From assembly GCF_004368405.1 (NCBI RefSeq), contig NZ_SBJH01000112.1, positions 1 through 64,000 on the forward strand: a DNA stretch of 64,000 nucleotides, in the 5' to 3' direction. The position numbers and the translations under genes are program-made. Origin of the DNA: Olivibacter sp. XZL3. Its GTDB lineage: Bacteria; Bacteroidota; Bacteroidia; Sphingobacteriales; Sphingobacteriaceae. The notes under the pieces were generated by a model. That model was not told where the DNA came from and did not search any database. It saw only the letters and a list, made by a program, of their open reading frames with translations. Of the stretch, positions 1-64,000 are shown piece by piece; the stretch's first letter is position 1, and every line of letters begins with the position of its first letter.

Positions 1-420
1 AAAAACATAAAAGATCTGTATCCGCAGAACTATAAACAAATTATGCTCAAATCAAACACGTAGTCCATAGGACGGATACGAAATACTGCGGTGGTAAAAT
101 TCGATCAGCCCTATAGTTCTGTTGTAGAAGCACCACAAGACAACCTCTTCGATCAAAGCGAAATTGGTAAAATAGGTTGGGCGTCTGGGCCAAACTCCGG
201 CGGGTGGTTCAATTACAGCTTGAACACACATCTAGTGGTACCCATTAAAAATAGGGTATATGTTATTCGACTTCCAGATGGCAAATACGCCAAGTTGGAG
301 CTCATTAATGTATACCGCGGTAACCCACCTACCGTCACAGACCTTAACTGGCCAGCGCCTTACTTCACCTTCCGTTATTTTGTTCAAGAGGACGGAAGTC
401 GAGATCTTAACACACAATAA
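1..420 (+). pseudogene. HmuY-family heme-binding lipoprotein, 5' truncated by the window and broken by an in-frame TAG
   Basis: The reading frame that gives a clear HmuY C-terminal half is open from base 1 to 60, meets TAG at 61-63, and is open again to the TAA at 418-420. The part after the stop aligns by eye with the intact HmuY-like protein just downstream (for example WFNYSLNTHLVV here, and an F..VV..P segment before it in both). A GTG at 91 could start a 109-residue protein, but that product would lack the lipoprotein signal and the first half of the fold, and no ribosome site stands out. I infer a broken gene. A sequencing error at the TAG, or programmed readthrough, cannot be excluded. 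HmuY-family proteins bind heme or related ligands at the cell surface and pass them to a TonB receptor, which would lie outside the window. Confidence 0.6.
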
Positions 421-456
421 TAGAAATAACAAATCCAGTCATCTTATATATATCAA

Positions 457-1269
457 ATGAATATACAAAGCAATCAATTAAAGTATATGGTTTGCCCGAT
501 ATTTCGCCTTTTGCAATGGAGTTTAATATTGCTGAGTCTCGCTACAGCTTGCTCGGACAAGCATGAAGATCCGTCGCCGGAGGAAGAGATACCTACGGAA
601 ACAGGCTCAAAAGTACCTTATTATACGTTACAGCGAGTAGAAAATCTGGCGGTGGAAACAGACGACGAAAATCCGACGGAACCAAAAACGGCCGTTTTAT
701 TTAGTTTAACATACAAAAAAGAACAGCCTCTCAATTATGCTAAAACGACTTTCTGGGATCTTTCGCTAACTGGGCTTTACAATAGTTTCATAGGCGGAAA
801 TAATGCGGCCAATAGCACCAATATAGGCTACCAAGGACCTGGTAGAGGTGGAGTAGCCATTGTAGAAGAAGCTTTTGACGATGTTGTCCATATACCTGCC
901 GATACGGTATTTAAGACAGGCGCCGGTGTGTTCGGCACCGATATCAATGGTGCTTTTGGAGAAGGAATAGGTTGGTACCTGTATGATTTTAATGGAGATC
1001 TGGTCAGCGATGGAAGTGAAAACAAAAAGCACGTAGCTTATGCCTTAGGGGAATCCATTTCGATAAACGCTGGCGGGACTAACAAAGAAATCCCGGCTCG
1101 TACGATTCTGGCCCGTACATCAACAGGAGATTACGCCAAAATCAAGATGATTAGCTGTTATAAAGATGCCTTTACCCGAGATCAGATGTTCAGGGATACG
1201 CCTCATATGTTCTTTACTTTTGAGTATGTGATCGTACCTGCCGGCAGTACTAAATTCGAAATCCGATAA
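457..1269 (+). CDS. HmuY-family surface lipoprotein
   Basis: A 270-residue lipoprotein with a hydrophobic leader ending in the lipobox LATAC (Cys32), so it should be acylated and exported. The body carries the all-beta HmuY pattern: a TFWDLSLTG strand, a Gly-rich turn, a VEEAFDDVVHIP segment and a C-terminal pair ending in MFFTFEYV. Characterised HmuY proteins (Porphyromonas) are surface hemophores; the ligand of this one cannot be read from sequence. ATG at 457 is used; a second in-frame ATG at residue 11 would also keep the signal peptide. It follows the broken HmuY-like gene by 36 bases and precedes the next lipoprotein by 14, so the run looks like one operon. Confidence 0.75.
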   Translation: MNIQSNQLKYMVCPIFRLLQWSLILLSLATACSDKHEDPSPEEEIPTETGSKVPYYTLQRVENLAVETDDENPTEPKTAVLFSLTYKKEQPLNYAKTTFWDLSLTGLYNSFIGGNNAANSTNIGYQGPGRGGVAIVEEAFDDVVHIPADTVFKTGAGVFGTDINGAFGEGIGWYLYDFNGDLVSDGSENKKHVAYALGESISINAGGTNKEIPARTILARTSTGDYAKIKMISCYKDAFTRDQMFRDTPHMFFTFEYVIVPAGSTKFEIR

Positions 1270-1283
1270 ATCTTATCCCTGCA

Positions 1284-2303
1284 ATGAAAAATAAATATCT
1301 ATTCTTAATGACGTGGTTCGTAGCCGTCTGTGTTTCTGCCTGTACCAAAACAGAATCATTTGAAGTGATTCCAGCGAATAGAATGACGGAATACAAGGTG
1401 ATCAATCTTCAAGATACCGTAATATACGGAGCAATTGACAATGAAAATAATATCATTACGGTGTATGTGCCTTTTTATTTAGGTATGGCGGTTATTCAAC
1501 CTGAAATTACTGTGGAAACAGGGGCTATGCTTGAAACGGAAATACTGCCGGTAGAGTTGAATAATACGACACAGACTTATACCGTGCGTGGAGCAGATGG
1601 GAGCAGTCGTACCTACCAACTGCATATTATCCAACAAAATACGTCGTCTTTGTCCTTGATCTGGTCGGTTGAACGGCCTACCGCTGCTCCGGGTAATCAA
1701 TTAATGCAAACCGGTCCTGACGATGCACCGCTCTTTGGCAGCTTATACGGTGACTTTCAGTCTACCAACACTGCGACCCTAAGTCTTGCTTTAGTGAGTC
1801 GCAGTACGGGAGACACCATCCTGCCCAGCTTGTCCGCAGCAGTTATTATCCCCAATCCGAGCCCGTTCTTGCCGCTGATAGCCGACTATCAATTAGCTGG
1901 CATCACGATTCCGGACGATATTGACAGTGGATATTATGACGTGGAAGTCGGCTTTCTGGGGCATAAAGAAATAGCTCCTGCGCCACTCCATGTGCAATAT
2001 CACTCCCCGCAATTTGCCCCGCTATGGAGTGCTAAAGTTGCCACAGCTGGAGGGGAAATCAGTTTCCTTTCGCATACTTCGCCTATCCAATATCTTTTCA
2101 TTGAACCGAAAGCTGCCAAGGCGGTACTGGATGGAAGAACCTATGAATTTACCATTCAAAGCAGCAGCACGAAACGAAACCTTGTGCTGAAAGTGCCGGA
2201 TGATTTTCCTATCGGTAACCATTCCGCGGTGCCTTTCAGCTTTCAATTCGGAGAGTGGCCGACGGTGGAGTTGAACGTCGATCTTAGGATCAATTCCCAA
2301 TAA
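1284..2303 (+). CDS. Surface lipoprotein with Ig-like domains
   Basis: A 339-residue lipoprotein with lipobox VSAC (Cys20). Residues 35-120 form a beta-rich module (IDNENNIITVYVPF, then a V.G.DG..R.Y.L motif) like the N-terminal domain of many Bacteroidota lipoproteins of the DUF5018 sort. The remainder looks like one or two Ig/IPT-type beta domains. The same plan recurs in the gene at 3167-4171, so the two are probable paralogues interleaved with HmuY-like genes. No catalytic motif is visible. A role in ligand capture or as a surface partner of HmuY is inferred from position only. Confidence 0.6.
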   Translation: MKNKYLFLMTWFVAVCVSACTKTESFEVIPANRMTEYKVINLQDTVIYGAIDNENNIITVYVPFYLGMAVIQPEITVETGAMLETEILPVELNNTTQTYTVRGADGSSRTYQLHIIQQNTSSLSLIWSVERPTAAPGNQLMQTGPDDAPLFGSLYGDFQSTNTATLSLALVSRSTGDTILPSLSAAVIIPNPSPFLPLIADYQLAGITIPDDIDSGYYDVEVGFLGHKEIAPAPLHVQYHSPQFAPLWSAKVATAGGEISFLSHTSPIQYLFIEPKAAKAVLDGRTYEFTIQSSSTKRNLVLKVPDDFPIGNHSAVPFSFQFGEWPTVELNVDLRINSQ

Positions 2304-2330
2304 CGAATATAATAGTTCATCGTACAAAGT

Positions 2331-3014
2331 ATAAGAGCCTAAAGATGAATGTTCTATAAAAGTAACAAGTAAAACGATTTTTTATGAAAACAATAATAAG
2401 TAAAGCGACAAAAGGTTTATTCCTTGGCATAATTGCATTTTTAGCGGTTTCCTGCGATAAGGAAAATGATGACGCCGCAAATTTAAGTCTCAATAACGAA
2501 ACTGCAGTGGTAGCTCCGGTGAATTCGACAATAGTAACCGGAAATTATGGTAATCCAGCTTCCGGCCCCGGTTCGTTCGGGACGGTTTATCTGAATTTGG
2601 CCACCGGAGTGACGAATACAACGGGGACTGGAGCCTGGCACGTGAGTTTCTCCGGAACGAACAATCTCACCATCAATCCAGCTTCGGGCTACACTTTAAA
2701 ATACACTGCAGGTTACACCAGTCCATTGGCTACCATCGGTTTAAGTAATTACAGTAGTGCCACCACAGCCAGTTCGCTTGGCCTTAATACGGCGACTACG
2801 GGCGCTAACGGATGGTTGAATTACAATATCAGTACACATGTGGTAACCCATGTGCCAAATTTTGTGATGTATGTAAGCAATGGTACGAGCACCTATGCTT
2901 TCCAGGCGACGAATGCTGTTGGTGAAGGTAACGACACAGGGAACAGAGGGGTATACACCTTTAGTTATGGTCCGGTAATAAATTAAAATTTAAGGAAATT
3001 CTTTAGGCTCTTAT
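2331..3014. repeat. 15-base perfect inverted repeat bracketing one HmuY-like gene
   Basis: ATAAGAGCCTAAAGA at 2331-2345 is the exact reverse complement of 3000-3014. The two arms stand 654 bases apart and enclose the whole small HmuY-like gene at 2384-2986 with its leader. The right arm abuts a 10-base-pair hairpin at 3014-3036. Such a layout is seen in invertible DNA segments and in small non-autonomous mobile units. No recombinase is encoded in the window, so function is open. Confidence 0.6.
2384..2986 (+). CDS. Small HmuY-like lipoprotein
   Basis: A 200-residue protein with a lipoprotein signal (lipobox LAVSC, Cys24). It is rich in Thr, Asn, Gly and Ser, as expected for a surface beta protein. 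Its C-terminal third carries GWLNYNISTHVV followed by a VMYVSNGTSTYAFQ strand, which matches the same segment of the HmuY-like fragment at the window start. I therefore place it in the HmuY family, though shorter than its neighbour. It sits inside a 15-base inverted repeat, with 80 bases upstream and 180 bases downstream free of genes, so it may be transcribed separately or be a mobile cassette. Confidence 0.65.
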   Translation: MKTIISKATKGLFLGIIAFLAVSCDKENDDAANLSLNNETAVVAPVNSTIVTGNYGNPASGPGSFGTVYLNLATGVTNTTGTGAWHVSFSGTNNLTINPASGYTLKYTAGYTSPLATIGLSNYSSATTASSLGLNTATTGANGWLNYNISTHVVTHVPNFVMYVSNGTSTYAFQATNAVGEGNDTGNRGVYTFSYGPVIN

Positions 3015-3087
3015 CCCGTAGCGTATCGCTACGGGACTCCAAACCCGAACAGCCCGGTCTATTGTAACGATGTCGGCTGGGCTGTTC
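3014..3087. other. Two adjacent hairpins between lipoprotein genes
   Basis: TCCCGTAGCG (3014-3023) pairs perfectly with 3027-3036 around a 3-base loop. GAACAGCCC (3047-3055) pairs with 3079-3087. Neither is followed by a T run, so they are not classic terminators. They may stabilise the end of the upstream transcript or reduce read-through. Confidence 0.5.
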
Positions 3088-3166
3088 ATTCGCAAAGATA
3101 CATTATTTAGAGATACTTTGACAGCTGTGCAAGCTATCCATATATTATAACGAACGGTTCGATACA

Positions 3167-4171
3167 ATGAAAACACGCTATACACCCATACCTAACACGC
3201 TTATTCGGATCTTAGTAATCGGTCTGATTAGTCTCGGTTCCTGCAAAAAGGAATATGAAGATTATCCCTATCATGATATAGAAAGCTTTACCATCTCTGA
3301 TGCGGAAGGCTATTCTTTAGAAGCTGCTGTCGTAGGTGACAGCATCTGGGTTTATTGGCCCCCATTTCAAACAGTGCCCGATAGTATCAGTCCGGTGATC
3401 GGTATCTCCAGGAATGCCACGATCAGTCCGGCATCAGGCGAAAAAATTGCCTTTCGTGAAGGATCAGCTTATACGGTGGTATCCGAAAGCGGCCTTTCCA
3501 AAATCTATTATCTGAAGCCGGCTGTCAACGAGCCTCCCGTGCTTGTAACCGCGGCGCCTAATAGTATATTGATCGGTTATGACATGAGTATAAGGGGACA
3601 GTATTTCAGTACTGACACGAATCGTATTCATTTAAACCTCATTGATGAAGATAAAAATGTCGTTCCTATAAAATTGGCACCGGAAAACTTGAGTTCTGTT
3701 TATATTAATGTGCCTATTCCTATTGATGGCTCTGTACTACCGGAGAAAAGCTATTCGGTCCAACTTATTTCGGGAACGCAGTCGCTGATCTATGGTCCCT
3801 TTCAACCAGTTATGACGGGGTCAGGACTTTCGCACATCGGTTATCAGCTGGATCAGGCGGGGACGAACATTAAAAGAGGTTCGATCATTAGCTTTAGTTA
3901 CGAGCCTTCCTACATAGACGTGCATTACTTTAACTATGAAGGTGATCTTACGCTGTATATTCTGGATGAGCAAACAAATGCGCAGGTGGCTTATAATGCG
4001 GAATTGCTGAGTGTAACTGACACCAAGCTAACTTATCGAATAGGATCAGACGCGCCCATTGGTAAGATAACAACGGCGATAGCTTATGGACAACAGTTGA
4101 GCACAGGAACCCTCGCTGTGAGATTGGCGGAAGTATATGCAGCACCTTATACAACCAGTATTGTAGAATAA
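3167..4171 (+). CDS. Surface lipoprotein with IPT/TIG-like domain
   Basis: A 334-residue lipoprotein with lipobox SLGSC (Cys26). Residues 35-120 resemble the N-terminal module of the lipoprotein at 1284-2303 (D.I.VY.PPFQ, then YTV.SE.G....Y.L). Around residues 125-215 an IPT/TIG-like fold follows (IGYDMSIRGQYFS, then alternating hydrophobic strands). No enzyme motif is present. It lies 36 bases before an S41 protease lipoprotein and probably shares its transcript. Its likely role is as a surface-exposed accessory of the HmuY-like genes; this rests on neighbourhood and shared architecture only. Confidence 0.6.
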   Translation: MKTRYTPIPNTLIRILVIGLISLGSCKKEYEDYPYHDIESFTISDAEGYSLEAAVVGDSIWVYWPPFQTVPDSISPVIGISRNATISPASGEKIAFREGSAYTVVSESGLSKIYYLKPAVNEPPVLVTAAPNSILIGYDMSIRGQYFSTDTNRIHLNLIDEDKNVVPIKLAPENLSSVYINVPIPIDGSVLPEKSYSVQLISGTQSLIYGPFQPVMTGSGLSHIGYQLDQAGTNIKRGSIISFSYEPSYIDVHYFNYEGDLTLYILDEQTNAQVAYNAELLSVTDTKLTYRIGSDAPIGKITTAIAYGQQLSTGTLAVRLAEVYAAPYTTSIVE

Positions 4172-4207
4172 TAGGCCTGCTGTTATAAAAGATTTAAAGC
4201 TTTCGAC

Positions 4208-5503
4208 ATGCAACGGTATCAGATGGTCATTTGCCAGCTAAGCATAATAACGATGCTATTCATATCTTGCCAAAAAGAAGAACCCGCACCTGGAGATGAA
4301 ATACTGTCTCCTCTGACGGGTACCCGGATGGAATTTACGCTGGACTCTATTTTTCTCTATGCTAAACAGGTGTATCTATGGAATGATGCACTGCCCAGCT
4401 ATGATGAATTTGCGCCCCGAACTCGGTACGGAGCAATTGACCCAGAAATAGCAGCCTATCGAACTGAGTTGTATGATATTTCGCAGATGAATAGAAATCC
4501 TAATACAGGCGATTCTTATGAGTTGCCTGTGTATGCTGGTAGCCCTAAATATTCATATTTGGAACAAAGAACTACAAGCGGTCGGACGGCAAAGATGACT
4601 GCCATTTCGGGTATGTCATCTGATTTGATTGTATATAAACTTATTGAAGATGACGACAAAAAAATTGGTTATATCTACCTGGCTTCTTTCCCTTCTCTTG
4701 GGGTTATTAAAGAACAGTTGGATGCCATTTTCAATTCATTTGCCAAGGCTGAAGTGACCGATGTCGTTGTTGATCTTCGGTCTAATAGGGGCGGTTATGT
4801 TGAGACGGCTGCGTACTTGGCTAATCTAATAGTATCTTCCGATTTAACCGGTAAAGTTATGTACAGCGAACAGTTTAATTCGTTGATGCAAGCGGGAGGA
4901 GCTACCCTTTTGAAGAATCAATTATACCGAGATGCAAATGGTAACACGGTATTATATGGAAATCGATTGGCAACAATGGCGGATATAGATTTTAGTAAAA
5001 AGGCAAACACCGTTCTATTTAAAAAAGAAGGTTCCTTAGAAACTGTCAAAGAGATCTATTTTATTACTTCAGGCAACACCGCTTCTGCAAGTGAGTTGCT
5101 GATCAGCAGCACGAAACCGTATGTCAGCGTGAAATTAATTGGCGAAAAAACATATGGAAAACCTGTCGGCTTTTTTGGTATCCATATAGATGCATACACC
5201 ATCTACCTAAGTAGTTTTACGATTCAAAATGCAGTAGGTTGGTATGACTATTATGATGGGATGCCACCAGACGTCAATGTAGTACTTTCCGGTCAGGCTT
5301 CTCTGGGCGATCCAGAGGAAAAGGGGTTACACACAGCACTAAATCTAATAAAAGGTGAATCTGTTCTGCTTAATTCTTCAAACCGAAAGACGTCTTTGTC
5401 GGCTCGAAAGATAGCTGTCCAAGAGCGCGTCACTCCTAAAATTCAAAATGTTTCGGCCAATGATTATATACCGATATGTAAACAAGATTTTAAACTAAAA
5501 TAG
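4208..5503 (+). CDS. S41-family (C-terminal processing) peptidase lipoprotein
   Basis: A 431-residue lipoprotein (lipobox LFISC, Cys21). The S41 core is clear: VVVDLRSNRGGYVETA, the Ser-bearing motif SGNTASASELL (residues 288-298) and the Lys-bearing motif EKTYGKPVG about 20 residues later, giving the Ser/Lys dyad of CtpA/Tsp-type proteases. The fold should be periplasmic or surface-attached. It is the last gene of the lipoprotein run. Proteases of this type next to HmuY-like proteins could process ligand-carrying host proteins or the lipoproteins themselves; that is inference. A C-terminal tail after residue 400 is uncharacterised. Confidence 0.8.
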   Translation: MQRYQMVICQLSIITMLFISCQKEEPAPGDEILSPLTGTRMEFTLDSIFLYAKQVYLWNDALPSYDEFAPRTRYGAIDPEIAAYRTELYDISQMNRNPNTGDSYELPVYAGSPKYSYLEQRTTSGRTAKMTAISGMSSDLIVYKLIEDDDKKIGYIYLASFPSLGVIKEQLDAIFNSFAKAEVTDVVVDLRSNRGGYVETAAYLANLIVSSDLTGKVMYSEQFNSLMQAGGATLLKNQLYRDANGNTVLYGNRLATMADIDFSKKANTVLFKKEGSLETVKEIYFITSGNTASASELLISSTKPYVSVKLIGEKTYGKPVGFFGIHIDAYTIYLSSFTIQNAVGWYDYYDGMPPDVNVVLSGQASLGDPEEKGLHTALNLIKGESVLLNSSNRKTSLSARKIAVQERVTPKIQNVSANDYIPICKQDFKLK

Positions 5504-5533
5504 CAGCTCCATTTTAAACCAAGAAAACGTTTT

Positions 5534-5791
5534 ATGAAAGAATCTGTAGAAACAAAACGACAACGTGAAAAAAAAGATTCAAGATTCTAGCGAAACGAGG
5601 ATACATGATCGGCTCACAGCGGAAAATACTATTTGAAGCCTTGTGCAAACAAAAAAGAATTGAAAACATCGAAGCTTTTTTTGGATGGCTTTGCACATGC
5701 GTCACGGAGTATTTCATGGGCAACGGTTTACTCCAATATGAGGCTGTTGATTGATGTGCGACTGGTGATGAAAGAAGAGGTACGTATATAG
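5534..5791 (+). pseudogene. Remnant of a Fur-family regulator (winged-helix half only, two frameshifts)
   Basis: No single frame is open, but joining three pieces gives the DNA-binding half of a Fur-like protein. ATG at 5534 opens a basic N-terminus. After the A8 run (5568-5575) the frame must shift to read ILAKRGYMIGSQRKILFEAL, matching the Fur pattern of a Gly-x-x-x-Thr-x-Gln-Arg helix. After the T7 run (5676-5682) it must shift back to read SISWATVYSNMRLLIDVRLV, matching the Fur recognition helix (S.ATVY..L.LL...GLV). A stop at 5789-5791 then ends it before any His/Cys metal-binding domain. Both shifts fall in homopolymer runs, so decay, slippage or sequencing error are all possible. The missing C-terminal half argues for a true pseudogene. 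Confidence 0.5.
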
Positions 5792-5856
5792 CGAAATGTA
5801 GTTGCCAATTGAACGAAAAAACAATATTGAATGTGTGTTTTTTGTATGAAATGATA

Positions 5857-6216
5857 AGAAACTCAATCACTTTTAGCATAAATTCCATTGCTTTAATACT
5901 AACCACGTTCGGGTTTGGAGTAAAGTCGTTTAGCTTTATAATAAAATCAATTGAGTTTAGGATAAAGTCAATTGAGATTGACTTCATGTTTGTTGGATTT
6001 ATACTAGAGATGCACCTAGCTATCATAAAGTTGTCCAGCTTTGCGTCAAAGGCAATTGGATTTGTGTCAATGTTATATGGGTTTGTTGTAAAAACAACCG
6101 AGCTTACAACAAAGTTTTATTCTTTATAATAAAAGCGTTTGTAATTGTGGTAAAGTCCAGTGGAATTATTATAAAGTTGATCGGGTTTGCAATAAAGTCG
6201 ATTGGGTTTAGAATAA
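5857..6216. repeat. Degenerate tandem array of 21-base repeats (about 17 units)
   Basis: A unit close to ATAAAGTCAATTGAGTTTAGG recurs with a strict 21-base period; the best copies start near 5920, 5941, 5962, 6025 and 6194. Because 21 is a multiple of 3, the plus strand reads as heptapeptides of the form x-K-S-I-x-F-x (INSIALI, VKSFSFI, IKSIEFR, IKSIEID, IKLSSFA, SKAIGFV). After a TAA at 6127-6129 the array goes on in another frame (VKSSGII, IKLIGFA, IKSIGFR). The minus strand is also partly open. No good start or ribosome site supports a protein on either strand, so I treat it as a non-coding minisatellite between the Fur remnant and the heme oxygenase. Confidence 0.7.
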
Positions 6217-6494
6217 CACCAAACAAACCTACTCCAGTGCCGGTTGAAAAATATAATAAGTCAATGGTATTTAATCCAAAAGCATTTGAAATCGTAACGA
6301 AAGTGAACAGCATAGCGACGACTATTTAATAGAAATTTGCCGAAGCCGTTATTCTTGTCCGGCGAAATTGATACAAAATCAAGCGGATTGCATACAGACT
6401 TTGTTTTCAAATTTTACAATCTTTGTTAGGCTTGATCGTTAAACACTATAAAACGAAGACCAGATCAAGCACCAAATACAGTAATAATAAAAAT

Positions 6495-7055
6495 ATGCTA
6501 AGTACCAAAATAAAAGAAGCTACAAAACAACCGCACCAACAATTAGAGGGTGTCGTTGTCAGAAAATTAAAAGCAATCGATAGCGACAAAGACTACGCGG
6601 AATTTCTTAAATTTTTCTATGCATACTTTAATGCAGTAGAAAATGCAATTAAGCCCTATATTACCATATCGGTTTTACCCGATTACCAAGAAAGAAGAAA
6701 TTCTTCCTTTATAAAAAAGGACATCGAAGCATTAGGAGAAAATATTGATCAGCTGCCGGAAGTAGAAGCGCCTGTCATAACGACCGTTCAGGAAGCTTTG
6801 GGCGCTTTGTATGTGCTGGAGGGTTCTATTATGGGCGGAAGTATCATCGTGAAAATGCTTGAAAAAATTGGGATAACAAGAGGAACTTCTTTCTTTTCAG
6901 GATACGGAGAGGAAACCGGCAAAAAATGGAGTACATTCGTAAACGTCTTAAATAAACATGCAACGAACGCAGCAGCAGAAGAGCAGGCCATTAAAGCGGC
7001 AGGAAGCACCTTTGCGTTATTCGGAAAAGCTTTTGAAAACGCAGAAGTTGCATAA
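6495..7055 (+). CDS. Biliverdin-producing heme oxygenase
   Basis: A 186-residue all-helical protein of the bacterial heme oxygenase family. These cytoplasmic enzymes open heme to biliverdin, CO and Fe2+. The N-terminal TKQPHQQLE supplies the probable proximal heme ligand (His14). The distal helix ALYVLEGSIMGGSII has the conserved Gly-rich kink. ATG at 6495 is chosen over an upstream TTG because the family motif starts right after it and it is preceded by an A-rich leader. It stands alone, about 1 kb after the HmuY-like/S41 lipoprotein run, and would supply the iron-release step for heme taken up by that locus. Confidence 0.85.
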   Translation: MLSTKIKEATKQPHQQLEGVVVRKLKAIDSDKDYAEFLKFFYAYFNAVENAIKPYITISVLPDYQERRNSSFIKKDIEALGENIDQLPEVEAPVITTVQEALGALYVLEGSIMGGSIIVKMLEKIGITRGTSFFSGYGEETGKKWSTFVNVLNKHATNAAAEEQAIKAAGSTFALFGKAFENAEVA

Positions 7056-7087
7056 AAGGTAAATGATTTCACGGTTGATTTAGCAAA

Positions 7088-7108
7088 AGGCCGAATTTTT
7101 TTCGGCCT
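7088..7108. terminator. Hairpin between convergent genes
   Basis: AGGCCGAA (7088-7095) pairs with TTCGGCCT (7101-7108) around a 5-T loop, followed on the plus strand by CTTTG. It lies between the converging heme oxygenase and desaturase genes and may serve both strands. The T tract is short. Confidence 0.5.
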
Positions 7109-7145
7109 CTTTGCATCAAAACGTTTATTTAATGATAACGTTCTA

Positions 7146-8141
7146 TTACTCGATGTGAGCGGGTGACTTGGTTGAAGTTGACTTTGTTTTTCCTCGATTG
7201 TCGCGTGCCATTCTTGAATAAAGCGATAAGTTCCGGTCGAAGATAAACCTTAACAATAAACGCGTATAGGACTTGTGGGATCCGAGCGAATCGTAATAAG
7301 GGCTAGCAATTTGCTTAATTTTAGGCAAATTATTCCACGGAATAGAAGGAAAATCGTGGTGCTCGTTATGGTAGCCTACGTTTAAATTAACGACATTCAA
7401 TACACCATAATAGCTTTTCGTCTCCTGGTCCTCATCATGCGTTAAAAAATGTTCCTGAATCCAACGTGCTCCAAGTGGGTGTAGTCCTACCGAGAAAAAG
7501 AAACTGGCAGTTAAATAGGCGATCGCCTTCCATTGCCAGAAATAAAAGATTAGTCCCATAAACGCAAACTGCACCACATAGTTTAGAATGACCCATTTGT
7601 CGAACATTTTAATCTCTTTGCTCATTCGTCCCAAACGGGATGCCTGAACAATGGGATATAAAAGTAACCATAGCGCTTTTCCTATAGTAGAATTGTTAAC
7701 CAGCTTCGCTTCCCATTCACTCGGCATATCGGCATCTAGTTCTTCGATCCCTTGGAACGCATGGTGCTTGAGATGATATTTTTGAAAAGAAACGGAACTT
7801 GGAAACACCAAGGGTAAATTAGCAAAAATCCCTGAGAGCGTATTGAGTACCCTGTTTTTAAAAATCAAGTTATGTGAGCATTCGTGTATACAAATGAATA
7901 AGGTGTGGCACGCAAATGCGCCGATCAAATAAGCACAAGGGACAATAAACCACCATGATTCGTCATATAAAATCCACGACATGGCGATTTGTATACCCAC
8001 ACACAATACAATGACCAGAAAAGTGTAAGGATTTCTGCCTATTAAATGTCGGATTTCGGGATGATTAGATATGATCTCCCGTGTTCTAAGTTTATGTGGC
8101 TCGCACTTTTCCGACCAACTAAAGCTCTTTTTCTTATTCAT
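7146..8141 (-). CDS. Sphingolipid delta-4 desaturase-like membrane desaturase (DEGS1 family)
   Basis: A 331-residue membrane di-iron desaturase. The three His boxes are HECSH (86-90), HLKHH (123-127) and HNEHH (258-262). The resemblance is specifically to dihydroceramide delta-4 desaturases: the N-terminal FSWSEKCEPHKLRTREI matches the Lipid_DES leader domain of DEGS1 (F.W.....PH..RR.EI), and NVGYHNEHHDFPSIPW, SYYGVLN and a C-terminal SLYSRM also match DEGS1. Two hydrophobic pairs flank the boxes. Bacteroidota of this group make sphingolipids, so the probable reaction is introducing the 4,5-trans double bond into a dihydroceramide-type lipid. Substrate is inferred. It is monocistronic, with 143 bases to the next gene. 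Confidence 0.75.
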   Translation of the reverse strand: MNKKKSFSWSEKCEPHKLRTREIISNHPEIRHLIGRNPYTFLVIVLCVGIQIAMSWILYDESWWFIVPCAYLIGAFACHTLFICIHECSHNLIFKNRVLNTLSGIFANLPLVFPSSVSFQKYHLKHHAFQGIEELDADMPSEWEAKLVNNSTIGKALWLLLYPIVQASRLGRMSKEIKMFDKWVILNYVVQFAFMGLIFYFWQWKAIAYLTASFFFSVGLHPLGARWIQEHFLTHDEDQETKSYYGVLNVVNLNVGYHNEHHDFPSIPWNNLPKIKQIASPYYDSLGSHKSYTRLLLRFIFDRNLSLYSRMARDNRGKTKSTSTKSPAHIE

Positions 8142-8283
8142 TATACAAGTTAGGATGTTGTTGTAATTAACGTGAAAGATATTTGAAAAGTATTAGAAAT
8201 GCAATTTTTTTGTAAAAATATCTACAAAAAAAATAGTCGCCCACCAATCGTGTCAGCAGTCGATCCCTCGGCGTCCGTCGACC

Positions 8284-9750
8284 TCATTTTTTATTCAGTA
8301 CGTCGGCGCTTTCTTCTGCAGTGATATCATCCGTTTTTTCACGGTTTCTGTTCCGTAACATGTAAATGAGACTTGATTTTTGCGGTAGTCGCAACGCGGG
8401 AATAATAGCGAGCAGAATAATAATGGCTGTGATTAAAAAGCTATTTCGCAGGGCATAGTGCTCTGCTACCTGCTCTTGAAATTGTTGCGCCAGGTAGTTG
8501 TCGTAAATTAAGGTGTGTATAACGGCGCTTACTGCGATCCCTATAGAACCACCCACCTGCAGAAACAAGCTGTTTAAGGCTGTAGCGGTTTGCGTTTGGC
8601 TTGGCTTAACGGCATTTAAGAGCGCTGTCGAAACAGGCGCCACCAATAAACTCATGCCGAGCCCTCTGACAGCCATGGTGAATAGGATGAACCAAATGGA
8701 CACGCCGATATCGATCCTGGCAAACATAAAAAAAGAGATGGAGACAATCAATATGCCTGCTATTGATATATTCCGAATCATTCCTTTATCCGCTAGCCTT
8801 CCAGACAAAGGCCTGCTGACTAACATGATCAACGCGTTCGGCAACATTAATAGGCCGGACTCTATTTCCGTATAGCCCAATAAGCCCTGAAGCAAAAAGG
8901 GCAAAAAGAACATACCTCCATAGAGGGCTAACGACCGTATGATGGTGATTGTTGCTGCTACGTTGAACTGCGCGATACGGAATACTTCCAAATCCAGTAG
9001 GGATTGCGGTTTTCTGGCGGATTTTATGAAGAAGTAGAGCATCAACAGCGTAATCGCAAGGCCAAGTAAAAAAGAGATAGATAGCAATCCTTCTCTGCCG
9101 ATCACGGAAATGGTATATTGTAAAGCAATGATAAAAACGGAGAAGTAAGCGAAGCCCTGCATGTCGAATTTAGCCTCTTTATCGACTTTTCGTTTTAAGA
9201 AGTTCAAATAACGTACCGCGAATAAGATCGTTAAGGCACCGATCGGAATATTGATATAGAAAATTGATTCCCAACCCAGGTAATGCGTTAGTACGCCGCC
9301 AAGCGTAGGCCCTAAAGCCGGCCCCATTACATTTCCCATTCCCCACCAGCCAATAGCGGTTCCTCGCTCTTCTTTCGGAAACGTTTCACTTAGAATTGCC
9401 AGCGAAGTGGGCGATAAAGATCCGCCACCTATAGCCTGTATGACGCGAGAAAGAACCAACATATCTAGATTGACAGAAAGGCTGCACAATAATGACCCGG
9501 CCGTGAAGATGACAATACTCCCTAGAAATAGATGATAGTAGCCGAAACGCCTTTTTAACCAATTTGTTAAGGGAATAAAAAGCGAAAACGAAATCATATA
9601 AGCGGTAATTACCCATTCGATCTGATTAAGGTCTGCATCGAAATCATTTCGCATTACCGGTAAAGAGACATTAACAATGCTGCTGTCAATTGCAGCCATA
9701 GAGGTTGCCATCATTAACGTAACCAGCACAAAAGACTTGTTTATTAACAT
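8284..9750 (-). CDS. DHA2-family (EmrB/QacA) 14-TM drug efflux MFS transporter
   Basis: A 488-residue polytopic protein from ATG 9750; an upstream TTG is in frame but lies outside the conserved start. Motif D1 of DHA2 proteins is visible (AAIDSSIVNVSLPVM), as are motif A (LTNWLKRRFGYYHLF) and motif C (GWWGMGNVMGPALGPTLGG). These indicate proton-driven export of drugs or lipophilic compounds across the inner membrane. A hydrophilic C-terminal tail follows the last helix. No adaptor or TolC gene is adjacent, so it may work alone or with distant partners. Confidence 0.85.
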   Translation of the reverse strand: MLINKSFVLVTLMMATSMAAIDSSIVNVSLPVMRNDFDADLNQIEWVITAYMISFSLFIPLTNWLKRRFGYYHLFLGSIVIFTAGSLLCSLSVNLDMLVLSRVIQAIGGGSLSPTSLAILSETFPKEERGTAIGWWGMGNVMGPALGPTLGGVLTHYLGWESIFYINIPIGALTILFAVRYLNFLKRKVDKEAKFDMQGFAYFSVFIIALQYTISVIGREGLLSISFLLGLAITLLMLYFFIKSARKPQSLLDLEVFRIAQFNVAATITIIRSLALYGGMFFLPFLLQGLLGYTEIESGLLMLPNALIMLVSRPLSGRLADKGMIRNISIAGILIVSISFFMFARIDIGVSIWFILFTMAVRGLGMSLLVAPVSTALLNAVKPSQTQTATALNSLFLQVGGSIGIAVSAVIHTLIYDNYLAQQFQEQVAEHYALRNSFLITAIIILLAIIPALRLPQKSSLIYMLRNRNREKTDDITAEESADVLNKK

Positions 9751-10081
9751 GTTTTTTAAGATAAGTAATCGGGTACAATCTTCCAACGACAAGCTTCACA
9801 TCTCATGCCAGTTTTACTTTACTTAATATGTCGTTGTTTTTTCTATACGTCCTTCTTTAACAATTTTTATTAAGAGAAACATCATTCCGCTCCAGTTGTT
9901 GTGCACATGCTTACATAATGAAGCCTTTTCTTTATTTGATGGAGCAACTCCGCGGCGCGCTGTTGACAGCCTGTTGCCACCGTAAATGAATAGAAAAAGA
10001 ACCTTATCCGATGCAAGTTGTTGGATGGGAACGGCACACAAAATTGCCGAGACGGTGTTAATCCTCTAAAATTCCAAGGAA
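9751..10081. other. Intergenic region without recognised gene
   Basis: About 330 bases between divergent genes. Short open frames on the minus strand show no family features and biased composition. I saw no RNA, repeat or clear TAnnTTTG promoter. It presumably holds promoters for the flanking efflux and topoisomerase genes. Confidence 0.4.
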
Positions 10082-11143
10082 ATGTTAAATGCGGGCATGC
10101 AAAGGTTGCGTTATAGTAATGACGGTACGGGCGGTTATACAAGGATAAAAAAGGGTAGGGGGTATTGCTACTTAAACGCCGAAAAAAAGTTAATCACTGA
10201 TAAAGAGGTCATAAACCGCATAAAAAAGCTGGTCATCCCGCCAGCATGGAAGAACGTTTGGATAAATCCGGATGAAATGGGTCATCTACAAGCTACGGGT
10301 TATGATGACAGGGGCAGGAAGCAATACCTATACCACCCGATATGGAATGAAATGCGGGAGAAGCATAAAATCGACCGGATACTCGCATTTGGTAAAGCCC
10401 TGCCGTCACTCCGGCAAGCTATCGTAACGGATAGACGACAACGTAACTTGGGCAAAGAACGTGTTTCGGCAATTGCACTTAGTGTGATGGAAGACACCCT
10501 TATGCGAGCGGGAAACGACCGGTATAGGCGAGAAAATAACAGTTACGGTTTAACAACCCTAAGAAGCAGGCATGTCAATATAGAAGGGCAAGTAGTAACA
10601 TTCAATTTTAGAGGAAAAAAGGGAATAAAACATAGTATAAGACTTAGTGATCGAAGCTTGGCAAAAAGATTGCGAGAGGTGATGGAAATTCCTGGCCAGG
10701 AGATTTTTCAATACTATAACGACGACAACGAAATCTGTTCGTTAGACTCAGGGAATCTCAACGAGTACATTCAATCGCATACTGGACAACACTTTACATC
10801 GAAAGATTTTCGGACGTGGTATGCAACCTTATGGGCATTTAAATACCTGATCGAACTGAATCAAGAAGCCTGTAAAGCGAAGTCATATAAAAAAGACTTA
10901 AATGCTTGCTTGGATTTTGTAGCAAAAAAGTTAGGAAACACGAGGGCGGTATGCCGAGCTTCTTATGTCTGTAACGACTTAATTGATGCTTATTTGGAAG
11001 ATGGACTGCAAAGTTATCGTCCTAAAAAGCCGGCTCGCGCGAAAACGCCGTTGACTGTCCATGAGCTGGAACCGCAGTTGCTAAAATTCCTCAAGCGAAT
11101 CAAGAAAAATAAAATGGCAGCGCAAGTAACACAAAGGGATTGA
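10082..11143 (+). CDS. DNA topoisomerase IB (poxvirus-type)
   Basis: A 353-residue protein matching bacterial type IB topoisomerases, which relax supercoils through a 3'-phosphotyrosyl intermediate. N-terminal residues 10-75 form the DNA-clamp domain (GYTRIKKGRG, then LVIPPAWKNVWI). The catalytic domain shows RYRRENNSYGLTTLRSRHV (contributing the active-site Arg/Lys) and ends with CRASYVCNDLIDAY, whose Tyr is the probable nucleophile. ATG at 10082 or the one five codons later could be used. It is common but not universal in Bacteroidota. It stands convergent to the Nudix gene, 15 bases away. Confidence 0.85.
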   Translation: MLNAGMQRLRYSNDGTGGYTRIKKGRGYCYLNAEKKLITDKEVINRIKKLVIPPAWKNVWINPDEMGHLQATGYDDRGRKQYLYHPIWNEMREKHKIDRILAFGKALPSLRQAIVTDRRQRNLGKERVSAIALSVMEDTLMRAGNDRYRRENNSYGLTTLRSRHVNIEGQVVTFNFRGKKGIKHSIRLSDRSLAKRLREVMEIPGQEIFQYYNDDNEICSLDSGNLNEYIQSHTGQHFTSKDFRTWYATLWAFKYLIELNQEACKAKSYKKDLNACLDFVAKKLGNTRAVCRASYVCNDLIDAYLEDGLQSYRPKKPARAKTPLTVHELEPQLLKFLKRIKKNKMAAQVTQRD

Positions 11144-11158
11144 CAAGGTACGGCCCAC

Positions 11159-11629
11159 TTAGTTTTCCGTCCTATTGGAAAGATACGACAGCGCTTGGTC
11201 TATCAATGGAATCTGCCTTTCGTTGATCATTTCCTTTGCCTTTTGAGGAGAAAACCAGCCTGCCTTATCGATTTCCGGAAAGCTTTGTGTTTTTCCCGAC
11301 TTTGGAGGCCATATTAGTTCAAAAGTATTACTTTGTACACTGTCTAAAGCGATATCGCCTTCTACTAACCAACAAAGAATTTTCTTGCCTCCCTTTTGAA
11401 TTACCAAATCTAACATAAAAAAGTCTCCTTCCGGGTGATAGCCTGTCTCTTCCAGAAATTCGCGCTTAGCGGCCATTAAAGGGGATTCTTGTTCATCAAA
11501 TTCGCCTTTAGGGATGGTCCAAAAGCCTTTGTCTTTTTTGGTAAAAAAGGGACCGCCGGGGTGGACGAGAAAAAACTCGACCTTTCCCTCCTTAAACCGA
11601 TAAAGTAAAATACCAGCACTTTTTTTCAT
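11159..11629 (-). CDS. Nudix hydrolase (Ap4A-hydrolase-like)
   Basis: A 156-residue protein with an intact Nudix box, GEFDEQESPLMAAKREFLEE followed by TGY (G-x5-E-x7-REFxEExG). The N-terminal SAGILLYRF and FWTIPKGEFD, and the late GWFSPQKAKEMI, resemble the diadenosine-polyphosphate-hydrolase-like Nudix subgroup. Likely role: cleavage of a nucleoside diphosphate-linked metabolite in the cytoplasm; the substrate is not determined by sequence. Single-gene unit, convergent with the topoisomerase gene. Confidence 0.8.
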   Translation of the reverse strand: MKKSAGILLYRFKEGKVEFFLVHPGGPFFTKKDKGFWTIPKGEFDEQESPLMAAKREFLEETGYHPEGDFFMLDLVIQKGGKKILCWLVEGDIALDSVQSNTFELIWPPKSGKTQSFPEIDKAGWFSPQKAKEMINERQIPLIDQALSYLSNRTEN

Positions 11630-11855
11630 GATCTATTTGTTTATTAGAAGATACTTATCTTCTTCCAATTTGTCCCTTCCTTTACGCTAAAATCTATTTG
11701 CGAATAAGGGATATTTGCGGTTTCTTAATGTTTTTGGAAGCCGTTGCGATAAAAATAACGACTCTTTCAATAAAAAAGAAGGGCAATTAGGTTTTATAGA
11801 CTTCAAAGAATCAATCTGAATTACGCTTATTCTTATAGAGGTATCAACATCTTTA

Positions 11856-11863
11856 TATTTTTG
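11856..11863 (+). promoter_or_regulatory. Candidate -7 element of the CDGSH gene
   Basis: TATTTTTG fits the Bacteroidota -7 consensus TAnnTTTG and lies 15 bases before the ATG. No TTG box is found about 20 bases upstream, so support is moderate. Confidence 0.35.
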
Positions 11864-11878
11864 TACCAAACAAATCTT

Positions 11879-12100
11879 ATGGCAATAACAAAATTAGTAA
11901 TTAACGACAACGGTTCACTAAAAGTAGAAGGGGAATTTGAAATTGTAGACAAGAAGGGGACTTCTTACGGTCTGGGCGGACGTACACTCGTGTCTATCTG
12001 TCGCTGTGGCCTATCGTCAAACAAGCCGTTTTGTGATGGATCACACAAGGGGCATTTCGAACATGAAGCAGTGGCTTTTGATTTACCTCCCAAAAAGTGA
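11879..12100 (+). CDS. CDGSH iron-sulfur domain protein
   Basis: A 73-residue protein consisting of one CDGSH domain. CRCGLSSNKPFCDGSH supplies the three Cys and one His that bind a 2Fe-2S cluster in this family. Such proteins take part in iron-sulfur or redox handling; the exact bacterial role is unsettled. ATG at 11879 is preferred over an upstream in-frame TTG because it immediately precedes the conserved MAITKLVI start. It is a single gene with a candidate promoter just upstream. Confidence 0.85.
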   Translation: MAITKLVINDNGSLKVEGEFEIVDKKGTSYGLGGRTLVSICRCGLSSNKPFCDGSHKGHFEHEAVAFDLPPKK

Positions 12101-12216
12101 GTAAATGCGTTCGTAAATAGGCGACTTGTCTAAGGGGCTGTAACGCAAAACCAAGATAGCAGCATTTTGTTAAATAAGTATAGTGCGAGCGTTCGCACAC
12201 ATTTATTTAATATAGA

Positions 12217-13485
12217 ATGGAAATTGCAATCATCATTGGACTCATTCTTATCAACGGACTTTTTTCAATGAGCGAGCTCGCCCTCGTCTCAACTCGTAAG
12301 TTTAAACTCCAGACATCGGTAAAGAAGGGACATAAGGGAGCGGCAAAAGCATTGGAATTAGCCAACAACCCGAATACCTTCTTATCGACTGTCCAGATTG
12401 GTATTACACTTGTCGGTATCTTAACAGGGCTTTTTAGTGGTAAAAGTTTAACGCAGGCCGCCAGCAATCAGCTAAGTAAGATTGAACTGATTGCACCTTA
12501 TGCTGACTCGATTGCGGTCTTTTTAGTCGTTCTACTGATCACCTACCTAACCATTGTATTCGGCGAATTGATACCGAAGCGTATAGGCTTACATTATCCA
12601 GAGGCGATTGCGATGACAATTGCGGGCCCGATGACCGTGCTTTCAAATATCTCGCTGCCGCTTATTTGGATATTAACCAAAACCAGCAATCTGTTTTTTC
12701 GTATATTCGGAATAAAGGACCGCCACGAAGAGGCCGTTTCCGAAGAGGAAATAAATGCCATCATTAGGGAGAGCACGGAAGGAGGGGAGATACAACCAAT
12801 TGAACAAGACCTTGTTCAGCGGGTTTTCGCTCTCGGCGACAGAAGGGCCGGTGAGCTGATGACCCATCGGATGGATCTTATCTGGATTGATATATCCGAT
12901 AGCTGGGAGGCTATCAGGTTGAAAATTAAGGATCGTCCGCACTCTGTATATCCCCTCTGCGAGGGCTCGCTGGACAAGCTGATTGGATTGGTGTCCGTGC
13001 GGGAATTATTTCTTCAAGAGCCCCATACAGCGCAACCCGACTTACGACGATATAGCAAAAGGGCATTATTTGTTTCAGAGTACACGGCGGCCTATCGCGT
13101 CTTAGAACTATTGAGAAATGCTCGACAACGCTACGCAATTGTTTTAGATGAATACGGTGATTTACAGGGTTTAATTACGCTAAGCGACCTGTTAGATGAA
13201 TTAATAAGTGATCATGGAGACACCGAAGCGGATTATCAAATTATTCAACGTACAGAAAATACTTGGTTGGCCGATGGCCAGTTGCCCATTTTTGAATTTA
13301 TTCAATATTTTGACTTATCGGATGCACCGGAAGCAAGCAACTTTACGACTTTGAGCGGTTTATTGTTAAGGTTATCAGATCATATTCCAAATCTAGCGGA
13401 GAAGATTAGATGGAGGGATTTCGAACTGGAAGTTGTGGATATGGACGGTATGCGCATTGATAAAATACTTATCACGCGCGTCTAA
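12217..13485 (+). CDS. CNNM/CBS-domain membrane protein (hemolysin C/CorC-like)
   Basis: A 422-residue protein with the standard layout: N-terminal DUF21/CNNM membrane domain (about residues 1-190, hydrophobic stretches starting IAIIIGLILINGLFSMSE), a pair of CBS domains (about 200-335, including MTHRMDLIWID and LDEYGDLQGLITLSDLLDE) and a C-terminal CorC_HlyC domain (TENTWLADGQ onward). Family members affect Mg2+/Co2+ efflux; haemolysin is a historical name. ATG at 12217 is followed directly by the first membrane helix. No operon partner on the same strand. Confidence 0.85.
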   Translation: MEIAIIIGLILINGLFSMSELALVSTRKFKLQTSVKKGHKGAAKALELANNPNTFLSTVQIGITLVGILTGLFSGKSLTQAASNQLSKIELIAPYADSIAVFLVVLLITYLTIVFGELIPKRIGLHYPEAIAMTIAGPMTVLSNISLPLIWILTKTSNLFFRIFGIKDRHEEAVSEEEINAIIRESTEGGEIQPIEQDLVQRVFALGDRRAGELMTHRMDLIWIDISDSWEAIRLKIKDRPHSVYPLCEGSLDKLIGLVSVRELFLQEPHTAQPDLRRYSKRALFVSEYTAAYRVLELLRNARQRYAIVLDEYGDLQGLITLSDLLDELISDHGDTEADYQIIQRTENTWLADGQLPIFEFIQYFDLSDAPEASNFTTLSGLLLRLSDHIPNLAEKIRWRDFELEVVDMDGMRIDKILITRV

Positions 13486-13501
13486 ATGTTCGCGGCAGGC
13501 C

Positions 13502-14830
13502 TTAGCAACTCTTTAGCACTTCGTTCATGCGGCTGATCCCTTGGTCGATATCTCCCGGTTCGATGATCAAGGCCGGTCGGAGACGAATACTTTTCTCTCC
13601 ACAGCCTAAAAACAACATGTTTTTTTCAAGGCTCCTTTTTAGAAACAGGTTTCTGGTTTCTTTGTTGGGAAAATCGAAGGCCGCTAATAATCCGCGCCCC
13701 CGTACGTTGCTGATTAAGGTATTACGGTCTGCCAGCGCTAAAAGTTCCTGCTGCAGATACTCGCCAGTCTCCTCCGCCTGTCCGACCAGGTTCTCGTCTT
13801 CGATAATCTCCAATATCTTGGTTGCTCTAACCATATCGATTAAGTTGCCGCCCCAGGTGGAGTTAATGCGTGATGGTGCTTTGAAAACATTCGTTTTTAC
13901 TTCATCAATTTTTTCTCCTACTAAGATACCGCAAACTTGCATTTTCTTTCCAAACGCCAATATATCAGGTCGTGCCTTAACGCCAAAATGTTCGTGGCAC
14001 CAAAATTTGCCGGTTAAGCCGACCCCCGTTTGAATTTCGTCATAGATCAACAGGGCTTCATTTTCATCAGCCAAGACTCGCAGTTCTTCCAAAAACTGCC
14101 TTCTTACATGATTATCACCTCCTTCCGATTGTATCGGCTCAATAATAATTGCGCAGACATCATCCCGGTTATCCGCAAAAGCTTGTTTGATTTGGGTCAA
14201 CGACTGTTTTTCGCGTCTGAGTAGATCTTCATAGCTTTCATCAGTAAATGGGAATTCAATATAAGGCACATCTATACGCGGCCAGTTGAATTTAGCAAAC
14301 CACTTAGTTTTCTCCGGTTCTGTGTTCGTTAAACTAAGCGTATAACCGGTGCGGCCATGAAAAGCGTTTTGAAAGTGTATGACCTTGAAACCTCTTTCCT
14401 TGAGGTACCCTTTTTGAAAATTCTTTTGTACTTTCCAGTCCATCGCTGTTTTTAAGGCATTTTCTACCGCTAGTCCACCGCCGGAAATAAAGAAAGCATG
14501 GGGCAGATAAGAAGGTATAGCCAAGCGGTCGAACGTGTCAACGAACTTGGCATATTGCGTAGTGTATATGTCGGAATTTGAAGGGTTAGATAAAGCGGCC
14601 AATAAAAGATCCTCTTTGAACGCGTCATCGTTTAACATTTTCGGGTGATTATAGCCAAGCGGCAGCGAAGCAAAACAGGTAAAGAAGTCTAGAATCTCTC
14701 TATTGTATTTGGCATCGTACATCATAACGCCTTGACTCCTCTTTAAATCTAATGTCAAATCATAACCATCCGTAAGTACGTGTTTACCGATGATGGTCCG
14801 CGCATTTTCCGGCGTAATGGGGATTGGGCT
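13502..14830 (-). CDS. lat: L-lysine 6-transaminase
   Basis: A 442-residue class III PLP aminotransferase resembling lysine epsilon-aminotransferase, which transfers the 6-amino group of lysine to 2-oxoglutarate to give aminoadipate semialdehyde. Features: SGGGLAVENALKTAMDWK (PLP phosphate region), FHGRTGYTLSLTN, the Asp of LLIYDEIQTGVG that contacts the PLP ring nitrogen, and the Schiff-base Lys in ILAFGKKMQVCG. ATG at 14830 gives MSPIPITPENAR, the usual family start. Two palindromes overlap its promoter. No aminoadipate-semialdehyde dehydrogenase is adjacent; the nearest aldehyde dehydrogenase is about 4 kb away and looks like GapN. Confidence 0.85.
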   Translation of the reverse strand, partial: SPIPITPENARTIIGKHVLTDGYDLTLDLKRSQGVMMYDAKYNREILDFFTCFASLPLGYNHPKMLNDDAFKEDLLLAALSNPSNSDIYTTQYAKFVDTFDRLAIPSYLPHAFFISGGGLAVENALKTAMDWKVQKNFQKGYLKERGFKVIHFQNAFHGRTGYTLSLTNTEPEKTKWFAKFNWPRIDVPYIEFPFTDESYEDLLRREKQSLTQIKQAFADNRDDVCAIIIEPIQSEGGDNHVRRQFLEELRVLADENEALLIYDEIQTGVGLTGKFWCHEHFGVKARPDILAFGKKMQVCGILVGEKIDEVKTNVFKAPSRINSTWGGNLIDMVRATKILEIIEDENLVGQAEETGEYLQQELLALADRNTLISNVRGRGLLAAFDFPNKETRNLFLKRSLEKNMLFLGCGEKSIRLRPALIIEPGDIDQGISRMNEVLKSC

Positions 14831-14847
14831 CATGAAAAGCATTTTAA

Positions 14848-14892
14848 TTGGTTTATCTAACCAAACATAAGCTAAAATTTTAGCGGATGCAA
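14848..14892 (-). promoter_or_regulatory. Promoter of the lysine transaminase gene with two palindromes
   Basis: On the minus strand TATGTTTG (plus 14862-14869) matches TAnnTTTG, and a TTG box (plus 14890-14892) lies 20 bases upstream. GCTAAAATTTTAGC (14871-14884) is a perfect 14-base palindrome inside the spacer. TTGGTT (14848-14853) is inverted at 14859-14864. A repressor bound there would block RNA polymerase. Confidence 0.5.
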
Positions 14893-14966
14893 TTTTAAAA
14901 GGATGAATTTATTGAGTATCGAACATTTTTCTGTCTTTTAAAAGTAGCTGTCGACAAATAGTGATG

Positions 14967-15851
14967 TTAAAAAATATCCAATTTCCCCAGAACGCCTGTT
15001 AAACCACCGGTATGTACCACTAAAATTCTTGCACCTGGCTCAAAATAGTTGTTTTCCATGAGGTCTTTTAGGGCATAGAAAGTTTTTGCCGTATATACCG
15101 GTTCAATTAAAACACCGGTTGCACTAACGAACGATTTTACGAAATCAATTAAAGGAGGCTTGGTTTTTGCATAACCTCCGAAATGGTAGGCCGTATGTAT
15201 GACGATATTGTCGGCTGCGCTGTATAGTTCTTTTATGTCCTTTAGCAGAAAATCACCTCCTGCCAATACCGAGACGCCGTGTAGCTTGGTCGGACTGTTA
15301 CGTTGTTTTAAGCCCATGCTTAATCCGGCCAGCGTAGTACCTGTCCCACACGCGCAAAAGATGTGGTCATAATCGGTGTCGAGCTCATCAATTATTTCCG
15401 CACAGCCTTGAAGAGCCAACTCGGAAGCTCCCCCTTCATCGATAAAATAGGCCCTTTCGTCTTTACCATAGTGGCTATTGAATAAGTGTTGCTTATTCCT
15501 GTAGTCATCTCTTGTAACATATCTGAGCTGCATACCAAATAACTGGCAAAGCTTTAGATTGGGGTTGTCGACAGGTTCCCCTCGTACAAAGCCCGTTGCT
15601 TTAAAACCAAAAGTGGCAGCCGCCGCAGCAGTAGCCAAGAGATGATTGGACCAAGCGCCTCCAAATGTAACCAAATGATTCCGACCGCTCTTATGTGCGT
15701 GTTCCAAAATGTACTTCAACTTCCGCCATTTATTGCCCGATATAAAAGGATGAATGAGATCGTCTCGTTTCATGTCGACTGTGCAGTGGTGCCTGGCAAA
15801 GGGTTCATACCTTAAACGTTCTGTAGGGCTAAAAAAATTAAAGGAAAACAT
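14967..15851 (-). CDS. PLP-dependent ACC deaminase/D-cysteine desulfhydrase family protein
   Basis: A 294-residue fold-type II PLP enzyme. The probable PLP Lys lies in ISGNKWRKLKYIL, with the family motif TFGGAWSNHLLATA after it and a phosphate-binding Gly loop at CACGTGTTLAGL. Relatives deaminate 1-aminocyclopropane-1-carboxylate or desulfurate D-cysteine; Bacteroidota members of this length are more often of uncertain or D-cysteine type, so no symbol is given. ATG 15851. It is divergent from the M16 protease genes, with TAnnTTTG elements in both directions between them. Confidence 0.8.
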   Translation of the reverse strand: MFSFNFFSPTERLRYEPFARHHCTVDMKRDDLIHPFISGNKWRKLKYILEHAHKSGRNHLVTFGGAWSNHLLATAAAAATFGFKATGFVRGEPVDNPNLKLCQLFGMQLRYVTRDDYRNKQHLFNSHYGKDERAYFIDEGGASELALQGCAEIIDELDTDYDHIFCACGTGTTLAGLSMGLKQRNSPTKLHGVSVLAGGDFLLKDIKELYSAADNIVIHTAYHFGGYAKTKPPLIDFVKSFVSATGVLIEPVYTAKTFYALKDLMENNYFEPGARILVVHTGGLTGVLGKLDIF

Positions 15852-15873
15852 AGGTACATGTATTTTTACGACA

Positions 15874-15881
15874 CAAAGCTA
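15874..15881 (-). promoter_or_regulatory. Candidate -7 element, minus strand
   Basis: Reads TAGCTTTG on the minus strand, 22 bases before the ATG of the PLP enzyme. No good TTG box at the right distance. Confidence 0.4.
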
Positions 15882-15935
15882 ACGTGAAAAGCAAGCAAAT
15901 ATACGCTATTCGATTTTTTATTCTAAAAATTATAG

Positions 15936-15943
15936 TAGGTTTG
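15936..15943 (+). promoter_or_regulatory. Candidate -7 element of the M16 protease operon
   Basis: TAGGTTTG matches TAnnTTTG and lies 26 bases upstream of the first M16 gene. The upstream box is not evident. Confidence 0.4.
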
Positions 15944-15969
15944 CTAACCCAAAAGTAAAATAACAATCT

Positions 15970-17205
15970 ATGATAACATACGAACGGTTCACATTAGCCA
16001 ATGGGTTAAGAGTATTGGTGCACCAGGATAAGTCGACCCCCATGGCGGCGCTCAACCTATTGTATGACGTGGGAGCGCGCGATGAGGCACCGGACAAAAC
16101 TGGCTTTGCTCATCTTTTCGAACATTTGATGTTTGGAGGATCTATTAATATTCCGCAATTTGACCTACCATTGCAACGTGTTGGAGGCGAAAGCAACGCA
16201 TTTACCAGTAACGATATCACAAACTATTACATCACGCTTCCGGCGATTAACCTCGAGACCGCTTTCTGGTTGGAAAGCGATCGGATGTTGAGTTTGGCTT
16301 TTAGTGAAAAGAGTCTGGAAACCCAAAAGCAGGTAGTTTCTGAGGAATTTAAGCAACGTTATCTAAATCAACCGTATGGAGATGTTTGGCTTAAATTAAG
16401 GCCTTTGGCTTACCAGCATCATCCCTATAAGTGGGCTACGATTGGAAAAGAAATATCTCATATAGAGCTGGCCTCCATGCAGGATGTAAAGGCTTTTTTT
16501 AAGAAGCATTACACGCCACAGAACGCCATATTGGTGATCGCAGGCAATGTAGAGTTGAATGCAGTAAAAGATCTCGCCGAGAAATGGTTCGGCCCCATCC
16601 CTTCGGGAGCGAAGTATGTCCGCGATATTTCGCCTGAACCCGCGCAATTGGAGGCACGAAGAGCAACCGTTACCGCCAACGTACCGGTTAACAGTTTTTA
16701 TATGGCCTTTCACATGAGCGATAGACGTTCCAAAGCTTATTATAGTTGCGATTTGATTTCGGATGTCTTGTCTAGAGGTAACTCATCTAGGTTGTTCCGG
16801 CGCTTAGTGAAAGAACAGTCGATTTTTAGCGAAATAAACGCCTATCTTTTGGGCAGCTTGGATAATGGCTTATTTATTGTGGAAGGTAAACCTTTGCCCA
16901 ATATAACGATGGAGTTTGCCGAAGAGGCCATATGGGACCAATTACGCGATTTAAAAGAGACGCCTGTATCGGACTATGAATTAGAGAAGGTGAAGAATAA
17001 GATAGAGTCAACCATGGTGTTTTCGGAAATGTCCATTCTCGATAAAGCAATGAATTTGGCATATTTTGAATTATTGGGTAACGCAGATTTGCTTAATGAT
17101 GAAATCACAAAATACCTGAGCGTATCGGCTGACGACATACAACAAACAGCTCAACACATATTTCGATTAGAAAATTCGTCCACTTTATTTTATTTAGCAG
17201 GATAA
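15970..17205 (+). CDS. M16-family zinc peptidase, catalytic subunit
   Basis: A 411-residue pitrilysin/processing-peptidase-like protein. The inverted zinc motif HLFEH (His48, Glu51, His52) is intact, and a downstream acidic region would supply the third ligand Glu. No signal peptide is visible, so it appears cytoplasmic, or exported by an unrecognised route. It is followed after a single base by a second M16 gene lacking the zinc motif; such pairs form heterodimers in which the partner supplies the substrate cavity. Confidence 0.85.
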   Translation: MITYERFTLANGLRVLVHQDKSTPMAALNLLYDVGARDEAPDKTGFAHLFEHLMFGGSINIPQFDLPLQRVGGESNAFTSNDITNYYITLPAINLETAFWLESDRMLSLAFSEKSLETQKQVVSEEFKQRYLNQPYGDVWLKLRPLAYQHHPYKWATIGKEISHIELASMQDVKAFFKKHYTPQNAILVIAGNVELNAVKDLAEKWFGPIPSGAKYVRDISPEPAQLEARRATVTANVPVNSFYMAFHMSDRRSKAYYSCDLISDVLSRGNSSRLFRRLVKEQSIFSEINAYLLGSLDNGLFIVEGKPLPNITMEFAEEAIWDQLRDLKETPVSDYELEKVKNKIESTMVFSEMSILDKAMNLAYFELLGNADLLNDEITKYLSVSADDIQQTAQHIFRLENSSTLFYLAG

Positions 17206-17206
17206 T

Positions 17207-18502
17207 ATGATAGACAGAACCAAGGCGCCCGAATTCAAAGTCGTAGAAGAGGTAAAACTTTTAGAACCAAGACATGAAGTATTACAGAACGGTGTAAATC
17301 TCTTTATCTTTAATTCGGGCGAGCAAGATTTGGTGAAAATAGAATGGGTATTCCAAAATTTGAGCGCAGAAGGTTCGTGCCTTCCATTGCTCAATATCGC
17401 CCTTGTCGGCATGTTTTTGGAAGGCACCAAACAATATACAAGTGCCGAAATTGCCGAGAACGTAGATTTTTACGGCGCGTTTTTACAGCCGGAATACGCT
17501 TTTGATCACAGCTCTCTTACCTTATATGCACTGAGTAAGCATGTTAAAAAATTACTGCCCATTGTAAAAAGTGTGCTAACAGACAGTGTTTTTCCGGAAA
17601 AGGAACTTGCCACCTATGTACGCAACAATAAGCAAAACTTGAGTGTATCCTTAAAGAAGAACGACTTTATTGCGCGGAGAGTTTTTAACAAATCGATTTT
17701 CAACGGAAGTCGATACGGATATACACCCGAAGTAGCAGATTACGATCAGCTGAATCGTAGTGATCTGTTGAGGCTTTATGAACGTCAGGTTAACGCCGCT
17801 AATTGTACCCTTTTTATTTCGGGTAAAGTAAGCGAGGAAGTGCTGAACACTATTAAAGCATGTTTCGGCAGCGAATGGGAAGCTCGACCCGTTGCCAAAC
17901 GTCAGGAAGAGAGCTCAGCGAAAAGTATACAACAAGGCGACTTAATCGTAATCGAGAGGGCAGAAGCGCTTCAATCGGCTATCCGGATCGGCTATCAAAC
18001 AATTAATCGCCAACATCCCGACTTTTCGTCCTTACAACTGGTAAACACCATTTTAGGTGGCTATTTTGGATCCAGGTTAATGTCCAATATCCGGGAAGAT
18101 AAAGGTTATACCTACGGAATAGGCTCTGGCATTGGTTCTTTAAAGTATGATGGTTTCTTCACTATTGCAACAGAGGTCGGAACAGATGTAACAAAAGCAA
18201 CGCTGTTAGAAATTGAAAAGGAGATTAATCGTCTAAAAAGCGAACCAGTTCCTGCAGAAGAGCTGACATTGGTAAAAAACTATATTACCGGCGCTTTTCT
18301 AGGGTCCCTGGAAAACGTCTTTTCTCATGTAGATAAATTTAAGAACGTATACTTTGCAGGACTCGGTTTATCGTACTATAACCGTCATTTACAAATTGTA
18401 AAAAACAGTACGGCAGAAACAATTATGGAGACGGCGAACAAATATTTCGACTACGATAAGATGGTTAAAATTGTGGTCGGAAAAATGCCTTCTCTTACTT
18501 AA
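17207..18502 (+). CDS. M16-family peptidase, non-catalytic partner subunit
   Basis: A 431-residue M16 homologue. At the place of HxxEH it reads LVGMFLEGTKQYTSAE, so the zinc site is lost. The C-terminal M16 signature is kept (LMSNIREDKGYTYGIGSG, with the Arg/Tyr pair that contacts substrate in the catalytic partner). Its ATG starts one base after the TAA of the catalytic subunit, which indicates translational coupling and a 1:1 complex. It should help form the closed chamber that degrades peptides. Confidence 0.85.
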   Translation: MIDRTKAPEFKVVEEVKLLEPRHEVLQNGVNLFIFNSGEQDLVKIEWVFQNLSAEGSCLPLLNIALVGMFLEGTKQYTSAEIAENVDFYGAFLQPEYAFDHSSLTLYALSKHVKKLLPIVKSVLTDSVFPEKELATYVRNNKQNLSVSLKKNDFIARRVFNKSIFNGSRYGYTPEVADYDQLNRSDLLRLYERQVNAANCTLFISGKVSEEVLNTIKACFGSEWEARPVAKRQEESSAKSIQQGDLIVIERAEALQSAIRIGYQTINRQHPDFSSLQLVNTILGGYFGSRLMSNIREDKGYTYGIGSGIGSLKYDGFFTIATEVGTDVTKATLLEIEKEINRLKSEPVPAEELTLVKNYITGAFLGSLENVFSHVDKFKNVYFAGLGLSYYNRHLQIVKNSTAETIMETANKYFDYDKMVKIVVGKMPSLT

Positions 18503-18572
18503 TGAAAAAAGCGCTCGGCCCCAAGATAGTGAGGCGTACCAAGAATAGCTCGATCGGCACGCCTCATATACG

Positions 18573-20201
18573 CTAGAACAAGAAATTGGTACTCAAAAAA
18601 TTAGAATTTTGATGGTTCACAATTTCATTGATGAGTTCTTTATTTTTGTCGTTCATTTTAGCCGCCACCAGCGAACGTATAGAGAAAGAACGTAAAGCAT
18701 CCACAACAGAAAGTGTACCTTCTGCGCTATCTTTTCTACCGGTAAACGGAAACTTATCGGGCCCCCGCTGGCATTGGCTGTTGATGTTTACGCGGCTCAC
18801 CAGGTTTACGAAGGGATCGATCAAGGAAGCTATTTCCTGTGCGTCATTGCTGAAAATACTTACTTGCATACCGTGGGGGGAGTCAATCTGGTAGGCAATT
18901 GGTTCTTCAAGCGAATCATAGGGAATTACCGGTATAATCGGGCCAAATTGCTCTTCGCGATACAGTTTCATTTTTTCATTAACAGGAAAAACAACCGCGG
19001 GATAAACAAAAGATGCTAGGTTCGCGCCGCCATTTTCATTGACAACTTTTGCTCCGTGAGCAAGTGCATCATCAATGCATTCTTTTAAATACTCGGGCTT
19101 TCCGGGTTCTGGTAGAGGTGTTAAACTGACGCTTGGTATCCATGGCATACCGAATTTCAATTGCGCAATTGCTTCGCTCAATTTCTGAAGAAAATCTTCC
19201 GCAATAGCGCGATGTACAAAAACGATCTTGATAGCCGTACATCGCTGCCCATTAAACGATAAGGCGCCTAATACCGTTTCATTAACGGCAAGGGTGATGT
19301 CAGCATTCTTCGTTACGATTGCCGCATTTTTCGCGTCCAAACTGAGTACTGCTCTTAACCGGTTTATCTTCGGATGGCGCTTCTTAAGGTCGTTGGCCAC
19401 CTTGCTGGAACCTATAAAGGCGAGCACATTGATTTTTCCTGTTTGCATCAGGCCCGGTGTTATCGTAGCACCTCTTCCGTAAATCGTGTTTACCACACCT
19501 TTCGGGAAAGATTCCTGAAAAGCTTTCAACAAGGGATAGTGGAGTAAGGTGCCATGTTTTGGCGGTTTAAAAAGCAGCGTGTTTCCCATGATGATCGCGG
19601 GGATCAGCGTTGTAAACGTTTCGTTCAATGGATAATTGAAAGGTCCCATACACAAGACGACTCCTATAGGCGACCGTCTTATCTGGGCAACCACACCTTC
19701 TTCAATTTCAAATCGAGACGATTGACGATCAATATCTTTTAACGCGTCAATGGTGGCATTTATGTAATCGACCGTTCTGTCAAACTCCTTAGCCGCGTCC
19801 GTATGGGATTTTCCGATTTCCCACATAATAAGTTTAACGACTAATGAACGCTGCTCGTTCATTTTAAAAACGAACTTCTGTAAGCATTTTATCCGATTAT
19901 CGATGCTCATGGTAGGCCATTCGCCACGACCGTTATCATAGGCCTTTACAGCGGCATCGAGTGCCTCCATAGCTTCCTGCTCCGTACAAATGGGATAGGT
20001 ACCTATAAATTTTCGCTGTAACACCCCTTGTTCGTCAGGAATACATATGGGTGAATACACTTCGCTGACAGGCCCTGTCCAGCTGCGCATTTCACCATTA
20101 CAAAGGTATTCACGCTGGTGGAGTTCCTCGTGAATTGCAAATTCTTCCGGTATGTCACTTTCCGGCACAAATAGAGATTTTAATCGATCGTTGAAGTTCA
20201 T
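18573..20201 (-). CDS. GapN/ALDH11-like aldehyde dehydrogenase with unusual active site
   Basis: A 542-residue aldehyde dehydrogenase most like NADP-dependent non-phosphorylating glyceraldehyde-3-phosphate dehydrogenase: catalytic Cys321 in FNGQRCTAIK, cofactor motif GPFNYPLNE, and the C-terminal PDKFPFTGRKDSAEG then ALRSFSIRSLVA typical of ALDH11. Where the family has LELGGK with the general-base Glu, this protein reads LSLDAK (Ser287, Asp289), so either Asp289 substitutes or chemistry differs. About 65 extra N-terminal residues precede the usual domain. ATG 20201 is chosen over an upstream GTG for its AAAGAA leader. Alternative role: oxidation of a semialdehyde from lysine catabolism; less likely by similarity. 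Confidence 0.7.
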   Translation of the reverse strand: MNFNDRLKSLFVPESDIPEEFAIHEELHQREYLCNGEMRSWTGPVSEVYSPICIPDEQGVLQRKFIGTYPICTEQEAMEALDAAVKAYDNGRGEWPTMSIDNRIKCLQKFVFKMNEQRSLVVKLIMWEIGKSHTDAAKEFDRTVDYINATIDALKDIDRQSSRFEIEEGVVAQIRRSPIGVVLCMGPFNYPLNETFTTLIPAIIMGNTLLFKPPKHGTLLHYPLLKAFQESFPKGVVNTIYGRGATITPGLMQTGKINVLAFIGSSKVANDLKKRHPKINRLRAVLSLDAKNAAIVTKNADITLAVNETVLGALSFNGQRCTAIKIVFVHRAIAEDFLQKLSEAIAQLKFGMPWIPSVSLTPLPEPGKPEYLKECIDDALAHGAKVVNENGGANLASFVYPAVVFPVNEKMKLYREEQFGPIIPVIPYDSLEEPIAYQIDSPHGMQVSIFSNDAQEIASLIDPFVNLVSRVNINSQCQRGPDKFPFTGRKDSAEGTLSVVDALRSFSIRSLVAAKMNDKNKELINEIVNHQNSNFLSTNFLF

Positions 20202-20356
20202 TTCTTTGGATATTGATAGTGAAACAGTCGCCACAAAGCCGTTAACAACTAAGTAATCCCTTTGTGTTAGGCTTGGTGAAAATAGCTAATTTATCGATAT
20301 ATTCACAACTAAAACTCACATTAATAAAGAGATAATAGCGGCGAAGGCCTTACGTC

Positions 20357-20398
20357 AAAAAACAAAAAAAGGGGCATGAATGTCGTTCATGCCCCTTT
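20357..20398 (-). terminator. Rho-independent terminator of the nitroreductase gene
   Basis: AAAGGGGCATGAA (20368-20380) pairs perfectly with 20386-20398 around TGTCG. On the minus strand the stem is followed by a long T-rich tract. It sits just after the nitroreductase stop codon. Confidence 0.85.
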
Positions 20399-20415
20399 CG
20401 CTACTATGGAATTTC

Positions 20416-21048
20416 CTAGCTGATAACCGAGATAAATGCTTCCTTTGGCTTTCTCACCTTCTTTAAATTGACAAGCCAGTCGTTTGAGGCGTCTCTGTAG
20501 CCCAATGGCAGTAAAGTCACGCTTTTTAATCCTTTCGCTTCCAAGTCAAGTAATTTATCTAAGGCCGAATTGTTAAACCCTTCCATCGGAGTGGCGTCTA
20601 CTTCTAAAACCGCCGCAGCTGCAATGGCCATACCAAAGCCGATATACGCTTGACGCGCGGCATGTTCGAAGTTTTCCTGTGCAGAGCGACTCGTATAAGC
20701 CGCGATCAATCTGTTTTTATAATCGTCCATTGCATTACTAGGCAAACCTCTTTCCGTTGTAGTATGAAGGAACACGTCGTTTATCCGCTCAGCGGTATAG
20801 TTGTCCCATGCTGCGAATACCAGCAAATGTGAACTATCGGTTATTTGGCTCTGGTTATTTGCCACTTCCCTAATATTCTCTTTCAATGCATCATTTGTTA
20901 TCACAATAACCTCATATGGTTGCAGACCGGACGAAGTAGGGGCTAGGTAGGTTGCTTCTAGTATTGCATCTACTTTATCTTGTGGGACCGGCTGCCCATT
21001 CATTTTTTTTGTGGCGTAGCGCCACTTTAACGCAGTTATTAATTCCAT
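20416..21048 (-). CDS. Nitroreductase-family NAD(P)H-dependent oxidoreductase
   Basis: A 210-residue FMN protein of the NfsB-like nitroreductase family. The N-terminal KWRYATKKMNG, then LAPTSSGLQPYEVIVI (FMN-binding Ser/Gln region) and the C-terminal LPLGYRD are characteristic. It reduces quinones or nitro compounds with NAD(P)H. It has its own terminator and is divergently transcribed from an HxlR-type regulator 150 bases away; such pairs commonly form an electrophile-responsive switch. Confidence 0.85.
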   Translation of the reverse strand: MELITALKWRYATKKMNGQPVPQDKVDAILEATYLAPTSSGLQPYEVIVITNDALKENIREVANNQSQITDSSHLLVFAAWDNYTAERINDVFLHTTTERGLPSNAMDDYKNRLIAAYTSRSAQENFEHAARQAYIGFGMAIAAAAVLEVDATPMEGFNNSALDKLLDLEAKGLKSVTLLPLGYRDASNDWLVNLKKVRKPKEAFISVIS

Positions 21049-21089
21049 TTTGAAAATTAAATTTATAAAATTAAGGACTTACCTTTTTT

Positions 21090-21107
21090 GAACGCCGTTT
21101 TGCGTTC
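21090..21107. promoter_or_regulatory. Inverted repeat in the divergent nitroreductase/HxlR region
   Basis: GAACGC (21090-21095) is inverted as GCGTTC (21102-21107). It lies 42 bases before the nitroreductase ATG and is a candidate HxlR operator. Confidence 0.35.
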
Positions 21108-21113
21108 GAATCG

Positions 21114-21144
21114 TTGCAAAGCTCCGTAATATAGTTTACTTTTG
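21114..21144 (+). promoter_or_regulatory. Promoter of the HxlR regulator gene
   Basis: TTG (21114-21116), a 20-base spacer and TACTTTTG (21137-21144) match the Bacteroidota consensus on both boxes. The expected transcript start is near 21151. Confidence 0.6.
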
Positions 21145-21162
21145 AAAGTATTTATACGTTTG

Positions 21163-21187
21163 ATAGTGGTTTCCAAAAGGAAACTAT
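21163..21187. promoter_or_regulatory. Candidate HxlR operator
   Basis: GTTTCC (21169-21174) and GGAAAC (21179-21184) flank AAAA, and ATAGT (21163-21167) is inverted as ACTAT (21183-21187). It lies between the predicted transcript start and the ATG of the regulator, fitting autoregulation. Confidence 0.4.
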
Positions 21188-21198
21188 AAAGCTAAGCC

Positions 21199-21573
21199 AT
21201 GGAAACAATAAAGAAAAGCATCACAAGCGATGGTTGCAGAGAAAAATTAAGAGCGGTACATGACACCTTGGATGTATTGGGAGGTAAATGGAAAATTGAG
21301 ATCATTAGTGCTTTGAGCTTCGGAAAGCTGCGTTTCATGGAATTGCAGCGAGAGGTACAGGGAATTGGTGCTAAAATGCTCTCAAAAGAACTTCGGGAAC
21401 TGGAACTAAATGAACTGGTTTCCCGTCAGGTTTGCAATACGAAACCTATAACGGTAGAGTATGAGCTTTCGGAATACGGAAAAACGTTAGGAAATATCAT
21501 AGACGAAATGATTGATTGGGGTATGAAACATCGTGAGCGTATCAAAGAGCAGTGTGCCGAGTCGGCCAAATAA
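21199..21573 (+). CDS. HxlR/DUF24-family winged-helix regulator
   Basis: A 124-residue regulator. HxlR signature: LDVLGGKWKIEIISAL, FMELQREVQGIGAKMLSKELRELE (recognition region) and VEYELSEYGKTL. Cys13 (SDGCREKL) is at the place of the redox-sensing N-terminal Cys of YodB/HypR-type members, so response to quinones or electrophiles is plausible. It is divergent from the nitroreductase gene, its likely target, with inverted repeats between the two. Confidence 0.85.
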   Translation: METIKKSITSDGCREKLRAVHDTLDVLGGKWKIEIISALSFGKLRFMELQREVQGIGAKMLSKELRELELNELVSRQVCNTKPITVEYELSEYGKTLGNIIDEMIDWGMKHRERIKEQCAESAK

Positions 21574-21703
21574 ACGCCCCATCCGTCGAACGGCACTCAT
21601 TCCATTGAGCATATGACATGAATGAATAAAAAGATGTTTTCCGAAAAAAAAAGAAGTTTTTAGGGACGGATACGCTAAATTAGCGGCCCCAAAAGCAGTC
21701 TTA

Positions 21704-23545
21704 ATGAAGATTATCATAACAGAAAAACCGTCTGTAGCACGTGATTTGGCAAAGGTGTTTGGAGCTACGACGAAAAGAGACGGATACATAGAGGGTAAAG
21801 GGTACTCATTCACGTGGGCGTTTGGACATTTACTTCAGTTGGCGCCGCCGCAGGAATACGGGTATATCGGCTGGAAAGCTAAGAATCTTCCGATGTTGCC
21901 TCAAAAACTAAAGCTGAGCGTTCGTAAAATCAAAACAAATCAAGGGCTGATTGAGGATCCGTCGGTACGGAAGCAGCTGAATACTATCAAGGCTCTTTTT
22001 GACATTGCAACTGAAATTATAGTAGCAACGGATGCGGGTAGGGAAGGAGAACTTATCTTTAGGTATATCTACCATTATCTGCATTGTAAAAAGCCCTTCC
22101 GGCGCCTCTGGATATCTTCGCAGACGGACGCGGCCATTAAAGACGGCTTTAGAAATCTTAAACCAGGCGACGCGTATGATACCTTGTTTTATTCCGCGCA
22201 TTGCCGGTCGGAGTCCGATTGGTTGGTAGGAATGAACGCTACGCAGGCCCTGAGTATATCAGCGGGATCCAAAACTGTGCTGTCATTGGGCCGGGTGCAG
22301 ACGCCCACTTTAGCGATGATCTGCGCCCGATATTTGGAGAACAAGAATTTCGTGCCGCAAACTTACTACCAGGTGATCATTTCGGTACAGAAGAACGGAC
22401 AAATCTTTAAGGCGGTTTCCAAAAAGAACTATCATAAAAGAGAGGAAGCGGAGGCGATTCTCCAGGCCGTTAAAAGTTTGGCCGACGGCTTTGCTGCGGG
22501 AGGCGATGTCAGTAAAGTGGAAACTAAAACGAAAAGGGAACAGCCTCCTTTACTGCATGATCTGAGCAGTTTGCAACAGGAAGCGAACAAAAAGAAGGGA
22601 TATACAGCGGATGAGACGCTTGCTATTCTACAGCGTCTATATGAAGAAAAGCTGATTACCTACCCTCGGACAGGCAGTCAATATATCGGCGACGATGTCT
22701 TTGCTACGATTCCTCAGCTTATTGAAAAACAACAACAGCATCCTTTTTTCTCTAAACAGGCCTTTGTTTTAGGTAATAATAAACTTAATAAGCGAAGTGT
22801 GAACGCCAAAAAAGTAACAGATCACCATGCAATCTTGCCGACCGGAGAACAGCCACGGAATCTGCCTCCCGATAAACAAGCAATATACGATATGATTATT
22901 GGACGAATGCTTGAGGCATTCCATGAGGTATGTGTAAAGGATCTCACCAAGATATCAATTGAATCCGGTTCAACTTTTATTGCAAACGGTACTGTAATCC
23001 GCTCGGCTGGCTGGCGCGCGGTATACAATGAGCCTGAGGAAAGCGATCAAGACCAACCCGAAAATAATACCATACCAAAAGTGAACGTGGGTGAAAGCGT
23101 TTCCATTCAAGACAAGAATGTTGCGGAAAAGCAAACGAAGCCCAAACCTTTTTATACGGAAGCAACTTTGCTCAAAGCGATGGAAACCGCCGGCAAAGAG
23201 ATAGAGGACGAAGAGTTGCGATATGCAATGAAAGGAAGTGGCTTGGGAACACCCGCCACGCGCGCGTCGATCATTGAGACCCTTATAAAACGTTCATATA
23301 TCGCAAGGAAGAAAAAGAACTTATTACCAACGGCAACTGGACTGGCGGTGTACGACATCGTAAAGGACAAGTTGATTGCTCAGGCGGAACTTACAGGTCA
23401 ATGGGAAAAACGTTTAGAGGAAATTCGCTCCGGGGCTTCTGTTAAAGCCTTCAAACAAGAAATCAAACAGTATACGGAGAAAATAACCCAAGAACTGCTC
23501 ATCGCTGGAAAAGAACTTGAACTGGTGCTGGAAAAGGAAAATTAG
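21704..23545 (+). CDS. topB: DNA topoisomerase III
   Basis: A 613-residue type IA topoisomerase. The Toprim domain starts at residue 1 (MKIIITEKPSVARDLAKVFG, then ATDAGREGELIFRY for the acidic Mg site). The catalytic Tyr sits in LITYPRTGSQYIGDD. The C-terminal region lacks zinc fingers, as in topoisomerase III. It cleaves single strands and decatenates replication intermediates. ATG 21704 gives the family-standard start. It is convergent with the permease gene three bases beyond its stop. Confidence 0.9.
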   Translation: MKIIITEKPSVARDLAKVFGATTKRDGYIEGKGYSFTWAFGHLLQLAPPQEYGYIGWKAKNLPMLPQKLKLSVRKIKTNQGLIEDPSVRKQLNTIKALFDIATEIIVATDAGREGELIFRYIYHYLHCKKPFRRLWISSQTDAAIKDGFRNLKPGDAYDTLFYSAHCRSESDWLVGMNATQALSISAGSKTVLSLGRVQTPTLAMICARYLENKNFVPQTYYQVIISVQKNGQIFKAVSKKNYHKREEAEAILQAVKSLADGFAAGGDVSKVETKTKREQPPLLHDLSSLQQEANKKKGYTADETLAILQRLYEEKLITYPRTGSQYIGDDVFATIPQLIEKQQQHPFFSKQAFVLGNNKLNKRSVNAKKVTDHHAILPTGEQPRNLPPDKQAIYDMIIGRMLEAFHEVCVKDLTKISIESGSTFIANGTVIRSAGWRAVYNEPEESDQDQPENNTIPKVNVGESVSIQDKNVAEKQTKPKPFYTEATLLKAMETAGKEIEDEELRYAMKGSGLGTPATRASIIETLIKRSYIARKKKNLLPTATGLAVYDIVKDKLIAQAELTGQWEKRLEEIRSGASVKAFKQEIKQYTEKITQELLIAGKELELVLEKEN

Positions 23546-23548
23546 CAA

Positions 23549-24685
23549 CTATTTTTCGTCTTTGCCTATTTTGTCTTTTAGCTTCCATCGCTTGAGAAGT
23601 ACCATTGTTGAATATCTTTTTAGATGGTATTTTTCCGGTTCTCCTATCAGGAAGCCAAAGGCCTTCATGGAAGGAATGGCATCGAATAATACTTTAATAA
23701 CTGCGGTTAATGGTAAAGCCAATATCAAGCCCGCTAAGCCAAATAACATACCTCCGAGTAGAATGGCAATTACAGCCATTAGTGGATTAATACTCACTTT
23801 GCCGCCGACTATATTAGGAGTAATGACATTCCCCTCTAAAAATTGAACAACCTGAAACCAGGCTATTATGCCTACAGCATACCAATAGCTGTCTTTAGTT
23901 GCGAGGGCAAATATGGCCGGTAATATAGACCCCAAGGCAATTCCAATATAAGGCAATAACATTAACAGCGAAGCTAAGGTGCCGAAGAACCATGCATATT
24001 GGATGCCCATGATCATCAGTCCTATTGTGTTTAAAATCGCCACAATTGCCATTACAGTAATCAGACCCAATAGATAGCTTTGAACAACGTCGTAAATACG
24101 GTTAAGTGTTTCATGCACTTTGTCCTGCGGTGTACTACTAAAAGCGTGGAAAAAAAATTCTCGGAAAAAGTCTCTGTAATAGAGAAGAAAAAAGGAAAAA
24201 AGGGGAACAATGACAAGGCCCGCTAAGATACCACCTACTGAACCAAAAGCAGCAGAAAGGTAAACGCCGGCGTTCGACAAGGCCCTATTTGATAGCTCCT
24301 TTATTCTCGCAGTAATTTCACCTGGCTCAACACCAAATTTAGCCGTTATCCAGTGTTGGATGGTGTTGAATATCGTTAAGAATTTGCGTTGAAGATTGGT
24401 TCCATCATGGCCGATAACGATTACTTGATGTACAATAAACCAAATGAGCCCCGCAATGATCAGTATAGCCAATATGACCGCTAGAATAGAAGAAAGCGCT
24501 CGATGCATATTGAGTTTTTCCAGAAATCTGGCAACAGGATAAAGTGAAATGGAAATCAGAATAGAAAACATTAACGGAACAAGCACGCTCTGCAAAAAAT
24601 AAAGCACAGCGATAATTAGCACCAATGAAAGTAAACTGGCGGCCAATTCGAAAGAATAGGGCTTTTTGTCTGTAGGATTTAACAT
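23549..24685 (-). CDS. AI-2E-family (PerM-type) membrane permease
   Basis: A 378-residue protein with about eight membrane helices: a pair near the N-terminus, a large soluble loop (about 75-140), then the conserved C-terminal half with GIQYAWFFGTLASLLMLLPYIG and EGNVITPNIVGGKVSINPL, the family hallmark. Members export signalling molecules or act as Na+/H+ antiporters; substrate unknown. ATG 24685 is used rather than an upstream TTG. Confidence 0.8.
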   Translation of the reverse strand: MLNPTDKKPYSFELAASLLSLVLIIAVLYFLQSVLVPLMFSILISISLYPVARFLEKLNMHRALSSILAVILAILIIAGLIWFIVHQVIVIGHDGTNLQRKFLTIFNTIQHWITAKFGVEPGEITARIKELSNRALSNAGVYLSAAFGSVGGILAGLVIVPLFSFFLLYYRDFFREFFFHAFSSTPQDKVHETLNRIYDVVQSYLLGLITVMAIVAILNTIGLMIMGIQYAWFFGTLASLLMLLPYIGIALGSILPAIFALATKDSYWYAVGIIAWFQVVQFLEGNVITPNIVGGKVSINPLMAVIAILLGGMLFGLAGLILALPLTAVIKVLFDAIPSMKAFGFLIGEPEKYHLKRYSTMVLLKRWKLKDKIGKDEK

Positions 24686-24834
24686 GTAAACATCTATCTC
24701 AAGGCAATCCAAGACTTAACAAAGACGTTATAGCAATTGTTTCAAAAAAACTACGCTGTGCTCTAAATTAACCTTAACTTCGCTGCATTTTGTAGGGAAT
24801 TAATTCAACCACTTAGCTAATTAAGTCGAAAAAC

Positions 24835-25443
24835 ATGGCCGAATGGCTGACTATTTTTAGAGAACAATTAATCCAAACACCGCTGATTCAATGGTTTGGA
24901 GTCCTTTTCGGAGTGGCGGAGGTCTTCTTGGCCCGCTATAATAAGGTAGCGCTATATCCCTGTGGTATTATTAGCATTCTGATCACACTCATTGTTTTGT
25001 ACGAGGCAGGTCTTTATGCAGAGATTTTACTCAACCTCTACTATCTTGTGATGAGCCTTTACGGGTGGTATTATTGGCTTAGAAAAGGGGATAGTAAAGA
25101 AGTGCCAATTACCACCTGTTCCGGGCGTGATTGGTGGGTGGTTTTCAGTTTCCTGTTTGTTGGGACACCCGTTTTATACAATGTGCTTTTTTATTTTACA
25201 GATTCTACGGTTCCGCTATGGGACACTTGGGTAACAGTAACGGCATGGGCTGGCATGTGGTTATTGGCTAAGCGCAAGCTGGAGAATTGGCTGCTTCTCA
25301 ACATAAGCAATGCTTTTGCTGTCCCACTTTATATTCACAAAAACCTTTTTCTTTACGCTATTTTAACACTCTTCTTGTTTGTCGTTGCCGTTTTTGGTTA
25401 TTTCGCTTGGCGAAGGTCGATGCGGACGGCGCTTAATAAATAA
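24835..25443 (+). CDS. pnuC: PnuC-family vitamin precursor transporter
   Basis: A 202-residue membrane protein with seven hydrophobic segments. LLNLYYLVMSLYGWYYWLRK is the PnuC signature, and the W..W.GV.FGV.EV.LA start is also typical. PnuC proteins carry nicotinamide riboside by facilitated diffusion; some Bacteroidota relatives carry thiamine. No TPP riboswitch or NadR-type kinase gene is seen next to it, so the substrate is undecided. It overlaps no gene but precedes a flavoprotein by five bases, indicating co-transcription. Confidence 0.8.
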   Translation: MAEWLTIFREQLIQTPLIQWFGVLFGVAEVFLARYNKVALYPCGIISILITLIVLYEAGLYAEILLNLYYLVMSLYGWYYWLRKGDSKEVPITTCSGRDWWVVFSFLFVGTPVLYNVLFYFTDSTVPLWDTWVTVTAWAGMWLLAKRKLENWLLLNISNAFAVPLYIHKNLFLYAILTLFLFVVAVFGYFAWRRSMRTALNK

Positions 25444-25448
25444 AAGGA

Positions 25449-26549
25449 ATGAAGCTTCTTCAACAACTAAAAGATTTAACAGATGAATTAAGAAATGAAA
25501 GTTTGCATGCCGAGCTAAAAAACTGTTTAACAAAAGAACAGCTCGGGTTGATTTACGAAAACAAGCTGTTTAATCTTTTTGTTCCGAAGGAGTACGGCGG
25601 ACTCGATTTGTCGTTACCTGAAGCGCTTCAGGTAGAGGAGTTGCTGGCAGAGATAGATGGAAGTCTCGGATGGACGGTTACGTTGTGCAGCGGCGCTAAT
25701 ATGTTTGTAGGCTTTCTCGATCAAGAAATTGCTCCCTCGATATTCCGTCCTAAAGAAGTATGTTTCGGCGGTAGCGGACAAGCGAGCGGACGCGCAGAGA
25801 TCTTTAAGGAAGGCTTTTTAGTGACCGGTAGATGGCGTTATGCGACAGGCGCTCCCCACAATACAGTTTTCACTGCCAATTGCCAGATTTACTTGAACGG
25901 TGAACCCGTACTGAGCCATACGAATGAGCCTCTTATTAAGTCTTTTTTCTTTTTTAAAGAAGAGGTGACCGTATTAAATGAATGGAATACGATGGGATTG
26001 AAAGCAACTGCGAGTCATAGTTTTGAAGTAAACAATTTATTCGTCGATAAAAACAGATCGTTCCGCATTGATCCGGAGAGTGCTACTTTGAACCAACAAA
26101 TTTACCGCTATCCATTTCAACAGTTTGCCGAGCTTACCTTATGTATTAACACCTTGGGCATGACCACCCGATTTCTTGATCTCTGTGTGCCGATCCTTAA
26201 CGCAAGGTTCAATGTGAGAGACGGGATGGAAAGGGATGTGGTGTTGCATCAATATCTGTCAAAAGCAAAACGAGAAATGGCCGATCTAAGGCGTTTAATT
26301 TATGAGGTAGCAGCAGCCACCTGGAAACAATTGGGTGAAAGAGACAGTATCGAGCCTTCTTTGCTTAATGAGATCAGTAAATACAGCCGACGACTAGTCA
26401 GAACTGCCCAGCATTGGGTTTGTCTTTTGTATCCTTATTGCGGTATGAAAGCCGCTAATCCAATGGAAGAAATCAATCGGGTGTGGCGCGACTTGTTCAC
26501 GGCGAGCCAGCACAGCTTGTTGGCCGTGCCCGATGAATTCGATAACTGA
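25449..26549 (+). CDS. Acyl-CoA-dehydrogenase-fold flavoprotein (possible monooxygenase/hydroxylase type)
   Basis: A 366-residue protein with the acyl-CoA dehydrogenase architecture: N-terminal helical domain with LFNLFVPKEYGGLDLSLPE, a beta domain with VTGRWRYATGAPHNTVF, and a C-terminal helical domain. The SGxW.YATG.. segment recalls the HsaA/DszC hydroxylase subgroup more than chain-length acyl-CoA dehydrogenases, and the usual catalytic Glu is not obvious. Its flavin and substrate are therefore uncertain. It follows pnuC by five bases in the same transcript. Confidence 0.65.
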   Translation: MKLLQQLKDLTDELRNESLHAELKNCLTKEQLGLIYENKLFNLFVPKEYGGLDLSLPEALQVEELLAEIDGSLGWTVTLCSGANMFVGFLDQEIAPSIFRPKEVCFGGSGQASGRAEIFKEGFLVTGRWRYATGAPHNTVFTANCQIYLNGEPVLSHTNEPLIKSFFFFKEEVTVLNEWNTMGLKATASHSFEVNNLFVDKNRSFRIDPESATLNQQIYRYPFQQFAELTLCINTLGMTTRFLDLCVPILNARFNVRDGMERDVVLHQYLSKAKREMADLRRLIYEVAAATWKQLGERDSIEPSLLNEISKYSRRLVRTAQHWVCLLYPYCGMKAANPMEEINRVWRDLFTASQHSLLAVPDEFDN

Positions 26550-26629
26550 AATGTCACTCCCAGCATGTCATTTTGGCCATTTGGCTCCGAGCATCTTTCG
26601 AATATTAAAGCTCGCTATGTTTTGTACGT

Positions 26630-27502
26630 CTATCTCTTTTTCAATACCAGGTAAAGCCCAATTATTACAGAAGAAATGCCAAAAATGGTATAACCGTCAA
26701 TCGGTTCATCCATTAATATCCAAGCCAATAAAAAGCCGAATATAGGGCATAAAAAGAGCCAAAACGAAGCCTTCACCGCGTCCTGTTTTATTAAGTACAG
26801 CCACATTTGAACGGCTCCGATAGAAACGATAAATGCCAGCCAAGATACAGAAGCGAAAAAGGTGCCATTAAAGTGGTTCAGTGAGCTATCATAATACACC
26901 AACATAAAGGGAACCAGCAATAATCCGCCCAACACGGTTTGCCAGCCATTTATCGTCAGGACATGCAGATTTTGCCAGTTCTTTCTCGAAAAATAAATAG
27001 AGCCGACGGAATAAGACAGCATGCTCAATAACAGCAAAAAGAGACCTAGGGGAGATGCATAGCTTTTTAAAAGCAGTGGATAGGCGGCAACAAGGATGCC
27101 GAGCAAACATAAAAGAAGACTTATAACAGCTGTAATACTTGTTTTCTGTCGATAGAAAAGAGCCGAAATGACACTTACAAATACCGGGCTTACTGCAGGA
27201 AATAGTGAGCCCAGACCAGCTGATACGTGTTGCATTGCCAGTACATATAAACCTAAATAAATTCCAATGTTCAGGACGCCATAAATCAATAGTTGTTTCC
27301 ATTCATGTTTCGCCGGTAAGCGATGTTTTAGCATAAAATGAGAAACACATAACATCACGCTGCCACCCAGTGCAAACCTGGCAATAGCCAAAACAAAGGG
27401 TTGAGAAGCTGCTAGTCCCCATTTTGTGGCAACTGATGCCGACGACCATAGAATTGCGAAGCTTACACCAATCAGTACGTAGCTTGTTTTATTGATTATC
27501 AA
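26630..27502 (-). CDS. EamA/DMT-family transporter
   Basis: A 290-residue protein of ten predicted membrane helices in two EamA repeats (first repeat begins YVLIGVSFAILWSSASVATKWG; second ends with EPIDGYTIFGISSVIIGLYLVL). The family exports metabolites such as amino acids or purines; the substrate is not readable. Convergent with the flavoprotein gene. Confidence 0.85.
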   Translation of the reverse strand: MIINKTSYVLIGVSFAILWSSASVATKWGLAASQPFVLAIARFALGGSVMLCVSHFMLKHRLPAKHEWKQLLIYGVLNIGIYLGLYVLAMQHVSAGLGSLFPAVSPVFVSVISALFYRQKTSITAVISLLLCLLGILVAAYPLLLKSYASPLGLFLLLLSMLSYSVGSIYFSRKNWQNLHVLTINGWQTVLGGLLLVPFMLVYYDSSLNHFNGTFFASVSWLAFIVSIGAVQMWLYLIKQDAVKASFWLFLCPIFGFLLAWILMDEPIDGYTIFGISSVIIGLYLVLKKR

Positions 27503-27587
27503 GGTTTTTTTCTTTTATGTTTATTCCTTAATCTGTAATTGCACTTGGCAAACTCGTATGAATCAGTGCGGCTGTTGCAGGTATATA

Positions 27588-28313
27588 TTACGGAAGCTCG
27601 CTATGCTGACCTTTGTAATAAAGCAAACCGATGACGATGGCTATACCGAAACTAAGCAGCGTCCCAATTAAGACATATTCGGTGAGCCTTCTGTCGTCAC
27701 CTTGTTTTAGGTCGCCAAATCGAAAGATCGACTTGGCTGCCAATAGAAAGCCGATCGCTTCAAACTTTCCTATAATGACGAAGATGAAAATGAGTAAACG
27801 TTCCAGATAACCAATCCATTTCCCGGCATTTTGCAGGGAGTTATTGGAAGGCGTTTCTTCATGCGGACTCCATTTAGAGATGGCTGTCTTAATGAGAATG
27901 GAGCAAGGCTTTGTCAGCAACAGCAGACAACAATACAGCAACAGTTGCTGTGGGTGATAAAGATCTTTCAACGAAGATATATGTTCATACCCGCTATGAA
28001 CGGTTACCACTCCTACAATTACCAATAGATGTAATAGCTGATCGATTATCAGTGCTTCGACCTGCCATCTTTTTTGTTGAAAATACAATTTCGCCAAATC
28101 AATTAAGTAATGACTTAGACCAATCAATAGTGCGTAAGGCCAAAAGTTGAGGTCGAACGTTGCCAACATGGCGAGTATAACATGCAGCAAACAGTGAAAA
28201 TACAAATAGGGAGATTTTATTTTCCGATTCTCTTTCGACTGTACACCGCGGTTACTTTGCAAAAAGAAGTCGCCGACTAAATGGGCCAACAGCAATTTTA
28301 AAAAAAGTTCCAT
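27588..28313 (-). CDS. DUF3307 membrane protein
   Basis: A 241-residue membrane protein. LLAHLVGDFFLQSNRGVQ at the N-terminus and GLSHYLIDLAKLYF with paired His/Asp residues are the DUF3307 signature; six or so hydrophobic segments follow. Function unknown. It lies nine bases downstream of the SatD-like gene, a frequent pairing in Bacteroidota, and should share its promoter and the 24-base palindrome. Confidence 0.8.
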   Translation of the reverse strand: MELFLKLLLAHLVGDFFLQSNRGVQSKENRKIKSPYLYFHCLLHVILAMLATFDLNFWPYALLIGLSHYLIDLAKLYFQQKRWQVEALIIDQLLHLLVIVGVVTVHSGYEHISSLKDLYHPQQLLLYCCLLLLTKPCSILIKTAISKWSPHEETPSNNSLQNAGKWIGYLERLLIFIFVIIGKFEAIGFLLAAKSIFRFGDLKQGDDRRLTEYVLIGTLLSFGIAIVIGLLYYKGQHSELP

Positions 28314-28322
28314 TGTATTTTA

Positions 28323-28934
28323 TTAAAGTAACTTCAGTCGTTTCATGAACAACTCGATAAGATCCAAGACTTCCGTTAAATTCGCCCGGTTGAACCTTTC
28401 GCTTACCGAAGATTGGCCTATGCCAAGCATTGCGCCCAATTCCTTTTGTGATATTCCTTGATTTTCGAAAACTGCCTTTACCAGCATAGCAGAATTAGGC
28501 GTCCAGCTATCAATAAAAGTCAACGCGAGTCTAAAAAAAAGATTGAAGTCCTCGTCAAAAGAAGCATTTCCGGTTCTGATAGCCAAGGTCTGTTTATGCT
28601 TCTTTAATAATTCAAATTGATCGCCGGAAAAAAAGTAAGCGTCTCCATAAGATTCTACAACGCGCTCGCCTGCAAAACTCTTCTTCCCAATTCCGATCGC
28701 GATCCGCGCATCTAAGCCTTTGACAGTTTTTAGACAGGCTTTTATGTACAGTGCCGATTTCAACGCCAGTGTTGGATTTGCTAATTCCACTTGGAAGCTG
28801 TCGCCTCTAAAAATCTCCCAGTTTGCTTTGTCACCGGCTGTCTCGGTCAAACTTTGCCGAAGCAGCGTATTCCATTCCTGTGGAGACTTTGCTTTGCGCG
28901 AATTAATGATGTCGCCTGTCAAAACTGCAATCAT
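28323..28934 (-). CDS. SatD-family protein with C-terminal helix-turn-helix
   Basis: A 203-residue protein. Residues 1-130 match SatD (start AVLTGDIINSRKAK; FRGDSFQVEL; RIAIGIG). Residues 140-200 read as a DNA-binding helix-turn-helix (ISQKELGAMLGIGQSSVSER). A sensor plus regulator role is likely. A perfect 24-base palindrome ends seven bases upstream of the ATG, so autoregulation of this gene and DUF3307 is the simplest model. Biochemical function of SatD is not established as far as I know. Confidence 0.75.
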   Translation of the reverse strand: MIAVLTGDIINSRKAKSPQEWNTLLRQSLTETAGDKANWEIFRGDSFQVELANPTLALKSALYIKACLKTVKGLDARIAIGIGKKSFAGERVVESYGDAYFFSGDQFELLKKHKQTLAIRTGNASFDEDFNLFFRLALTFIDSWTPNSAMLVKAVFENQGISQKELGAMLGIGQSSVSERFNRANLTEVLDLIELFMKRLKLL

Positions 28935-28940
28935 GATAGC

Positions 28941-28964
28941 AATATCGGATTTAAATCCGATATT
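28941..28964. promoter_or_regulatory. 24-base perfect palindrome, probable operator of the SatD-DUF3307 operon
   Basis: AATATCGGATTT (28941-28952) is followed directly by its exact reverse complement (28953-28964). It overlaps the region where the ribosome site of the SatD-like gene must lie, so a bound dimer would block expression. The SatD-like protein itself, with a helix-turn-helix, is the obvious candidate ligand. Confidence 0.65.
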
Positions 28965-29046
28965 CGAAAATATCTGGTAAATAATCGATGAAGATTTCTT
29001 CCTCGCGTCAAAATCGTCTATTTTTATCTTATAAATATAATGTCAA

Positions 29047-29562
29047 ATGAAAATATTAAACACATTCGTTTTTTTTGGATTAGTATTGGCAGCCTGCAGT
29101 CGGCCGTCAATAACAGAAGAAGAGGCGTTTAAACTGATTGCAGCCAGTAAAGGATACCCTCAAATGTTGAGCTATCAAGTTTACACCAAGGATGCCGAAG
29201 ACGGTAGGCTCATAATGGATGCCGGCTTAGTAAAAGAGGGCTTGGCCACCGTTGCCCGCGATCACAAGACGGGTGAGAACCAAAAACCGATCATTGAATT
29301 TACCGAGGCCGGCAAAGCGTTCTTATTACCCGCTGATAAGGGACAGTTAAGTTCAGTGCAAAAGGTGAAAATAGCGGAAGAAGTGATTGATTCTATTGTT
29401 GCTATCCAGATAAACGAGCAACAGAAGACCGCAGTTGTAACCTATACGTCTAAATATACAAACGTTAACCCCTTTTCTAGACTTGATAAAAAAGACTATA
29501 CCCAGGTGAAAAAGCATGAGGTCACTCTGTTGTACACTAAGGACGGTTGGACCCTGAAATGA
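29047..29562 (+). CDS. Small lipoprotein of unknown function
   Basis: A 171-residue protein with a lipoprotein signal (lipobox VLAAC, Cys17). The mature part is mostly charged and alternates short helices and strands, ending in HEVTLLYTKDGWTLK, a closing hairpin common in small periplasmic domains. I do not recognise the family. It is divergent from the SatD-like gene and appears monocistronic. Confidence 0.6.
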   Translation: MKILNTFVFFGLVLAACSRPSITEEEAFKLIAASKGYPQMLSYQVYTKDAEDGRLIMDAGLVKEGLATVARDHKTGENQKPIIEFTEAGKAFLLPADKGQLSSVQKVKIAEEVIDSIVAIQINEQQKTAVVTYTSKYTNVNPFSRLDKKDYTQVKKHEVTLLYTKDGWTLK

Positions 29563-29689
29563 TATTAACCGAATAGGCGTTAACTATTAATATATTCTTA
29601 AACCACACTTCAATGGAATTAAGAAAAGTTCCAAAAAGCAGCGCTCCATTATGTTAGTATTTTATAAATATGAAAAAAAAAATAGAATT

Positions 29690-29758
29690 ATGAAATCCTT
29701 TTGGACTTTCGTTATATTTGTAGTCCTATGTCTAGGCCATCCGGCCACTTTTTTTTAA
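29690..29758 (+). CDS. Possible 22-residue hydrophobic peptide
   Basis: ATG at 29690, preceded by an A-rich leader (A10) typical of Bacteroidota start regions, opens a frame of 22 codons: MKSFWTFVIFVVLCLGHPAT then FF and stop. It reads as one membrane helix with a basic start. A small GC hairpin and a T8 run overlap its 3' end, like an intrinsic terminator. It could be a small membrane protein, a leader peptide, or chance. Too short for family assignment. Confidence 0.3.
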   Translation: MKSFWTFVIFVVLCLGHPATFF

Positions 29759-29766
29759 TAATAACG

Positions 29767-29793
29767 AAGGCCTCCAATCTCCTTGGAGGCCTT
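29767..29793. terminator. Strong hairpin downstream of tcdA
   Basis: AAGGCCTCCAA (29767-29777) pairs perfectly with 29783-29793 around TCTCC. On both sides the T tract is poor (TTCGTTATTATT on the minus strand), so termination efficiency is uncertain. Confidence 0.5.
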
Positions 29794-29858
29794 TCAATAA
29801 TGCTTGCATTATACGCAGGATGTCTCAAAGCACCTTGCTTACATGGGATCTTAGTACG

Positions 29859-30584
29859 TCAGCTTCCCGCCATTAAATCGCGAATTACGACCGATGCAAC
29901 GGCCGCTCCGAAAGTAGCCGGGATATAAGACATGGTGCCATAAGCCGATTTCTTGTAATTACTTCCATCTGTATAAATCAATGAGTTCTTATCGGGAAGC
30001 TCCGATGAAAAAACCACCTTAATTCCCCTGTAAATTTTGTGCTTTTTTAGTTTTTTCCGAATGTGCTGTGCCAAAGGACAATTGTAGGTTTTTGAAATGT
30101 CTACCACTTCCAACTTTGTAGGGTCTACTTTTCCGCCGGCTCCCATTGAGCTAACAAACGGAATTCGTTTCGCATGTGCCTGCCGAATAAAGGAGAGTTT
30201 CGGTGTTATACTGTCGATAGCATCAACTGCGTAGTTAGGCTTCATATTGATTAAAGATTCAATGCGTTCGGGGGTCATAAAATCATTAACCACATGTAGT
30301 TTCAACTCGGGGTTGATGGCCAGCAAACGGGTTGCCATGAGTTCAGCTTTCGACTGGCCATGTGTCGTAGCCAATGCGGGGAGCTGTCTGTTTCTATTAC
30401 TGGGATCTACTACATCTCCATCGATGATCGTCATTTCTCCAACACCGCCTCTGCACAAAAACTCAGCGGCGAACGAGCCAACACCTCCTAAACCCAATAC
30501 CATTACATGGCTATTAATCAGTTTAGTTAAATTCTCCTTACCTATCAGAACTTCCGTTCTTGATAACCAAGCTACATCTTGCAT
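29859..30584 (-). CDS. tcdA: tRNA threonylcarbamoyladenosine dehydratase
   Basis: A 241-residue E1-like (ThiF fold) protein. The ATP-binding loop VLGLGGVGSFAAEFLCRGGVG and DGDVVDPSNRNRQLPA are intact, and FVSSMGAGGKVDP plus the late YIPATFGAAVASVVI are typical of TcdA/CsdL. It converts t6A37 of ANN-reading tRNAs to the cyclic ct6A form. Last gene of an M23 peptidase-tatD-tcdA run (15 and 18 base gaps). Confidence 0.9.
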   Translation of the reverse strand: MQDVAWLSRTEVLIGKENLTKLINSHVMVLGLGGVGSFAAEFLCRGGVGEMTIIDGDVVDPSNRNRQLPALATTHGQSKAELMATRLLAINPELKLHVVNDFMTPERIESLINMKPNYAVDAIDSITPKLSFIRQAHAKRIPFVSSMGAGGKVDPTKLEVVDISKTYNCPLAQHIRKKLKKHKIYRGIKVVFSSELPDKNSLIYTDGSNYKKSAYGTMSYIPATFGAAVASVVIRDLMAGS

Positions 30585-30599
30585 CTATTTTACTTATTA

Positions 30600-31253
30600 T
30601 TAAATTGTTTTCTTCTTTATTCGGTTATAGTTCATTTGGAGCTGTTTGATCAACTTGTCCATTGGTATCCCCAGCACGTAAGAAACTTTTTCGTAAACTG
30701 CTTCTATTTTCCGTTCGGTGTCGTCTGTTTCCAAGAAGAGTTGCGAGGGCGGGCATAGTTTTAAAGATTCAAGGTTTTGCTCAGCAATTATAGCATGTCC
30801 GAAGGATAAATAATATCCCTTTTCTATCAGTGATTGAGCAACGCTTGTTTTTTTATTAAAACCATGAAATATTACCGGAACGTTGTTGGCCATTTTTTGA
30901 AGGCATTGTACCACCTCACCGTAGGCTTTTACGCAGTGGACGATTAAGGGCTTACCCACCTGGTTCGCAATTGCTATTTGTTTCAAAAACACGTTTTCCT
31001 GCAAAAACCAGGCGGTTTTACACAATTTGTCCAAACCACATTCGCCTATTGCAAAGACCTCCTTGTTTACGGCATATCTTATTAAATCGTCCAATTGTTG
31101 TCCGATTTCGTCAGGGGATAAGAACCAAGGATGTATGCCGATAGAACAGGGATCGAACTTTGTACACTGCCTGTAGTCTTCTGCTATATTAACAACACGT
31201 AAAGTATTGTCCTGTTGGCTGGAATGGGTATGAATGTTGATGAACCTTTGCAA
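30600..31253 (-). CDS. TatD-family metal-dependent hydrolase
   Basis: A 217-residue TIM-barrel hydrolase. Metal sites: INIHTHS at the N-terminus, GECGLDK, PLIVHCVKA, VIFHGFN and LETDD near the C-terminus. It is shorter than classic TatD (about 260), as are many Bacteroidota members. Probable 3'-5' DNase or phosphoesterase. Sits between the M23 peptidase and tcdA genes in one transcript. Confidence 0.85.
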   Translation of the reverse strand: MQRFINIHTHSSQQDNTLRVVNIAEDYRQCTKFDPCSIGIHPWFLSPDEIGQQLDDLIRYAVNKEVFAIGECGLDKLCKTAWFLQENVFLKQIAIANQVGKPLIVHCVKAYGEVVQCLQKMANNVPVIFHGFNKKTSVAQSLIEKGYYLSFGHAIIAEQNLESLKLCPPSQLFLETDDTERKIEAVYEKVSYVLGIPMDKLIKQLQMNYNRIKKKTI

Positions 31254-31271
31254 AGACTTAAAAAATGATTC

Positions 31272-32597
31272 TTACAAAACACCTTCTCCATCATCGTCAA
31301 CCTCGCCGGAGGAGGCTAATACGTTTCCTGCGCCGACATGGAGGGAGGCCAACACTTCCTGTTCTTTTGCAACTACGGCTTTAAATGCAGATAAAAATTG
31401 CGCTGGAAGAGGGGTAGTCTCTCTGAAGTTCTGTTTCAAAGCGTCTACTTGTTTTCCATTCTTCCAAAATCGATAACAGACATGCGGCCCGGTCGCCAAC
31501 CCAGTACTCCCAACATAACCTATTACTTGTCCCTGTTGAACACGTTGGCCCGAACGGACTGCCCGCTTGCTCATATGCAGATACTGTGTGGTGTAGGTTC
31601 CATTATGTTTTATTTTGACGTAATTGCCGTTAAATTTACTGAAGGCTGAGGCAACAACCACTCCGTTACCGGTTGCGATAATCGGTGTACCGTTTGGAGC
31701 TGCATAATCGGTTCCTAAATGCGCTTTCCACACTTTTTGTACCGGGTGGAGCCGCCTCTTGGTATATCGAGAGGTTATCCGACTAAATTTTAACGGCGCT
31801 TTTAAAAAAGCCCTTCTTACGCTGTTACCTTCTTCATCATAATATTCGCCTTTAGTCGTACTGTCGCGCTGAAAATAGAAGGCTGAAAGTTCTTTTCCCT
31901 TATGGGAAAACACGGCCGAAACAATGTGGCCTGCATCGACAGGTTTGTCGTCTACGTATTGCCTTTCATATTGGATTTTAAACCAGTCGTTTTCTCCAAT
32001 AGCATAAAAGTCGACCGCCCATCCATAAATCTCAGCCAGTTTAATAGCTAAAAGGGGGTCTGCGCCGTTTCGTTGAAGCGCTTCGTAAAGAGAATGGCTG
32101 ATGTCGCTCGCAACAGTTTCTGTCCGAACCGTCACCTCTTTTTTGCCGGCATATACATTTAAGGTGTCTCTCAGGTCGTAAACGATGTAATCTATCGGAT
32201 TGGGTTGGTAGACGAAGTATGCGGCTTTTTCCGGGTTGCCTTTGTAAGTGAAAACAGTATAGGGATTTCCCGCAGATATCTTACGTACGTTGAATATTGC
32301 TTTGGACTTATCCACTAACTTGCTAATGGAAACCGGATCGACTTGGTATGCGGATAGAATGTTGGACAAGAACTGATTTTTTTGAACTTTATTGTGATGA
32401 ACCTCAAAAGAATCTATCGCTATGTTAAATTGTTTAGGAGGCGCAACCGGCGTCGTTTTTTCGACCTTCGCCGGCGCAACCGGCGACTTCCTAAAAGAAG
32501 ATCTATTGATTTCGAAACCAGAAAAGAAAACGATACCTGATCCTAATACAATCAATAACACTATAAGAATCTTAACGGTATACTTGTTGAACTTCAT
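31272..32597 (-). CDS. M23-family peptidoglycan endopeptidase with Cys in the HxH motif
   Basis: A 441-residue inner-membrane-anchored protein (one helix at about 8-28). Residues 60-280 resemble the OapA/LysM-like and linker regions of MepM-type hydrolases; the LytM domain follows, with zinc ligands His293 and Asp297 in HLGTDYAAP and HM at 341. The last motif, normally G-P-H-x-H, reads GPHVCYRF, so Cys374 replaces the third zinc ligand His. Cys can bind zinc, so activity may persist. It should cleave peptide cross-links during wall growth. ATG 32597 is chosen over an upstream TTG. Confidence 0.8.
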   Translation of the reverse strand: MKFNKYTVKILIVLLIVLGSGIVFFSGFEINRSSFRKSPVAPAKVEKTTPVAPPKQFNIAIDSFEVHHNKVQKNQFLSNILSAYQVDPVSISKLVDKSKAIFNVRKISAGNPYTVFTYKGNPEKAAYFVYQPNPIDYIVYDLRDTLNVYAGKKEVTVRTETVASDISHSLYEALQRNGADPLLAIKLAEIYGWAVDFYAIGENDWFKIQYERQYVDDKPVDAGHIVSAVFSHKGKELSAFYFQRDSTTKGEYYDEEGNSVRRAFLKAPLKFSRITSRYTKRRLHPVQKVWKAHLGTDYAAPNGTPIIATGNGVVVASAFSKFNGNYVKIKHNGTYTTQYLHMSKRAVRSGQRVQQGQVIGYVGSTGLATGPHVCYRFWKNGKQVDALKQNFRETTPLPAQFLSAFKAVVAKEQEVLASLHVGAGNVLASSGEVDDDGEGVL

Positions 32598-32826
32598 ATT
32601 GTATGGTTTGGGCGATTTACTGTTATGTATCAAAATTTGTGCACTAAAATCTAAATAATGTATTAGAATAACAAAAAAAGAACGATTTTATTGTGCAAGG
32701 AATTAAAATTTTCTTGATATGGCGAACACCGAATCTTGGACGCCAGAAAGTGGTATGGAAATTGTAACTAAAAGATTATCAGTATTATCTGTTAAAGTAT
32801 GCAATTATTAATTAGCACCTATCGTT

Positions 32827-33150
32827 ATGGAGATTACAACTACCACAGTACATCAGCTTAAATGGGATTTTCCAGACACAAACGAATTCCATGCTGTTAT
32901 TACGAATGGAAAAATAACAGCACTTCATTTTAAGGATGTCGGAGATCTTACAAATAGTGAGCTTTGTTCTACAAATGAAAAATATTTAAGAAATATTCAT
33001 AAAGCGTTGAAAGGATTGTTTCAACAGCTGGATTCAATACGAAACGTAGGGAATGTACAAACTGTAGAGGAAGTTGAAGAAGAGGCCGAACTGTTAAATC
33101 AGTTTAAGCGCCAAATGAAATCGCTGGCATACGAGAGAGATCGGGTTTAA
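32827..33150 (+). CDS. Conserved-looking hypothetical protein
   Basis: A 107-residue soluble protein: an N-terminal beta meander (KWDFPDTNEFHAVITNGKIT) and a charged, helical second half with a Glu-rich patch (VEEVEEEAELL). No signal, membrane segment or known motif. It stands alone with about 230 bases upstream and an empty region downstream. Confidence 0.5.
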   Translation: MEITTTTVHQLKWDFPDTNEFHAVITNGKITALHFKDVGDLTNSELCSTNEKYLRNIHKALKGLFQQLDSIRNVGNVQTVEEVEEEAELLNQFKRQMKSLAYERDRV

Positions 33151-33252
33151 GTGGAAGTCGCTACCTATTAACTGCCAAACAATAAACCCGTAGATGACGC
33201 GTTCTTAAAAAGAAGTAAATGCTTTCGCGTTGTTTGCTCGCCGCGCGACTTT

Positions 33253-33291
33253 AAAAAACGTAAGTTTCACAAAGGAATTGTGAAACTTACG
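33253..33291 (-). terminator. Rho-independent terminator of the tetR-type gene
   Basis: A 14-base perfect stem, CGTAAGTTTCACAA (33259-33272) with 33278-33291, loop AGGAA. On the minus strand it is followed by T6 (33253-33258). It lies 130 bases past the TetR stop. The long perfect stem is unusual for a terminator but the T run fits. Confidence 0.75.
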
Positions 33292-33420
33292 GGTGCTCTA
33301 TGTAAAACTCTTAGTTTTATAATTGATTAGTTGAACAAATGTACTATTTAAAAAGGGAAGGAGGAAAAATATTTTAAAATTAAGTAAGTAAACACTCACC
33401 TTTTAGCGGATGGGCTGAAT

Positions 33421-33963
33421 TTACTCCAAGTTATACTTTTCTTTAATGAGCGCTGCCACCTCGTCCATGTTGGCGATATCGCCCGTTGCTTCTTTTTTCC
33501 AAAGTGTATCTATCAGTAAAAGAAGGAACTGTGTCTCCAATGCTGGATTCTCCATTCCGAGTTCGGTGAATGCCTTGTTAACAACGGTATCTACCGGCTT
33601 CATAAACAATATATGTTGCTGTTTTGAAAACTCATGATGAGCAAGCCGTTCCTGCAATTTCCAAAAAAGTGGCTCTTCACTTACTAATTTCTTGGGTAAA
33701 TCAATCATATACCGCAGAAACGACTTAGGATCGTGATAAGTCAACATTCCTTTGTTTTGTGCCAGCACTCTCCGATATCCGGATTTAATGAGATGAAAGA
33801 GCAACTTGTCTTTATTCTCAAAATGTTTAAAGATAAGCGCCTCTGACACGTTCGCCTCTTTGGCAATTAATTTAGTAGATGTATCGGCATAACCTTTAAC
33901 GGAAAACAGCAAAAGTGCGGCCTCCATTATCTTTTCTCTTCTATTAGCGCCCTGTTTCTTCAT
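33421..33963 (-). CDS. TetR/AcrR-family regulator
   Basis: A 180-residue regulator. N-terminal TetR helix-turn-helix: REKIMEAALLLFSVKGY then TKLIAKEANVSEALIFKHFENKDKL. The C-terminal ligand domain is unclassified. Divergent from the universal stress protein gene. Its targets are not evident; no efflux gene is adjacent. Confidence 0.85.
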   Translation of the reverse strand: MKKQGANRREKIMEAALLLFSVKGYADTSTKLIAKEANVSEALIFKHFENKDKLLFHLIKSGYRRVLAQNKGMLTYHDPKSFLRYMIDLPKKLVSEEPLFWKLQERLAHHEFSKQQHILFMKPVDTVVNKAFTELGMENPALETQFLLLLIDTLWKKEATGDIANMDEVAALIKEKYNLE

Positions 33964-33999
33964 AAAGCAATATCCAATGCTCGGGTATTTGAATATTTA

Positions 34000-34007
34000 C
34001 AAAGATA
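34000..34007 (-). promoter_or_regulatory. Candidate -7 element of the tetR-type gene
   Basis: TATCTTTG on the minus strand, 36 bases before the ATG; fits TAnnTTTG. The upstream box is unclear. Confidence 0.4.
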
Positions 34008-34139
34008 TATTCTTTCACATATTTATTCAGCTTTATTAAAGGAAGCGCTAGGTGGCAAAGGTGATCTATATCATTAAAATATTTAAAAATTAACGGTAAC
34101 TTTAACAGCAAGTAATTGTTTCTTGTTAAAATAAAGATC

Positions 34140-35003
34140 ATGAATATTTTAGTGCCGACCGATTTTTCAGCAAATTCCCTTGCCGGTATCTATTTTGCTA
34201 TGCACTTGGCAGATCAAATTACCGGTCCGTCGCATTTGCAGTTTGTATATGTTGACTATCTGCCTAAGGTGTTCGCCGATGAGGATACACTCCATAAGCA
34301 AATTGATGCGGCAGATCCAGAGCAATCGGAATATCAGAAGAAGCTCGCCGAATTTGTTTTAGACTTATATAATAAAATCGGTATCTCCCCTAAAGCGTAC
34401 TCAATTGACGTCATCAGGGGAGTTAGAGCCGATAGCGCCTTGTTAAATTATTGTACGAAGAACAGAGATTTCGACTATATATGCATGAGCTCGAAGGGTG
34501 CTGGCAGTATCGATCGACTTTTCGGAACCAATACCGGAAATCTTGTCACGAAATCCGAAATCCCCGTAATTGTAGTGCCCTTAGATTATACGGTTCAGCC
34601 TTTCACCAAAATAGTGTACGCATCAGATCTTCAAGATTTTGACTCCGAGATCGAACAAGTTATCGGTTTTTCCTCTGCGCTTAGAGCTTCCATAGAGGTG
34701 CTGCATTTTGTGCCGGATCTCGCGCTTATCCCAGATAGGTATAATCAGCAGCAGATCGATAATAAATACGATTACGGTATCACTTTTCATTTTGAAAAGA
34801 CGAATCCGATTCACACACTCTTAAAGAACTTAAGAGATCAGTTAACCCGTATGAATCCGTCAGTTCTCATCTTGTTTACTAAAAGACACAAGTCTTTCTT
34901 TCACAAACTGTTTTTATCTGACCTCGCGGAAGATCTGGCTTTCCACGCTGTTGTACCGATGTTAGTCATTAATAAAACAAACAGCCGGGCATCCCTCCGA
35001 TAA
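34140..35003 (+). CDS. Universal stress protein (tandem UspA domains)
   Basis: A 287-residue protein with two Usp folds: residues 1-145 (MNILVPTDFSANSLAG; end motif GTNTGNLVTKSEIPVIVVPL) and 150-285 (more diverged, FTKIVYASDLQDFDSE). The Gly-rich ATP motif is only clear in the first domain (GAGSIDRLFGTNTG). ATG 34140 is used; the upstream TTG is not supported. Stress-related role by family. Confidence 0.8.
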   Translation: MNILVPTDFSANSLAGIYFAMHLADQITGPSHLQFVYVDYLPKVFADEDTLHKQIDAADPEQSEYQKKLAEFVLDLYNKIGISPKAYSIDVIRGVRADSALLNYCTKNRDFDYICMSSKGAGSIDRLFGTNTGNLVTKSEIPVIVVPLDYTVQPFTKIVYASDLQDFDSEIEQVIGFSSALRASIEVLHFVPDLALIPDRYNQQQIDNKYDYGITFHFEKTNPIHTLLKNLRDQLTRMNPSVLILFTKRHKSFFHKLFLSDLAEDLAFHAVVPMLVINKTNSRASLR

Positions 35004-35135
35004 ATAAATGCCATACTGAAATAATAATAACGGTATTACCATGGAAGCAACTGTTGTTAATGTCAAATAGATAAATAAACAAATAATATCTTGCCACTTT
35101 TTTGCCTATTGCAATAAAAAGATGTTAATTTGGCA

Positions 35136-35157
35136 ATCCATAAGTAGCCTTATGGAT
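35136..35157 (+). other. Hairpin upstream of proB
   Basis: ATCCATAAG (35136-35144) pairs with CTTATGGAT (35149-35157) around TAGC, 28 bases before proB. It could be a leader structure or an operator. No T run follows. Confidence 0.4.
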
Positions 35158-35185
35158 CCCGGACAAATTTTAGCCTATAGGTACC

Positions 35186-36265
35186 ATGGCATTTAGCTAT
35201 AAGAGAGTTATTGTAAAGATAGGGTCGAATGTACTGACACAAGAAAACGGTTTGCCCGACCAGGCGCGTATACAGCAGCTGGTTGAACAGGTCGCCTATA
35301 TAAAAAAACAGGGTATCGAACTGATCGTAGTATCCTCCGGTGCAGTGGCATCAGGCAGGAGTTTGCTATCGGTGAAGGAACATAAACAGTCGGTAGCTAT
35401 GCGGCAAGTATTATCTGCCGTCGGACAGGTGAAGCTCATCAATACATATGCACAGCTATTTAGTGAACAGGAGATGCTTTGTGCGCAAGTTTTAGTAACG
35501 AAGGAGGATTTTCGCGATCGGGTACACTACTTAAATATGAAAAACTGCTTTCATTCATTACTACAAAACAATGTTATTCCTATTGTTAATGAAAATGATG
35601 TGGTTTCCGTGACTGAGCTCATGTTTACCGACAATGATGAACTGGCAGGTTTAATCGCCTCCATGCTGAGCGCTGATGCACTTATTATCCTATCCAATAT
35701 AGACGGTATTTACAACGGCAACCCTACATTGCCTCAGACGCGCATCATCGAGCGAGTTCATCAAAATGAATACAACTTCTCAAATATTATCAAAGCCGAA
35801 AAATCTACTTTTGGACGAGGAGGTATGATTACAAAAGCGGCTATCGCAACAAAGACAGCTAAACTCGGTATAGCAGTACATATAACGAATGGTAAAAAGG
35901 ACAATGTTTTGCGAGATTTACTGTTCGGAGAGCTGGTGCATACGCATTTTCTGCCGGAAAATCATAAGTCTGAAAGAAAAAGATGGATTGCCCATGCCGA
36001 AAGCGCTGCATTAGGTGCAGTTCAACTCAATAATGCGGCAAAAGAAGTGCTGACTTCGGGAAACGTGCGTAGCCTATTGCCCATTGGCGTTGTTGCTGTA
36101 TCGGGCGACTTTAAAAAAGGGGACATGATCAAGATACTCGACGAGCGTGATCAAACAATCGGTTGGGGAATCGCTCAATACGGTGCTGATAAAGCGCGTG
36201 AGCGAATGGGCTTGAAAAATCAGAAACCGCTTGTTCATTATGATTATTTATATTCTATTTATTAG
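35186..36265 (+). CDS. proB: Glutamate 5-kinase
   Basis: A 359-residue amino-acid kinase with an appended PUA domain (about 275-355). VIVKIGSNVLTQ, ELIVVSSGAVASGRSLL, NENDVVSVTE and FGRGGMITKAAIA are the kinase motifs. Phosphorylates glutamate in the first step of proline synthesis. Followed after 52 bases by proA; proC is not in the window. Confidence 0.95.
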   Translation: MAFSYKRVIVKIGSNVLTQENGLPDQARIQQLVEQVAYIKKQGIELIVVSSGAVASGRSLLSVKEHKQSVAMRQVLSAVGQVKLINTYAQLFSEQEMLCAQVLVTKEDFRDRVHYLNMKNCFHSLLQNNVIPIVNENDVVSVTELMFTDNDELAGLIASMLSADALIILSNIDGIYNGNPTLPQTRIIERVHQNEYNFSNIIKAEKSTFGRGGMITKAAIATKTAKLGIAVHITNGKKDNVLRDLLFGELVHTHFLPENHKSERKRWIAHAESAALGAVQLNNAAKEVLTSGNVRSLLPIGVVAVSGDFKKGDMIKILDERDQTIGWGIAQYGADKARERMGLKNQKPLVHYDYLYSIY

Positions 36266-36317
36266 TTGTTTCGATGGAAATTAACGATTACGAGCACCCT
36301 TTTAGAGCGAAAGACAA

Positions 36318-37577
36318 ATGCATACAGAGATGAATTACCTGCAGTACTTTGAGGACGCGAAGGAAGCGCAGCTAGAGATGCGTCGTTTATCAAACGAAAA
36401 AATCGACTTGATACTGGCGGATTTGGCACGTGAAATTCAAAGTAATGTCTCTTTTTTGCTGGAAGAGAATCAAAAGGATTTGGATAGGATGGCCAGCGAT
36501 GACCCAAAATTCGACCGATTAGCACTGAGCGAGTCGCGGATCTTAGCTATTGCGTCTGACATAGCGAATGTAGTTAAATTGACGAACCCCGTGGGGAACA
36601 TTATTGAAAGCCGAACACTCCCTAACGGGCTTCGGCTTGAGAAAATCAGGGTGCCGTTGGGTGTTGTAAGCATCATCTATGAGGCGCGGCCGAACGTTAC
36701 GTTGGACGTATTTTCGCTATGTTTTAAAACCGGTAATGTGACTATCCTGAAGGGAGGAAGCGATGCTATATACTCTAATAGGGCGATTCTTAGTATTATA
36801 CACACTGTACTCGAAAAGCATGGTATATCGTCGAAGGTCGTGATTTTATTACCTGCCGAACGCGAAGCAACCGAAGCTTTACTTCAAGCGGTTGGATATG
36901 TGGACGTGCTTATCCCTCGTGGTAGTCAGCAACTAATAAATTATGTACGTAAAGCAAGTAAGATTCCCGTTATTGAGACCGGTGCGGGAATCGTTCATGC
37001 TTATTTTGACAGTTCAGCCGATTTAGAAAAAGGGAAAGCCATCATTCATAACGCCAAGACCCGGAGGGTAAGCGTATGTAATGCGCTTGACTGCCTACTA
37101 ATACATACAGATCGACTGACGGATCTACCTGCACTTGTCGAACCTTTATTGCATAACGACGTTGAACTCTTTGCAGACGAAGGGAGTTATCAACAGCTTG
37201 AAGGACGTTATCCCCCGCCTTTACTTCATCGGGCAGAGAAAAGTCATTTCGGAACGGAATTTCTTTCACTTAAATTAGCGGTAAAAGTGGTGCAGGATGT
37301 TAATGAAGCCATTGGCCATATCGCAGCATATAGCTCCAAGCACAGCGAAGCTATTATCTCCGAAGATACCGATACCATCGCGACGTTCCTGAACGCAGTA
37401 GACGCCGCAGCTGTATACGCTAATGCGTCGACCGCATTTACAGATGGCGCTCAGTTCGGTTTAGGTGCCGAAATAGGGATCAGTACGCAAAAGCTGCACG
37501 CGAGAGGCCCGATGGGACTGGCGGAGCTCACTTCTTATAAATGGCTTATTAGGGGCGCGGGCCAAACGAGGCCATGA
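36318..37577 (+). CDS. proA: Gamma-glutamyl phosphate reductase
   Basis: A 419-residue aldehyde-dehydrogenase-fold protein. [17 protein letters not shown] (cofactor region), the catalytic Cys in [16 protein letters not shown] and the ending [17 protein letters not shown] are diagnostic. Reduces glutamyl phosphate to glutamate semialdehyde. ATG 36318, with a second ATG four codons on. Same transcript as proB. Confidence 0.95.
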
Positions 37578-37675
37578 CCTGAATCTGTGAACGGTCGGTC
37601 TCTGCAACTATCGGTCAACATATAAAAAAGTTAATACGCACTTATTTGGTGGTCGCGAATGTCGAGCATTTTATC

Positions 37676-37683
37676 TAAGTTTG
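37676..37683 (+). promoter_or_regulatory. Candidate promoter of the cobalamin operon
   Basis: TAAGTTTG fits TAnnTTTG. The expected start, about seven bases on, coincides with the 5' strand of the riboswitch P1 helix. The nearest TTG box is too far (27 bases), so support is partial. Confidence 0.5.
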
Positions 37684-37690
37684 CCGTAAC

Positions 37691-37852
37691 ATTTGGTTTT
37701 CAATAATAGCTTATTGAAATGAAAAGGGAATCTGGTGTAAATCCAGAACTGTCCCGCAGCTGTAAGTTCATTCAATCCTTGTTTCATATGCCACTGTACG
37801 ATAGTTATGGGAAGGCGAAGCCAAGGCGAACAAGTCAGAATACCTGCCAAAT
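37691..37852 (+). promoter_or_regulatory. Cobalamin (B12) riboswitch
   Basis: Conserved core elements occur in order: GGGAATCTGGTGTAAATCC, then GTCCCGCAGCTGTAAG, GCCACTG, GGGAAGGCG and AGTCAGAATACCTGCC. ATTTGG (37691-37696) pairs with CCAAAT (37847-37852) as the closing P1 stem. It lies 108 bases before the three-gene vitamin B12 uptake operon, which it should switch off when adenosylcobalamin is abundant. Confidence 0.95.
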
Positions 37853-37960
37853 AACTAAAGAATCTAGGCTTTCGTGGATTGAAGCGTCAGGTTGACTTTG
37901 TTTTTTCTTCTACACACAAGGGTTATTCTGCTGCTTCGTCTCCGCTAAACGTGTTAAGCT

Positions 37961-38821
37961 ATGTTAAAACGAATCGCTATAAATAAGAAAACCCTACTGT
38001 TCGGCTTCAGCGCTATATTCTTAGCGCAGTCGTGCACCAAAAGTGATACCGCCCCAGCCGTTCCAGAGGCTACAAAATATGTGACCAAACTTTTCGAATA
38101 CCAGCCAGCACCGGGACAGTTTATCAATCAATCGATAGGTAGTGAACAGGGTGCTAAAAGCATATTAGGAGGCAAAGAAGGTATCGTTTCTTTAGGAGCT
38201 TTTGGAGGATACATCATTTTGGGCTTCGATCACAGTGTGGTGAATAGACCCAACAAGAAGGATATTGCCATTTATGGAAATGCCGCGAATAACTTTTCCG
38301 AACCTGGAATTGTTTGGGTTATGAAAGATGAGAATGGCAATGGTATTCCTGATGATACGTGGTACGAAATAAAGGGGAGTGAATTCGGAAAAGCAGGATA
38401 TACGCGGAATTATGTCGTTACTTATTTTAATTCCGGGGATGCTTCTTTTGACGTTACATGGAAAGACAATCGGGACGGCGAGGGGAAGATAAGTAAGAAC
38501 AGCGTACATAACCAATCCTATTTTCCTACTTGGGTGGAAAAAGAATCGTATACATTAAGTGGTTCCTTACTTCCTAATACCAACATCGATAAGACAAATC
38601 CTCAGTTTATTGTAAGCGCCCCGTTCGCTTATGGCTATGTAGACAACAATGTTAACGGGGATGAAATAGATATTGCCGATGCCATCGACGAGAACGGGGC
38701 AGAGGTAGACCTTCCTTCCATTGACTTTATTAAGATACAGACGGGTATTTTAGCAGATTTGGGCTCTTTAGGCGAATTATCTACTGAAATAACGGCGGTT
38801 GAAGATTTAAATATCCCTTAA
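37961..38821 (+). CDS. Surface lipoprotein of the cobalamin uptake operon
   Basis: A 286-residue lipoprotein (lipobox LAQSC, Cys25). It contains VSLGAFGGYIILGFDHSV, IAIYGNAANNFSEPGIVWVM and DENGNGIPDDTWYEIKGSE, a pattern I associate with Bacteroidota cell-surface proteins found in B12 operons. The DxNGNGxPDD stretch looks like a Ca-binding loop. Likely binds cobalamin or assists the receptor; function inferred from the riboswitch and neighbours. Its TAA shares one base with the next ATG. Confidence 0.7.
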   Translation: MLKRIAINKKTLLFGFSAIFLAQSCTKSDTAPAVPEATKYVTKLFEYQPAPGQFINQSIGSEQGAKSILGGKEGIVSLGAFGGYIILGFDHSVVNRPNKKDIAIYGNAANNFSEPGIVWVMKDENGNGIPDDTWYEIKGSEFGKAGYTRNYVVTYFNSGDASFDVTWKDNRDGEGKISKNSVHNQSYFPTWVEKESYTLSGSLLPNTNIDKTNPQFIVSAPFAYGYVDNNVNGDEIDIADAIDENGAEVDLPSIDFIKIQTGILADLGSLGELSTEITAVEDLNIP

Positions 38822-40848
38822 TGGGCTTGAACAAACGCTTGTCATTCCTTGCCTTCGGATTCATCCTATACAGGCTTTTCACTTTTTCGCATGCGTATGC
38901 GCAAACGAATGAAATGGATACTGTAGCCGTCTACGGGGCAAAAAACACCTTGCAGGTTCAATCACCCGTGCCTGTTCAGATCTTGACTTCGCAGGAGCTG
39001 CAAGGGTTGAACAGTTTGTCACTCGCCGATGCCACACGTTTTCTATCGGGCGTCCAATTGAAGGATTATGGTGGCGTGGGCGGACTGAAAACGATCAATG
39101 TTAGGAGCATGGGGGCTAATCACACGCAGGTATTTCTAGACGGAATTGCGATAGGTAACATGCAAAACGGGCAAGTCGATCTTGGTAAATTCTCGCTGGA
39201 AAATATAGAGGAAATCAGTCTGTATAGTGGCGATCGGCAAAGGCTTTTACAACCGGCTAAAAGCTTTGCTTCGGCTTCCTATATGTATTTGCAAAGTAAA
39301 ACGCCGAAATTCCAAGAAGGCAAACCGGTCAACTTAAGTTTTGGGTTCAAAAGTGGTTCATTCGCCTTGATCAATCCGTCCTTGCTATTTGAAAAAAAGA
39401 TAAATAATCACCTCAACGCCACCGTTAGCACGGAATATATGCAGGCAAGCGGCCGATATAAATTCCGGCTTCAGGATCCAAACTACGATACCACAGCGGT
39501 TCGCGAGAACGCGGATATCAGGGCGTTCAGAGCCGAATCTACCCTTAGCGGAACGTGGTTATCGGGCGACTGGCGTAGCCATGTTTATTTATATACTTCG
39601 GATAGGGGGTTACCTGAAGCTATTGTGGCCAATCGTTTGAAACCAACGGAACCGGATAAAGGGCAGCGCCAAAAAGATCGGAACATCTTCCTTCAGAGCT
39701 CATATCGAAAGGAATTTGAACGTTATTCATTTTTAGCGAACGCAAAATATGCGAACGATTATACGCATTATCTGAACCCCAATATCATCAGAATTGAAGG
39801 ACCTTTAGCGAATGATTTCCTGCAGCAGGAAGTCTTTCTGTCGTTAGCAAATCGGTATCAGGTAAACACACAGTGGCACCTTTCGTTGAGCACCGACTGG
39901 CAATGGAATAAATTGGACGCAAATTTGGACGACTTCGCCTACCCAACGCGCTTCACAACGCTTGTATCTCTGACATCGCTGTATGAAGTAAATAGATTCA
40001 TTGTACAGTCGAATCTCTTAGCTACATTGGTTCAAGATCATGCTGAATATGGGCCCGCCGGGGGAAGGAAACGTCGACTTAGCCCGGCAATCTCTTTATC
40101 GCTGCAGCCCTTCGAGTACCCCGACTTTCGAATAAGAGCCTTTTACAAAGACATTTTTAGAATGCCGACATTTAACGATTTATATTATACCGACGTTGGG
40201 AACACCTTGTTGAAACCCGAGCAGGTAAGCCAATTCAATCTGGGCGCAACGTATATTAAATCCTTACCAGGAAAAATCAGACAGGTGAGTGTGCAAACCG
40301 ATGCTTACTATCATACAATCAGTGATAAAATAATAGCGACTCCTGCCAATAACCAATTCCGTTGGATCATGTACAACTTGGATCGCGTAAAAACAAAAGG
40401 AGTGGAGGCGTTGGCAAAGGTGGTTTACCAAGCGTCTGAAAAATTCAACGCCACTGCCAGTCTACGCTACAACTTGGAAGAAGCATTGAATATAACCGAC
40501 GAACAAACAGACCACCAGGCTATTAATCGCGGAGAACAGGTTCCCTATATTCCAAAACATAGCGGTTCCCTCACGCTACAAATGTACTATCGTCGTTTCC
40601 GATTAAACTATAGCTTTCTTTATACAGGCGAGCGTTATAGTCAAGCAGCTAATAGAAGCGAAAACTATTTACAGCCTTGGTATACACATGATATGTCAAT
40701 CGGAAAAGAGGATTTGGCTTTCGTAAAGAAAATAAAGCTAAATTTGATGTTGGAAATTAATAACTTCTTCAACCAACCATATGAGGTGGTTACAAATTTC
40801 CCAATGCCAGGAAGGAACTTTCGTTTAAGGGTGTCATTAAAATACTGA
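38821..40848 (+). CDS. btuB: TonB-dependent cobalamin receptor (BtuB-like)
   Basis: A 675-residue outer-membrane receptor with signal peptide (to about residue 27), plug domain (VQILTSQELQGL; NVRSMGANHTQVFLDGIAIG) and a 22-strand barrel ending in a C-terminal aromatic strand (FRLRVSLKY). Cobalamin specificity follows from the riboswitch and the BtuG-like neighbour. Energised by TonB-ExbBD, not in the window. Confidence 0.85.
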   Translation: MGLNKRLSFLAFGFILYRLFTFSHAYAQTNEMDTVAVYGAKNTLQVQSPVPVQILTSQELQGLNSLSLADATRFLSGVQLKDYGGVGGLKTINVRSMGANHTQVFLDGIAIGNMQNGQVDLGKFSLENIEEISLYSGDRQRLLQPAKSFASASYMYLQSKTPKFQEGKPVNLSFGFKSGSFALINPSLLFEKKINNHLNATVSTEYMQASGRYKFRLQDPNYDTTAVRENADIRAFRAESTLSGTWLSGDWRSHVYLYTSDRGLPEAIVANRLKPTEPDKGQRQKDRNIFLQSSYRKEFERYSFLANAKYANDYTHYLNPNIIRIEGPLANDFLQQEVFLSLANRYQVNTQWHLSLSTDWQWNKLDANLDDFAYPTRFTTLVSLTSLYEVNRFIVQSNLLATLVQDHAEYGPAGGRKRRLSPAISLSLQPFEYPDFRIRAFYKDIFRMPTFNDLYYTDVGNTLLKPEQVSQFNLGATYIKSLPGKIRQVSVQTDAYYHTISDKIIATPANNQFRWIMYNLDRVKTKGVEALAKVVYQASEKFNATASLRYNLEEALNITDEQTDHQAINRGEQVPYIPKHSGSLTLQMYYRRFRLNYSFLYTGERYSQAANRSENYLQPWYTHDMSIGKEDLAFVKKIKLNLMLEINNFFNQPYEVVTNFPMPGRNFRLRVSLKY

Positions 40849-40850
40849 TC

Positions 40851-41969
40851 ATGCGTAACATACGTCGCTACCTTTTCTTTACCTTAGTTAGTTTGGGGAT
40901 TTTCGTTGCCTGTAGAAAAGACACCGTCCCATCAACGGAGGAAACCTTCCATTTTAGTCGGGGAATGTATTTGTTGAATGAAGGGAATATGTCCATGAAT
41001 AAAGCCTCTCTAGACTTTTATGATTTTACTACCGGAATTTATGAAAGGGATGTGTATAAAAGAGCGAATCCGTCTTTGGTATTGGGTTTGGGCGATGTGG
41101 GGAACGACCTAAAGCTGTACGGAAGTAAACTTTATATCGTTGTAAATGCATCCAACAAAATAGAGGTAGTTGATGCATATACCGCCAAACGGATCAAATC
41201 AATCGATCTTGTCAACTGCCGCAATATCGCTTCGGCAAATGGAAAAATTTATGTTAGTTCATATGACGCACCTGTTAGTTTAGGCGTTAATTCACCAAAC
41301 GGCAAGGTAGTTGAAATCGACACCTTATCGTTGAATATCGAGAGAGAAGTATCTGTTGGACGGCAACCTGAGGGCTTAGCGGTCTCCAACGATAAGCTTT
41401 ATGTTGCCAATTCGGGTGGATATAACCCCAACGCCTACGAACGGACCCTGTCCGTTATTGATTTAGCTCTGTTTAAAGAAGTAAAACGGATAGATGTGGC
41501 TATAAATCTACATAGAGTAAAAGCAGCTGAGGACGGTAAAATCTATGTGACCTCGCGAGGAGACTACAAAGCGAACCACGCCAGCCTTTTTATTATAGAG
41601 ACAGATACAGACAGCCTTATGAGGCAATTAGCTAGTCCAGTCAGTAATTTCTGGTTAGACGACGGCAAAATTTACACCTATTCCACGGAGTGGGACAGCA
41701 ATGGACAAAAAAACACCATGCTTTTTAATTCATTCTTATTAACCGATCTGACCACTGGTTTTCCGTATATCCATGATGGCACTGAAAGTCGGATAACAAT
41801 GCCTTATGGGATAGCGGTTGACCCCAATACCAAGAGAATTTACTTGGCCGATGCCAAAAATTACGTCAGTCCGGGAACACTGTACGAATTCGATGCAACA
41901 GGAAACTTGATAAACTCCTTTGAAACGGGAGATATTCCCGCTCATATGTGCTTTTTGGGATTGAATTAA
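40851..41969 (+). CDS. btuG: BtuG-like beta-propeller surface lipoprotein
   Basis: A 372-residue lipoprotein (lipobox FVAC, Cys21) with YncE-like propeller repeats: NKIEVVDAYTAKRIKSIDL, EGLAVSNDKLYVANSGG, DGKIYVTSRGDYKANHASL and YGIAVDPNTKRIYLADA. BtuG proteins cap the BtuB barrel and bind B12 very tightly in Bacteroides. Two bases after btuB, under the riboswitch. Symbol given by context and fold; sequence search would settle it. Confidence 0.75.
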   Translation: MRNIRRYLFFTLVSLGIFVACRKDTVPSTEETFHFSRGMYLLNEGNMSMNKASLDFYDFTTGIYERDVYKRANPSLVLGLGDVGNDLKLYGSKLYIVVNASNKIEVVDAYTAKRIKSIDLVNCRNIASANGKIYVSSYDAPVSLGVNSPNGKVVEIDTLSLNIEREVSVGRQPEGLAVSNDKLYVANSGGYNPNAYERTLSVIDLALFKEVKRIDVAINLHRVKAAEDGKIYVTSRGDYKANHASLFIIETDTDSLMRQLASPVSNFWLDDGKIYTYSTEWDSNGQKNTMLFNSFLLTDLTTGFPYIHDGTESRITMPYGIAVDPNTKRIYLADAKNYVSPGTLYEFDATGNLINSFETGDIPAHMCFLGLN

Positions 41970-42117
41970 ACGTAATTAAACCTTGCCTTATGATCACGAA
42001 GGCCGAAAAACCATCAGCGCATTAATCCTTCATGTTTAAATATTGTCAAAATAGAGAGAAATTCAAAGTTATTGCCCATAAGTAACGGTAAATTAAAGCA
42101 GATGTGGCTTAAATTAA

Positions 42118-42125
42118 TAGCTTTG
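42118..42125 (+). promoter_or_regulatory. Candidate promoter of the envelope-protein cluster
   Basis: TAGCTTTG fits TAnnTTTG, 23 bases before the ATG of the first gene. The TTG box is not evident. Confidence 0.45.
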
Positions 42126-42148
42126 CGCTATATTCAATTTTCTTCGCT

Positions 42149-42535
42149 ATGAACAGAAAACGTATGTTTCAGCTGCTTGGTATGGTGTTTTTGCCATTTT
42201 TTGTAGCAAACGCACAGGAAATAATATCTACTGATCAAAATCCGAACTTTAACAAAAGTCTGCGGCGCTATTTAACTATAAGCGATTCATTATTACGAGA
42301 TCAGGGATCAACCGTTCAACAGACCTATAAAGCATACGATTGGTACCTGGCCAGAGAAGAGAGGAAAGCCTTGCGCCGAGAAAGAAGGCACCTAGAACGG
42401 ATGGCAAACCCCTATTATAGCGACAGGTTTTATCCTTCCATAGGGTTTGGCTATTTTGGATATAGCCGCTGGGGTAATAGGGGCTGGTCACCTTACGGAG
42501 GTATAGGCTTTAACACTAGGAGCCTTTGGTATTAA
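42149..42535 (+). CDS. Small secreted protein with Gly/Tyr/Trp-rich tail
   Basis: A 128-residue protein with a Sec signal (cleavage after VANA). A basic helical middle (EERKALRRERRHLERM) leads to a Gly/Tyr/Trp-rich tail (IGFGYFGYSRWGNRGWSPYG). I do not recognise the family. First of three genes with an LpoB-like and a COG3014-like lipoprotein, so an envelope role is likely. Confidence 0.55.
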   Translation: MNRKRMFQLLGMVFLPFFVANAQEIISTDQNPNFNKSLRRYLTISDSLLRDQGSTVQQTYKAYDWYLAREERKALRRERRHLERMANPYYSDRFYPSIGFGYFGYSRWGNRGWSPYGGIGFNTRSLWY

Positions 42536-42567
42536 TTACTTACAATTTAACTAATAAAAGAAAAAAA

Positions 42568-43161
42568 ATGAAACTTAAACACCTTTTGTTTTCGACCGCG
42601 TTAACCGCCGCTTCGTTTATTATATTTTCCTGTGCTAGGCAAGTAACCAGAGTAAGTCCGGAGGAAGCTATTGATATCAGCGGAAATTGGAACAATACAG
42701 ACGCGAGAATGGTAGCTGACGAAATGACAAAAACCATGCTCGGCGCCGGGTGGTTAGCGGATCATCTTGAAAAACAGGGCGGAAAAAAGCCTGTCGTAAT
42801 CGTAGGAATGATGCAAAACAAAAGTCATGAACACATTGACGCGGAAACCTTTGTGAAAGACGTCGAAAGGGCCTTCATACAGACTCAACGGGTCCGCTTG
42901 GTACAGGGAGGTAAAAAGAGGGAAGAGTTAAGGGCTGAGAAGGCCGACCAACAGGAAAATGCTTCGCTGTCTACTATGAAAAGATTCGGACTGGAAAATG
43001 GCGCTGATTATATCCTACAAGGCTCAATCAACTCAATTGTAGACTCTCACAAAAGACAGAAGGTCGTTTACTATCAAGTGGATTTAGAATTGACTGATAT
43101 TCAGACAAACGAAGTGGTGTGGGTTGGTGATAAAAAGATTGCTAAATACGTTAAGAACTAG
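42568..43161 (+). CDS. LpoB-like lipoprotein (penicillin-binding protein activator family)
   Basis: A 197-residue lipoprotein (lipobox IFSC, Cys22) matching COG3417: DISGNWNNTDARMVADEM, VVIVGMMQNKSHEHID and GADYILQGSINSI. In Escherichia coli LpoB activates PBP1b from the outer membrane; in Bacteroidota the role is untested. ATG 42568 follows an A8 leader. In transcript with its neighbours (33 and 21 bases apart). Confidence 0.8.
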   Translation: MKLKHLLFSTALTAASFIIFSCARQVTRVSPEEAIDISGNWNNTDARMVADEMTKTMLGAGWLADHLEKQGGKKPVVIVGMMQNKSHEHIDAETFVKDVERAFIQTQRVRLVQGGKKREELRAEKADQQENASLSTMKRFGLENGADYILQGSINSIVDSHKRQKVVYYQVDLELTDIQTNEVVWVGDKKIAKYVKN

Positions 43162-43182
43162 ACGTTAGATTACGGCTGCAGC

Positions 43183-44619
43183 ATGAAGAGATGTTCAAGA
43201 AGGGTGTCGGCAACAATAATACCTATGTTGCTAATAGTATTTGTTTGCAGCTGTGCAAGTTACCATGATCGAGTGGCCTCATACTACAGAAAAATAGCAG
43301 AGGGCAATTTTCAAGCGGCAGAAAATGATTTAACGAAAAACCCCCTGCTAAAGAAACCACGAAATAAGCTTCTTTATTTAATGGAACTCGGACGCGTTAG
43401 TCAATTGAATGGAAATTACGAGGCCAGTAATCGGTATTTAAACGAAGCAGATAGACTGCTTGAAATCGGGTTGGGAAACACAAAGGATGCGATAGTAGGT
43501 GCTCTGGTAAACCCAATGACCCAGAACTACAAAGGTGAAGATTTCGAAAAGTTTATGGTTCATTATTACAAAGCCCTCAACTACATTTATTTGAACAACA
43601 CAGAGGAAGCGATCGTAGAAGCTAGGCGTATTACGCTGCAGTCTCAAATACAGGCCGACAAGCACAATGAAAAGTCCAACAGATACAGTCAAGATGCTTT
43701 TTCGCTTATGCTGCAAGGGCTTATCTATGAGCACGACCGAGACGTCAATAACGCTTTTATCGCTTATAGGAACGCAGTTGAAGTCTATTTAAAACAGAAA
43801 GACAGCACCTATTATAATACCCATATTCCAGCCAGCTTAAAATATGATGTCATGCGAATGGCCTATCTTAATGGTTTCGAATCGGAACTTCAACGGTTCG
43901 AGACAATTTTCAACATGCCTTATAAACATTATCAACCAGGGCCGGGAGGGGAGTTGGTTTTATTTTGGGAGAACGGTTTGGCACCCATTAAAAGGCAAGA
44001 AGATTTGGTGTTCTCGTTGGTTGAAGGCAGTAGCGGTGATTTTGTGTTTACCAATGCCGCAGGCACTATACTTATCCCGATAGATCGGGATGTGTATGAT
44101 CATAATAAGACACGATTAAATGATGTACACAGTGTGCATATAGCGTACCCCACGTACATCTCAAAGCCAGCGTATTTTTCAGATGCCGTGGTAAAGATGG
44201 ACAGCGGCGATTTTTATTTTGAAAAAGCCGAGGACATCAACGCGCTGGCTCTAGAAACGCTAAAACAACGCTTCGGCAAGGAGAGGGGGAAAACGCTCAC
44301 GCGGCTAGCAATAAAGAAAGGCGCAGAATATGCGCTAAAGGAAAGTGCTAAAGGCAGCGGAAAGAACGGAAAGGATAATGCTGTTTTGGAAGGATTGGGA
44401 TTTGGGGTTCAGCTATACAGCTTGCTATCGGAAAAAGCAGATACCCGTAATTGGCAATCCCTCCCCAATCAAATCTTGTACACCAGAGTTCCATTAGTAT
44501 TGGGAGAGAACAAGCTCACCCTCCAATTTAGCGCCAGTGATGGTAGTACCCGATCCGACACGCTGACCTTGAAGGGCGATGGAAGCTTGCAATTTTTAAG
44601 CTATCCAACCCTGCGCTAA
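43183..44619 (+). CDS. COG3014-family lipoprotein
   Basis: A 478-residue lipoprotein (lipobox VCSC, Cys24). TPR-like helical repeats fill about residues 30-230 (NKLLYLMELGRVSQLNGNYE; ALNYIYLNNTEEAIVEARR), then a beta-rich middle and a C-terminal domain with TRNWQSLPNQILYTRVPL. COG3014 proteins habitually accompany LpoB-like proteins, as here. Function unknown; probable envelope complex. Confidence 0.75.
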   Translation: MKRCSRRVSATIIPMLLIVFVCSCASYHDRVASYYRKIAEGNFQAAENDLTKNPLLKKPRNKLLYLMELGRVSQLNGNYEASNRYLNEADRLLEIGLGNTKDAIVGALVNPMTQNYKGEDFEKFMVHYYKALNYIYLNNTEEAIVEARRITLQSQIQADKHNEKSNRYSQDAFSLMLQGLIYEHDRDVNNAFIAYRNAVEVYLKQKDSTYYNTHIPASLKYDVMRMAYLNGFESELQRFETIFNMPYKHYQPGPGGELVLFWENGLAPIKRQEDLVFSLVEGSSGDFVFTNAAGTILIPIDRDVYDHNKTRLNDVHSVHIAYPTYISKPAYFSDAVVKMDSGDFYFEKAEDINALALETLKQRFGKERGKTLTRLAIKKGAEYALKESAKGSGKNGKDNAVLEGLGFGVQLYSLLSEKADTRNWQSLPNQILYTRVPLVLGENKLTLQFSASDGSTRSDTLTLKGDGSLQFLSYPTLR

Positions 44620-44644
44620 GGATTGAACCTGTTTCGGGCATACC

Positions 44645-46231
44645 TTACCACTCGCTGGTTTCGTGGAAAACGATATCAGGGTATTCACGCATGGTCGAAT
44701 CGATATCCCATTTAGAGTTCGAAAGATATACCGGTCTGTTTTCTTTGTCGAAAGCAATTCGACTGGCTTGCGATCGCATCAATTTATCGATTTCACTTTG
44801 ATTATCAGAAGTTATCCAACTGGCTTTCGTGAAACTGATGGCTCTGAAATTACAGGATGCTCCATATTCGTGAAGTAACCTAAATTTGATGACTTCAAAC
44901 TGAAGTTCACCTACAGTTCCAACGAATTTCCTGCTTCCCAGATTTTGCGTAAACAACTGCGCAACTCCTTCGTCTACCAATTGCGTAATGCCTTTTTCGA
45001 GTTGTTTCGTTTTCATTGGATCTAAGTTCTCTAACTCTTTAAAGATCTCCGGAGAAAAACTAGGTATCCCTAGATATTTTAATGTCTCGCCCTCTGTCAA
45101 CGTGTCACCGATCTTAAAGTTCCCTGCATCGTATAATCCGATTACATCGCCTGGCCAGGCCTCTTCTACCAGACTCTTTGCGTCTGCCATGAAGCTGGTG
45201 GGAGATGCAAATTTCAACTTCTTATTCAGTCGAATATGCTGATAAAACTTATTGCGTTCGAACTTCCCGGAGCATACCCGGCAAAAAGCAATACGGTCGC
45301 GGTGATTGGGATCAAGGTTGGCATGTATTTTAAAAATAAATCCGGAAAACGGCTTTTCATTCGGCTGCACAGTACGCTTATCCGTTTCCCTTGCTTGCGG
45401 TTCGGGTGCAATTTCCACGAAAGTGTCCAACAATTCTTCAATACCGAAGTTATTGATCGCGCTCCCGAAAAAAACAGGCGCCAGATAGCCCGAGCGATAA
45501 AGTGTTAAATCGAAGGGCTCGTAAACGCCCTCCACCAACTCAACCTCGTCACGCAATTTATTCGCGGCTTTTTCGCCTAGCTGCTTATCCAGTTCTTTGC
45601 TTGAAATATCCTCAACTTGAATATATTCATCCGATATATTCATTTTATTATCGCCGCTAAACAGTTTGAGCTGCTTTTTATAAAGATGGTACACACCCGC
45701 GAACGTGCTGCCGATTCCAATAGGCCAGCTAAGCGGACGCGTTGAAATATTCAATTCTTTTTCGATCTCTTCTAACAAGTCGAACGGATCTTTCCCTTCT
45801 CGATCCATTTTATTAATGAAAACCATCACAGGGATGTGCCGCATTCGACAGACGTTCATTAATTTTCTGGTTTGCTCTTCCACGCCCTTCACACAATCCA
45901 CAACCAAAATCACCGAATCCACTGCAGTCAACGTACGGTAGGTGTCTTCCGCAAAATCTTTGTGGCCGGGGGTGTCCAATATATTTATCTTTCGATCTTT
46001 ATAGATAAATCCCATTACAGACGTAGCAACCGATATACCGCGCTGCTTTTCGATTTCCATGAAGTCCGAAGTGGCAGTTTTCTCAGCTTTATTTCGTTTA
46101 ACGGTGCCAGCCTTCTGTATAGCACCACCAAATAACAGCAGTTTTTCTGTTAAGGTAGTTTTACCGGCATCGGGGTGGCTTATTATTCCAAAAATTCTTC
46201 GCTTATTTATCTCTACTTGTAAGTTACTCAT
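44645..46231 (-). CDS. prfC: Peptide chain release factor 3
   Basis: A 528-residue translational GTPase. G1 is [16 protein letters not shown], switch [16 protein letters not shown] and G4 [10 protein letters not shown]. The C-terminal half keeps the RF3 pattern ([18 protein letters not shown]). Releases RF1/RF2 after termination. ATG 46231 gives the standard start; an upstream TTG is ignored. Confidence 0.95.
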
Positions 46232-46255
46232 TGTTAGCAACGAAATTTAAGGGGA

Positions 46256-46263
46256 CAAAGGTA
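46256..46263 (-). promoter_or_regulatory. Candidate -7 element of prfC
   Basis: TACCTTTG on the minus strand, 24 bases before the prfC ATG. No clear TTG box. Confidence 0.4.
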
Positions 46264-46396
46264 AGGATTAAATCGGTAGTTTTTCTTATTCACCACAGGA
46301 AATGAAGGGCAATTAAGGTCACTTTGCCGATTCTTCGTATTGCTAAGCGGATCGCTGACTAAACTTGACTTTCCTTTTACAAAAATGTATATTTCC

Positions 46397-46429
46397 TTGT
46401 CGCGGATCTGAAAAAAAATCGTACTTTTG
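46397..46429 (+). promoter_or_regulatory. Promoter of guaB
   Basis: TTG (46397-46399), 22-base spacer, TACTTTTG (46422-46429). Both boxes fit the Bacteroidota consensus and lie 33 bases before the ATG. Confidence 0.6.
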
Positions 46430-46444
46430 CCTGGCAAATAGTAA

Positions 46445-47938
<1,494 letters not shown>

Positions 47939-47959
47939 CGAAAAACGATTTAGCAAGTA

Positions 47960-47996
47960 AAAGGCCGTAGAATTTCCATATTCTGCGGCCTTTTTG
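47960..47996 (+). terminator. Rho-independent terminator of guaB
   Basis: A 14-base stem (AAGGCCGTAGAAT side, one G-U pair) closes with ATTCTGCGGCCTT around TTCCAT and is followed by T5. Confidence 0.85.
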
Positions 47997-48007
47997 ATTT
48001 ACGGCTA

Positions 48008-48033
48008 TTTTTATAACCAAAATGTTATAAAAA
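48008..48033. repeat. Inverted repeat in the region before the sugar operon
   Basis: TTTTTATAAC (48008-48017) is exactly inverted at 48024-48033 around CAAAAT. It could be an AT-rich operator or structure. The surrounding 47997-48357 region (361 bases) otherwise shows nothing I can name; no TAnnTTTG promoter was found for the following operon. Confidence 0.4.
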
Positions 48034-48357
48034 GAAATCTCTTTTAGCTGTTTCTCCTCTTAATGTATTTAGTACAGTCTGATTATCAATTAGTTCTGTT
48101 GAACCCTGCTGTGTTAATAATAATTGGACTGCTTTTATCGTTTCAATAAAGTTCAAATAAATTTTATGCGCATTTTGGTTTTTTTAAAAAATCGACTACA
48201 TTTAGTAAATTTTAGCTGAAACATTTCTGCAAAAAGGCAGAAAGGGCATTGAACAAAGCAACCAGAAAAGCTAACATAAACTATTTATAACTAACAATTT
48301 AGATGATAAAAATTAAATTTATTATTAACGCAACCAAATCTTAGACTAACCCACTTT

Positions 48358-49596
48358 ATGAACACTATTACTCGTGCAAAATTGTCATTCATGATGTTCC
48401 TGGAATTTTTTATTTGGGGAGCATGGTTTGTAACCCTAGGTACATTCTTGAACATCAACTTAAATGCATCGGGGCTGGAGAGCGCCAATGTGTTTTCAAC
48501 GCAGTCGTTTGGTGCTATTATTGCGCCTTTCATTATAGGTTTAATAGCCGACCGTTACTTCAACGCCGAACGAATTTTGGGTGTGCTCCATTTAATCGGT
48601 GCTTTTTTAATGTACAAAATGTATAGTGCTCCTGATGTAGGCGTGTTTTATCCCTATGTCTTAGCTTACATGATTGGCTATATGCCCACACTAGCGCTTG
48701 TAAATTCTGTCTCTTTTCGACAAATGCAAAATCCCGAAAAAGAGTTTTCTTCGATACGCGTCTGGGGAACAATCGGTTGGATCGTTGCAGGTTTAGTGAT
48801 CAGTTACGTGTTCAACTGGGATTCGGGCGATAATTTAAAAGCCGGAGCGTTACGGAACACCTTCTTAATGGCAGGTATCGCTTCTTTCATATTAGGTTTA
48901 TATAGCTTTATTCTTCCTAAGACACCTCCGATAGCTCGCGAGGCAGGCGAGAAGAGCAGTATTTCTGAAATTTTAGGCCTGGACGCGTTAAAACTATTGA
49001 ACAAAAAAGATTTTTTGATATTTTTTATTTCAGCTATTCTCATTTGTATTCCGCTTGCATTTTATTATCAGAACGCAAATCCGTTCTTGTCCGACATCGG
49101 ATTGCCTAACCCTACGGGGAAAATGGCAATAGGCCAAGTTTCTGAGGCGTTTTTCCTGTTACTCCTACCTGTCTTCTTTAGTCGTTTTGGATTTAAGAAA
49201 ACGATCTTATTCGGCATGTTGGCTTGGGCCATAAGGTATGCTTTCTTCGCCTATGGTAATGCTGATGAACTATCCTTTTTATTGATTATCGGTATTGCAC
49301 TCCATGGTATATGTTATGACTTTTTCTTTGTTTCGGGTCAAATCTATACAGACGCCCGTGCAGGTGAAAAATACAAGTCATCCGCTCAAGGCTTGGTTAC
49401 ATTGGCAACATACGGTGTGGGCATGTTAATAGGCTTTTGGGTGGCCGGTTTTGTAACGGAGTATTATAAAGAAGCAGCTGTTGACAATTTATGGCAACAT
49501 GTTTGGGTGGTGCCGGCTTCGATAGCGGCTGTTATATTTGTATTATTTGCACTTTTCTTCAAGGAAAAGAAGGAAGTCAGTGTAAGTTACGAATAG
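48358..49596 (+). CDS. NupG-family nucleoside/sugar MFS transporter
   Basis: A 412-residue 12-helix permease. FLEFFIWGAWFVTLGTFL and SSIRVWGTIGWIVAGLVISY are characteristic of NupG-type nucleoside:H+ symporters. In Bacteroidota such proteins often sit in carbohydrate loci, and here three periplasmic oxidation genes follow, so the cargo may be a sugar or keto-sugar. Confidence 0.8.
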   Translation: MNTITRAKLSFMMFLEFFIWGAWFVTLGTFLNINLNASGLESANVFSTQSFGAIIAPFIIGLIADRYFNAERILGVLHLIGAFLMYKMYSAPDVGVFYPYVLAYMIGYMPTLALVNSVSFRQMQNPEKEFSSIRVWGTIGWIVAGLVISYVFNWDSGDNLKAGALRNTFLMAGIASFILGLYSFILPKTPPIAREAGEKSSISEILGLDALKLLNKKDFLIFFISAILICIPLAFYYQNANPFLSDIGLPNPTGKMAIGQVSEAFFLLLLPVFFSRFGFKKTILFGMLAWAIRYAFFAYGNADELSFLLIIGIALHGICYDFFFVSGQIYTDARAGEKYKSSAQGLVTLATYGVGMLIGFWVAGFVTEYYKEAAVDNLWQHVWVVPASIAAVIFVLFALFFKEKKEVSVSYE

Positions 49597-49668
49597 GGCG
49601 GGTGACAATTGAATACATAACAGTAAATTACTAACTGAATACTAAAACGACAATAAACTAAATCAATT

Positions 49669-51348
49669 ATGGCAGAGAATGTATATGATGCGATAGTAAT
49701 CGGATCAGGTATCAGCGGAGGCTGGGCAGCCAAAGAATTAACAGAAAAGGGCCTCAAAACAATTATGTTGGAGCGGGGTAGAAACATCGAACACATAAAA
49801 GATTATGAAAGTCCGAATAAGAACCCTTGGGACTTTCCTCATAGAGGTGGCAGAACACAAAAGATGATCGAAGACTATCCCGTCCTGAAAAGGGATTATC
49901 CACTCAACGAAACCAACTTGAATTATTGGGTAAATGAGAAGGAAAGTCCTTATGTGGAAATAAAACGGTTCGATTGGTATAGAGGTTATCATGTGGGGGG
50001 ACGTTCCTTAATGTGGGGTCGCCAAAGTTATCGTTGGAGCGATCTGGATTTCGAAGCGAATTTAAAAGACGGAATTGCGGTGGACTGGCCTATCAGATAC
50101 AAAGACATTGATCCATGGTACAGCTATGCGGAGAAATTCGCCGGCATCAGCGGAAACCGCGACGGTTTAGCGGTTTTACCAGATGGTGAGTTCATGCCTC
50201 CGATGGAGATGAATGTGGTAGAAAAGGACGTCGCAGCAAGGATTAAACAGCATTTCGGCGGTAAACGCCACTTTATTATTGGACGTACCGCTAACATTAC
50301 TGTTCCGCACAACGGCCGGGTGAACTGCCAGTACCAAAACAAATGTTGGTTGGGGTGTAATTTTGGAGCTTATTTCAGTACCCAGTCGGCAACCCTACCC
50401 GCGGCAGCAAAAACCGGTAACCTAACGGTTAGGCCTTGGTCAATCGTTACCAAAATTATCTATGACAAAGATACAAAGAAGGCAAAAGGTGTCGAGGTAT
50501 TAGATGCACAAAACAACCAGACATATGAGTATTTTGCTAAGATAATCTTCGTGAATGCTTCGGCTCTTAACTCGGCTTGGATATTAATGAACTCAGCAAC
50601 CGACGTCTGGGAAGGAGGTCTCGGCAGTAGCAGTGGCGAACTTGGCCACAATGTGATGGATCATCATCTAGGTGTAGGGGCCAGCGGAAGAGTGGAAGGC
50701 TATGAGGATAAATATTATTTTGGTAGGCGGGCGAACGGCTTGTATATACCGCGCTTTCAGAATGTCGACGGCGACAAGAGAGATTACCTAAGAGGTTTCG
50801 GCTATCAGGGCGCTGCCAGCAGGCAAGGCTGGAGCAGAAATGTTGCGGAAATGAGTATAGGTGCCGAGCTGAAAGAAGAACTGTGCGAACCAGGATCGTG
50901 GACGATCGGTTTCGGTGGCTTTGGTGAAATCTTACCTTATCACGAAAACAAGATAACGCTAGATAAAGAGAAGAAAGACAAGTGGGGACTGCCCGTATTA
51001 GCCTTCGACGTCGAAATTAAAGAGAACGAGATTAAGATGCGTAAGGATATGGCAGAAGAAGCAAAAGCAATGCTGGAGGCCGTTGGCGTGAAGGATGTAT
51101 TTACATACGACCGCGAATATGGCTTCGGTCAGGGAATACATGAAATGGGGACCGCAAGAATGGGCAGAGATCCGAAAACATCTGTGTTGAACGCTAATAA
51201 CCAGGTTTGGGATGCACCTAATGTGTTTGTGACAGATGGCGCTTGTATGACCTCCGCTGCATGTGTGAATCCTTCATTGACGTATATGGCATTGACAGCT
51301 CGTGCTGCCGACTTCGCTGTTAAAGAATTAAAAAAGGGCAATATTTAA
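49669..51348 (+). CDS. GMC-family FAD-dependent sugar dehydrogenase subunit
   Basis: A 559-residue GMC oxidoreductase. FAD motif IVIGSGISGGWAAKELTE; active-site His in GIHEMGTARMG and Asn in CVNPSLTYMALTARAADF. It has no signal peptide; in the homologous gluconate/glycoside dehydrogenases the Tat signal of the small subunit exports the complex. Predicted to oxidise a sugar or glycoside, possibly at C3, in the periplasm. The small subunit is encoded two genes on. Confidence 0.85.
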   Translation: MAENVYDAIVIGSGISGGWAAKELTEKGLKTIMLERGRNIEHIKDYESPNKNPWDFPHRGGRTQKMIEDYPVLKRDYPLNETNLNYWVNEKESPYVEIKRFDWYRGYHVGGRSLMWGRQSYRWSDLDFEANLKDGIAVDWPIRYKDIDPWYSYAEKFAGISGNRDGLAVLPDGEFMPPMEMNVVEKDVAARIKQHFGGKRHFIIGRTANITVPHNGRVNCQYQNKCWLGCNFGAYFSTQSATLPAAAKTGNLTVRPWSIVTKIIYDKDTKKAKGVEVLDAQNNQTYEYFAKIIFVNASALNSAWILMNSATDVWEGGLGSSSGELGHNVMDHHLGVGASGRVEGYEDKYYFGRRANGLYIPRFQNVDGDKRDYLRGFGYQGAASRQGWSRNVAEMSIGAELKEELCEPGSWTIGFGGFGEILPYHENKITLDKEKKDKWGLPVLAFDVEIKENEIKMRKDMAEEAKAMLEAVGVKDVFTYDREYGFGQGIHEMGTARMGRDPKTSVLNANNQVWDAPNVFVTDGACMTSAACVNPSLTYMALTARAADFAVKELKKGNI

Positions 51349-51370
51349 GTTCACCAATTATATATTAATC

Positions 51371-52828
51371 ATGTCTGATACTAATAAGAAAAACAACTCA
51401 CAAACAAACGAATCGAGGAGAAGCTTCATTAAAGCTGGTGCATTAGCGGCAGCAGGTTTTATGATTGTTCCGAGACACGTTTTAGGAGGCACCGGTTTTA
51501 TCGCTCCAAGTGATAAACTACAGGTTGCAGGCATCGGCGTCGGAGGGAAGGGGTCAAGCGATATCAACGCATTTTTTGAAAGTGGAAAAGCGGATATCGC
51601 CTTTTTATGTGACGTTGATGATAGAAGAGCTGCTGGTTCTGTAAAAAAGTTCCCTAAAGCTAAATACTATAAAGATTACAGAGAAATGCTTGATAAGGAA
51701 CACAAGCATATCGATGCGGTTTCTGTGTCGACTCCCGATCACAACCATGCGATTCAAGCCCTTGCTGCTATGCAATTGGGAAAGCATGTTTACGTGCAAA
51801 AACCGTTAACTCATGACGTTTGGGAAGCGCGCGTATTAACGGATGCGGCAAAGAAATACAAAGTTGTAACACAAATGGGCAACCAGGGGGCTTCAAACGA
51901 TGGTCCAAGACAAGCACGTGAGTGGTACGAGGCAGGAATCATCGGTGACGTCCACACAGTGTATTGCTGGACTGATAGACCTGTGTGGCCTTCGGGCATT
52001 AAGTGGCCTACAGAAACTGCAGAAATTCCGAAGGAATTGGATTGGGACCTATGGTTGGGTACGGCTCCTCAAAAGGATTATGTTGACAAGCTCGTACCGT
52101 TCAACTGGCGAGGCTGGTGGGATTACGGAACGGGCGCTTTAGGCGATATGGGATGTCATTTGTTAGAATTACCTTTCAGCGTACTCGGACTGAGTTATGT
52201 ACAAGACGTTCAAGCAAGTGTGGGTACTGTGTATGTCGATGAATTCAAGCGTGGGTATTTCCCTGAGAGCTGCCCTCCATCGAGTCACGCTACGCTTACG
52301 TTCCCGAAAGGAACGAGAACGAGCGAACCGGTAACATTACATTGGATGGACGGAGGTATTCAACCCGAACGCCCCGAAGAATTGGAACCAAACGAAATTT
52401 ATGGCGATGGCGGAAATGGTATCTTATTAATAGGTACAAAAGGGAAAATTCTTGCCGATACCTATGGCAAAAATGCTCGTTTGTTGCCAACCTCTAAAAC
52501 CTCGACCGTTAACGTGCCGAAGAAATACGATCGCGTCCCCGATCAGGAAAGAGGTCATTACGCGCAATGGGTAGAAGCCTGTATCGCCGGTTATGGTAAT
52601 AAGGCGGTAAGCTCGCCTTTTGAAATTGCGGGACCGCTTACTGAGGCCTTATTGATGGCTAATTTAGCCATTAGAGGAGCCGATTTACGGATTAATAATG
52701 AATACCCGGGCCGTAACATTAAGTTAATGTGGGACAACAACGCCATGAAGGTCACTAACTTTGACGATGTAAACCAATTCGTTAAACGAAATTACCGATC
52801 GGGTTGGGATATAAACTATAAAATTTAA
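51371..52828 (+). CDS. Gfo/Idh/MocA-family oxidoreductase with Tat signal
   Basis: A 485-residue protein with twin-arginine signal SRRSFIKAGALAAAGFMIVP (residues 15-35). The NAD(P)-binding N-terminal half reads LQVAGIGVGGKGSSDINAF, then VSVSTPDHNHAIQALAAM and GKHVYVQKPLTHDVWEAR (the family Lys-Pro dipeptide). Exported family members keep a bound cofactor and act on sugars or glycosides. Its place between the GMC and small-subunit genes supports a joint pathway. Confidence 0.85.
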   Translation: MSDTNKKNNSQTNESRRSFIKAGALAAAGFMIVPRHVLGGTGFIAPSDKLQVAGIGVGGKGSSDINAFFESGKADIAFLCDVDDRRAAGSVKKFPKAKYYKDYREMLDKEHKHIDAVSVSTPDHNHAIQALAAMQLGKHVYVQKPLTHDVWEARVLTDAAKKYKVVTQMGNQGASNDGPRQAREWYEAGIIGDVHTVYCWTDRPVWPSGIKWPTETAEIPKELDWDLWLGTAPQKDYVDKLVPFNWRGWWDYGTGALGDMGCHLLELPFSVLGLSYVQDVQASVGTVYVDEFKRGYFPESCPPSSHATLTFPKGTRTSEPVTLHWMDGGIQPERPEELEPNEIYGDGGNGILLIGTKGKILADTYGKNARLLPTSKTSTVNVPKKYDRVPDQERGHYAQWVEACIAGYGNKAVSSPFEIAGPLTEALLMANLAIRGADLRINNEYPGRNIKLMWDNNAMKVTNFDDVNQFVKRNYRSGWDINYKI

Positions 52829-52850
52829 CCGTTATTAAACGAATAAAGAT

Positions 52851-53420
52851 ATGAATAGAAGAGAGGCCTTAACTCGAGTAGCCTGGATAATGGGAGGCAC
52901 GGTAATCGGTGCGAATCTCTTTCTTGAGGGCTGTACTCGTCCAGCGTCAAAGGACGTTGAAAGCTTATTCGAAGAAGATCAAATAGATTATTTAGGTGAT
53001 ATTTCCGAAACGATTTTGCCTAAAACTTCTACACCCGGCGCAAAAGAGGCCGGCGTAGGGGCCTTTATACCCGTGATGGTTCGTGATTGTTATACTGAAG
53101 CAGATCAAAAGGTTTTTCTTGAAGGACTGGGTAAGCTGGAAGACGCGTCAAAAGCTAAATACAGTAAGAAGTTTCAAGAGTTATCTAAAGAAGAGCGTAC
53201 TAGCTTGCTAACTGAAATCGATAAGGAAGCGAGGGAATACAGCACCAATAAAAAAGACGATGATCCGAATCATTATTTCAGCATGATTAAGCAGCTTACC
53301 TTACTTGGCTTCTTCACTTCTGAATTAGGGGCTACGAAAGCGCTGAGATATGTAAAAATCCCTGGTCGCTATGATGGCAATTTTCCTTATAAAAAGGGAG
53401 ATAAAGCCTGGGCAACCTAG
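52851..53420 (+). CDS. Gluconate 2-dehydrogenase subunit 3 family protein (Tat lipoprotein)
   Basis: A 189-residue helical protein with NRREALTRVAWIMGG (twin Arg) and a lipobox-like LEGC (Cys28), so probably a Tat-exported lipoprotein. ISETILPKTSTPGAKEAGVG and a QLTLLGFFTSELGATKALRY segment mark the subunit 3 family. It is the export and assembly partner of the GMC subunit. Terminator follows. Confidence 0.85.
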   Translation: MNRREALTRVAWIMGGTVIGANLFLEGCTRPASKDVESLFEEDQIDYLGDISETILPKTSTPGAKEAGVGAFIPVMVRDCYTEADQKVFLEGLGKLEDASKAKYSKKFQELSKEERTSLLTEIDKEAREYSTNKKDDDPNHYFSMIKQLTLLGFFTSELGATKALRYVKIPGRYDGNFPYKKGDKAWAT

Positions 53421-53445
53421 ATTACCCTAGTGAAAATCATCATAG

Positions 53446-53479
53446 AAAGGTGTTCAAAAATTATTGGACACCTTTTTTT
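53446..53479 (+). terminator. Rho-independent terminator of the sugar-oxidation operon
   Basis: AAAGGTGTTCAA pairs with TTGGACACCTTT (one G-U), followed by a T run. It ends the four-gene operon that starts at 48358. Confidence 0.85.
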
Positions 53480-53532
53480 CGGTCGCTATCTGCAAAACGA
53501 TTTGAATAAAATTGGTAATTTTGCACCGGTTT

Positions 53533-54255
53533 ATGGAGACGCACCCTTCGTTATTTAAATTCAAACAATTCCATGTGGATCAAACTGATGCCGGTATGAA
53601 AATAAATACCGATGGTGTGCTGTTGGGCGCCTTAGCAAGTTGCGCTGCGCCCGGCCGTATACTAGACATCGGATCAGGAACCGGCGTAATTGCGATGATG
53701 ATGGCACAACGTTTTCCGGCGGCCATTATTGATGCCATTGAAAAGGATGAATGGGCAGCACAATTGTCTGACAGGAATTTTAAGAACTCGGTTTTTTCGA
53801 AACGTATGCATGCTTATTGCACTGTTTTTCAGGAGTTCTCGCCACAGGGTGCCTACGATTTGATTGTCAGCAATCCGCCTTTTTTTTTGAATGCGCTGCG
53901 GAGCCCAAATGAGAGAAAGTCCATAGCACGTCATACCGATGAATCGTTTTACGAGGAGCTGATTGAGAAAGCGTTTAACTGGCTTAATGAGGGAGGCGAA
54001 TTACAGCTCGTGCTACCTCCGAATATCAGTGCACACATTCAGCGATACGCTAACGAGTCGGGAGGCTTTTGCCTCGCGAAAACGATCTACTTAAAGTCTT
54101 TTGAAGATAGTGAGCCATTCCGGCACATAATATCTTTGAGAAAAAACGGAACCGCTGAATGCACCGAAGAGATCGCCTTCACGATATATCAACAAAAAGG
54201 CGTGTATTCGGTAGCCTACAAAGAGCTTTTAAAGCCATTTTTTGTTAATTTTTAA
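53533..54255 (+). CDS. trmN6: tRNA1(Val) A37 N6-methyltransferase
   Basis: A 240-residue Rossmann methyltransferase. FKQFHVDQTDAGMKINTDGV is the family N-terminus, ILDIGSGTGVIAMMMAQ binds AdoMet, and SNPPFF is the catalytic N-P-P-F motif for adenine N6. ATG 53533 is chosen over a TTG at 53512. Confidence 0.9.
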   Translation: METHPSLFKFKQFHVDQTDAGMKINTDGVLLGALASCAAPGRILDIGSGTGVIAMMMAQRFPAAIIDAIEKDEWAAQLSDRNFKNSVFSKRMHAYCTVFQEFSPQGAYDLIVSNPPFFLNALRSPNERKSIARHTDESFYEELIEKAFNWLNEGGELQLVLPPNISAHIQRYANESGGFCLAKTIYLKSFEDSEPFRHIISLRKNGTAECTEEIAFTIYQQKGVYSVAYKELLKPFFVNF

Positions 54256-54285
54256 CGCATTAAGAACCGTGAGGGTGCAGAGTTT

Positions 54286-54816
54286 ATGAAAGAGGTAATA
54301 TTAGTAAACGAACAAGACGAGGCTGTCGGTAGCATGGAGAAATTAGAGGCTCACCAAAAGGGCTTATTACATCGAGCTTTCAGCATTTTCATTTTTAATC
54401 CGGACGGAGAATTGCTTTTACAAAGGCGTGCTATCGAAAAATATCACAGTGGCGGATTGTGGACGAACACTTGCTGTAGTCATCCGGAACCGGGCGAGAG
54501 TTTATTGTCGGCAGGAAATCGCAGGCTGATGGAAGAAATGGGGTTTAGTGCCTCCATTAGGCCTCTTTTTGCCTTTGTATATAAAGCCCCATTTCCTAAT
54601 GGCTTGATAGAACACGAATTCGACCATGTATTTGTAGGAGAATTCAATGGACCAGTGCAAGCTAATGAGGAAGAGGTTATGGAATATAAGTGGATTTCCT
54701 ATCAAAGTCTAAAAGAAGTGACTTTGTCCAAGCCGGAAAATTTTACTTTCTGGTTCTTAGAAGTCTACGACCGCGTTTTTAAGCAGTATGCCGAAATGAA
54801 CAATAGCAGGCTTTGA
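54286..54816 (+). CDS. idi: Isopentenyl-diphosphate delta-isomerase, type 1
   Basis: A 176-residue Nudix-fold isomerase. Catalytic Cys in TNTCCSHPEPGE, Nudix-like helix RRLMEEMGFS, Glu in EHEFDHVFVG and EVMEYKWIS. Interconverts IPP and DMAPP. Thirty bases after trmN6 in the same direction. Confidence 0.93.
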   Translation: MKEVILVNEQDEAVGSMEKLEAHQKGLLHRAFSIFIFNPDGELLLQRRAIEKYHSGGLWTNTCCSHPEPGESLLSAGNRRLMEEMGFSASIRPLFAFVYKAPFPNGLIEHEFDHVFVGEFNGPVQANEEEVMEYKWISYQSLKEVTLSKPENFTFWFLEVYDRVFKQYAEMNNSRL

Positions 54817-54941
54817 ACTCAAAGCATTTGTTACACTTACAATTGTTATTTAAAGCAAAAAATAAATCTTTGTAAAAGAGTTCTTTATGCATGATAGCCA
54901 AATTGCTGGTAAGAAAAATTTTTTGAACCAAAAACGAGTAC

Positions 54942-54949
54942 TATATTTG
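54942..54949 (+). promoter_or_regulatory. Promoter of tRNA-Leu(CAG)
   Basis: TATATTTG fits TAnnTTTG and would start transcription at about the first base of the tRNA. A TTTG box (54922-54925) stands 16 bases upstream, slightly close. Confidence 0.55.
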
Positions 54950-54956
54950 CAAGCAT

Positions 54957-55039
54957 GCCCGGGTGGCGAAATTGGTAAACGTTGCGGTCTCAGAAGCCGT
55001 TGAGCTTGGCTCTTGAGGGTTCGAGTCCCTCCTCGGGCA
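54957..55039 (+). tRNA. tRNA-Leu (anticodon CAG)
   Basis: Cloverleaf with a long variable arm: acceptor GCCCGGG pairs with CTCGGGC (one G-U), D arm GTGGCGAAATTGGTAAAC, anticodon CAG at 54991-54993 in loop CTCAGAA, T arm GGTTCGAGTCC. CCA is not encoded. Confidence 0.93.
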
Positions 55040-55197
55040 CATAGGCAAGGTTGTAAACGATAGTTTGCAACCTTTCTCGTTTTATTAAGGCGAGTTTGGC
55101 GTATAAACGCGGCTTTTCTTTCGGTACCACTGAATCTAAACTACACATTTACATTTTCCTGACAGATTTATTCCGCTCTGGCGAGTATTTTTGTGCC

Positions 55198-55536
55198 ATG
55201 TTGCATTTTTTTCGAGGCACCGCTTTCCGTTATGTATTTAGTTCGCTTTTAATTGCTCTTTTTGCTTTAAAAACGGCAGGAATTGTCTTCACTTACCATA
55301 CGAGTAAAGATGCCAGCGCCTTCAAAGCGTACGAGGATAATGAAAAACGGGAAAAGGGAGAACGAAAAGATGCAGGTGACCGATATAAATCCAACGATTT
55401 CCTACAAGTTGATGTCATCCATAATGTCGGTCTTATAGAAAAAGACCTGGTAAGAAAACGCAGTCTGGGCGCTTTTTTTTATCATTTTTGCCATATTGAT
55501 GCTGTACCCTCGCCGCCTCCGGATAAAATAGTCTAG
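55198..55536 (+). CDS. Small membrane-anchored protein of unknown function
   Basis: A 112-residue protein from ATG 55198: one N-terminal membrane helix (SSLLIALFALKTAGIVFTY), a charged middle (EDNEKREKGERKD) and a C-terminal HCHI.AVPSPPPD segment with His/Cys/Pro. Not recognised. The longer frame from 55096 is less likely because it overlaps the tRNA-downstream region and lacks a start site. A TAnnTTTG match (55186-55193) lies too close to the ATG to be trusted. Confidence 0.45.
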   Translation: MLHFFRGTAFRYVFSSLLIALFALKTAGIVFTYHTSKDASAFKAYEDNEKREKGERKDAGDRYKSNDFLQVDVIHNVGLIEKDLVRKRSLGAFFYHFCHIDAVPSPPPDKIV

Positions 55537-55627
55537 TCGCATTTATATAACGTTTAATACAAAGTAGTTAAGGAATTTTAGCTACAGGACTAGATTTATT
55601 GACTTCTATCCAAATTTAAAGGCATTA

Positions 55628-56635
55628 ATGAAAAAGAAACACGCGGAGTCTTCGCTTACTCCTTTGCAAAGGTTAATAGGAATATTACATCCAGAGCGGA
55701 AGACCATCAATTATATTTTTTTATACGCTATTATTATAGGCGTTTTCAGTTTAACGATTCCACTTGGAATCACAGCTGTATTCAATTTACTCAGCAATGG
55801 AGCGATGTATAGTTCTACCTATATTCTCATTGTCATTGTGCTCTTTGCGGTGTCGTTAGGCGGCATCGCATTGATTGGACAACTCAGCTTAGTGGAATAT
55901 CTCGAACAGAAAATCTTCCTCAAATACTCCATTGAATTTGCCTATCGGCTGCCTAGGATCAAGCGCTCGGAGCTGGAAGGCGAGAATTTAGTGGAATTAG
56001 TGAATCGTTTTTTTGATGTGATCGTGATCCAGAAAGGAATCATCAAACTGCTCATCGACATCATTGCTGCTGTGGTCACCATTTTCTTTAGCGTGATCTT
56101 ACTTTCCTTTTACCACCCGGTTTTTTTAAGCTTTGGGTTGGTCATCATTATTGCCGTTGCCGTAATTATCGCGGTCTATTACCAGCGCGGTTTATCAAGC
56201 AGCATTGAAGAGTCGCAACATAAATACGAGAACGTAGCTTATTTAGAGGGAGTGGCAAAAAACATCGATGCGTATCGTGGAAATAAAGAGATGATGAAGA
56301 AAGTCATTTCTGATACCGATGCTATCACCAGCAAGTACTTGGCATCCAGAAATAGTCATTTCAGAATATTGAAGCGGTTTTTCGCCGGATCGGTAGTGAT
56401 ACGGACGCTCTTATTCGGTTTGATGCTGTTCTTGGGTTCCTATTTTGTAATTGAAAGAGAAATGACCTTCGGTCAATTTGTGGCTGCAGAAGTAGTGGTT
56501 GTACAAATAGGATATGCAGTAGAAAAATTAATGACAAATCTCGACACAATTTTTGACATGTTAACTGGAACAGTGAAACTTGCAGCGGTGACGGATTTGG
56601 AAATGGAAGAGGAGGCCATTGATTATGGGAAATAA
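55628..56635 (+). CDS. ABC exporter membrane domain without ATPase domain
   Basis: A 335-residue protein covering exactly one ABC type-1 exporter membrane domain: six helices (from INYIFLYAIIIGVFSLTIPLG to FGQFVAAEVVVVQIGYAVEK) and the helical linker ending TGTVKLAAVTDLE. It then stops, with no Walker A, signature or Walker B motif, and HlyD begins inside its last codons. It is thus a clean membrane-only form, not a frameshift. It may need an ATPase encoded elsewhere or work as a scaffold. First of three secretion-type genes. Confidence 0.75.
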   Translation: MKKKHAESSLTPLQRLIGILHPERKTINYIFLYAIIIGVFSLTIPLGITAVFNLLSNGAMYSSTYILIVIVLFAVSLGGIALIGQLSLVEYLEQKIFLKYSIEFAYRLPRIKRSELEGENLVELVNRFFDVIVIQKGIIKLLIDIIAAVVTIFFSVILLSFYHPVFLSFGLVIIIAVAVIIAVYYQRGLSSSIEESQHKYENVAYLEGVAKNIDAYRGNKEMMKKVISDTDAITSKYLASRNSHFRILKRFFAGSVVIRTLLFGLMLFLGSYFVIEREMTFGQFVAAEVVVVQIGYAVEKLMTNLDTIFDMLTGTVKLAAVTDLEMEEEAIDYGK

Positions 56636-57971
56636 AATTGTTCTGGAGAAGTCGATTCCATGGGAGGGACTGTCGACCGAAGGACGTGCAGGGCTTTTGA
56701 AAATCAAAGGTATATTACGATTAGGACGTATCGTTTATAGCGCAATAATTGTGTTCGTGATCACGCTTTTTCTGCCGTGGCGACAAACGATTCCTGGTAA
56801 AGGATCTGTGACTGCTTTGCGGCCGGAGGATCGCCCACAAACCGTTCAAAACCAGATTGGTGGTCGCATCGAGCGCTGGGCTGTTAAAGAAGGAGACGAA
56901 GTACAGCAAGGCGATACACTTTTGGTTATTTCAGAGACCACCTCATCTTATTTTGACCCTGAATTGCCCATTCGCCTACGTGAGCAGCTGCTCGCGAAAA
57001 AGAACAGCGAACAAGCGGCTGATCAAAAAATGACAGCCACCAAAGCGCAGATAGAAGCGTTAACTTCGGGGTTACGTTATCAATTGGAGGCTGCAAAAAA
57101 CAAAGTGATCCAGTCTCAGAACCTCGTTAAAATCGATAGCGCAGATCTCGTTGCCGTCGACAGCTTCTATAGAACGAGTGTAGCGCGCTTGAAACGCTAT
57201 GAAGAAGGCTACAAAAACGGACTTTTTTCGCTTACTGATATCGAAACCAGGCGGCTGAATTTGCAGAATGACCAAGCAAAAGTGATCAGCGCTGAAAATA
57301 AACTAACTAACTCCAGACAAGCGCTGATGAATGCGGTTATTGACCTAGATAACATCAAAGCAAAATACAGCGAAGCGCTTGCCAAAGCACAATCTGATTT
57401 AGGAACCGCTCTGTCCAGTAAGGCTTCTGCGGAGGGTGATATTGCTAAACTACGCAATGAGATTGCCAACATTGACATTCGGCGTAGCCTATATGTGGTA
57501 AGGGCTCCTCAAAGTGGCTACGTAGTGAAGACCCTTAAGGCAGGTATAGGAGAAAACGTCAAGGAAGGCGAGTCTATTGCTACGTTGCAACCCAAAACGC
57601 CGATGATCGCCGCGGAATTGTATGTGGACGCCATGGATGTACCATTGATTACGAAGGGAAATGATGTCCGTCTCCAATTTGAGGGTTGGCCTTCCGTGCA
57701 ATTTTCGGGTTGGCCCTCCGTAGCTGTTGGGACTTTTGCTGGTGAAGTGGCCGTAATCGATCGCGTAAACAGTGCCAATGGAAAATACCGCTTATTGATC
57801 CGGCCAATGCTGCCCGTTCCGGAAAAGGATGAGCCATGGCCAGAGAAGTTGCGACTTGGATCGGGCGTATATGGGCGGGTAATCTTACGGTCCGTACCAG
57901 TATGGTATGAAATATGGCGGCAATTAAACGCTTTTCCGCCGAACCTGGAAAGAGAACCAAAAGGCGAATAA
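56625..57971 (+). CDS. HlyD-family adaptor (membrane fusion protein)
   Basis: A 448-residue type-1-secretion adaptor from ATG 56625, overlapping the upstream stop by 11 bases. One membrane helix (IVYSAIIVFVITLFLPW), a biotinyl-lipoyl-like barrel (IGGRIERWAVKEGDEVQQGD and SGYVVKTLKAGIGENVKEG), a long coiled coil (about 130-300) and a C-terminal beta domain. Bridges the inner-membrane protein and TolC. Confidence 0.85.
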   Translation: MGNKIVLEKSIPWEGLSTEGRAGLLKIKGILRLGRIVYSAIIVFVITLFLPWRQTIPGKGSVTALRPEDRPQTVQNQIGGRIERWAVKEGDEVQQGDTLLVISETTSSYFDPELPIRLREQLLAKKNSEQAADQKMTATKAQIEALTSGLRYQLEAAKNKVIQSQNLVKIDSADLVAVDSFYRTSVARLKRYEEGYKNGLFSLTDIETRRLNLQNDQAKVISAENKLTNSRQALMNAVIDLDNIKAKYSEALAKAQSDLGTALSSKASAEGDIAKLRNEIANIDIRRSLYVVRAPQSGYVVKTLKAGIGENVKEGESIATLQPKTPMIAAELYVDAMDVPLITKGNDVRLQFEGWPSVQFSGWPSVAVGTFAGEVAVIDRVNSANGKYRLLIRPMLPVPEKDEPWPEKLRLGSGVYGRVILRSVPVWYEIWRQLNAFPPNLEREPKGE

Positions 57972-57975
57972 GAAC

Positions 57976-59418
57976 ATGGTAGGAAAAAAAAGATTTGCCC
58001 TGCTTATGGCTTTTTGTTTTTGGACAATTGCAGCGGCACAGGAAAATATAAACAGCAGGGAACGTAAAGAATTCAAGTTGGAGGATCTAGAAGATTTACT
58101 GATGGCCAATCATCCCGTGGTTAAACAAGCCCAGTTATTAAGCGAAACGGCGCAAGCCGAAATAGCGCAGGCTCGAGGCAAGTTTGACCCGACCTTAAAA
58201 GCTGCTTTCAACAATAAATATTTCGGTAATACCGATTACTATAACCATTGGAACAGTGAATTGAAAATCCCCGTATGGCTTGCTGGTGCAGACCTGAAAG
58301 TTGCTTATGATCGGAATGTAGGGACCTATACCAATCCGGAGACTACCACATCCACTGCAGGCTTGTCGGGCGTGGGGATCAGCATTCCTTTAGGGCAGGG
58401 TTTGCTGATCGACAACCGCCGCAATACGGTGTTACAAGCGAAGGCGATGTTGGGGTATGCGGAGGCGGAACAGGTGAAGCAAATAAACGCCATCTGGTTT
58501 GCAGCAGTAAAAGATTATTGGAGCTGGTACTATGCCTACCGTCAATACGAATTACTCCGAGAAGGTGTTCAATTGGCAGAAAAACGCTTTGCTGCTATTC
58601 GCATGCAAACAGTTTTAGGAGATAAGCCGACTATTGATTCCGTGGAGGCCTCCATCACGGTGCAGGAGCGAAAAATTCAGTTGGAGAAACACATAATTCA
58701 ATTGAGAAACAGCCGTTTGCTACTTTCTAATCATTTATGGAACGAACAGCAGCAGCCCATGGAACTGCCCGATTATGCGATCCCTTCCAGCGTTGACAGC
58801 ACACAACTCGATCCAAATCCAATACTACTGGATAGCCTCATTAGGCAGGCCGATGACAAACACCCAGAATTGCTAAAATTGGAAAGCAAAGGTATACAGT
58901 TGAACATAGAAGAACGTTATCGAAAGGAGATGCTGAAGCCGAAAATAAATGTTTCGGGAACGTTGTTATCTAGTCGTAGGAATTTCAATGAATATATACC
59001 GCACTACTATGATTTTAATTGGAGCAACTATAAGCTTGGATTGGAATTTGCGTTCCCGCTTTTCCTGCGGGCAGAGCGAGGGAAGTTGAAAGAAGTAAGA
59101 CTTAAAAAAGAACAGTTATTGTACGACCAGCTCTTAACAAATAGGAATATCCAAAACGATATTATGACGAAATACAACGATCTCCATGCGTATAGCAACC
59201 AGCTAAAATTACAGGTCTTAAGTACTCATAATCAGCAAATACTATTGAAAGGTGAATTGCAGAAATTCGAACTTGGGGAAAGCACTCTTTTTATGATAAA
59301 CAGCAGGGAGAGTAAATTAATTGACATGAAACTAAAACAGGAAGACCTTATTGTAAGCTATAACAAAGCACTGGCCGAACTATACTATAAAGCGGGTAGC
59401 CGTATGCCCGGAGGCTAG
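57976..59418 (+). CDS. TolC-family outer membrane protein
   Basis: A 480-residue protein with signal peptide (cleavage near AAA-QE). TolC repeats of long helices: DLLMANHPVVKQAQLLSETA and KHPELLKLESKGIQLNIEER. Forms the outer-membrane tunnel for the preceding adaptor, four bases upstream. Confidence 0.85.
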   Translation: MVGKKRFALLMAFCFWTIAAAQENINSRERKEFKLEDLEDLLMANHPVVKQAQLLSETAQAEIAQARGKFDPTLKAAFNNKYFGNTDYYNHWNSELKIPVWLAGADLKVAYDRNVGTYTNPETTTSTAGLSGVGISIPLGQGLLIDNRRNTVLQAKAMLGYAEAEQVKQINAIWFAAVKDYWSWYYAYRQYELLREGVQLAEKRFAAIRMQTVLGDKPTIDSVEASITVQERKIQLEKHIIQLRNSRLLLSNHLWNEQQQPMELPDYAIPSSVDSTQLDPNPILLDSLIRQADDKHPELLKLESKGIQLNIEERYRKEMLKPKINVSGTLLSSRRNFNEYIPHYYDFNWSNYKLGLEFAFPLFLRAERGKLKEVRLKKEQLLYDQLLTNRNIQNDIMTKYNDLHAYSNQLKLQVLSTHNQQILLKGELQKFELGESTLFMINSRESKLIDMKLKQEDLIVSYNKALAELYYKAGSRMPGG

Positions 59419-59476
59419 TTCTTTTCGTTCCCAATATAGGGACCGTCATCGATGGCGGATAAAAAAGACAAAATAT

Positions 59477-59507
59477 TTTGCGGTTCTGAGAGAAAAGAAT
59501 ACATTTG
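59477..59507 (+). promoter_or_regulatory. Promoter of tRNA-Leu(GAG)
   Basis: TTTG (59477-59480), 19-base spacer, TACATTTG (59500-59507): a near-ideal Bacteroidota promoter 23 bases before the tRNA. Confidence 0.65.
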
Positions 59508-59530
59508 CACCCGAATACTCTCAACAAGAT

Positions 59531-59613
59531 GCGGAAGTGGCGAAATTGGTAGACGCACCATCTTGAGGGGGTGGCGCCCTAAGGGCGTGGCAGTTCGAAT
59601 CTGCTCTTCCGCA
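59531..59613 (+). tRNA. tRNA-Leu (anticodon GAG)
   Basis: Acceptor GCGGAAG pairs with CTTCCGC; anticodon stem CCATC/GGTGG (one U-G); loop TTGAGGG with GAG at 59565-59567; long variable arm GCGCCCTAAGGGCGT; T arm CAGTTCGAATCTG. CCA is not encoded. Confidence 0.93.
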
Positions 59614-59709
59614 CAATAACATGGAAGCTCTTGCTTTCGCAAGAGCTTCCGTTGTTTTAAAGTAGGTGAAGTTTTGCTTGGGGGGCTAGCAAACAATTTT
59701 GATAAAAGT

Positions 59710-59739
59710 AAAAGGGGCACTGTATAGAGCGCCCCTTTT
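59710..59739 (-). terminator. Terminator of the RND efflux operon
   Basis: AAAAGGGGC (59710-59718) pairs with GCCCCTTTT (59731-59739). On the minus strand a T-rich tract follows, 23 bases past the RND stop. The plus side is also T-rich, so it may serve both strands. Confidence 0.7.
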
Positions 59740-59761
59740 GACTTTTTCTAGCATAACCGAC

Positions 59762-62700
59762 TTAGTCTTCGGAATGAAGCATATCTTTATGATCATCCGG
59801 ATTGTAATTTGCTTGCAACTCGGCCAGCTTCTTTTTGCCATAAGCTAAACGAGTGATAAGAACAAACAATACAGGTACGAAGAAAATAGCCAAGAGAGTA
59901 GCGGCCAACATACCACCAAACACGGTCCAACCGATGGTTTGGCGAGACATTGCGCCGGCTCCGCTTGATAGCATCAATGGAATAATACCAAGGATGAAGG
60001 CCATAGACGTCATCACAATAGGGCGTAACCTTAATTTTACTGCGTCCATTGTAGCCGCGACGAGCTCCATGCCCATATCCACCCTTTCTTTAGCGAACTC
60101 TACGATCAAAATCGCATTCTTGGCCGCTAATCCGATCAATGTTACCAGACCAATCTGTGCATAAATATTGTTATCCAATTTTGGTAAGAAAGTCAACGCG
60201 AGGATGGCGCCGAATACACCCACAGGCACAGACATCAAGATGGAGAAAGGGACCGACCAGCTTTCGTAGAGAGCGGCCAAAAGTAGGAACACAAAGATAA
60301 TACAGAGTGCAAAAATCATGATGGTCTTGTTCCCGGATTCCTTCTCCTGCAAACTTAAGCCAGCAAAAGAGTAGGTGTATCCATTAGGCAAGGTCTCTGC
60401 TGCCACTTCTTCCAACGCATTAAGTGCGTCGCCGCTACTATAACCGGGAGCTGCATTGCCATTCACTTCTATGGAACGGAAGATATTAAAGTGGTTGATG
60501 ATTGATGGATTTTCTATTATTTTGTAATCTACCAAAGTTCCAAGTGGCACCGCGGTACCTTGCGTATTCGTCACATAGAGGTTGTTGATGTTCTCTATAT
60601 GCTGGCGGTAATTCGTATCAGCTTGAGTTACTACACGGAAAGTCCGTCCATACAATACGAAATCGTTAATGTAACTGCTACCGAAATAGGTTGATATAGT
60701 GTTATAGACGGAATTGATAGGCACACCCATTTTCTTTGCTTGTTCGCGGTTTACCTCTACACGATAATTCGGTGTCTTGGTGTTGAACAAGGTATAAGCC
60801 ATCGCAATTTCCGGACGTTGATTTGCCGCCATTAAGAACTTCCCTACAATACCCTCAAAGGCTTTAACGTCGCCGGCCTGTTGCTCTTCAATTTGAATAG
60901 AAAAGCCACCGGTTGTACCCAAACCTGGAATAGCTGGCGGTTGGGCGGCGATCAAACTCCCTTTCGAATTTGTCATGTATTTACCCATTAATTGTTGAGT
61001 AATCTCTCCAACCGATCGGCTTCGCTCTTCCCAAGGTTTCATCTGGACGAAACAGGTTGCGGCGCTCGACTTAAAGGCGCGGTTCAGAATATTAATACCT
61101 GAAATGGCTGTCACGTTTTTTACCTCTGGAATTTCCTTTTTGATATATTCAGTGATTTCGTTCAGGTACTCGTTGGTGCGAGCCGCGGAGGAACCTTCGG
61201 GTAAGGAAATTCCCATAAAGAACGCTCCAGCATCTTCTTGAGGTATAAATCCGCTTGGTTTAGCTGTAAATAGACCGTAAGTTCCAACAAAAATACAGAT
61301 CAATAAAATCATAACCAATGGAGTCCTTCGAATACACCATTGTACGCCTTTGGAATACTTTTGGGTAACACGATGGAACCAAGTATTAAATAGATAGAAT
61401 AGACGGTCCAAGCCTTTCGAATTCTTATCCAGCTTCATGGGCTTTAACAACAAAGAGCAGAGAGCAGGGGTAAGTGAAAGCGCTACGAAAGCAGATAGTA
61501 ATACAGAAACGGCAATAGTAATAGCAAACTGCTGGTATAAGCCGCCCACCATCCCTGGAATAAAGCCCACAGGAATGAAAACTGCTGCCAAGATAAGCGC
61601 AATAGCGATAACCGGTGCCGTTATGTCCTTCATTGCTTTCTGAGTAGCGTCTTTGGCAGAAAGATGCTCATTATCAATATAATGTTGTACGGCCTCTACG
61701 ACGACAATTGCATCGTCAACCACAATACCAATAGCCAACACGAATGCAAGCATGGTTAAGGTGTTAATAGAGAAGCCTAAAAGCACAAAGAAGACAAAGG
61801 TACCAACAATCGAAACCGGAATCGCCAGAACGGGAATGAGTGTTGCGCGCCAGCTCTGAAGGAAGACAAACACCACCACCGTTACCAGCACCAAAGCTTC
61901 CACCAAGGTATGGATAACGGAACTTATAGAGGCTTTTACCATGGATACCGTTTCGTAACTGATTACGTAGTCCACATCTTCAGGAAAAGATTTTTTTAAT
62001 GTTTCCAAAGCCTGTTCTATACCTTCTGCCGTCTCAACCGCATTACCACCCGGCATTTGGTTAATCATCATCATCGATGACACTTGGCCGTTAACCTTCG
62101 TCGTGGTAGAGTAAGCGAATTCGCCTAATTCGACACGCGCGACGTCTTTTAGATATACCAAAGAGCCGTCGGCATTCGTTTTGACAATAATGTTTTCAAA
62201 TTCTTCCGGGGTAATCAAGTCGCCGTCCAGAATTACATTGAATTCAAATGCCTGTGAATTAGCCTGAGGTTTTGCGCCAACGGTACCACCCGGAAGGCGT
62301 AAATTCTGTTCTTGGATGGCCGCACTTATATTGCTCGGCGTCAAATTTAAACGCGATAATTTGTCGGCATCCAACCAAACGCGCATACTGAACGGTTGTC
62401 CGAAAGCAGTCACGTCACCCACTCCAGGTACGCGTAACAGTGCGTCCTTTACATAAATTTGAATATAATTCGATAAGAATTTTTCATCATGGGTACCGTT
62501 AGGCGACACTAGTCCTGCAACCATCAAAATGTCATTATTGGCTTTGCGGGTAATGACACCTAAACGTCTAACCGCTTCTGGAAGAGCGGGTTCTGCAATT
62601 CCCACGCGGTTCTGAACATCTAGTGTGGCAATGTCAATATCAGTACCGACATCAAAGGTCACCGTGATGGATGAACGACCATCCGATGTACTGTTTGACT

Positions 62701-62938
62701 GCAAATAAGTCATACCAGGCGTACCATTAATTTGACTTTCGATCGGTGTAGTTACCGTTTGTTCTACTGTAGCCGCATCAGCTCCCGTATAGGTGCCTGT
62801 AACGGTCACCGTGGGCGGGGCTATATCCGGATATTGGCTAATAGGAAGCGTAGTAATCGCAATTGCTCCTATGATAAGAATTAAAATAGAAATGACAATT
62901 GCGGTTACCGGCCTTTTTATAAATACTTCAGATATCAT
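59762..62938 (-). CDS. RND multidrug efflux permease (HAE1/AcrB-like)
   Basis: A 1058-residue inner-membrane proton antiporter with two six-helix repeats and two large periplasmic domains. Start ISEVFIKRPVTAIVISILIL; proton-relay Asp pair in GIVVDDAIVVVEAV; docking and porter domains between. Exports drugs, dyes or detergents from periplasm and membrane. Follows the adaptor gene by 17 bases; no TolC gene is adjacent downstream. Confidence 0.93.
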   Translation of the reverse strand: MISEVFIKRPVTAIVISILILIIGAIAITTLPISQYPDIAPPTVTVTGTYTGADAATVEQTVTTPIESQINGTPGMTYLQSNSTSDGRSSITVTFDVGTDIDIATLDVQNRVGIAEPALPEAVRRLGVITRKANNDILMVAGLVSPNGTHDEKFLSNYIQIYVKDALLRVPGVGDVTAFGQPFSMRVWLDADKLSRLNLTPSNISAAIQEQNLRLPGGTVGAKPQANSQAFEFNVILDGDLITPEEFENIIVKTNADGSLVYLKDVARVELGEFAYSTTTKVNGQVSSMMMINQMPGGNAVETAEGIEQALETLKKSFPEDVDYVISYETVSMVKASISSVIHTLVEALVLVTVVVFVFLQSWRATLIPVLAIPVSIVGTFVFFVLLGFSINTLTMLAFVLAIGIVVDDAIVVVEAVQHYIDNEHLSAKDATQKAMKDITAPVIAIALILAAVFIPVGFIPGMVGGLYQQFAITIAVSVLLSAFVALSLTPALCSLLLKPMKLDKNSKGLDRLFYLFNTWFHRVTQKYSKGVQWCIRRTPLVMILLICIFVGTYGLFTAKPSGFIPQEDAGAFFMGISLPEGSSAARTNEYLNEITEYIKKEIPEVKNVTAISGINILNRAFKSSAATCFVQMKPWEERSRSVGEITQQLMGKYMTNSKGSLIAAQPPAIPGLGTTGGFSIQIEEQQAGDVKAFEGIVGKFLMAANQRPEIAMAYTLFNTKTPNYRVEVNREQAKKMGVPINSVYNTISTYFGSSYINDFVLYGRTFRVVTQADTNYRQHIENINNLYVTNTQGTAVPLGTLVDYKIIENPSIINHFNIFRSIEVNGNAAPGYSSGDALNALEEVAAETLPNGYTYSFAGLSLQEKESGNKTIMIFALCIIFVFLLLAALYESWSVPFSILMSVPVGVFGAILALTFLPKLDNNIYAQIGLVTLIGLAAKNAILIVEFAKERVDMGMELVAATMDAVKLRLRPIVMTSMAFILGIIPLMLSSGAGAMSRQTIGWTVFGGMLAATLLAIFFVPVLFVLITRLAYGKKKLAELQANYNPDDHKDMLHSED

Positions 62939-62955
62939 GTTTCGCTTATTATAAA

Positions 62956-64000
62956 CTATTTCTTACTTGAACCTTGTCCCTGACCCTGCGGAGCTTGTCC
63001 CTCCATTTTACTTTGATCTACTACTTTTGCACCAGGTTGAAGATTTTGTGTTCCTTCTACAACAATTTGCTGACCGCCGCTCAGGCCTTGGTTAATTACC
63101 ACCTTGTCGGCGATTTTCAGTCCAAGCTTAACAGGCTTTTGTACGACGGTACTACTATCAGTCACCACATACACGGTAAATTCGCCCAATTGCTCAATCA
63201 CCGCTTTATAAGGAATGACAGGCATCTTTTCCGTCGAAGTCGTTGCGACTAAAACATTCGCATTCATACCGGCTCTCAATACATTGTCAGGATTCTCGAA
63301 CGATGCACGTACCGTAATGGTACCGGTAGAAGGATCAACGGCACGATCAATAGCGGTTATTCTTCCTGGTTTCTCATAGGTGTTGTTACCCGACAATTGC
63401 AACGTAATAACGGAATCTTTCAAAGAAGCCGCACCACTGTTTTGTAGATCAACAAACTGTTTGATATCCCTTTCATTAACGGCGAAATCCACAGCTATTG
63501 GATTGGTAGATGAAATGGTGTTGATTAACGTCGTACCCGCGGAAACCAGCGCTCCTGCACGTACCTGCGAGATGCCAATTGTTCCGCTAAAAGGCGCACG
63601 AATAACAGACCGCTCCAAGTCCGTAGTCGCGGAAGTAAGTGCGGCCTTAGCAGAGGTTACCTGTGCTTGTGCGTTGTTTAGATCAGTCATGGCATAATCC
63701 AATGTCTGTTTAGCAATCGCATCCTGTTCGGCCAAACGTTTATAACGTTCGACGTCCCTATTTACTTTATTTAGATTTGCCTCTGCAATTGCTAGGTTGG
63801 CTTTAGCTTGTTCTTGAGCTGCTTGATAGCGGGTGCGATCGATTTCATAAAGCTTTTGACCTTTTGTAACGGTGGCCCCATCTGGCACTAAAATGGCCGT
63901 GATGTAACCGTTTACTTCTGCTCTCAGTTCGGTTTGATTAAGGGCGACAACAGTACCTGGAAAGTTGTTGATTCCCCTGACAATTTCTTCGGAAACCGGA
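62956..64000 (-). CDS. RND efflux periplasmic adaptor (5' end outside the window)
   Basis: The frame is open to the window end (codon boundary at 63999), so the start and signal sequence are missing; the apparent GTG at 63888 is internal. Visible: lipoyl-like barrel (GYITAILVPDGATVTKGQKL; FSGTIGISQVRAGALVSAG), coiled-coil hairpin (AQEQAKANLAIAEANLNK), and the MacA/AcrA-type beta domain. It pairs with the downstream permease gene. Confidence 0.93.
   Translation of the reverse strand, partial: PVSEEIVRGINNFPGTVVALNQTELRAEVNGYITAILVPDGATVTKGQKLYEIDRTRYQAAQEQAKANLAIAEANLNKVNRDVERYKRLAEQDAIAKQTLDYAMTDLNNAQAQVTSAKAALTSATTDLERSVIRAPFSGTIGISQVRAGALVSAGTTLINTISSTNPIAVDFAVNERDIKQFVDLQNSGAASLKDSVITLQLSGNNTYEKPGRITAIDRAVDPSTGTITVRASFENPDNVLRAGMNANVLVATTSTEKMPVIPYKAVIEQLGEFTVYVVTDSSTVVQKPVKLGLKIADKVVINQGLSGGQQIVVEGTQNLQPGAKVVDQSKMEGQAPQGQGQGSSKK

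Follow-up and report, generated by a model that had tools for sequence, protein, structure and literature searches.

An export operon with an ABC membrane domain and no ATPase domain

The window, a stretch of 64,000 nucleotides from Olivibacter sp. XZL3, contains at positions 55,628 to 59,418 a tight operon of three genes: the first encodes an ABC membrane domain of the exporter type, the second an adaptor of the HlyD type and the third a channel of the TolC type (Table 1). Two tRNA-Leu genes flank the operon, each followed by a terminator-like stem; these stems are consensus matches only, with 8 found against 4.5 expected in shuffled sequences. The Pfam match of the first product (1e-10, above the cutoff of PF00664) spans residues 29-289, no ATPase family is matched by this protein at E ≤ 1, and the gene ends at the point where fused relatives pass from the membrane domain to the nucleotide-binding domain (NBD). 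None of the 41 matches to PF00005 (ABC-ATPase) in the genome lies on the contig of the window. An earlier note on this DNA had placed the stop of the first gene at the junction between membrane domain and NBD and had called the ATPase cleanly absent; both points are borne out, and the absence is heritable (see below). The adaptor gene likely starts at ATG 56625, nine bases after an AGGAGG, which gives the overlap with the first gene that had also been noticed, of 11 bases (the first gene ends at 56635); the start in the open reading frame list, TTG 56619, is a longer alternative. In addition to PF13437 and PF13533, the adaptor matches TIGR01843 (1.3e-22, below the curated cutoff), and the TolC-type product matches TIGR01844, also below its cutoff. 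As judged from their sequences, the three products would represent an inner-membrane component, an adaptor and an outer-membrane conduit, in agreement with the three-part envelope channel proposed in the earlier note.

Table 1. Features in and around the export operon (positions in the window)
Feature	Position	Strand	Basis
tRNA-Leu (cag), upstream border	54957..55040	+	
Terminator-like stem after upstream tRNA	55047..55074	+	consensus match only
Small putative membrane protein directly upstream, uncertain operon member	55198..55536	+	weak matches
NBD-less membrane domain of an ABC exporter, 335 aa with six TM helices	55628..56635	+	PF00664
AGGAGG within the first gene, a possible ribosome-binding site for the adaptor gene	56610..56615	+	sequence; inference
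HlyD-type periplasmic adaptor	56625..57971	+	HlyD_3 5.8e-12, Biotin_lipoyl_2 3.7e-10
TolC-type outer membrane channel (OEP)	57976..59418	+	PF02321 1.1e-36, two stretches
tRNA-Leu (gag), downstream border	59531..59614	+	

The small protein encoded directly upstream evolves fast (matches at 24-37% identity, E 1e-11 to 0.01) and no Pfam family was found for it; similar frames precede the operon in Olivibacter, in some Sphingobacterium and in one Mucilaginibacter. Beyond the three genes, the next commonest cluster adjoins only 11 of 24 named loci, and a conserved fourth operon gene was rejected on this ground; the cargo can be encoded elsewhere. A role in defence was also rejected, as PADLOC gave no hit at 0.01.

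The NBD-less gene is widespread and under purifying selection

NBD-less genes were found in 92 of 399 sampled genomes of the family (95 matches among the scored candidates, at most five per genome), as open frames of 333-380 aa with no internal stops. A 343 aa frame (G166) was set aside because it runs off the contig end, and a 402 aa frame (G068) was left out of the follow-up. Genes for HlyD and TolC adjoin the membrane gene in all 24 named relatives with flanks, one with a split HlyD frame, and lie downstream of the NBD-less genes of two further families (L134 and L136). A frameshifted NBD downstream is ruled out, since HlyD is directly next in the same 24 loci and in L134 and L136. For the membrane gene, the median dN/dS is 0.049 over 29 pairs with dS < 2, pairs which overlap and include some near-copies; this ratio shows strong purifying selection and, together with the constant company of the three genes, marks the operon as more than a chance arrangement. 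Members of the NBD-less clade occur in Olivibacter, Sphingobacterium, Pedobacter, Mucilaginibacter and Nubsella, and in the two other families; the hosts of the three-gene pump are soil bacteria. With at most five candidates scored per genome, 88 of the 92 genomes show a single family match at E ≤ 1e-10 (the exceptions being G222, G317, G351 and G420), and a fused sister half is therefore usually not seen.

Hydrolysis was probably lost before the domain

More distant relatives carry fused NBDs, so that proteins with and without the domain could be compared, as the earlier note had suggested. Our motif table holds 72 distinct fused frames treated as loci, rather than every fused match, and eight exporters of the Olivibacter genome itself; its Q-loop column is unreliable because of alignment gaps and was not used. 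We call "crown" the 54 rows with a membrane-domain score of at least 400 bits; L048 is neither crown nor basal. The crown NBDs read as motif-dead: the signature is found in 0/54 and the H-loop His in 1/54, and none combines the Walker-B Asp, the catalytic Glu and the His, a set kept by 13 of the 17 basal NBDs. Two crown rows (L015 and L021) have two of these three residues, and the Walker A lysine is kept in 52 of the 54. In 31 of the 54 the Walker-B pair reads E-D, not D-E; since an acid is still present in these rows, the loss of hydrolysis is a prediction only.

A quick tree of 94 rows (24 of them NBD-less) was built without identical rows and without L009, L161, L164, L109, L126, L163 and L170 (near-copies or a fragment); in it, long branches join L048 to the controls. 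A second tree, of 55 chosen rows, omitted L048 and the controls. Both place the NBD-less proteins within the motif-dead clade, and in the 55-row tree they form one clade (100/99) nested in it (100/100). Both also join L134 and L136 with the main clade, and independent losses of the NBD in these two were rejected. Thus, the loss of hydrolysis probably came first, at a stage when the NBD was still attached, and the loss of the domain followed; to judge from the catalytic motifs lost in fused relatives, the protein could apparently do without hydrolysis while the NBD was in place.

Fold, charged residues and coupling region

The AlphaFold2 model of the membrane protein (pLDDT 87.8, pTM 0.80) shows six long helices, from residue 12 onwards, together with short coupling-loop helices at 113-116 and 213-216. 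Its fold, that of a type IV ABC exporter membrane domain, is like that of HlyB (chain 8dck_A, Z 27.2, rmsd 2.6, 322 residues) and of PCAT1 (8vpa_A, Z 26.3), and profiles relate the protein to ComA (9.9e-13) and to PCAT1 (1.7e-9 and weaker). Conservation in the NBD-less clade is highest in TM6, which contains an invariant glutamate and a near-invariant glutamine. Among the tree rows the glutamate, E288, is present in 24/24 NBD-less, 52/52 motif-dead and 12/13 basal proteins and in 0/5 canonical exporters, and the glutamine, Q293, in 23/24 NBD-less proteins against 0/52 motif-dead and 0/13 basal, and in 2/5 canonical exporters. Position 144 (TM3) is Asp in 23/24 NBD-less proteins and Asp or Glu in 51/52 motif-dead, 13/13 basal and 1/5 canonical; position 259 (TM5) is Arg in 23/24 NBD-less proteins and Arg or Lys in 49/52 motif-dead and 13/13 basal. 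E93 occurs in 23/24 NBD-less proteins against 0/52 motif-dead and 2/13 basal. The charged residues may be structural, because they are already found in basal members with the full catalytic set.

Coupling helix 1 is relatively well conserved in the NBD-less clade, where its entropy is 0.86 and that of the whole domain 0.84 (2.10 against 1.53 in the motif-dead clade), and a cytoplasmic partner could therefore still dock there. Coupling helix 2 is less conserved, with an NBD-less value of 1.41 against the same 0.84, and the NBD-less rows shown carry a one-residue insertion.

Comparison with known systems

Type I secretion systems likewise have partners of the HlyD and TolC types encoded in the same operon; unlike HlyB-like proteins, however, the window protein has no NBD, and the catalytic motifs of its nearest fused relatives are destroyed. 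In pumps of the EmrAB-TolC type, an adaptor and TolC work with an inner-membrane protein that is driven by ions, but this protein is of the major facilitator type and does not have the ABC fold.

SbmA/BacA-like proteins (SLiPT), as described in the available part of PMC13316013, have the type IV membrane fold of ABC proteins but no NBD, and are proposed to descend from a complete ABC transporter; SbmA itself is a proton-driven peptide transporter with acidic membrane residues, an importer with TM0 helices and no coupling helices. On that description, SbmA and the window protein share an ABC-like membrane domain without NBD, but the latter, as modelled, lacks TM0 and keeps coupling-loop helices; it also has HlyD and TolC partners, of which the available description of SbmA makes no mention, as well as motif-dead fused relatives. 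The window protein does not match the SbmA/BacA Pfam family at E ≤ 1, and matches PF00664 instead. The family profile matched 34 PDB sequences, none of them an SbmA chain; SbmA is also missing from the 50 listed structural matches, but this second absence carries no weight as a test. A glutamate ladder lining the cavity marks the SbmA/BacA-like transporters; in the present family, E288, D144 and E93 are conserved at the level of sequence.

Proton-coupled transport, involving acidic membrane residues, has been reported in the accessible text for the engineered NBD-less exporters LmrA-MD (PMC6155054, PMC2704374) and MsbA-MD (PMC4979069); these are, by those accounts, laboratory truncations of single pumps, whereas here the NBD-less protein is natural, conserved and part of a tripartite operon. 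TmrAB, TM287/288 and Pdr5 have one degenerate NBD site, with changed signature, catalytic Glu and H-loop, according to the available part of PMC7756269, and their other site stays active; in contrast, all 54 crown NBDs read as degenerate, and most NBD-less genomes list one family member among the at most five candidates scored.

A possible conversion to ion-gradient-driven export

We tentatively favour a secondary-active, ATP-independent tripartite exporter derived from an ATP-driven ancestor, a reading to which sequence and analogy give close to an even chance. The ancestor would have been an ATP-driven ABC exporter of the type I secretion/peptidase type; in this lineage the sequences show the loss of the hydrolysis motifs from the fused NBD and the loss of the NBD itself, probably in that order, while membrane domain, HlyD and TolC stayed in one operon and the membrane domain was under purifying selection. 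Two copies of the membrane domain would form the inner-membrane part, joined to TolC by the adaptor. The least certain step is that transport would be independent of ATP and driven by an ion gradient, most likely of protons, with the membrane-embedded D144, R259 and E288 serving the coupling, by analogy with SbmA, LmrA and MsbA.

Alternatively, the membrane domain may have no power source and serve HlyD-TolC as an anchor, a gate or a facilitated channel, with cargo moving downhill or loaded from the periplasm. The disappearance of all NBD motifs is consistent with this, and the Walker A lysine of the motif-dead relatives would fit a movement that is nucleotide-gated, not nucleotide-driven, in those proteins; a TAP (ABCB2/B3) mutant is described as a nucleotide-gated facilitator in the available part of PMC7756269. 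However, the conservation of TM6 with its two key residues goes beyond what would be expected of a simple anchor, and we regard this explanation as unlikely, if a serious competitor.

The earlier note had proposed an unknown energy source or a borrowed ATPase; the second proposal, in which a stand-alone ABC ATPase encoded elsewhere keeps the pump ATP-driven, has lost ground and now seems rather improbable. The genome does hold 23 stand-alone NBD frames, six without an adjoining multi-TM frame (by a crude hydropathy count, made by eye), and the ICL1 coupling region is still conserved. The search for orphan ATPases, however, found none nearer to the lost domain than ordinary exporters: E values of 2e-26 to 7e-21 were obtained for eight fused exporters, whose NBDs are nearest that of the fused sister L137, and 3e-14, at 28% identity, for the best stand-alone NBD. 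Nor is an ATPase constant beside the operon: in 3 of 24 named loci (L024, L025 and L045) the flanks contain an ATPase-like frame, which is 543 aa long and shares about 24% identity with the fused NBD. Coupling helix 2, with its insertion, also argues against borrowing, as does the probable loss of hydrolysis while the NBD was still fused.

Decay, in the sense of a truncated non-functional remnant or an assembly error, would explain the missing NBD but is so improbable as to be negligible, given the many genomes that share the architecture, the low dN/dS and the constant HlyD and TolC genes, which also dispose of a pseudogene and of the deletion in one strain, with all close relatives fused, that the earlier note had held against its own reading.

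For the ion-gradient exporter, the cargo would more likely be toxic small molecules than a large protein, a hint drawn from TetR-type regulators beside motif-dead fused relatives: members of this cluster are at none of 30 NBD-less loci with long flanks and adjoin 9 of 14 hand-chosen (not drawn) motif-dead fused loci with long flanks, two members being confirmed by Pfam. If the reading is correct, this would be, to our knowledge, the first pump with an ABC fold in which an ion gradient powers a HlyD-TolC conduit. Our literature search recognised no paper describing the NBD-less or motif-dead family.

It is debated whether ABC exporters are powered by ATP alone or by ion gradients as well, and the NBD-less exporters studied in the accessible accounts have been laboratory truncations (PMC6155054, PMC2704374, PMC4979069). 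Here evolution has made the truncation and selection has kept its product, with motif-intact and motif-dead relatives available for comparison. It is conceivable, if somewhat doubtful, that a natural and widespread conversion has turned an ATP-driven exporter into a tripartite one that needs no ATP, and that each stage of it survives today: the basal intact proteins, the motif-dead crown, mostly with Walker A, and the NBD-less clade. In annotation, the motif-dead systems are probably taken for ordinary ATP-driven transporters, since three of the four checked (L046, L137 and L018, but not L048) pass the Pfam ABC ATPase cutoff.

The NBD-less operon and its distribution

The first protein of the operon at 55628-59418 matched PF00664 and no ATPase family. 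This bears out the earlier note, which had described an ABC membrane domain encoded without its ATPase alongside HlyD and TolC; both partners are kept, HlyD then TolC, downstream of the gene lacking a nucleotide-binding domain (NBD-less) in 24/24 named loci, drawn from Olivibacter, Sphingobacterium, Pedobacter, Mucilaginibacter and Nubsella. With its most likely start, the adaptor gene shares 11 bases with the end of the first gene. Two tRNA-Leu genes border the operon, one on each side, and all 41 ABC-ATPase matches in the genome lie on other contigs. The host genome belongs to Sphingobacteriaceae, close to Olivibacter, and has four neighbours of its own genus in the set searched; among named matches, one from Olivibacter jilunii comes closest to the membrane domain (84%).

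Features of the NBD-less operon, its surroundings and two related loci
Feature	Position	Strand	Observation
Small putative membrane protein	window 55198-55536, upstream of operon		fast-evolving; weak matches upstream of the operon in Olivibacter and some Sphingobacterium
ABC membrane domain, 335 aa	first of three genes in 55628-59418	+	PF00664 match
HlyD-type adaptor	second gene; likeliest start ATG 56625	+	AGGAGG precedes start
TolC-type channel	third gene of 55628-59418	+
HlyD frame, Sphingobacterium sp. CFCC 11742 (L044)	6968-8328		two ORFs, 253 and 193 aa
Methylophilaceae (Pseudomonadota) relative (L048)	5992-7611		NBD region without ABC ATPase family match

A family match (E <= 1e-10) was found in 157/399 genomes of the bacterial family. 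The 95 NBD-less matches, in 92 genomes, have at least 59% identity and have frames of 333-380 aa with no stops; among the remaining matches listed, identity is at most 43% and the fused frames are about 550 aa or longer, except in genomes G068 (402 aa) and G166, the latter rejected as an NBD-less member because its frame meets a contig end. A deletion confined to one strain, the outcome that would have undone the earlier note, is thus contradicted by the 92 genomes. For the membrane gene, dN/dS has a median of 0.049 (29 non-independent pairs with dS < 2), and the NBD-less clade extends to two more bacterial families (L134, L136), with HlyD and TolC at both. The NBD-less state is real and inherited, and the operon is a conserved NBD-less branch, a new variant, of type I secretion-like ABC tripartite pumps. 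The split HlyD frame of L044 reflects either an error in sequencing or a true frameshift.

An AlphaFold2 model of the NBD-less protein, built with 48 family rows, reached a pLDDT of 87.8 and a pTM of 0.80; residues 9-332 match type IV exporters, including TmrAB (6rai_B, Z 27.5), HlyB (8dck_A, Z 27.2) and PCAT1 (8vpa_A, Z 26.3). Sequence profiles matched ComA and PCAT1.

Hydrolysis motifs in fused relatives and the order of loss

Relatives kept as loci gave 72 distinct frames in which membrane domain and NBD are fused. Among the 54 with a membrane-domain score of at least 400 bits (crown), the signature motif occurs in none, the H-loop histidine in one, and the Walker-B Asp, catalytic Glu and His jointly in none; the Walker A lysine is retained in 52, and E-D replaces the usual D-E in 31. 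All three catalytic residues are present in 13/17 basal NBDs and the signature, under a lenient rule, in just 7/17, so that even basal members are unusual; eight control exporters of the window's own genome gave complete sets in 7/8 and signatures in 8/8. The full set is also missing in the basal members L139, L151 and L152, all placed on the tree, and in L170, which is absent from it; this indicates that decay started more than once. L048, the single frame outside both groups, has lost Walker A as well, and its position on the tree is unsure.

In the main tree of membrane domains (55 rows; bootstrap/SH-aLRT), the crown forms a clade at 100/100 with 39 rows, 26 fused with hydrolysis motifs lost (dead) and 13 NBD-less, and basal members fall outside; the NBD-less rows form one clade (100/99), to which dead L137 is sister (100/97). 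A quick tree of 94 rows concurs, with SH-aLRT of 98 for the crown (72 rows) and 99 for the 24 NBD-less rows; its long-branch warning applies to L048 and the controls. Descent of the NBD-less branch from a lineage with catalytic motifs already gone is well supported. The parsimonious order, judged from sequences, is that the fused NBD lost its hydrolysis motifs and the domain itself was lost afterwards, once, with membrane domain, HlyD and TolC remaining together. The dead relatives nearest the NBD-less clade (L009, L022, L112, L137) carry about 150 extra N-terminal residues, and a Pfam search of this region of L137 gave no match.

Possible sources of energy

Charged residues lie within predicted membrane helices: E288 (TM6), K140 and D144 (TM3) and R/K 259 (TM5). 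E288 is present in dead 52/52, NBD-less 24/24, basal 12/13 and canonical exporters 0/5; an acid at position 144 also occurs in 1/5 canonical exporters. E93 is found in NBD-less 23/24, dead 0/52 and basal 2/13, and Q293 in NBD-less 23/24, dead 0/52, basal 0/13 and canonical exporters 2/5. Ion coupling through charged membrane residues would power an exporter of this kind, a proposal to which we give slightly less than an even chance. The TM6 glutamate E314 of LmrA is reported as necessary for proton-coupled transport (PMC6155054, PMC2704374), MsbA without its NBD as exporting ethidium with a pH gradient (PMC4979069), and SbmA as a naturally NBD-less importer driven by protons, with a proposed origin in a YddA-like ABC transporter (PMC13316013). 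The likeness of E314 to E288, both TM6 glutamates, and that of SbmA, an importer, to the window protein, both NBD-less, are drawn by description rather than alignment. E288 and its neighbouring charged residues may instead be structural, since basal members whose catalytic set is complete have them too.

The obvious idea that the membrane domain borrows an ATPase from elsewhere in the genome, raised in the earlier note, fares less well than its claim of a missing ATPase, heritable in 92/399 genomes. Conservation of the ICL1 coupling region in NBD-less rows would suit a borrowed partner, as would the 23 stand-alone NBD frames of the window's own genome, six of which, by a crude count, have no multi-TM neighbour. 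However, hydrolysis was seemingly abandoned while the NBD was still covalently attached; the own-genome NBDs likest to that of sister L137 sit in eight fused exporters, the best stand-alone NBD reaching E 3e-14; a single family match is listed in 88/92 NBD-less genomes (up to five candidates scored per genome); and an ATPase-like frame occurs in the flanks of only 3/24 named loci.

Neighbouring genes

The commonest neighbour cluster after the three genes occurs at 11/24 named loci. Among loci with long flanks, a TetR-type cluster (TetR identity Pfam-confirmed in two members) adjoins 9/14 dead fused loci, directly at L046, L135, L160-L164, L167 and L168, and 0/30 NBD-less loci; this pattern hints at small-molecule efflux by the fused relatives and bears on the NBD-less ones in no direct way. 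At seven Sphingobacterium loci (L029-L035), related proteins of 156-174 aa flank the operon on both sides; a Pfam search of one member gave no family. Genomes G222 (L154, L155) and G351 (L156, L157) each carry a pair of NBD-less operons on opposite strands, 22-24 kb apart, flanking a block; on the L154 side lie a gene for a phage/T6SS-type spike and another with a GH-E nuclease domain, and this spike-gene cluster is present in L156 too.
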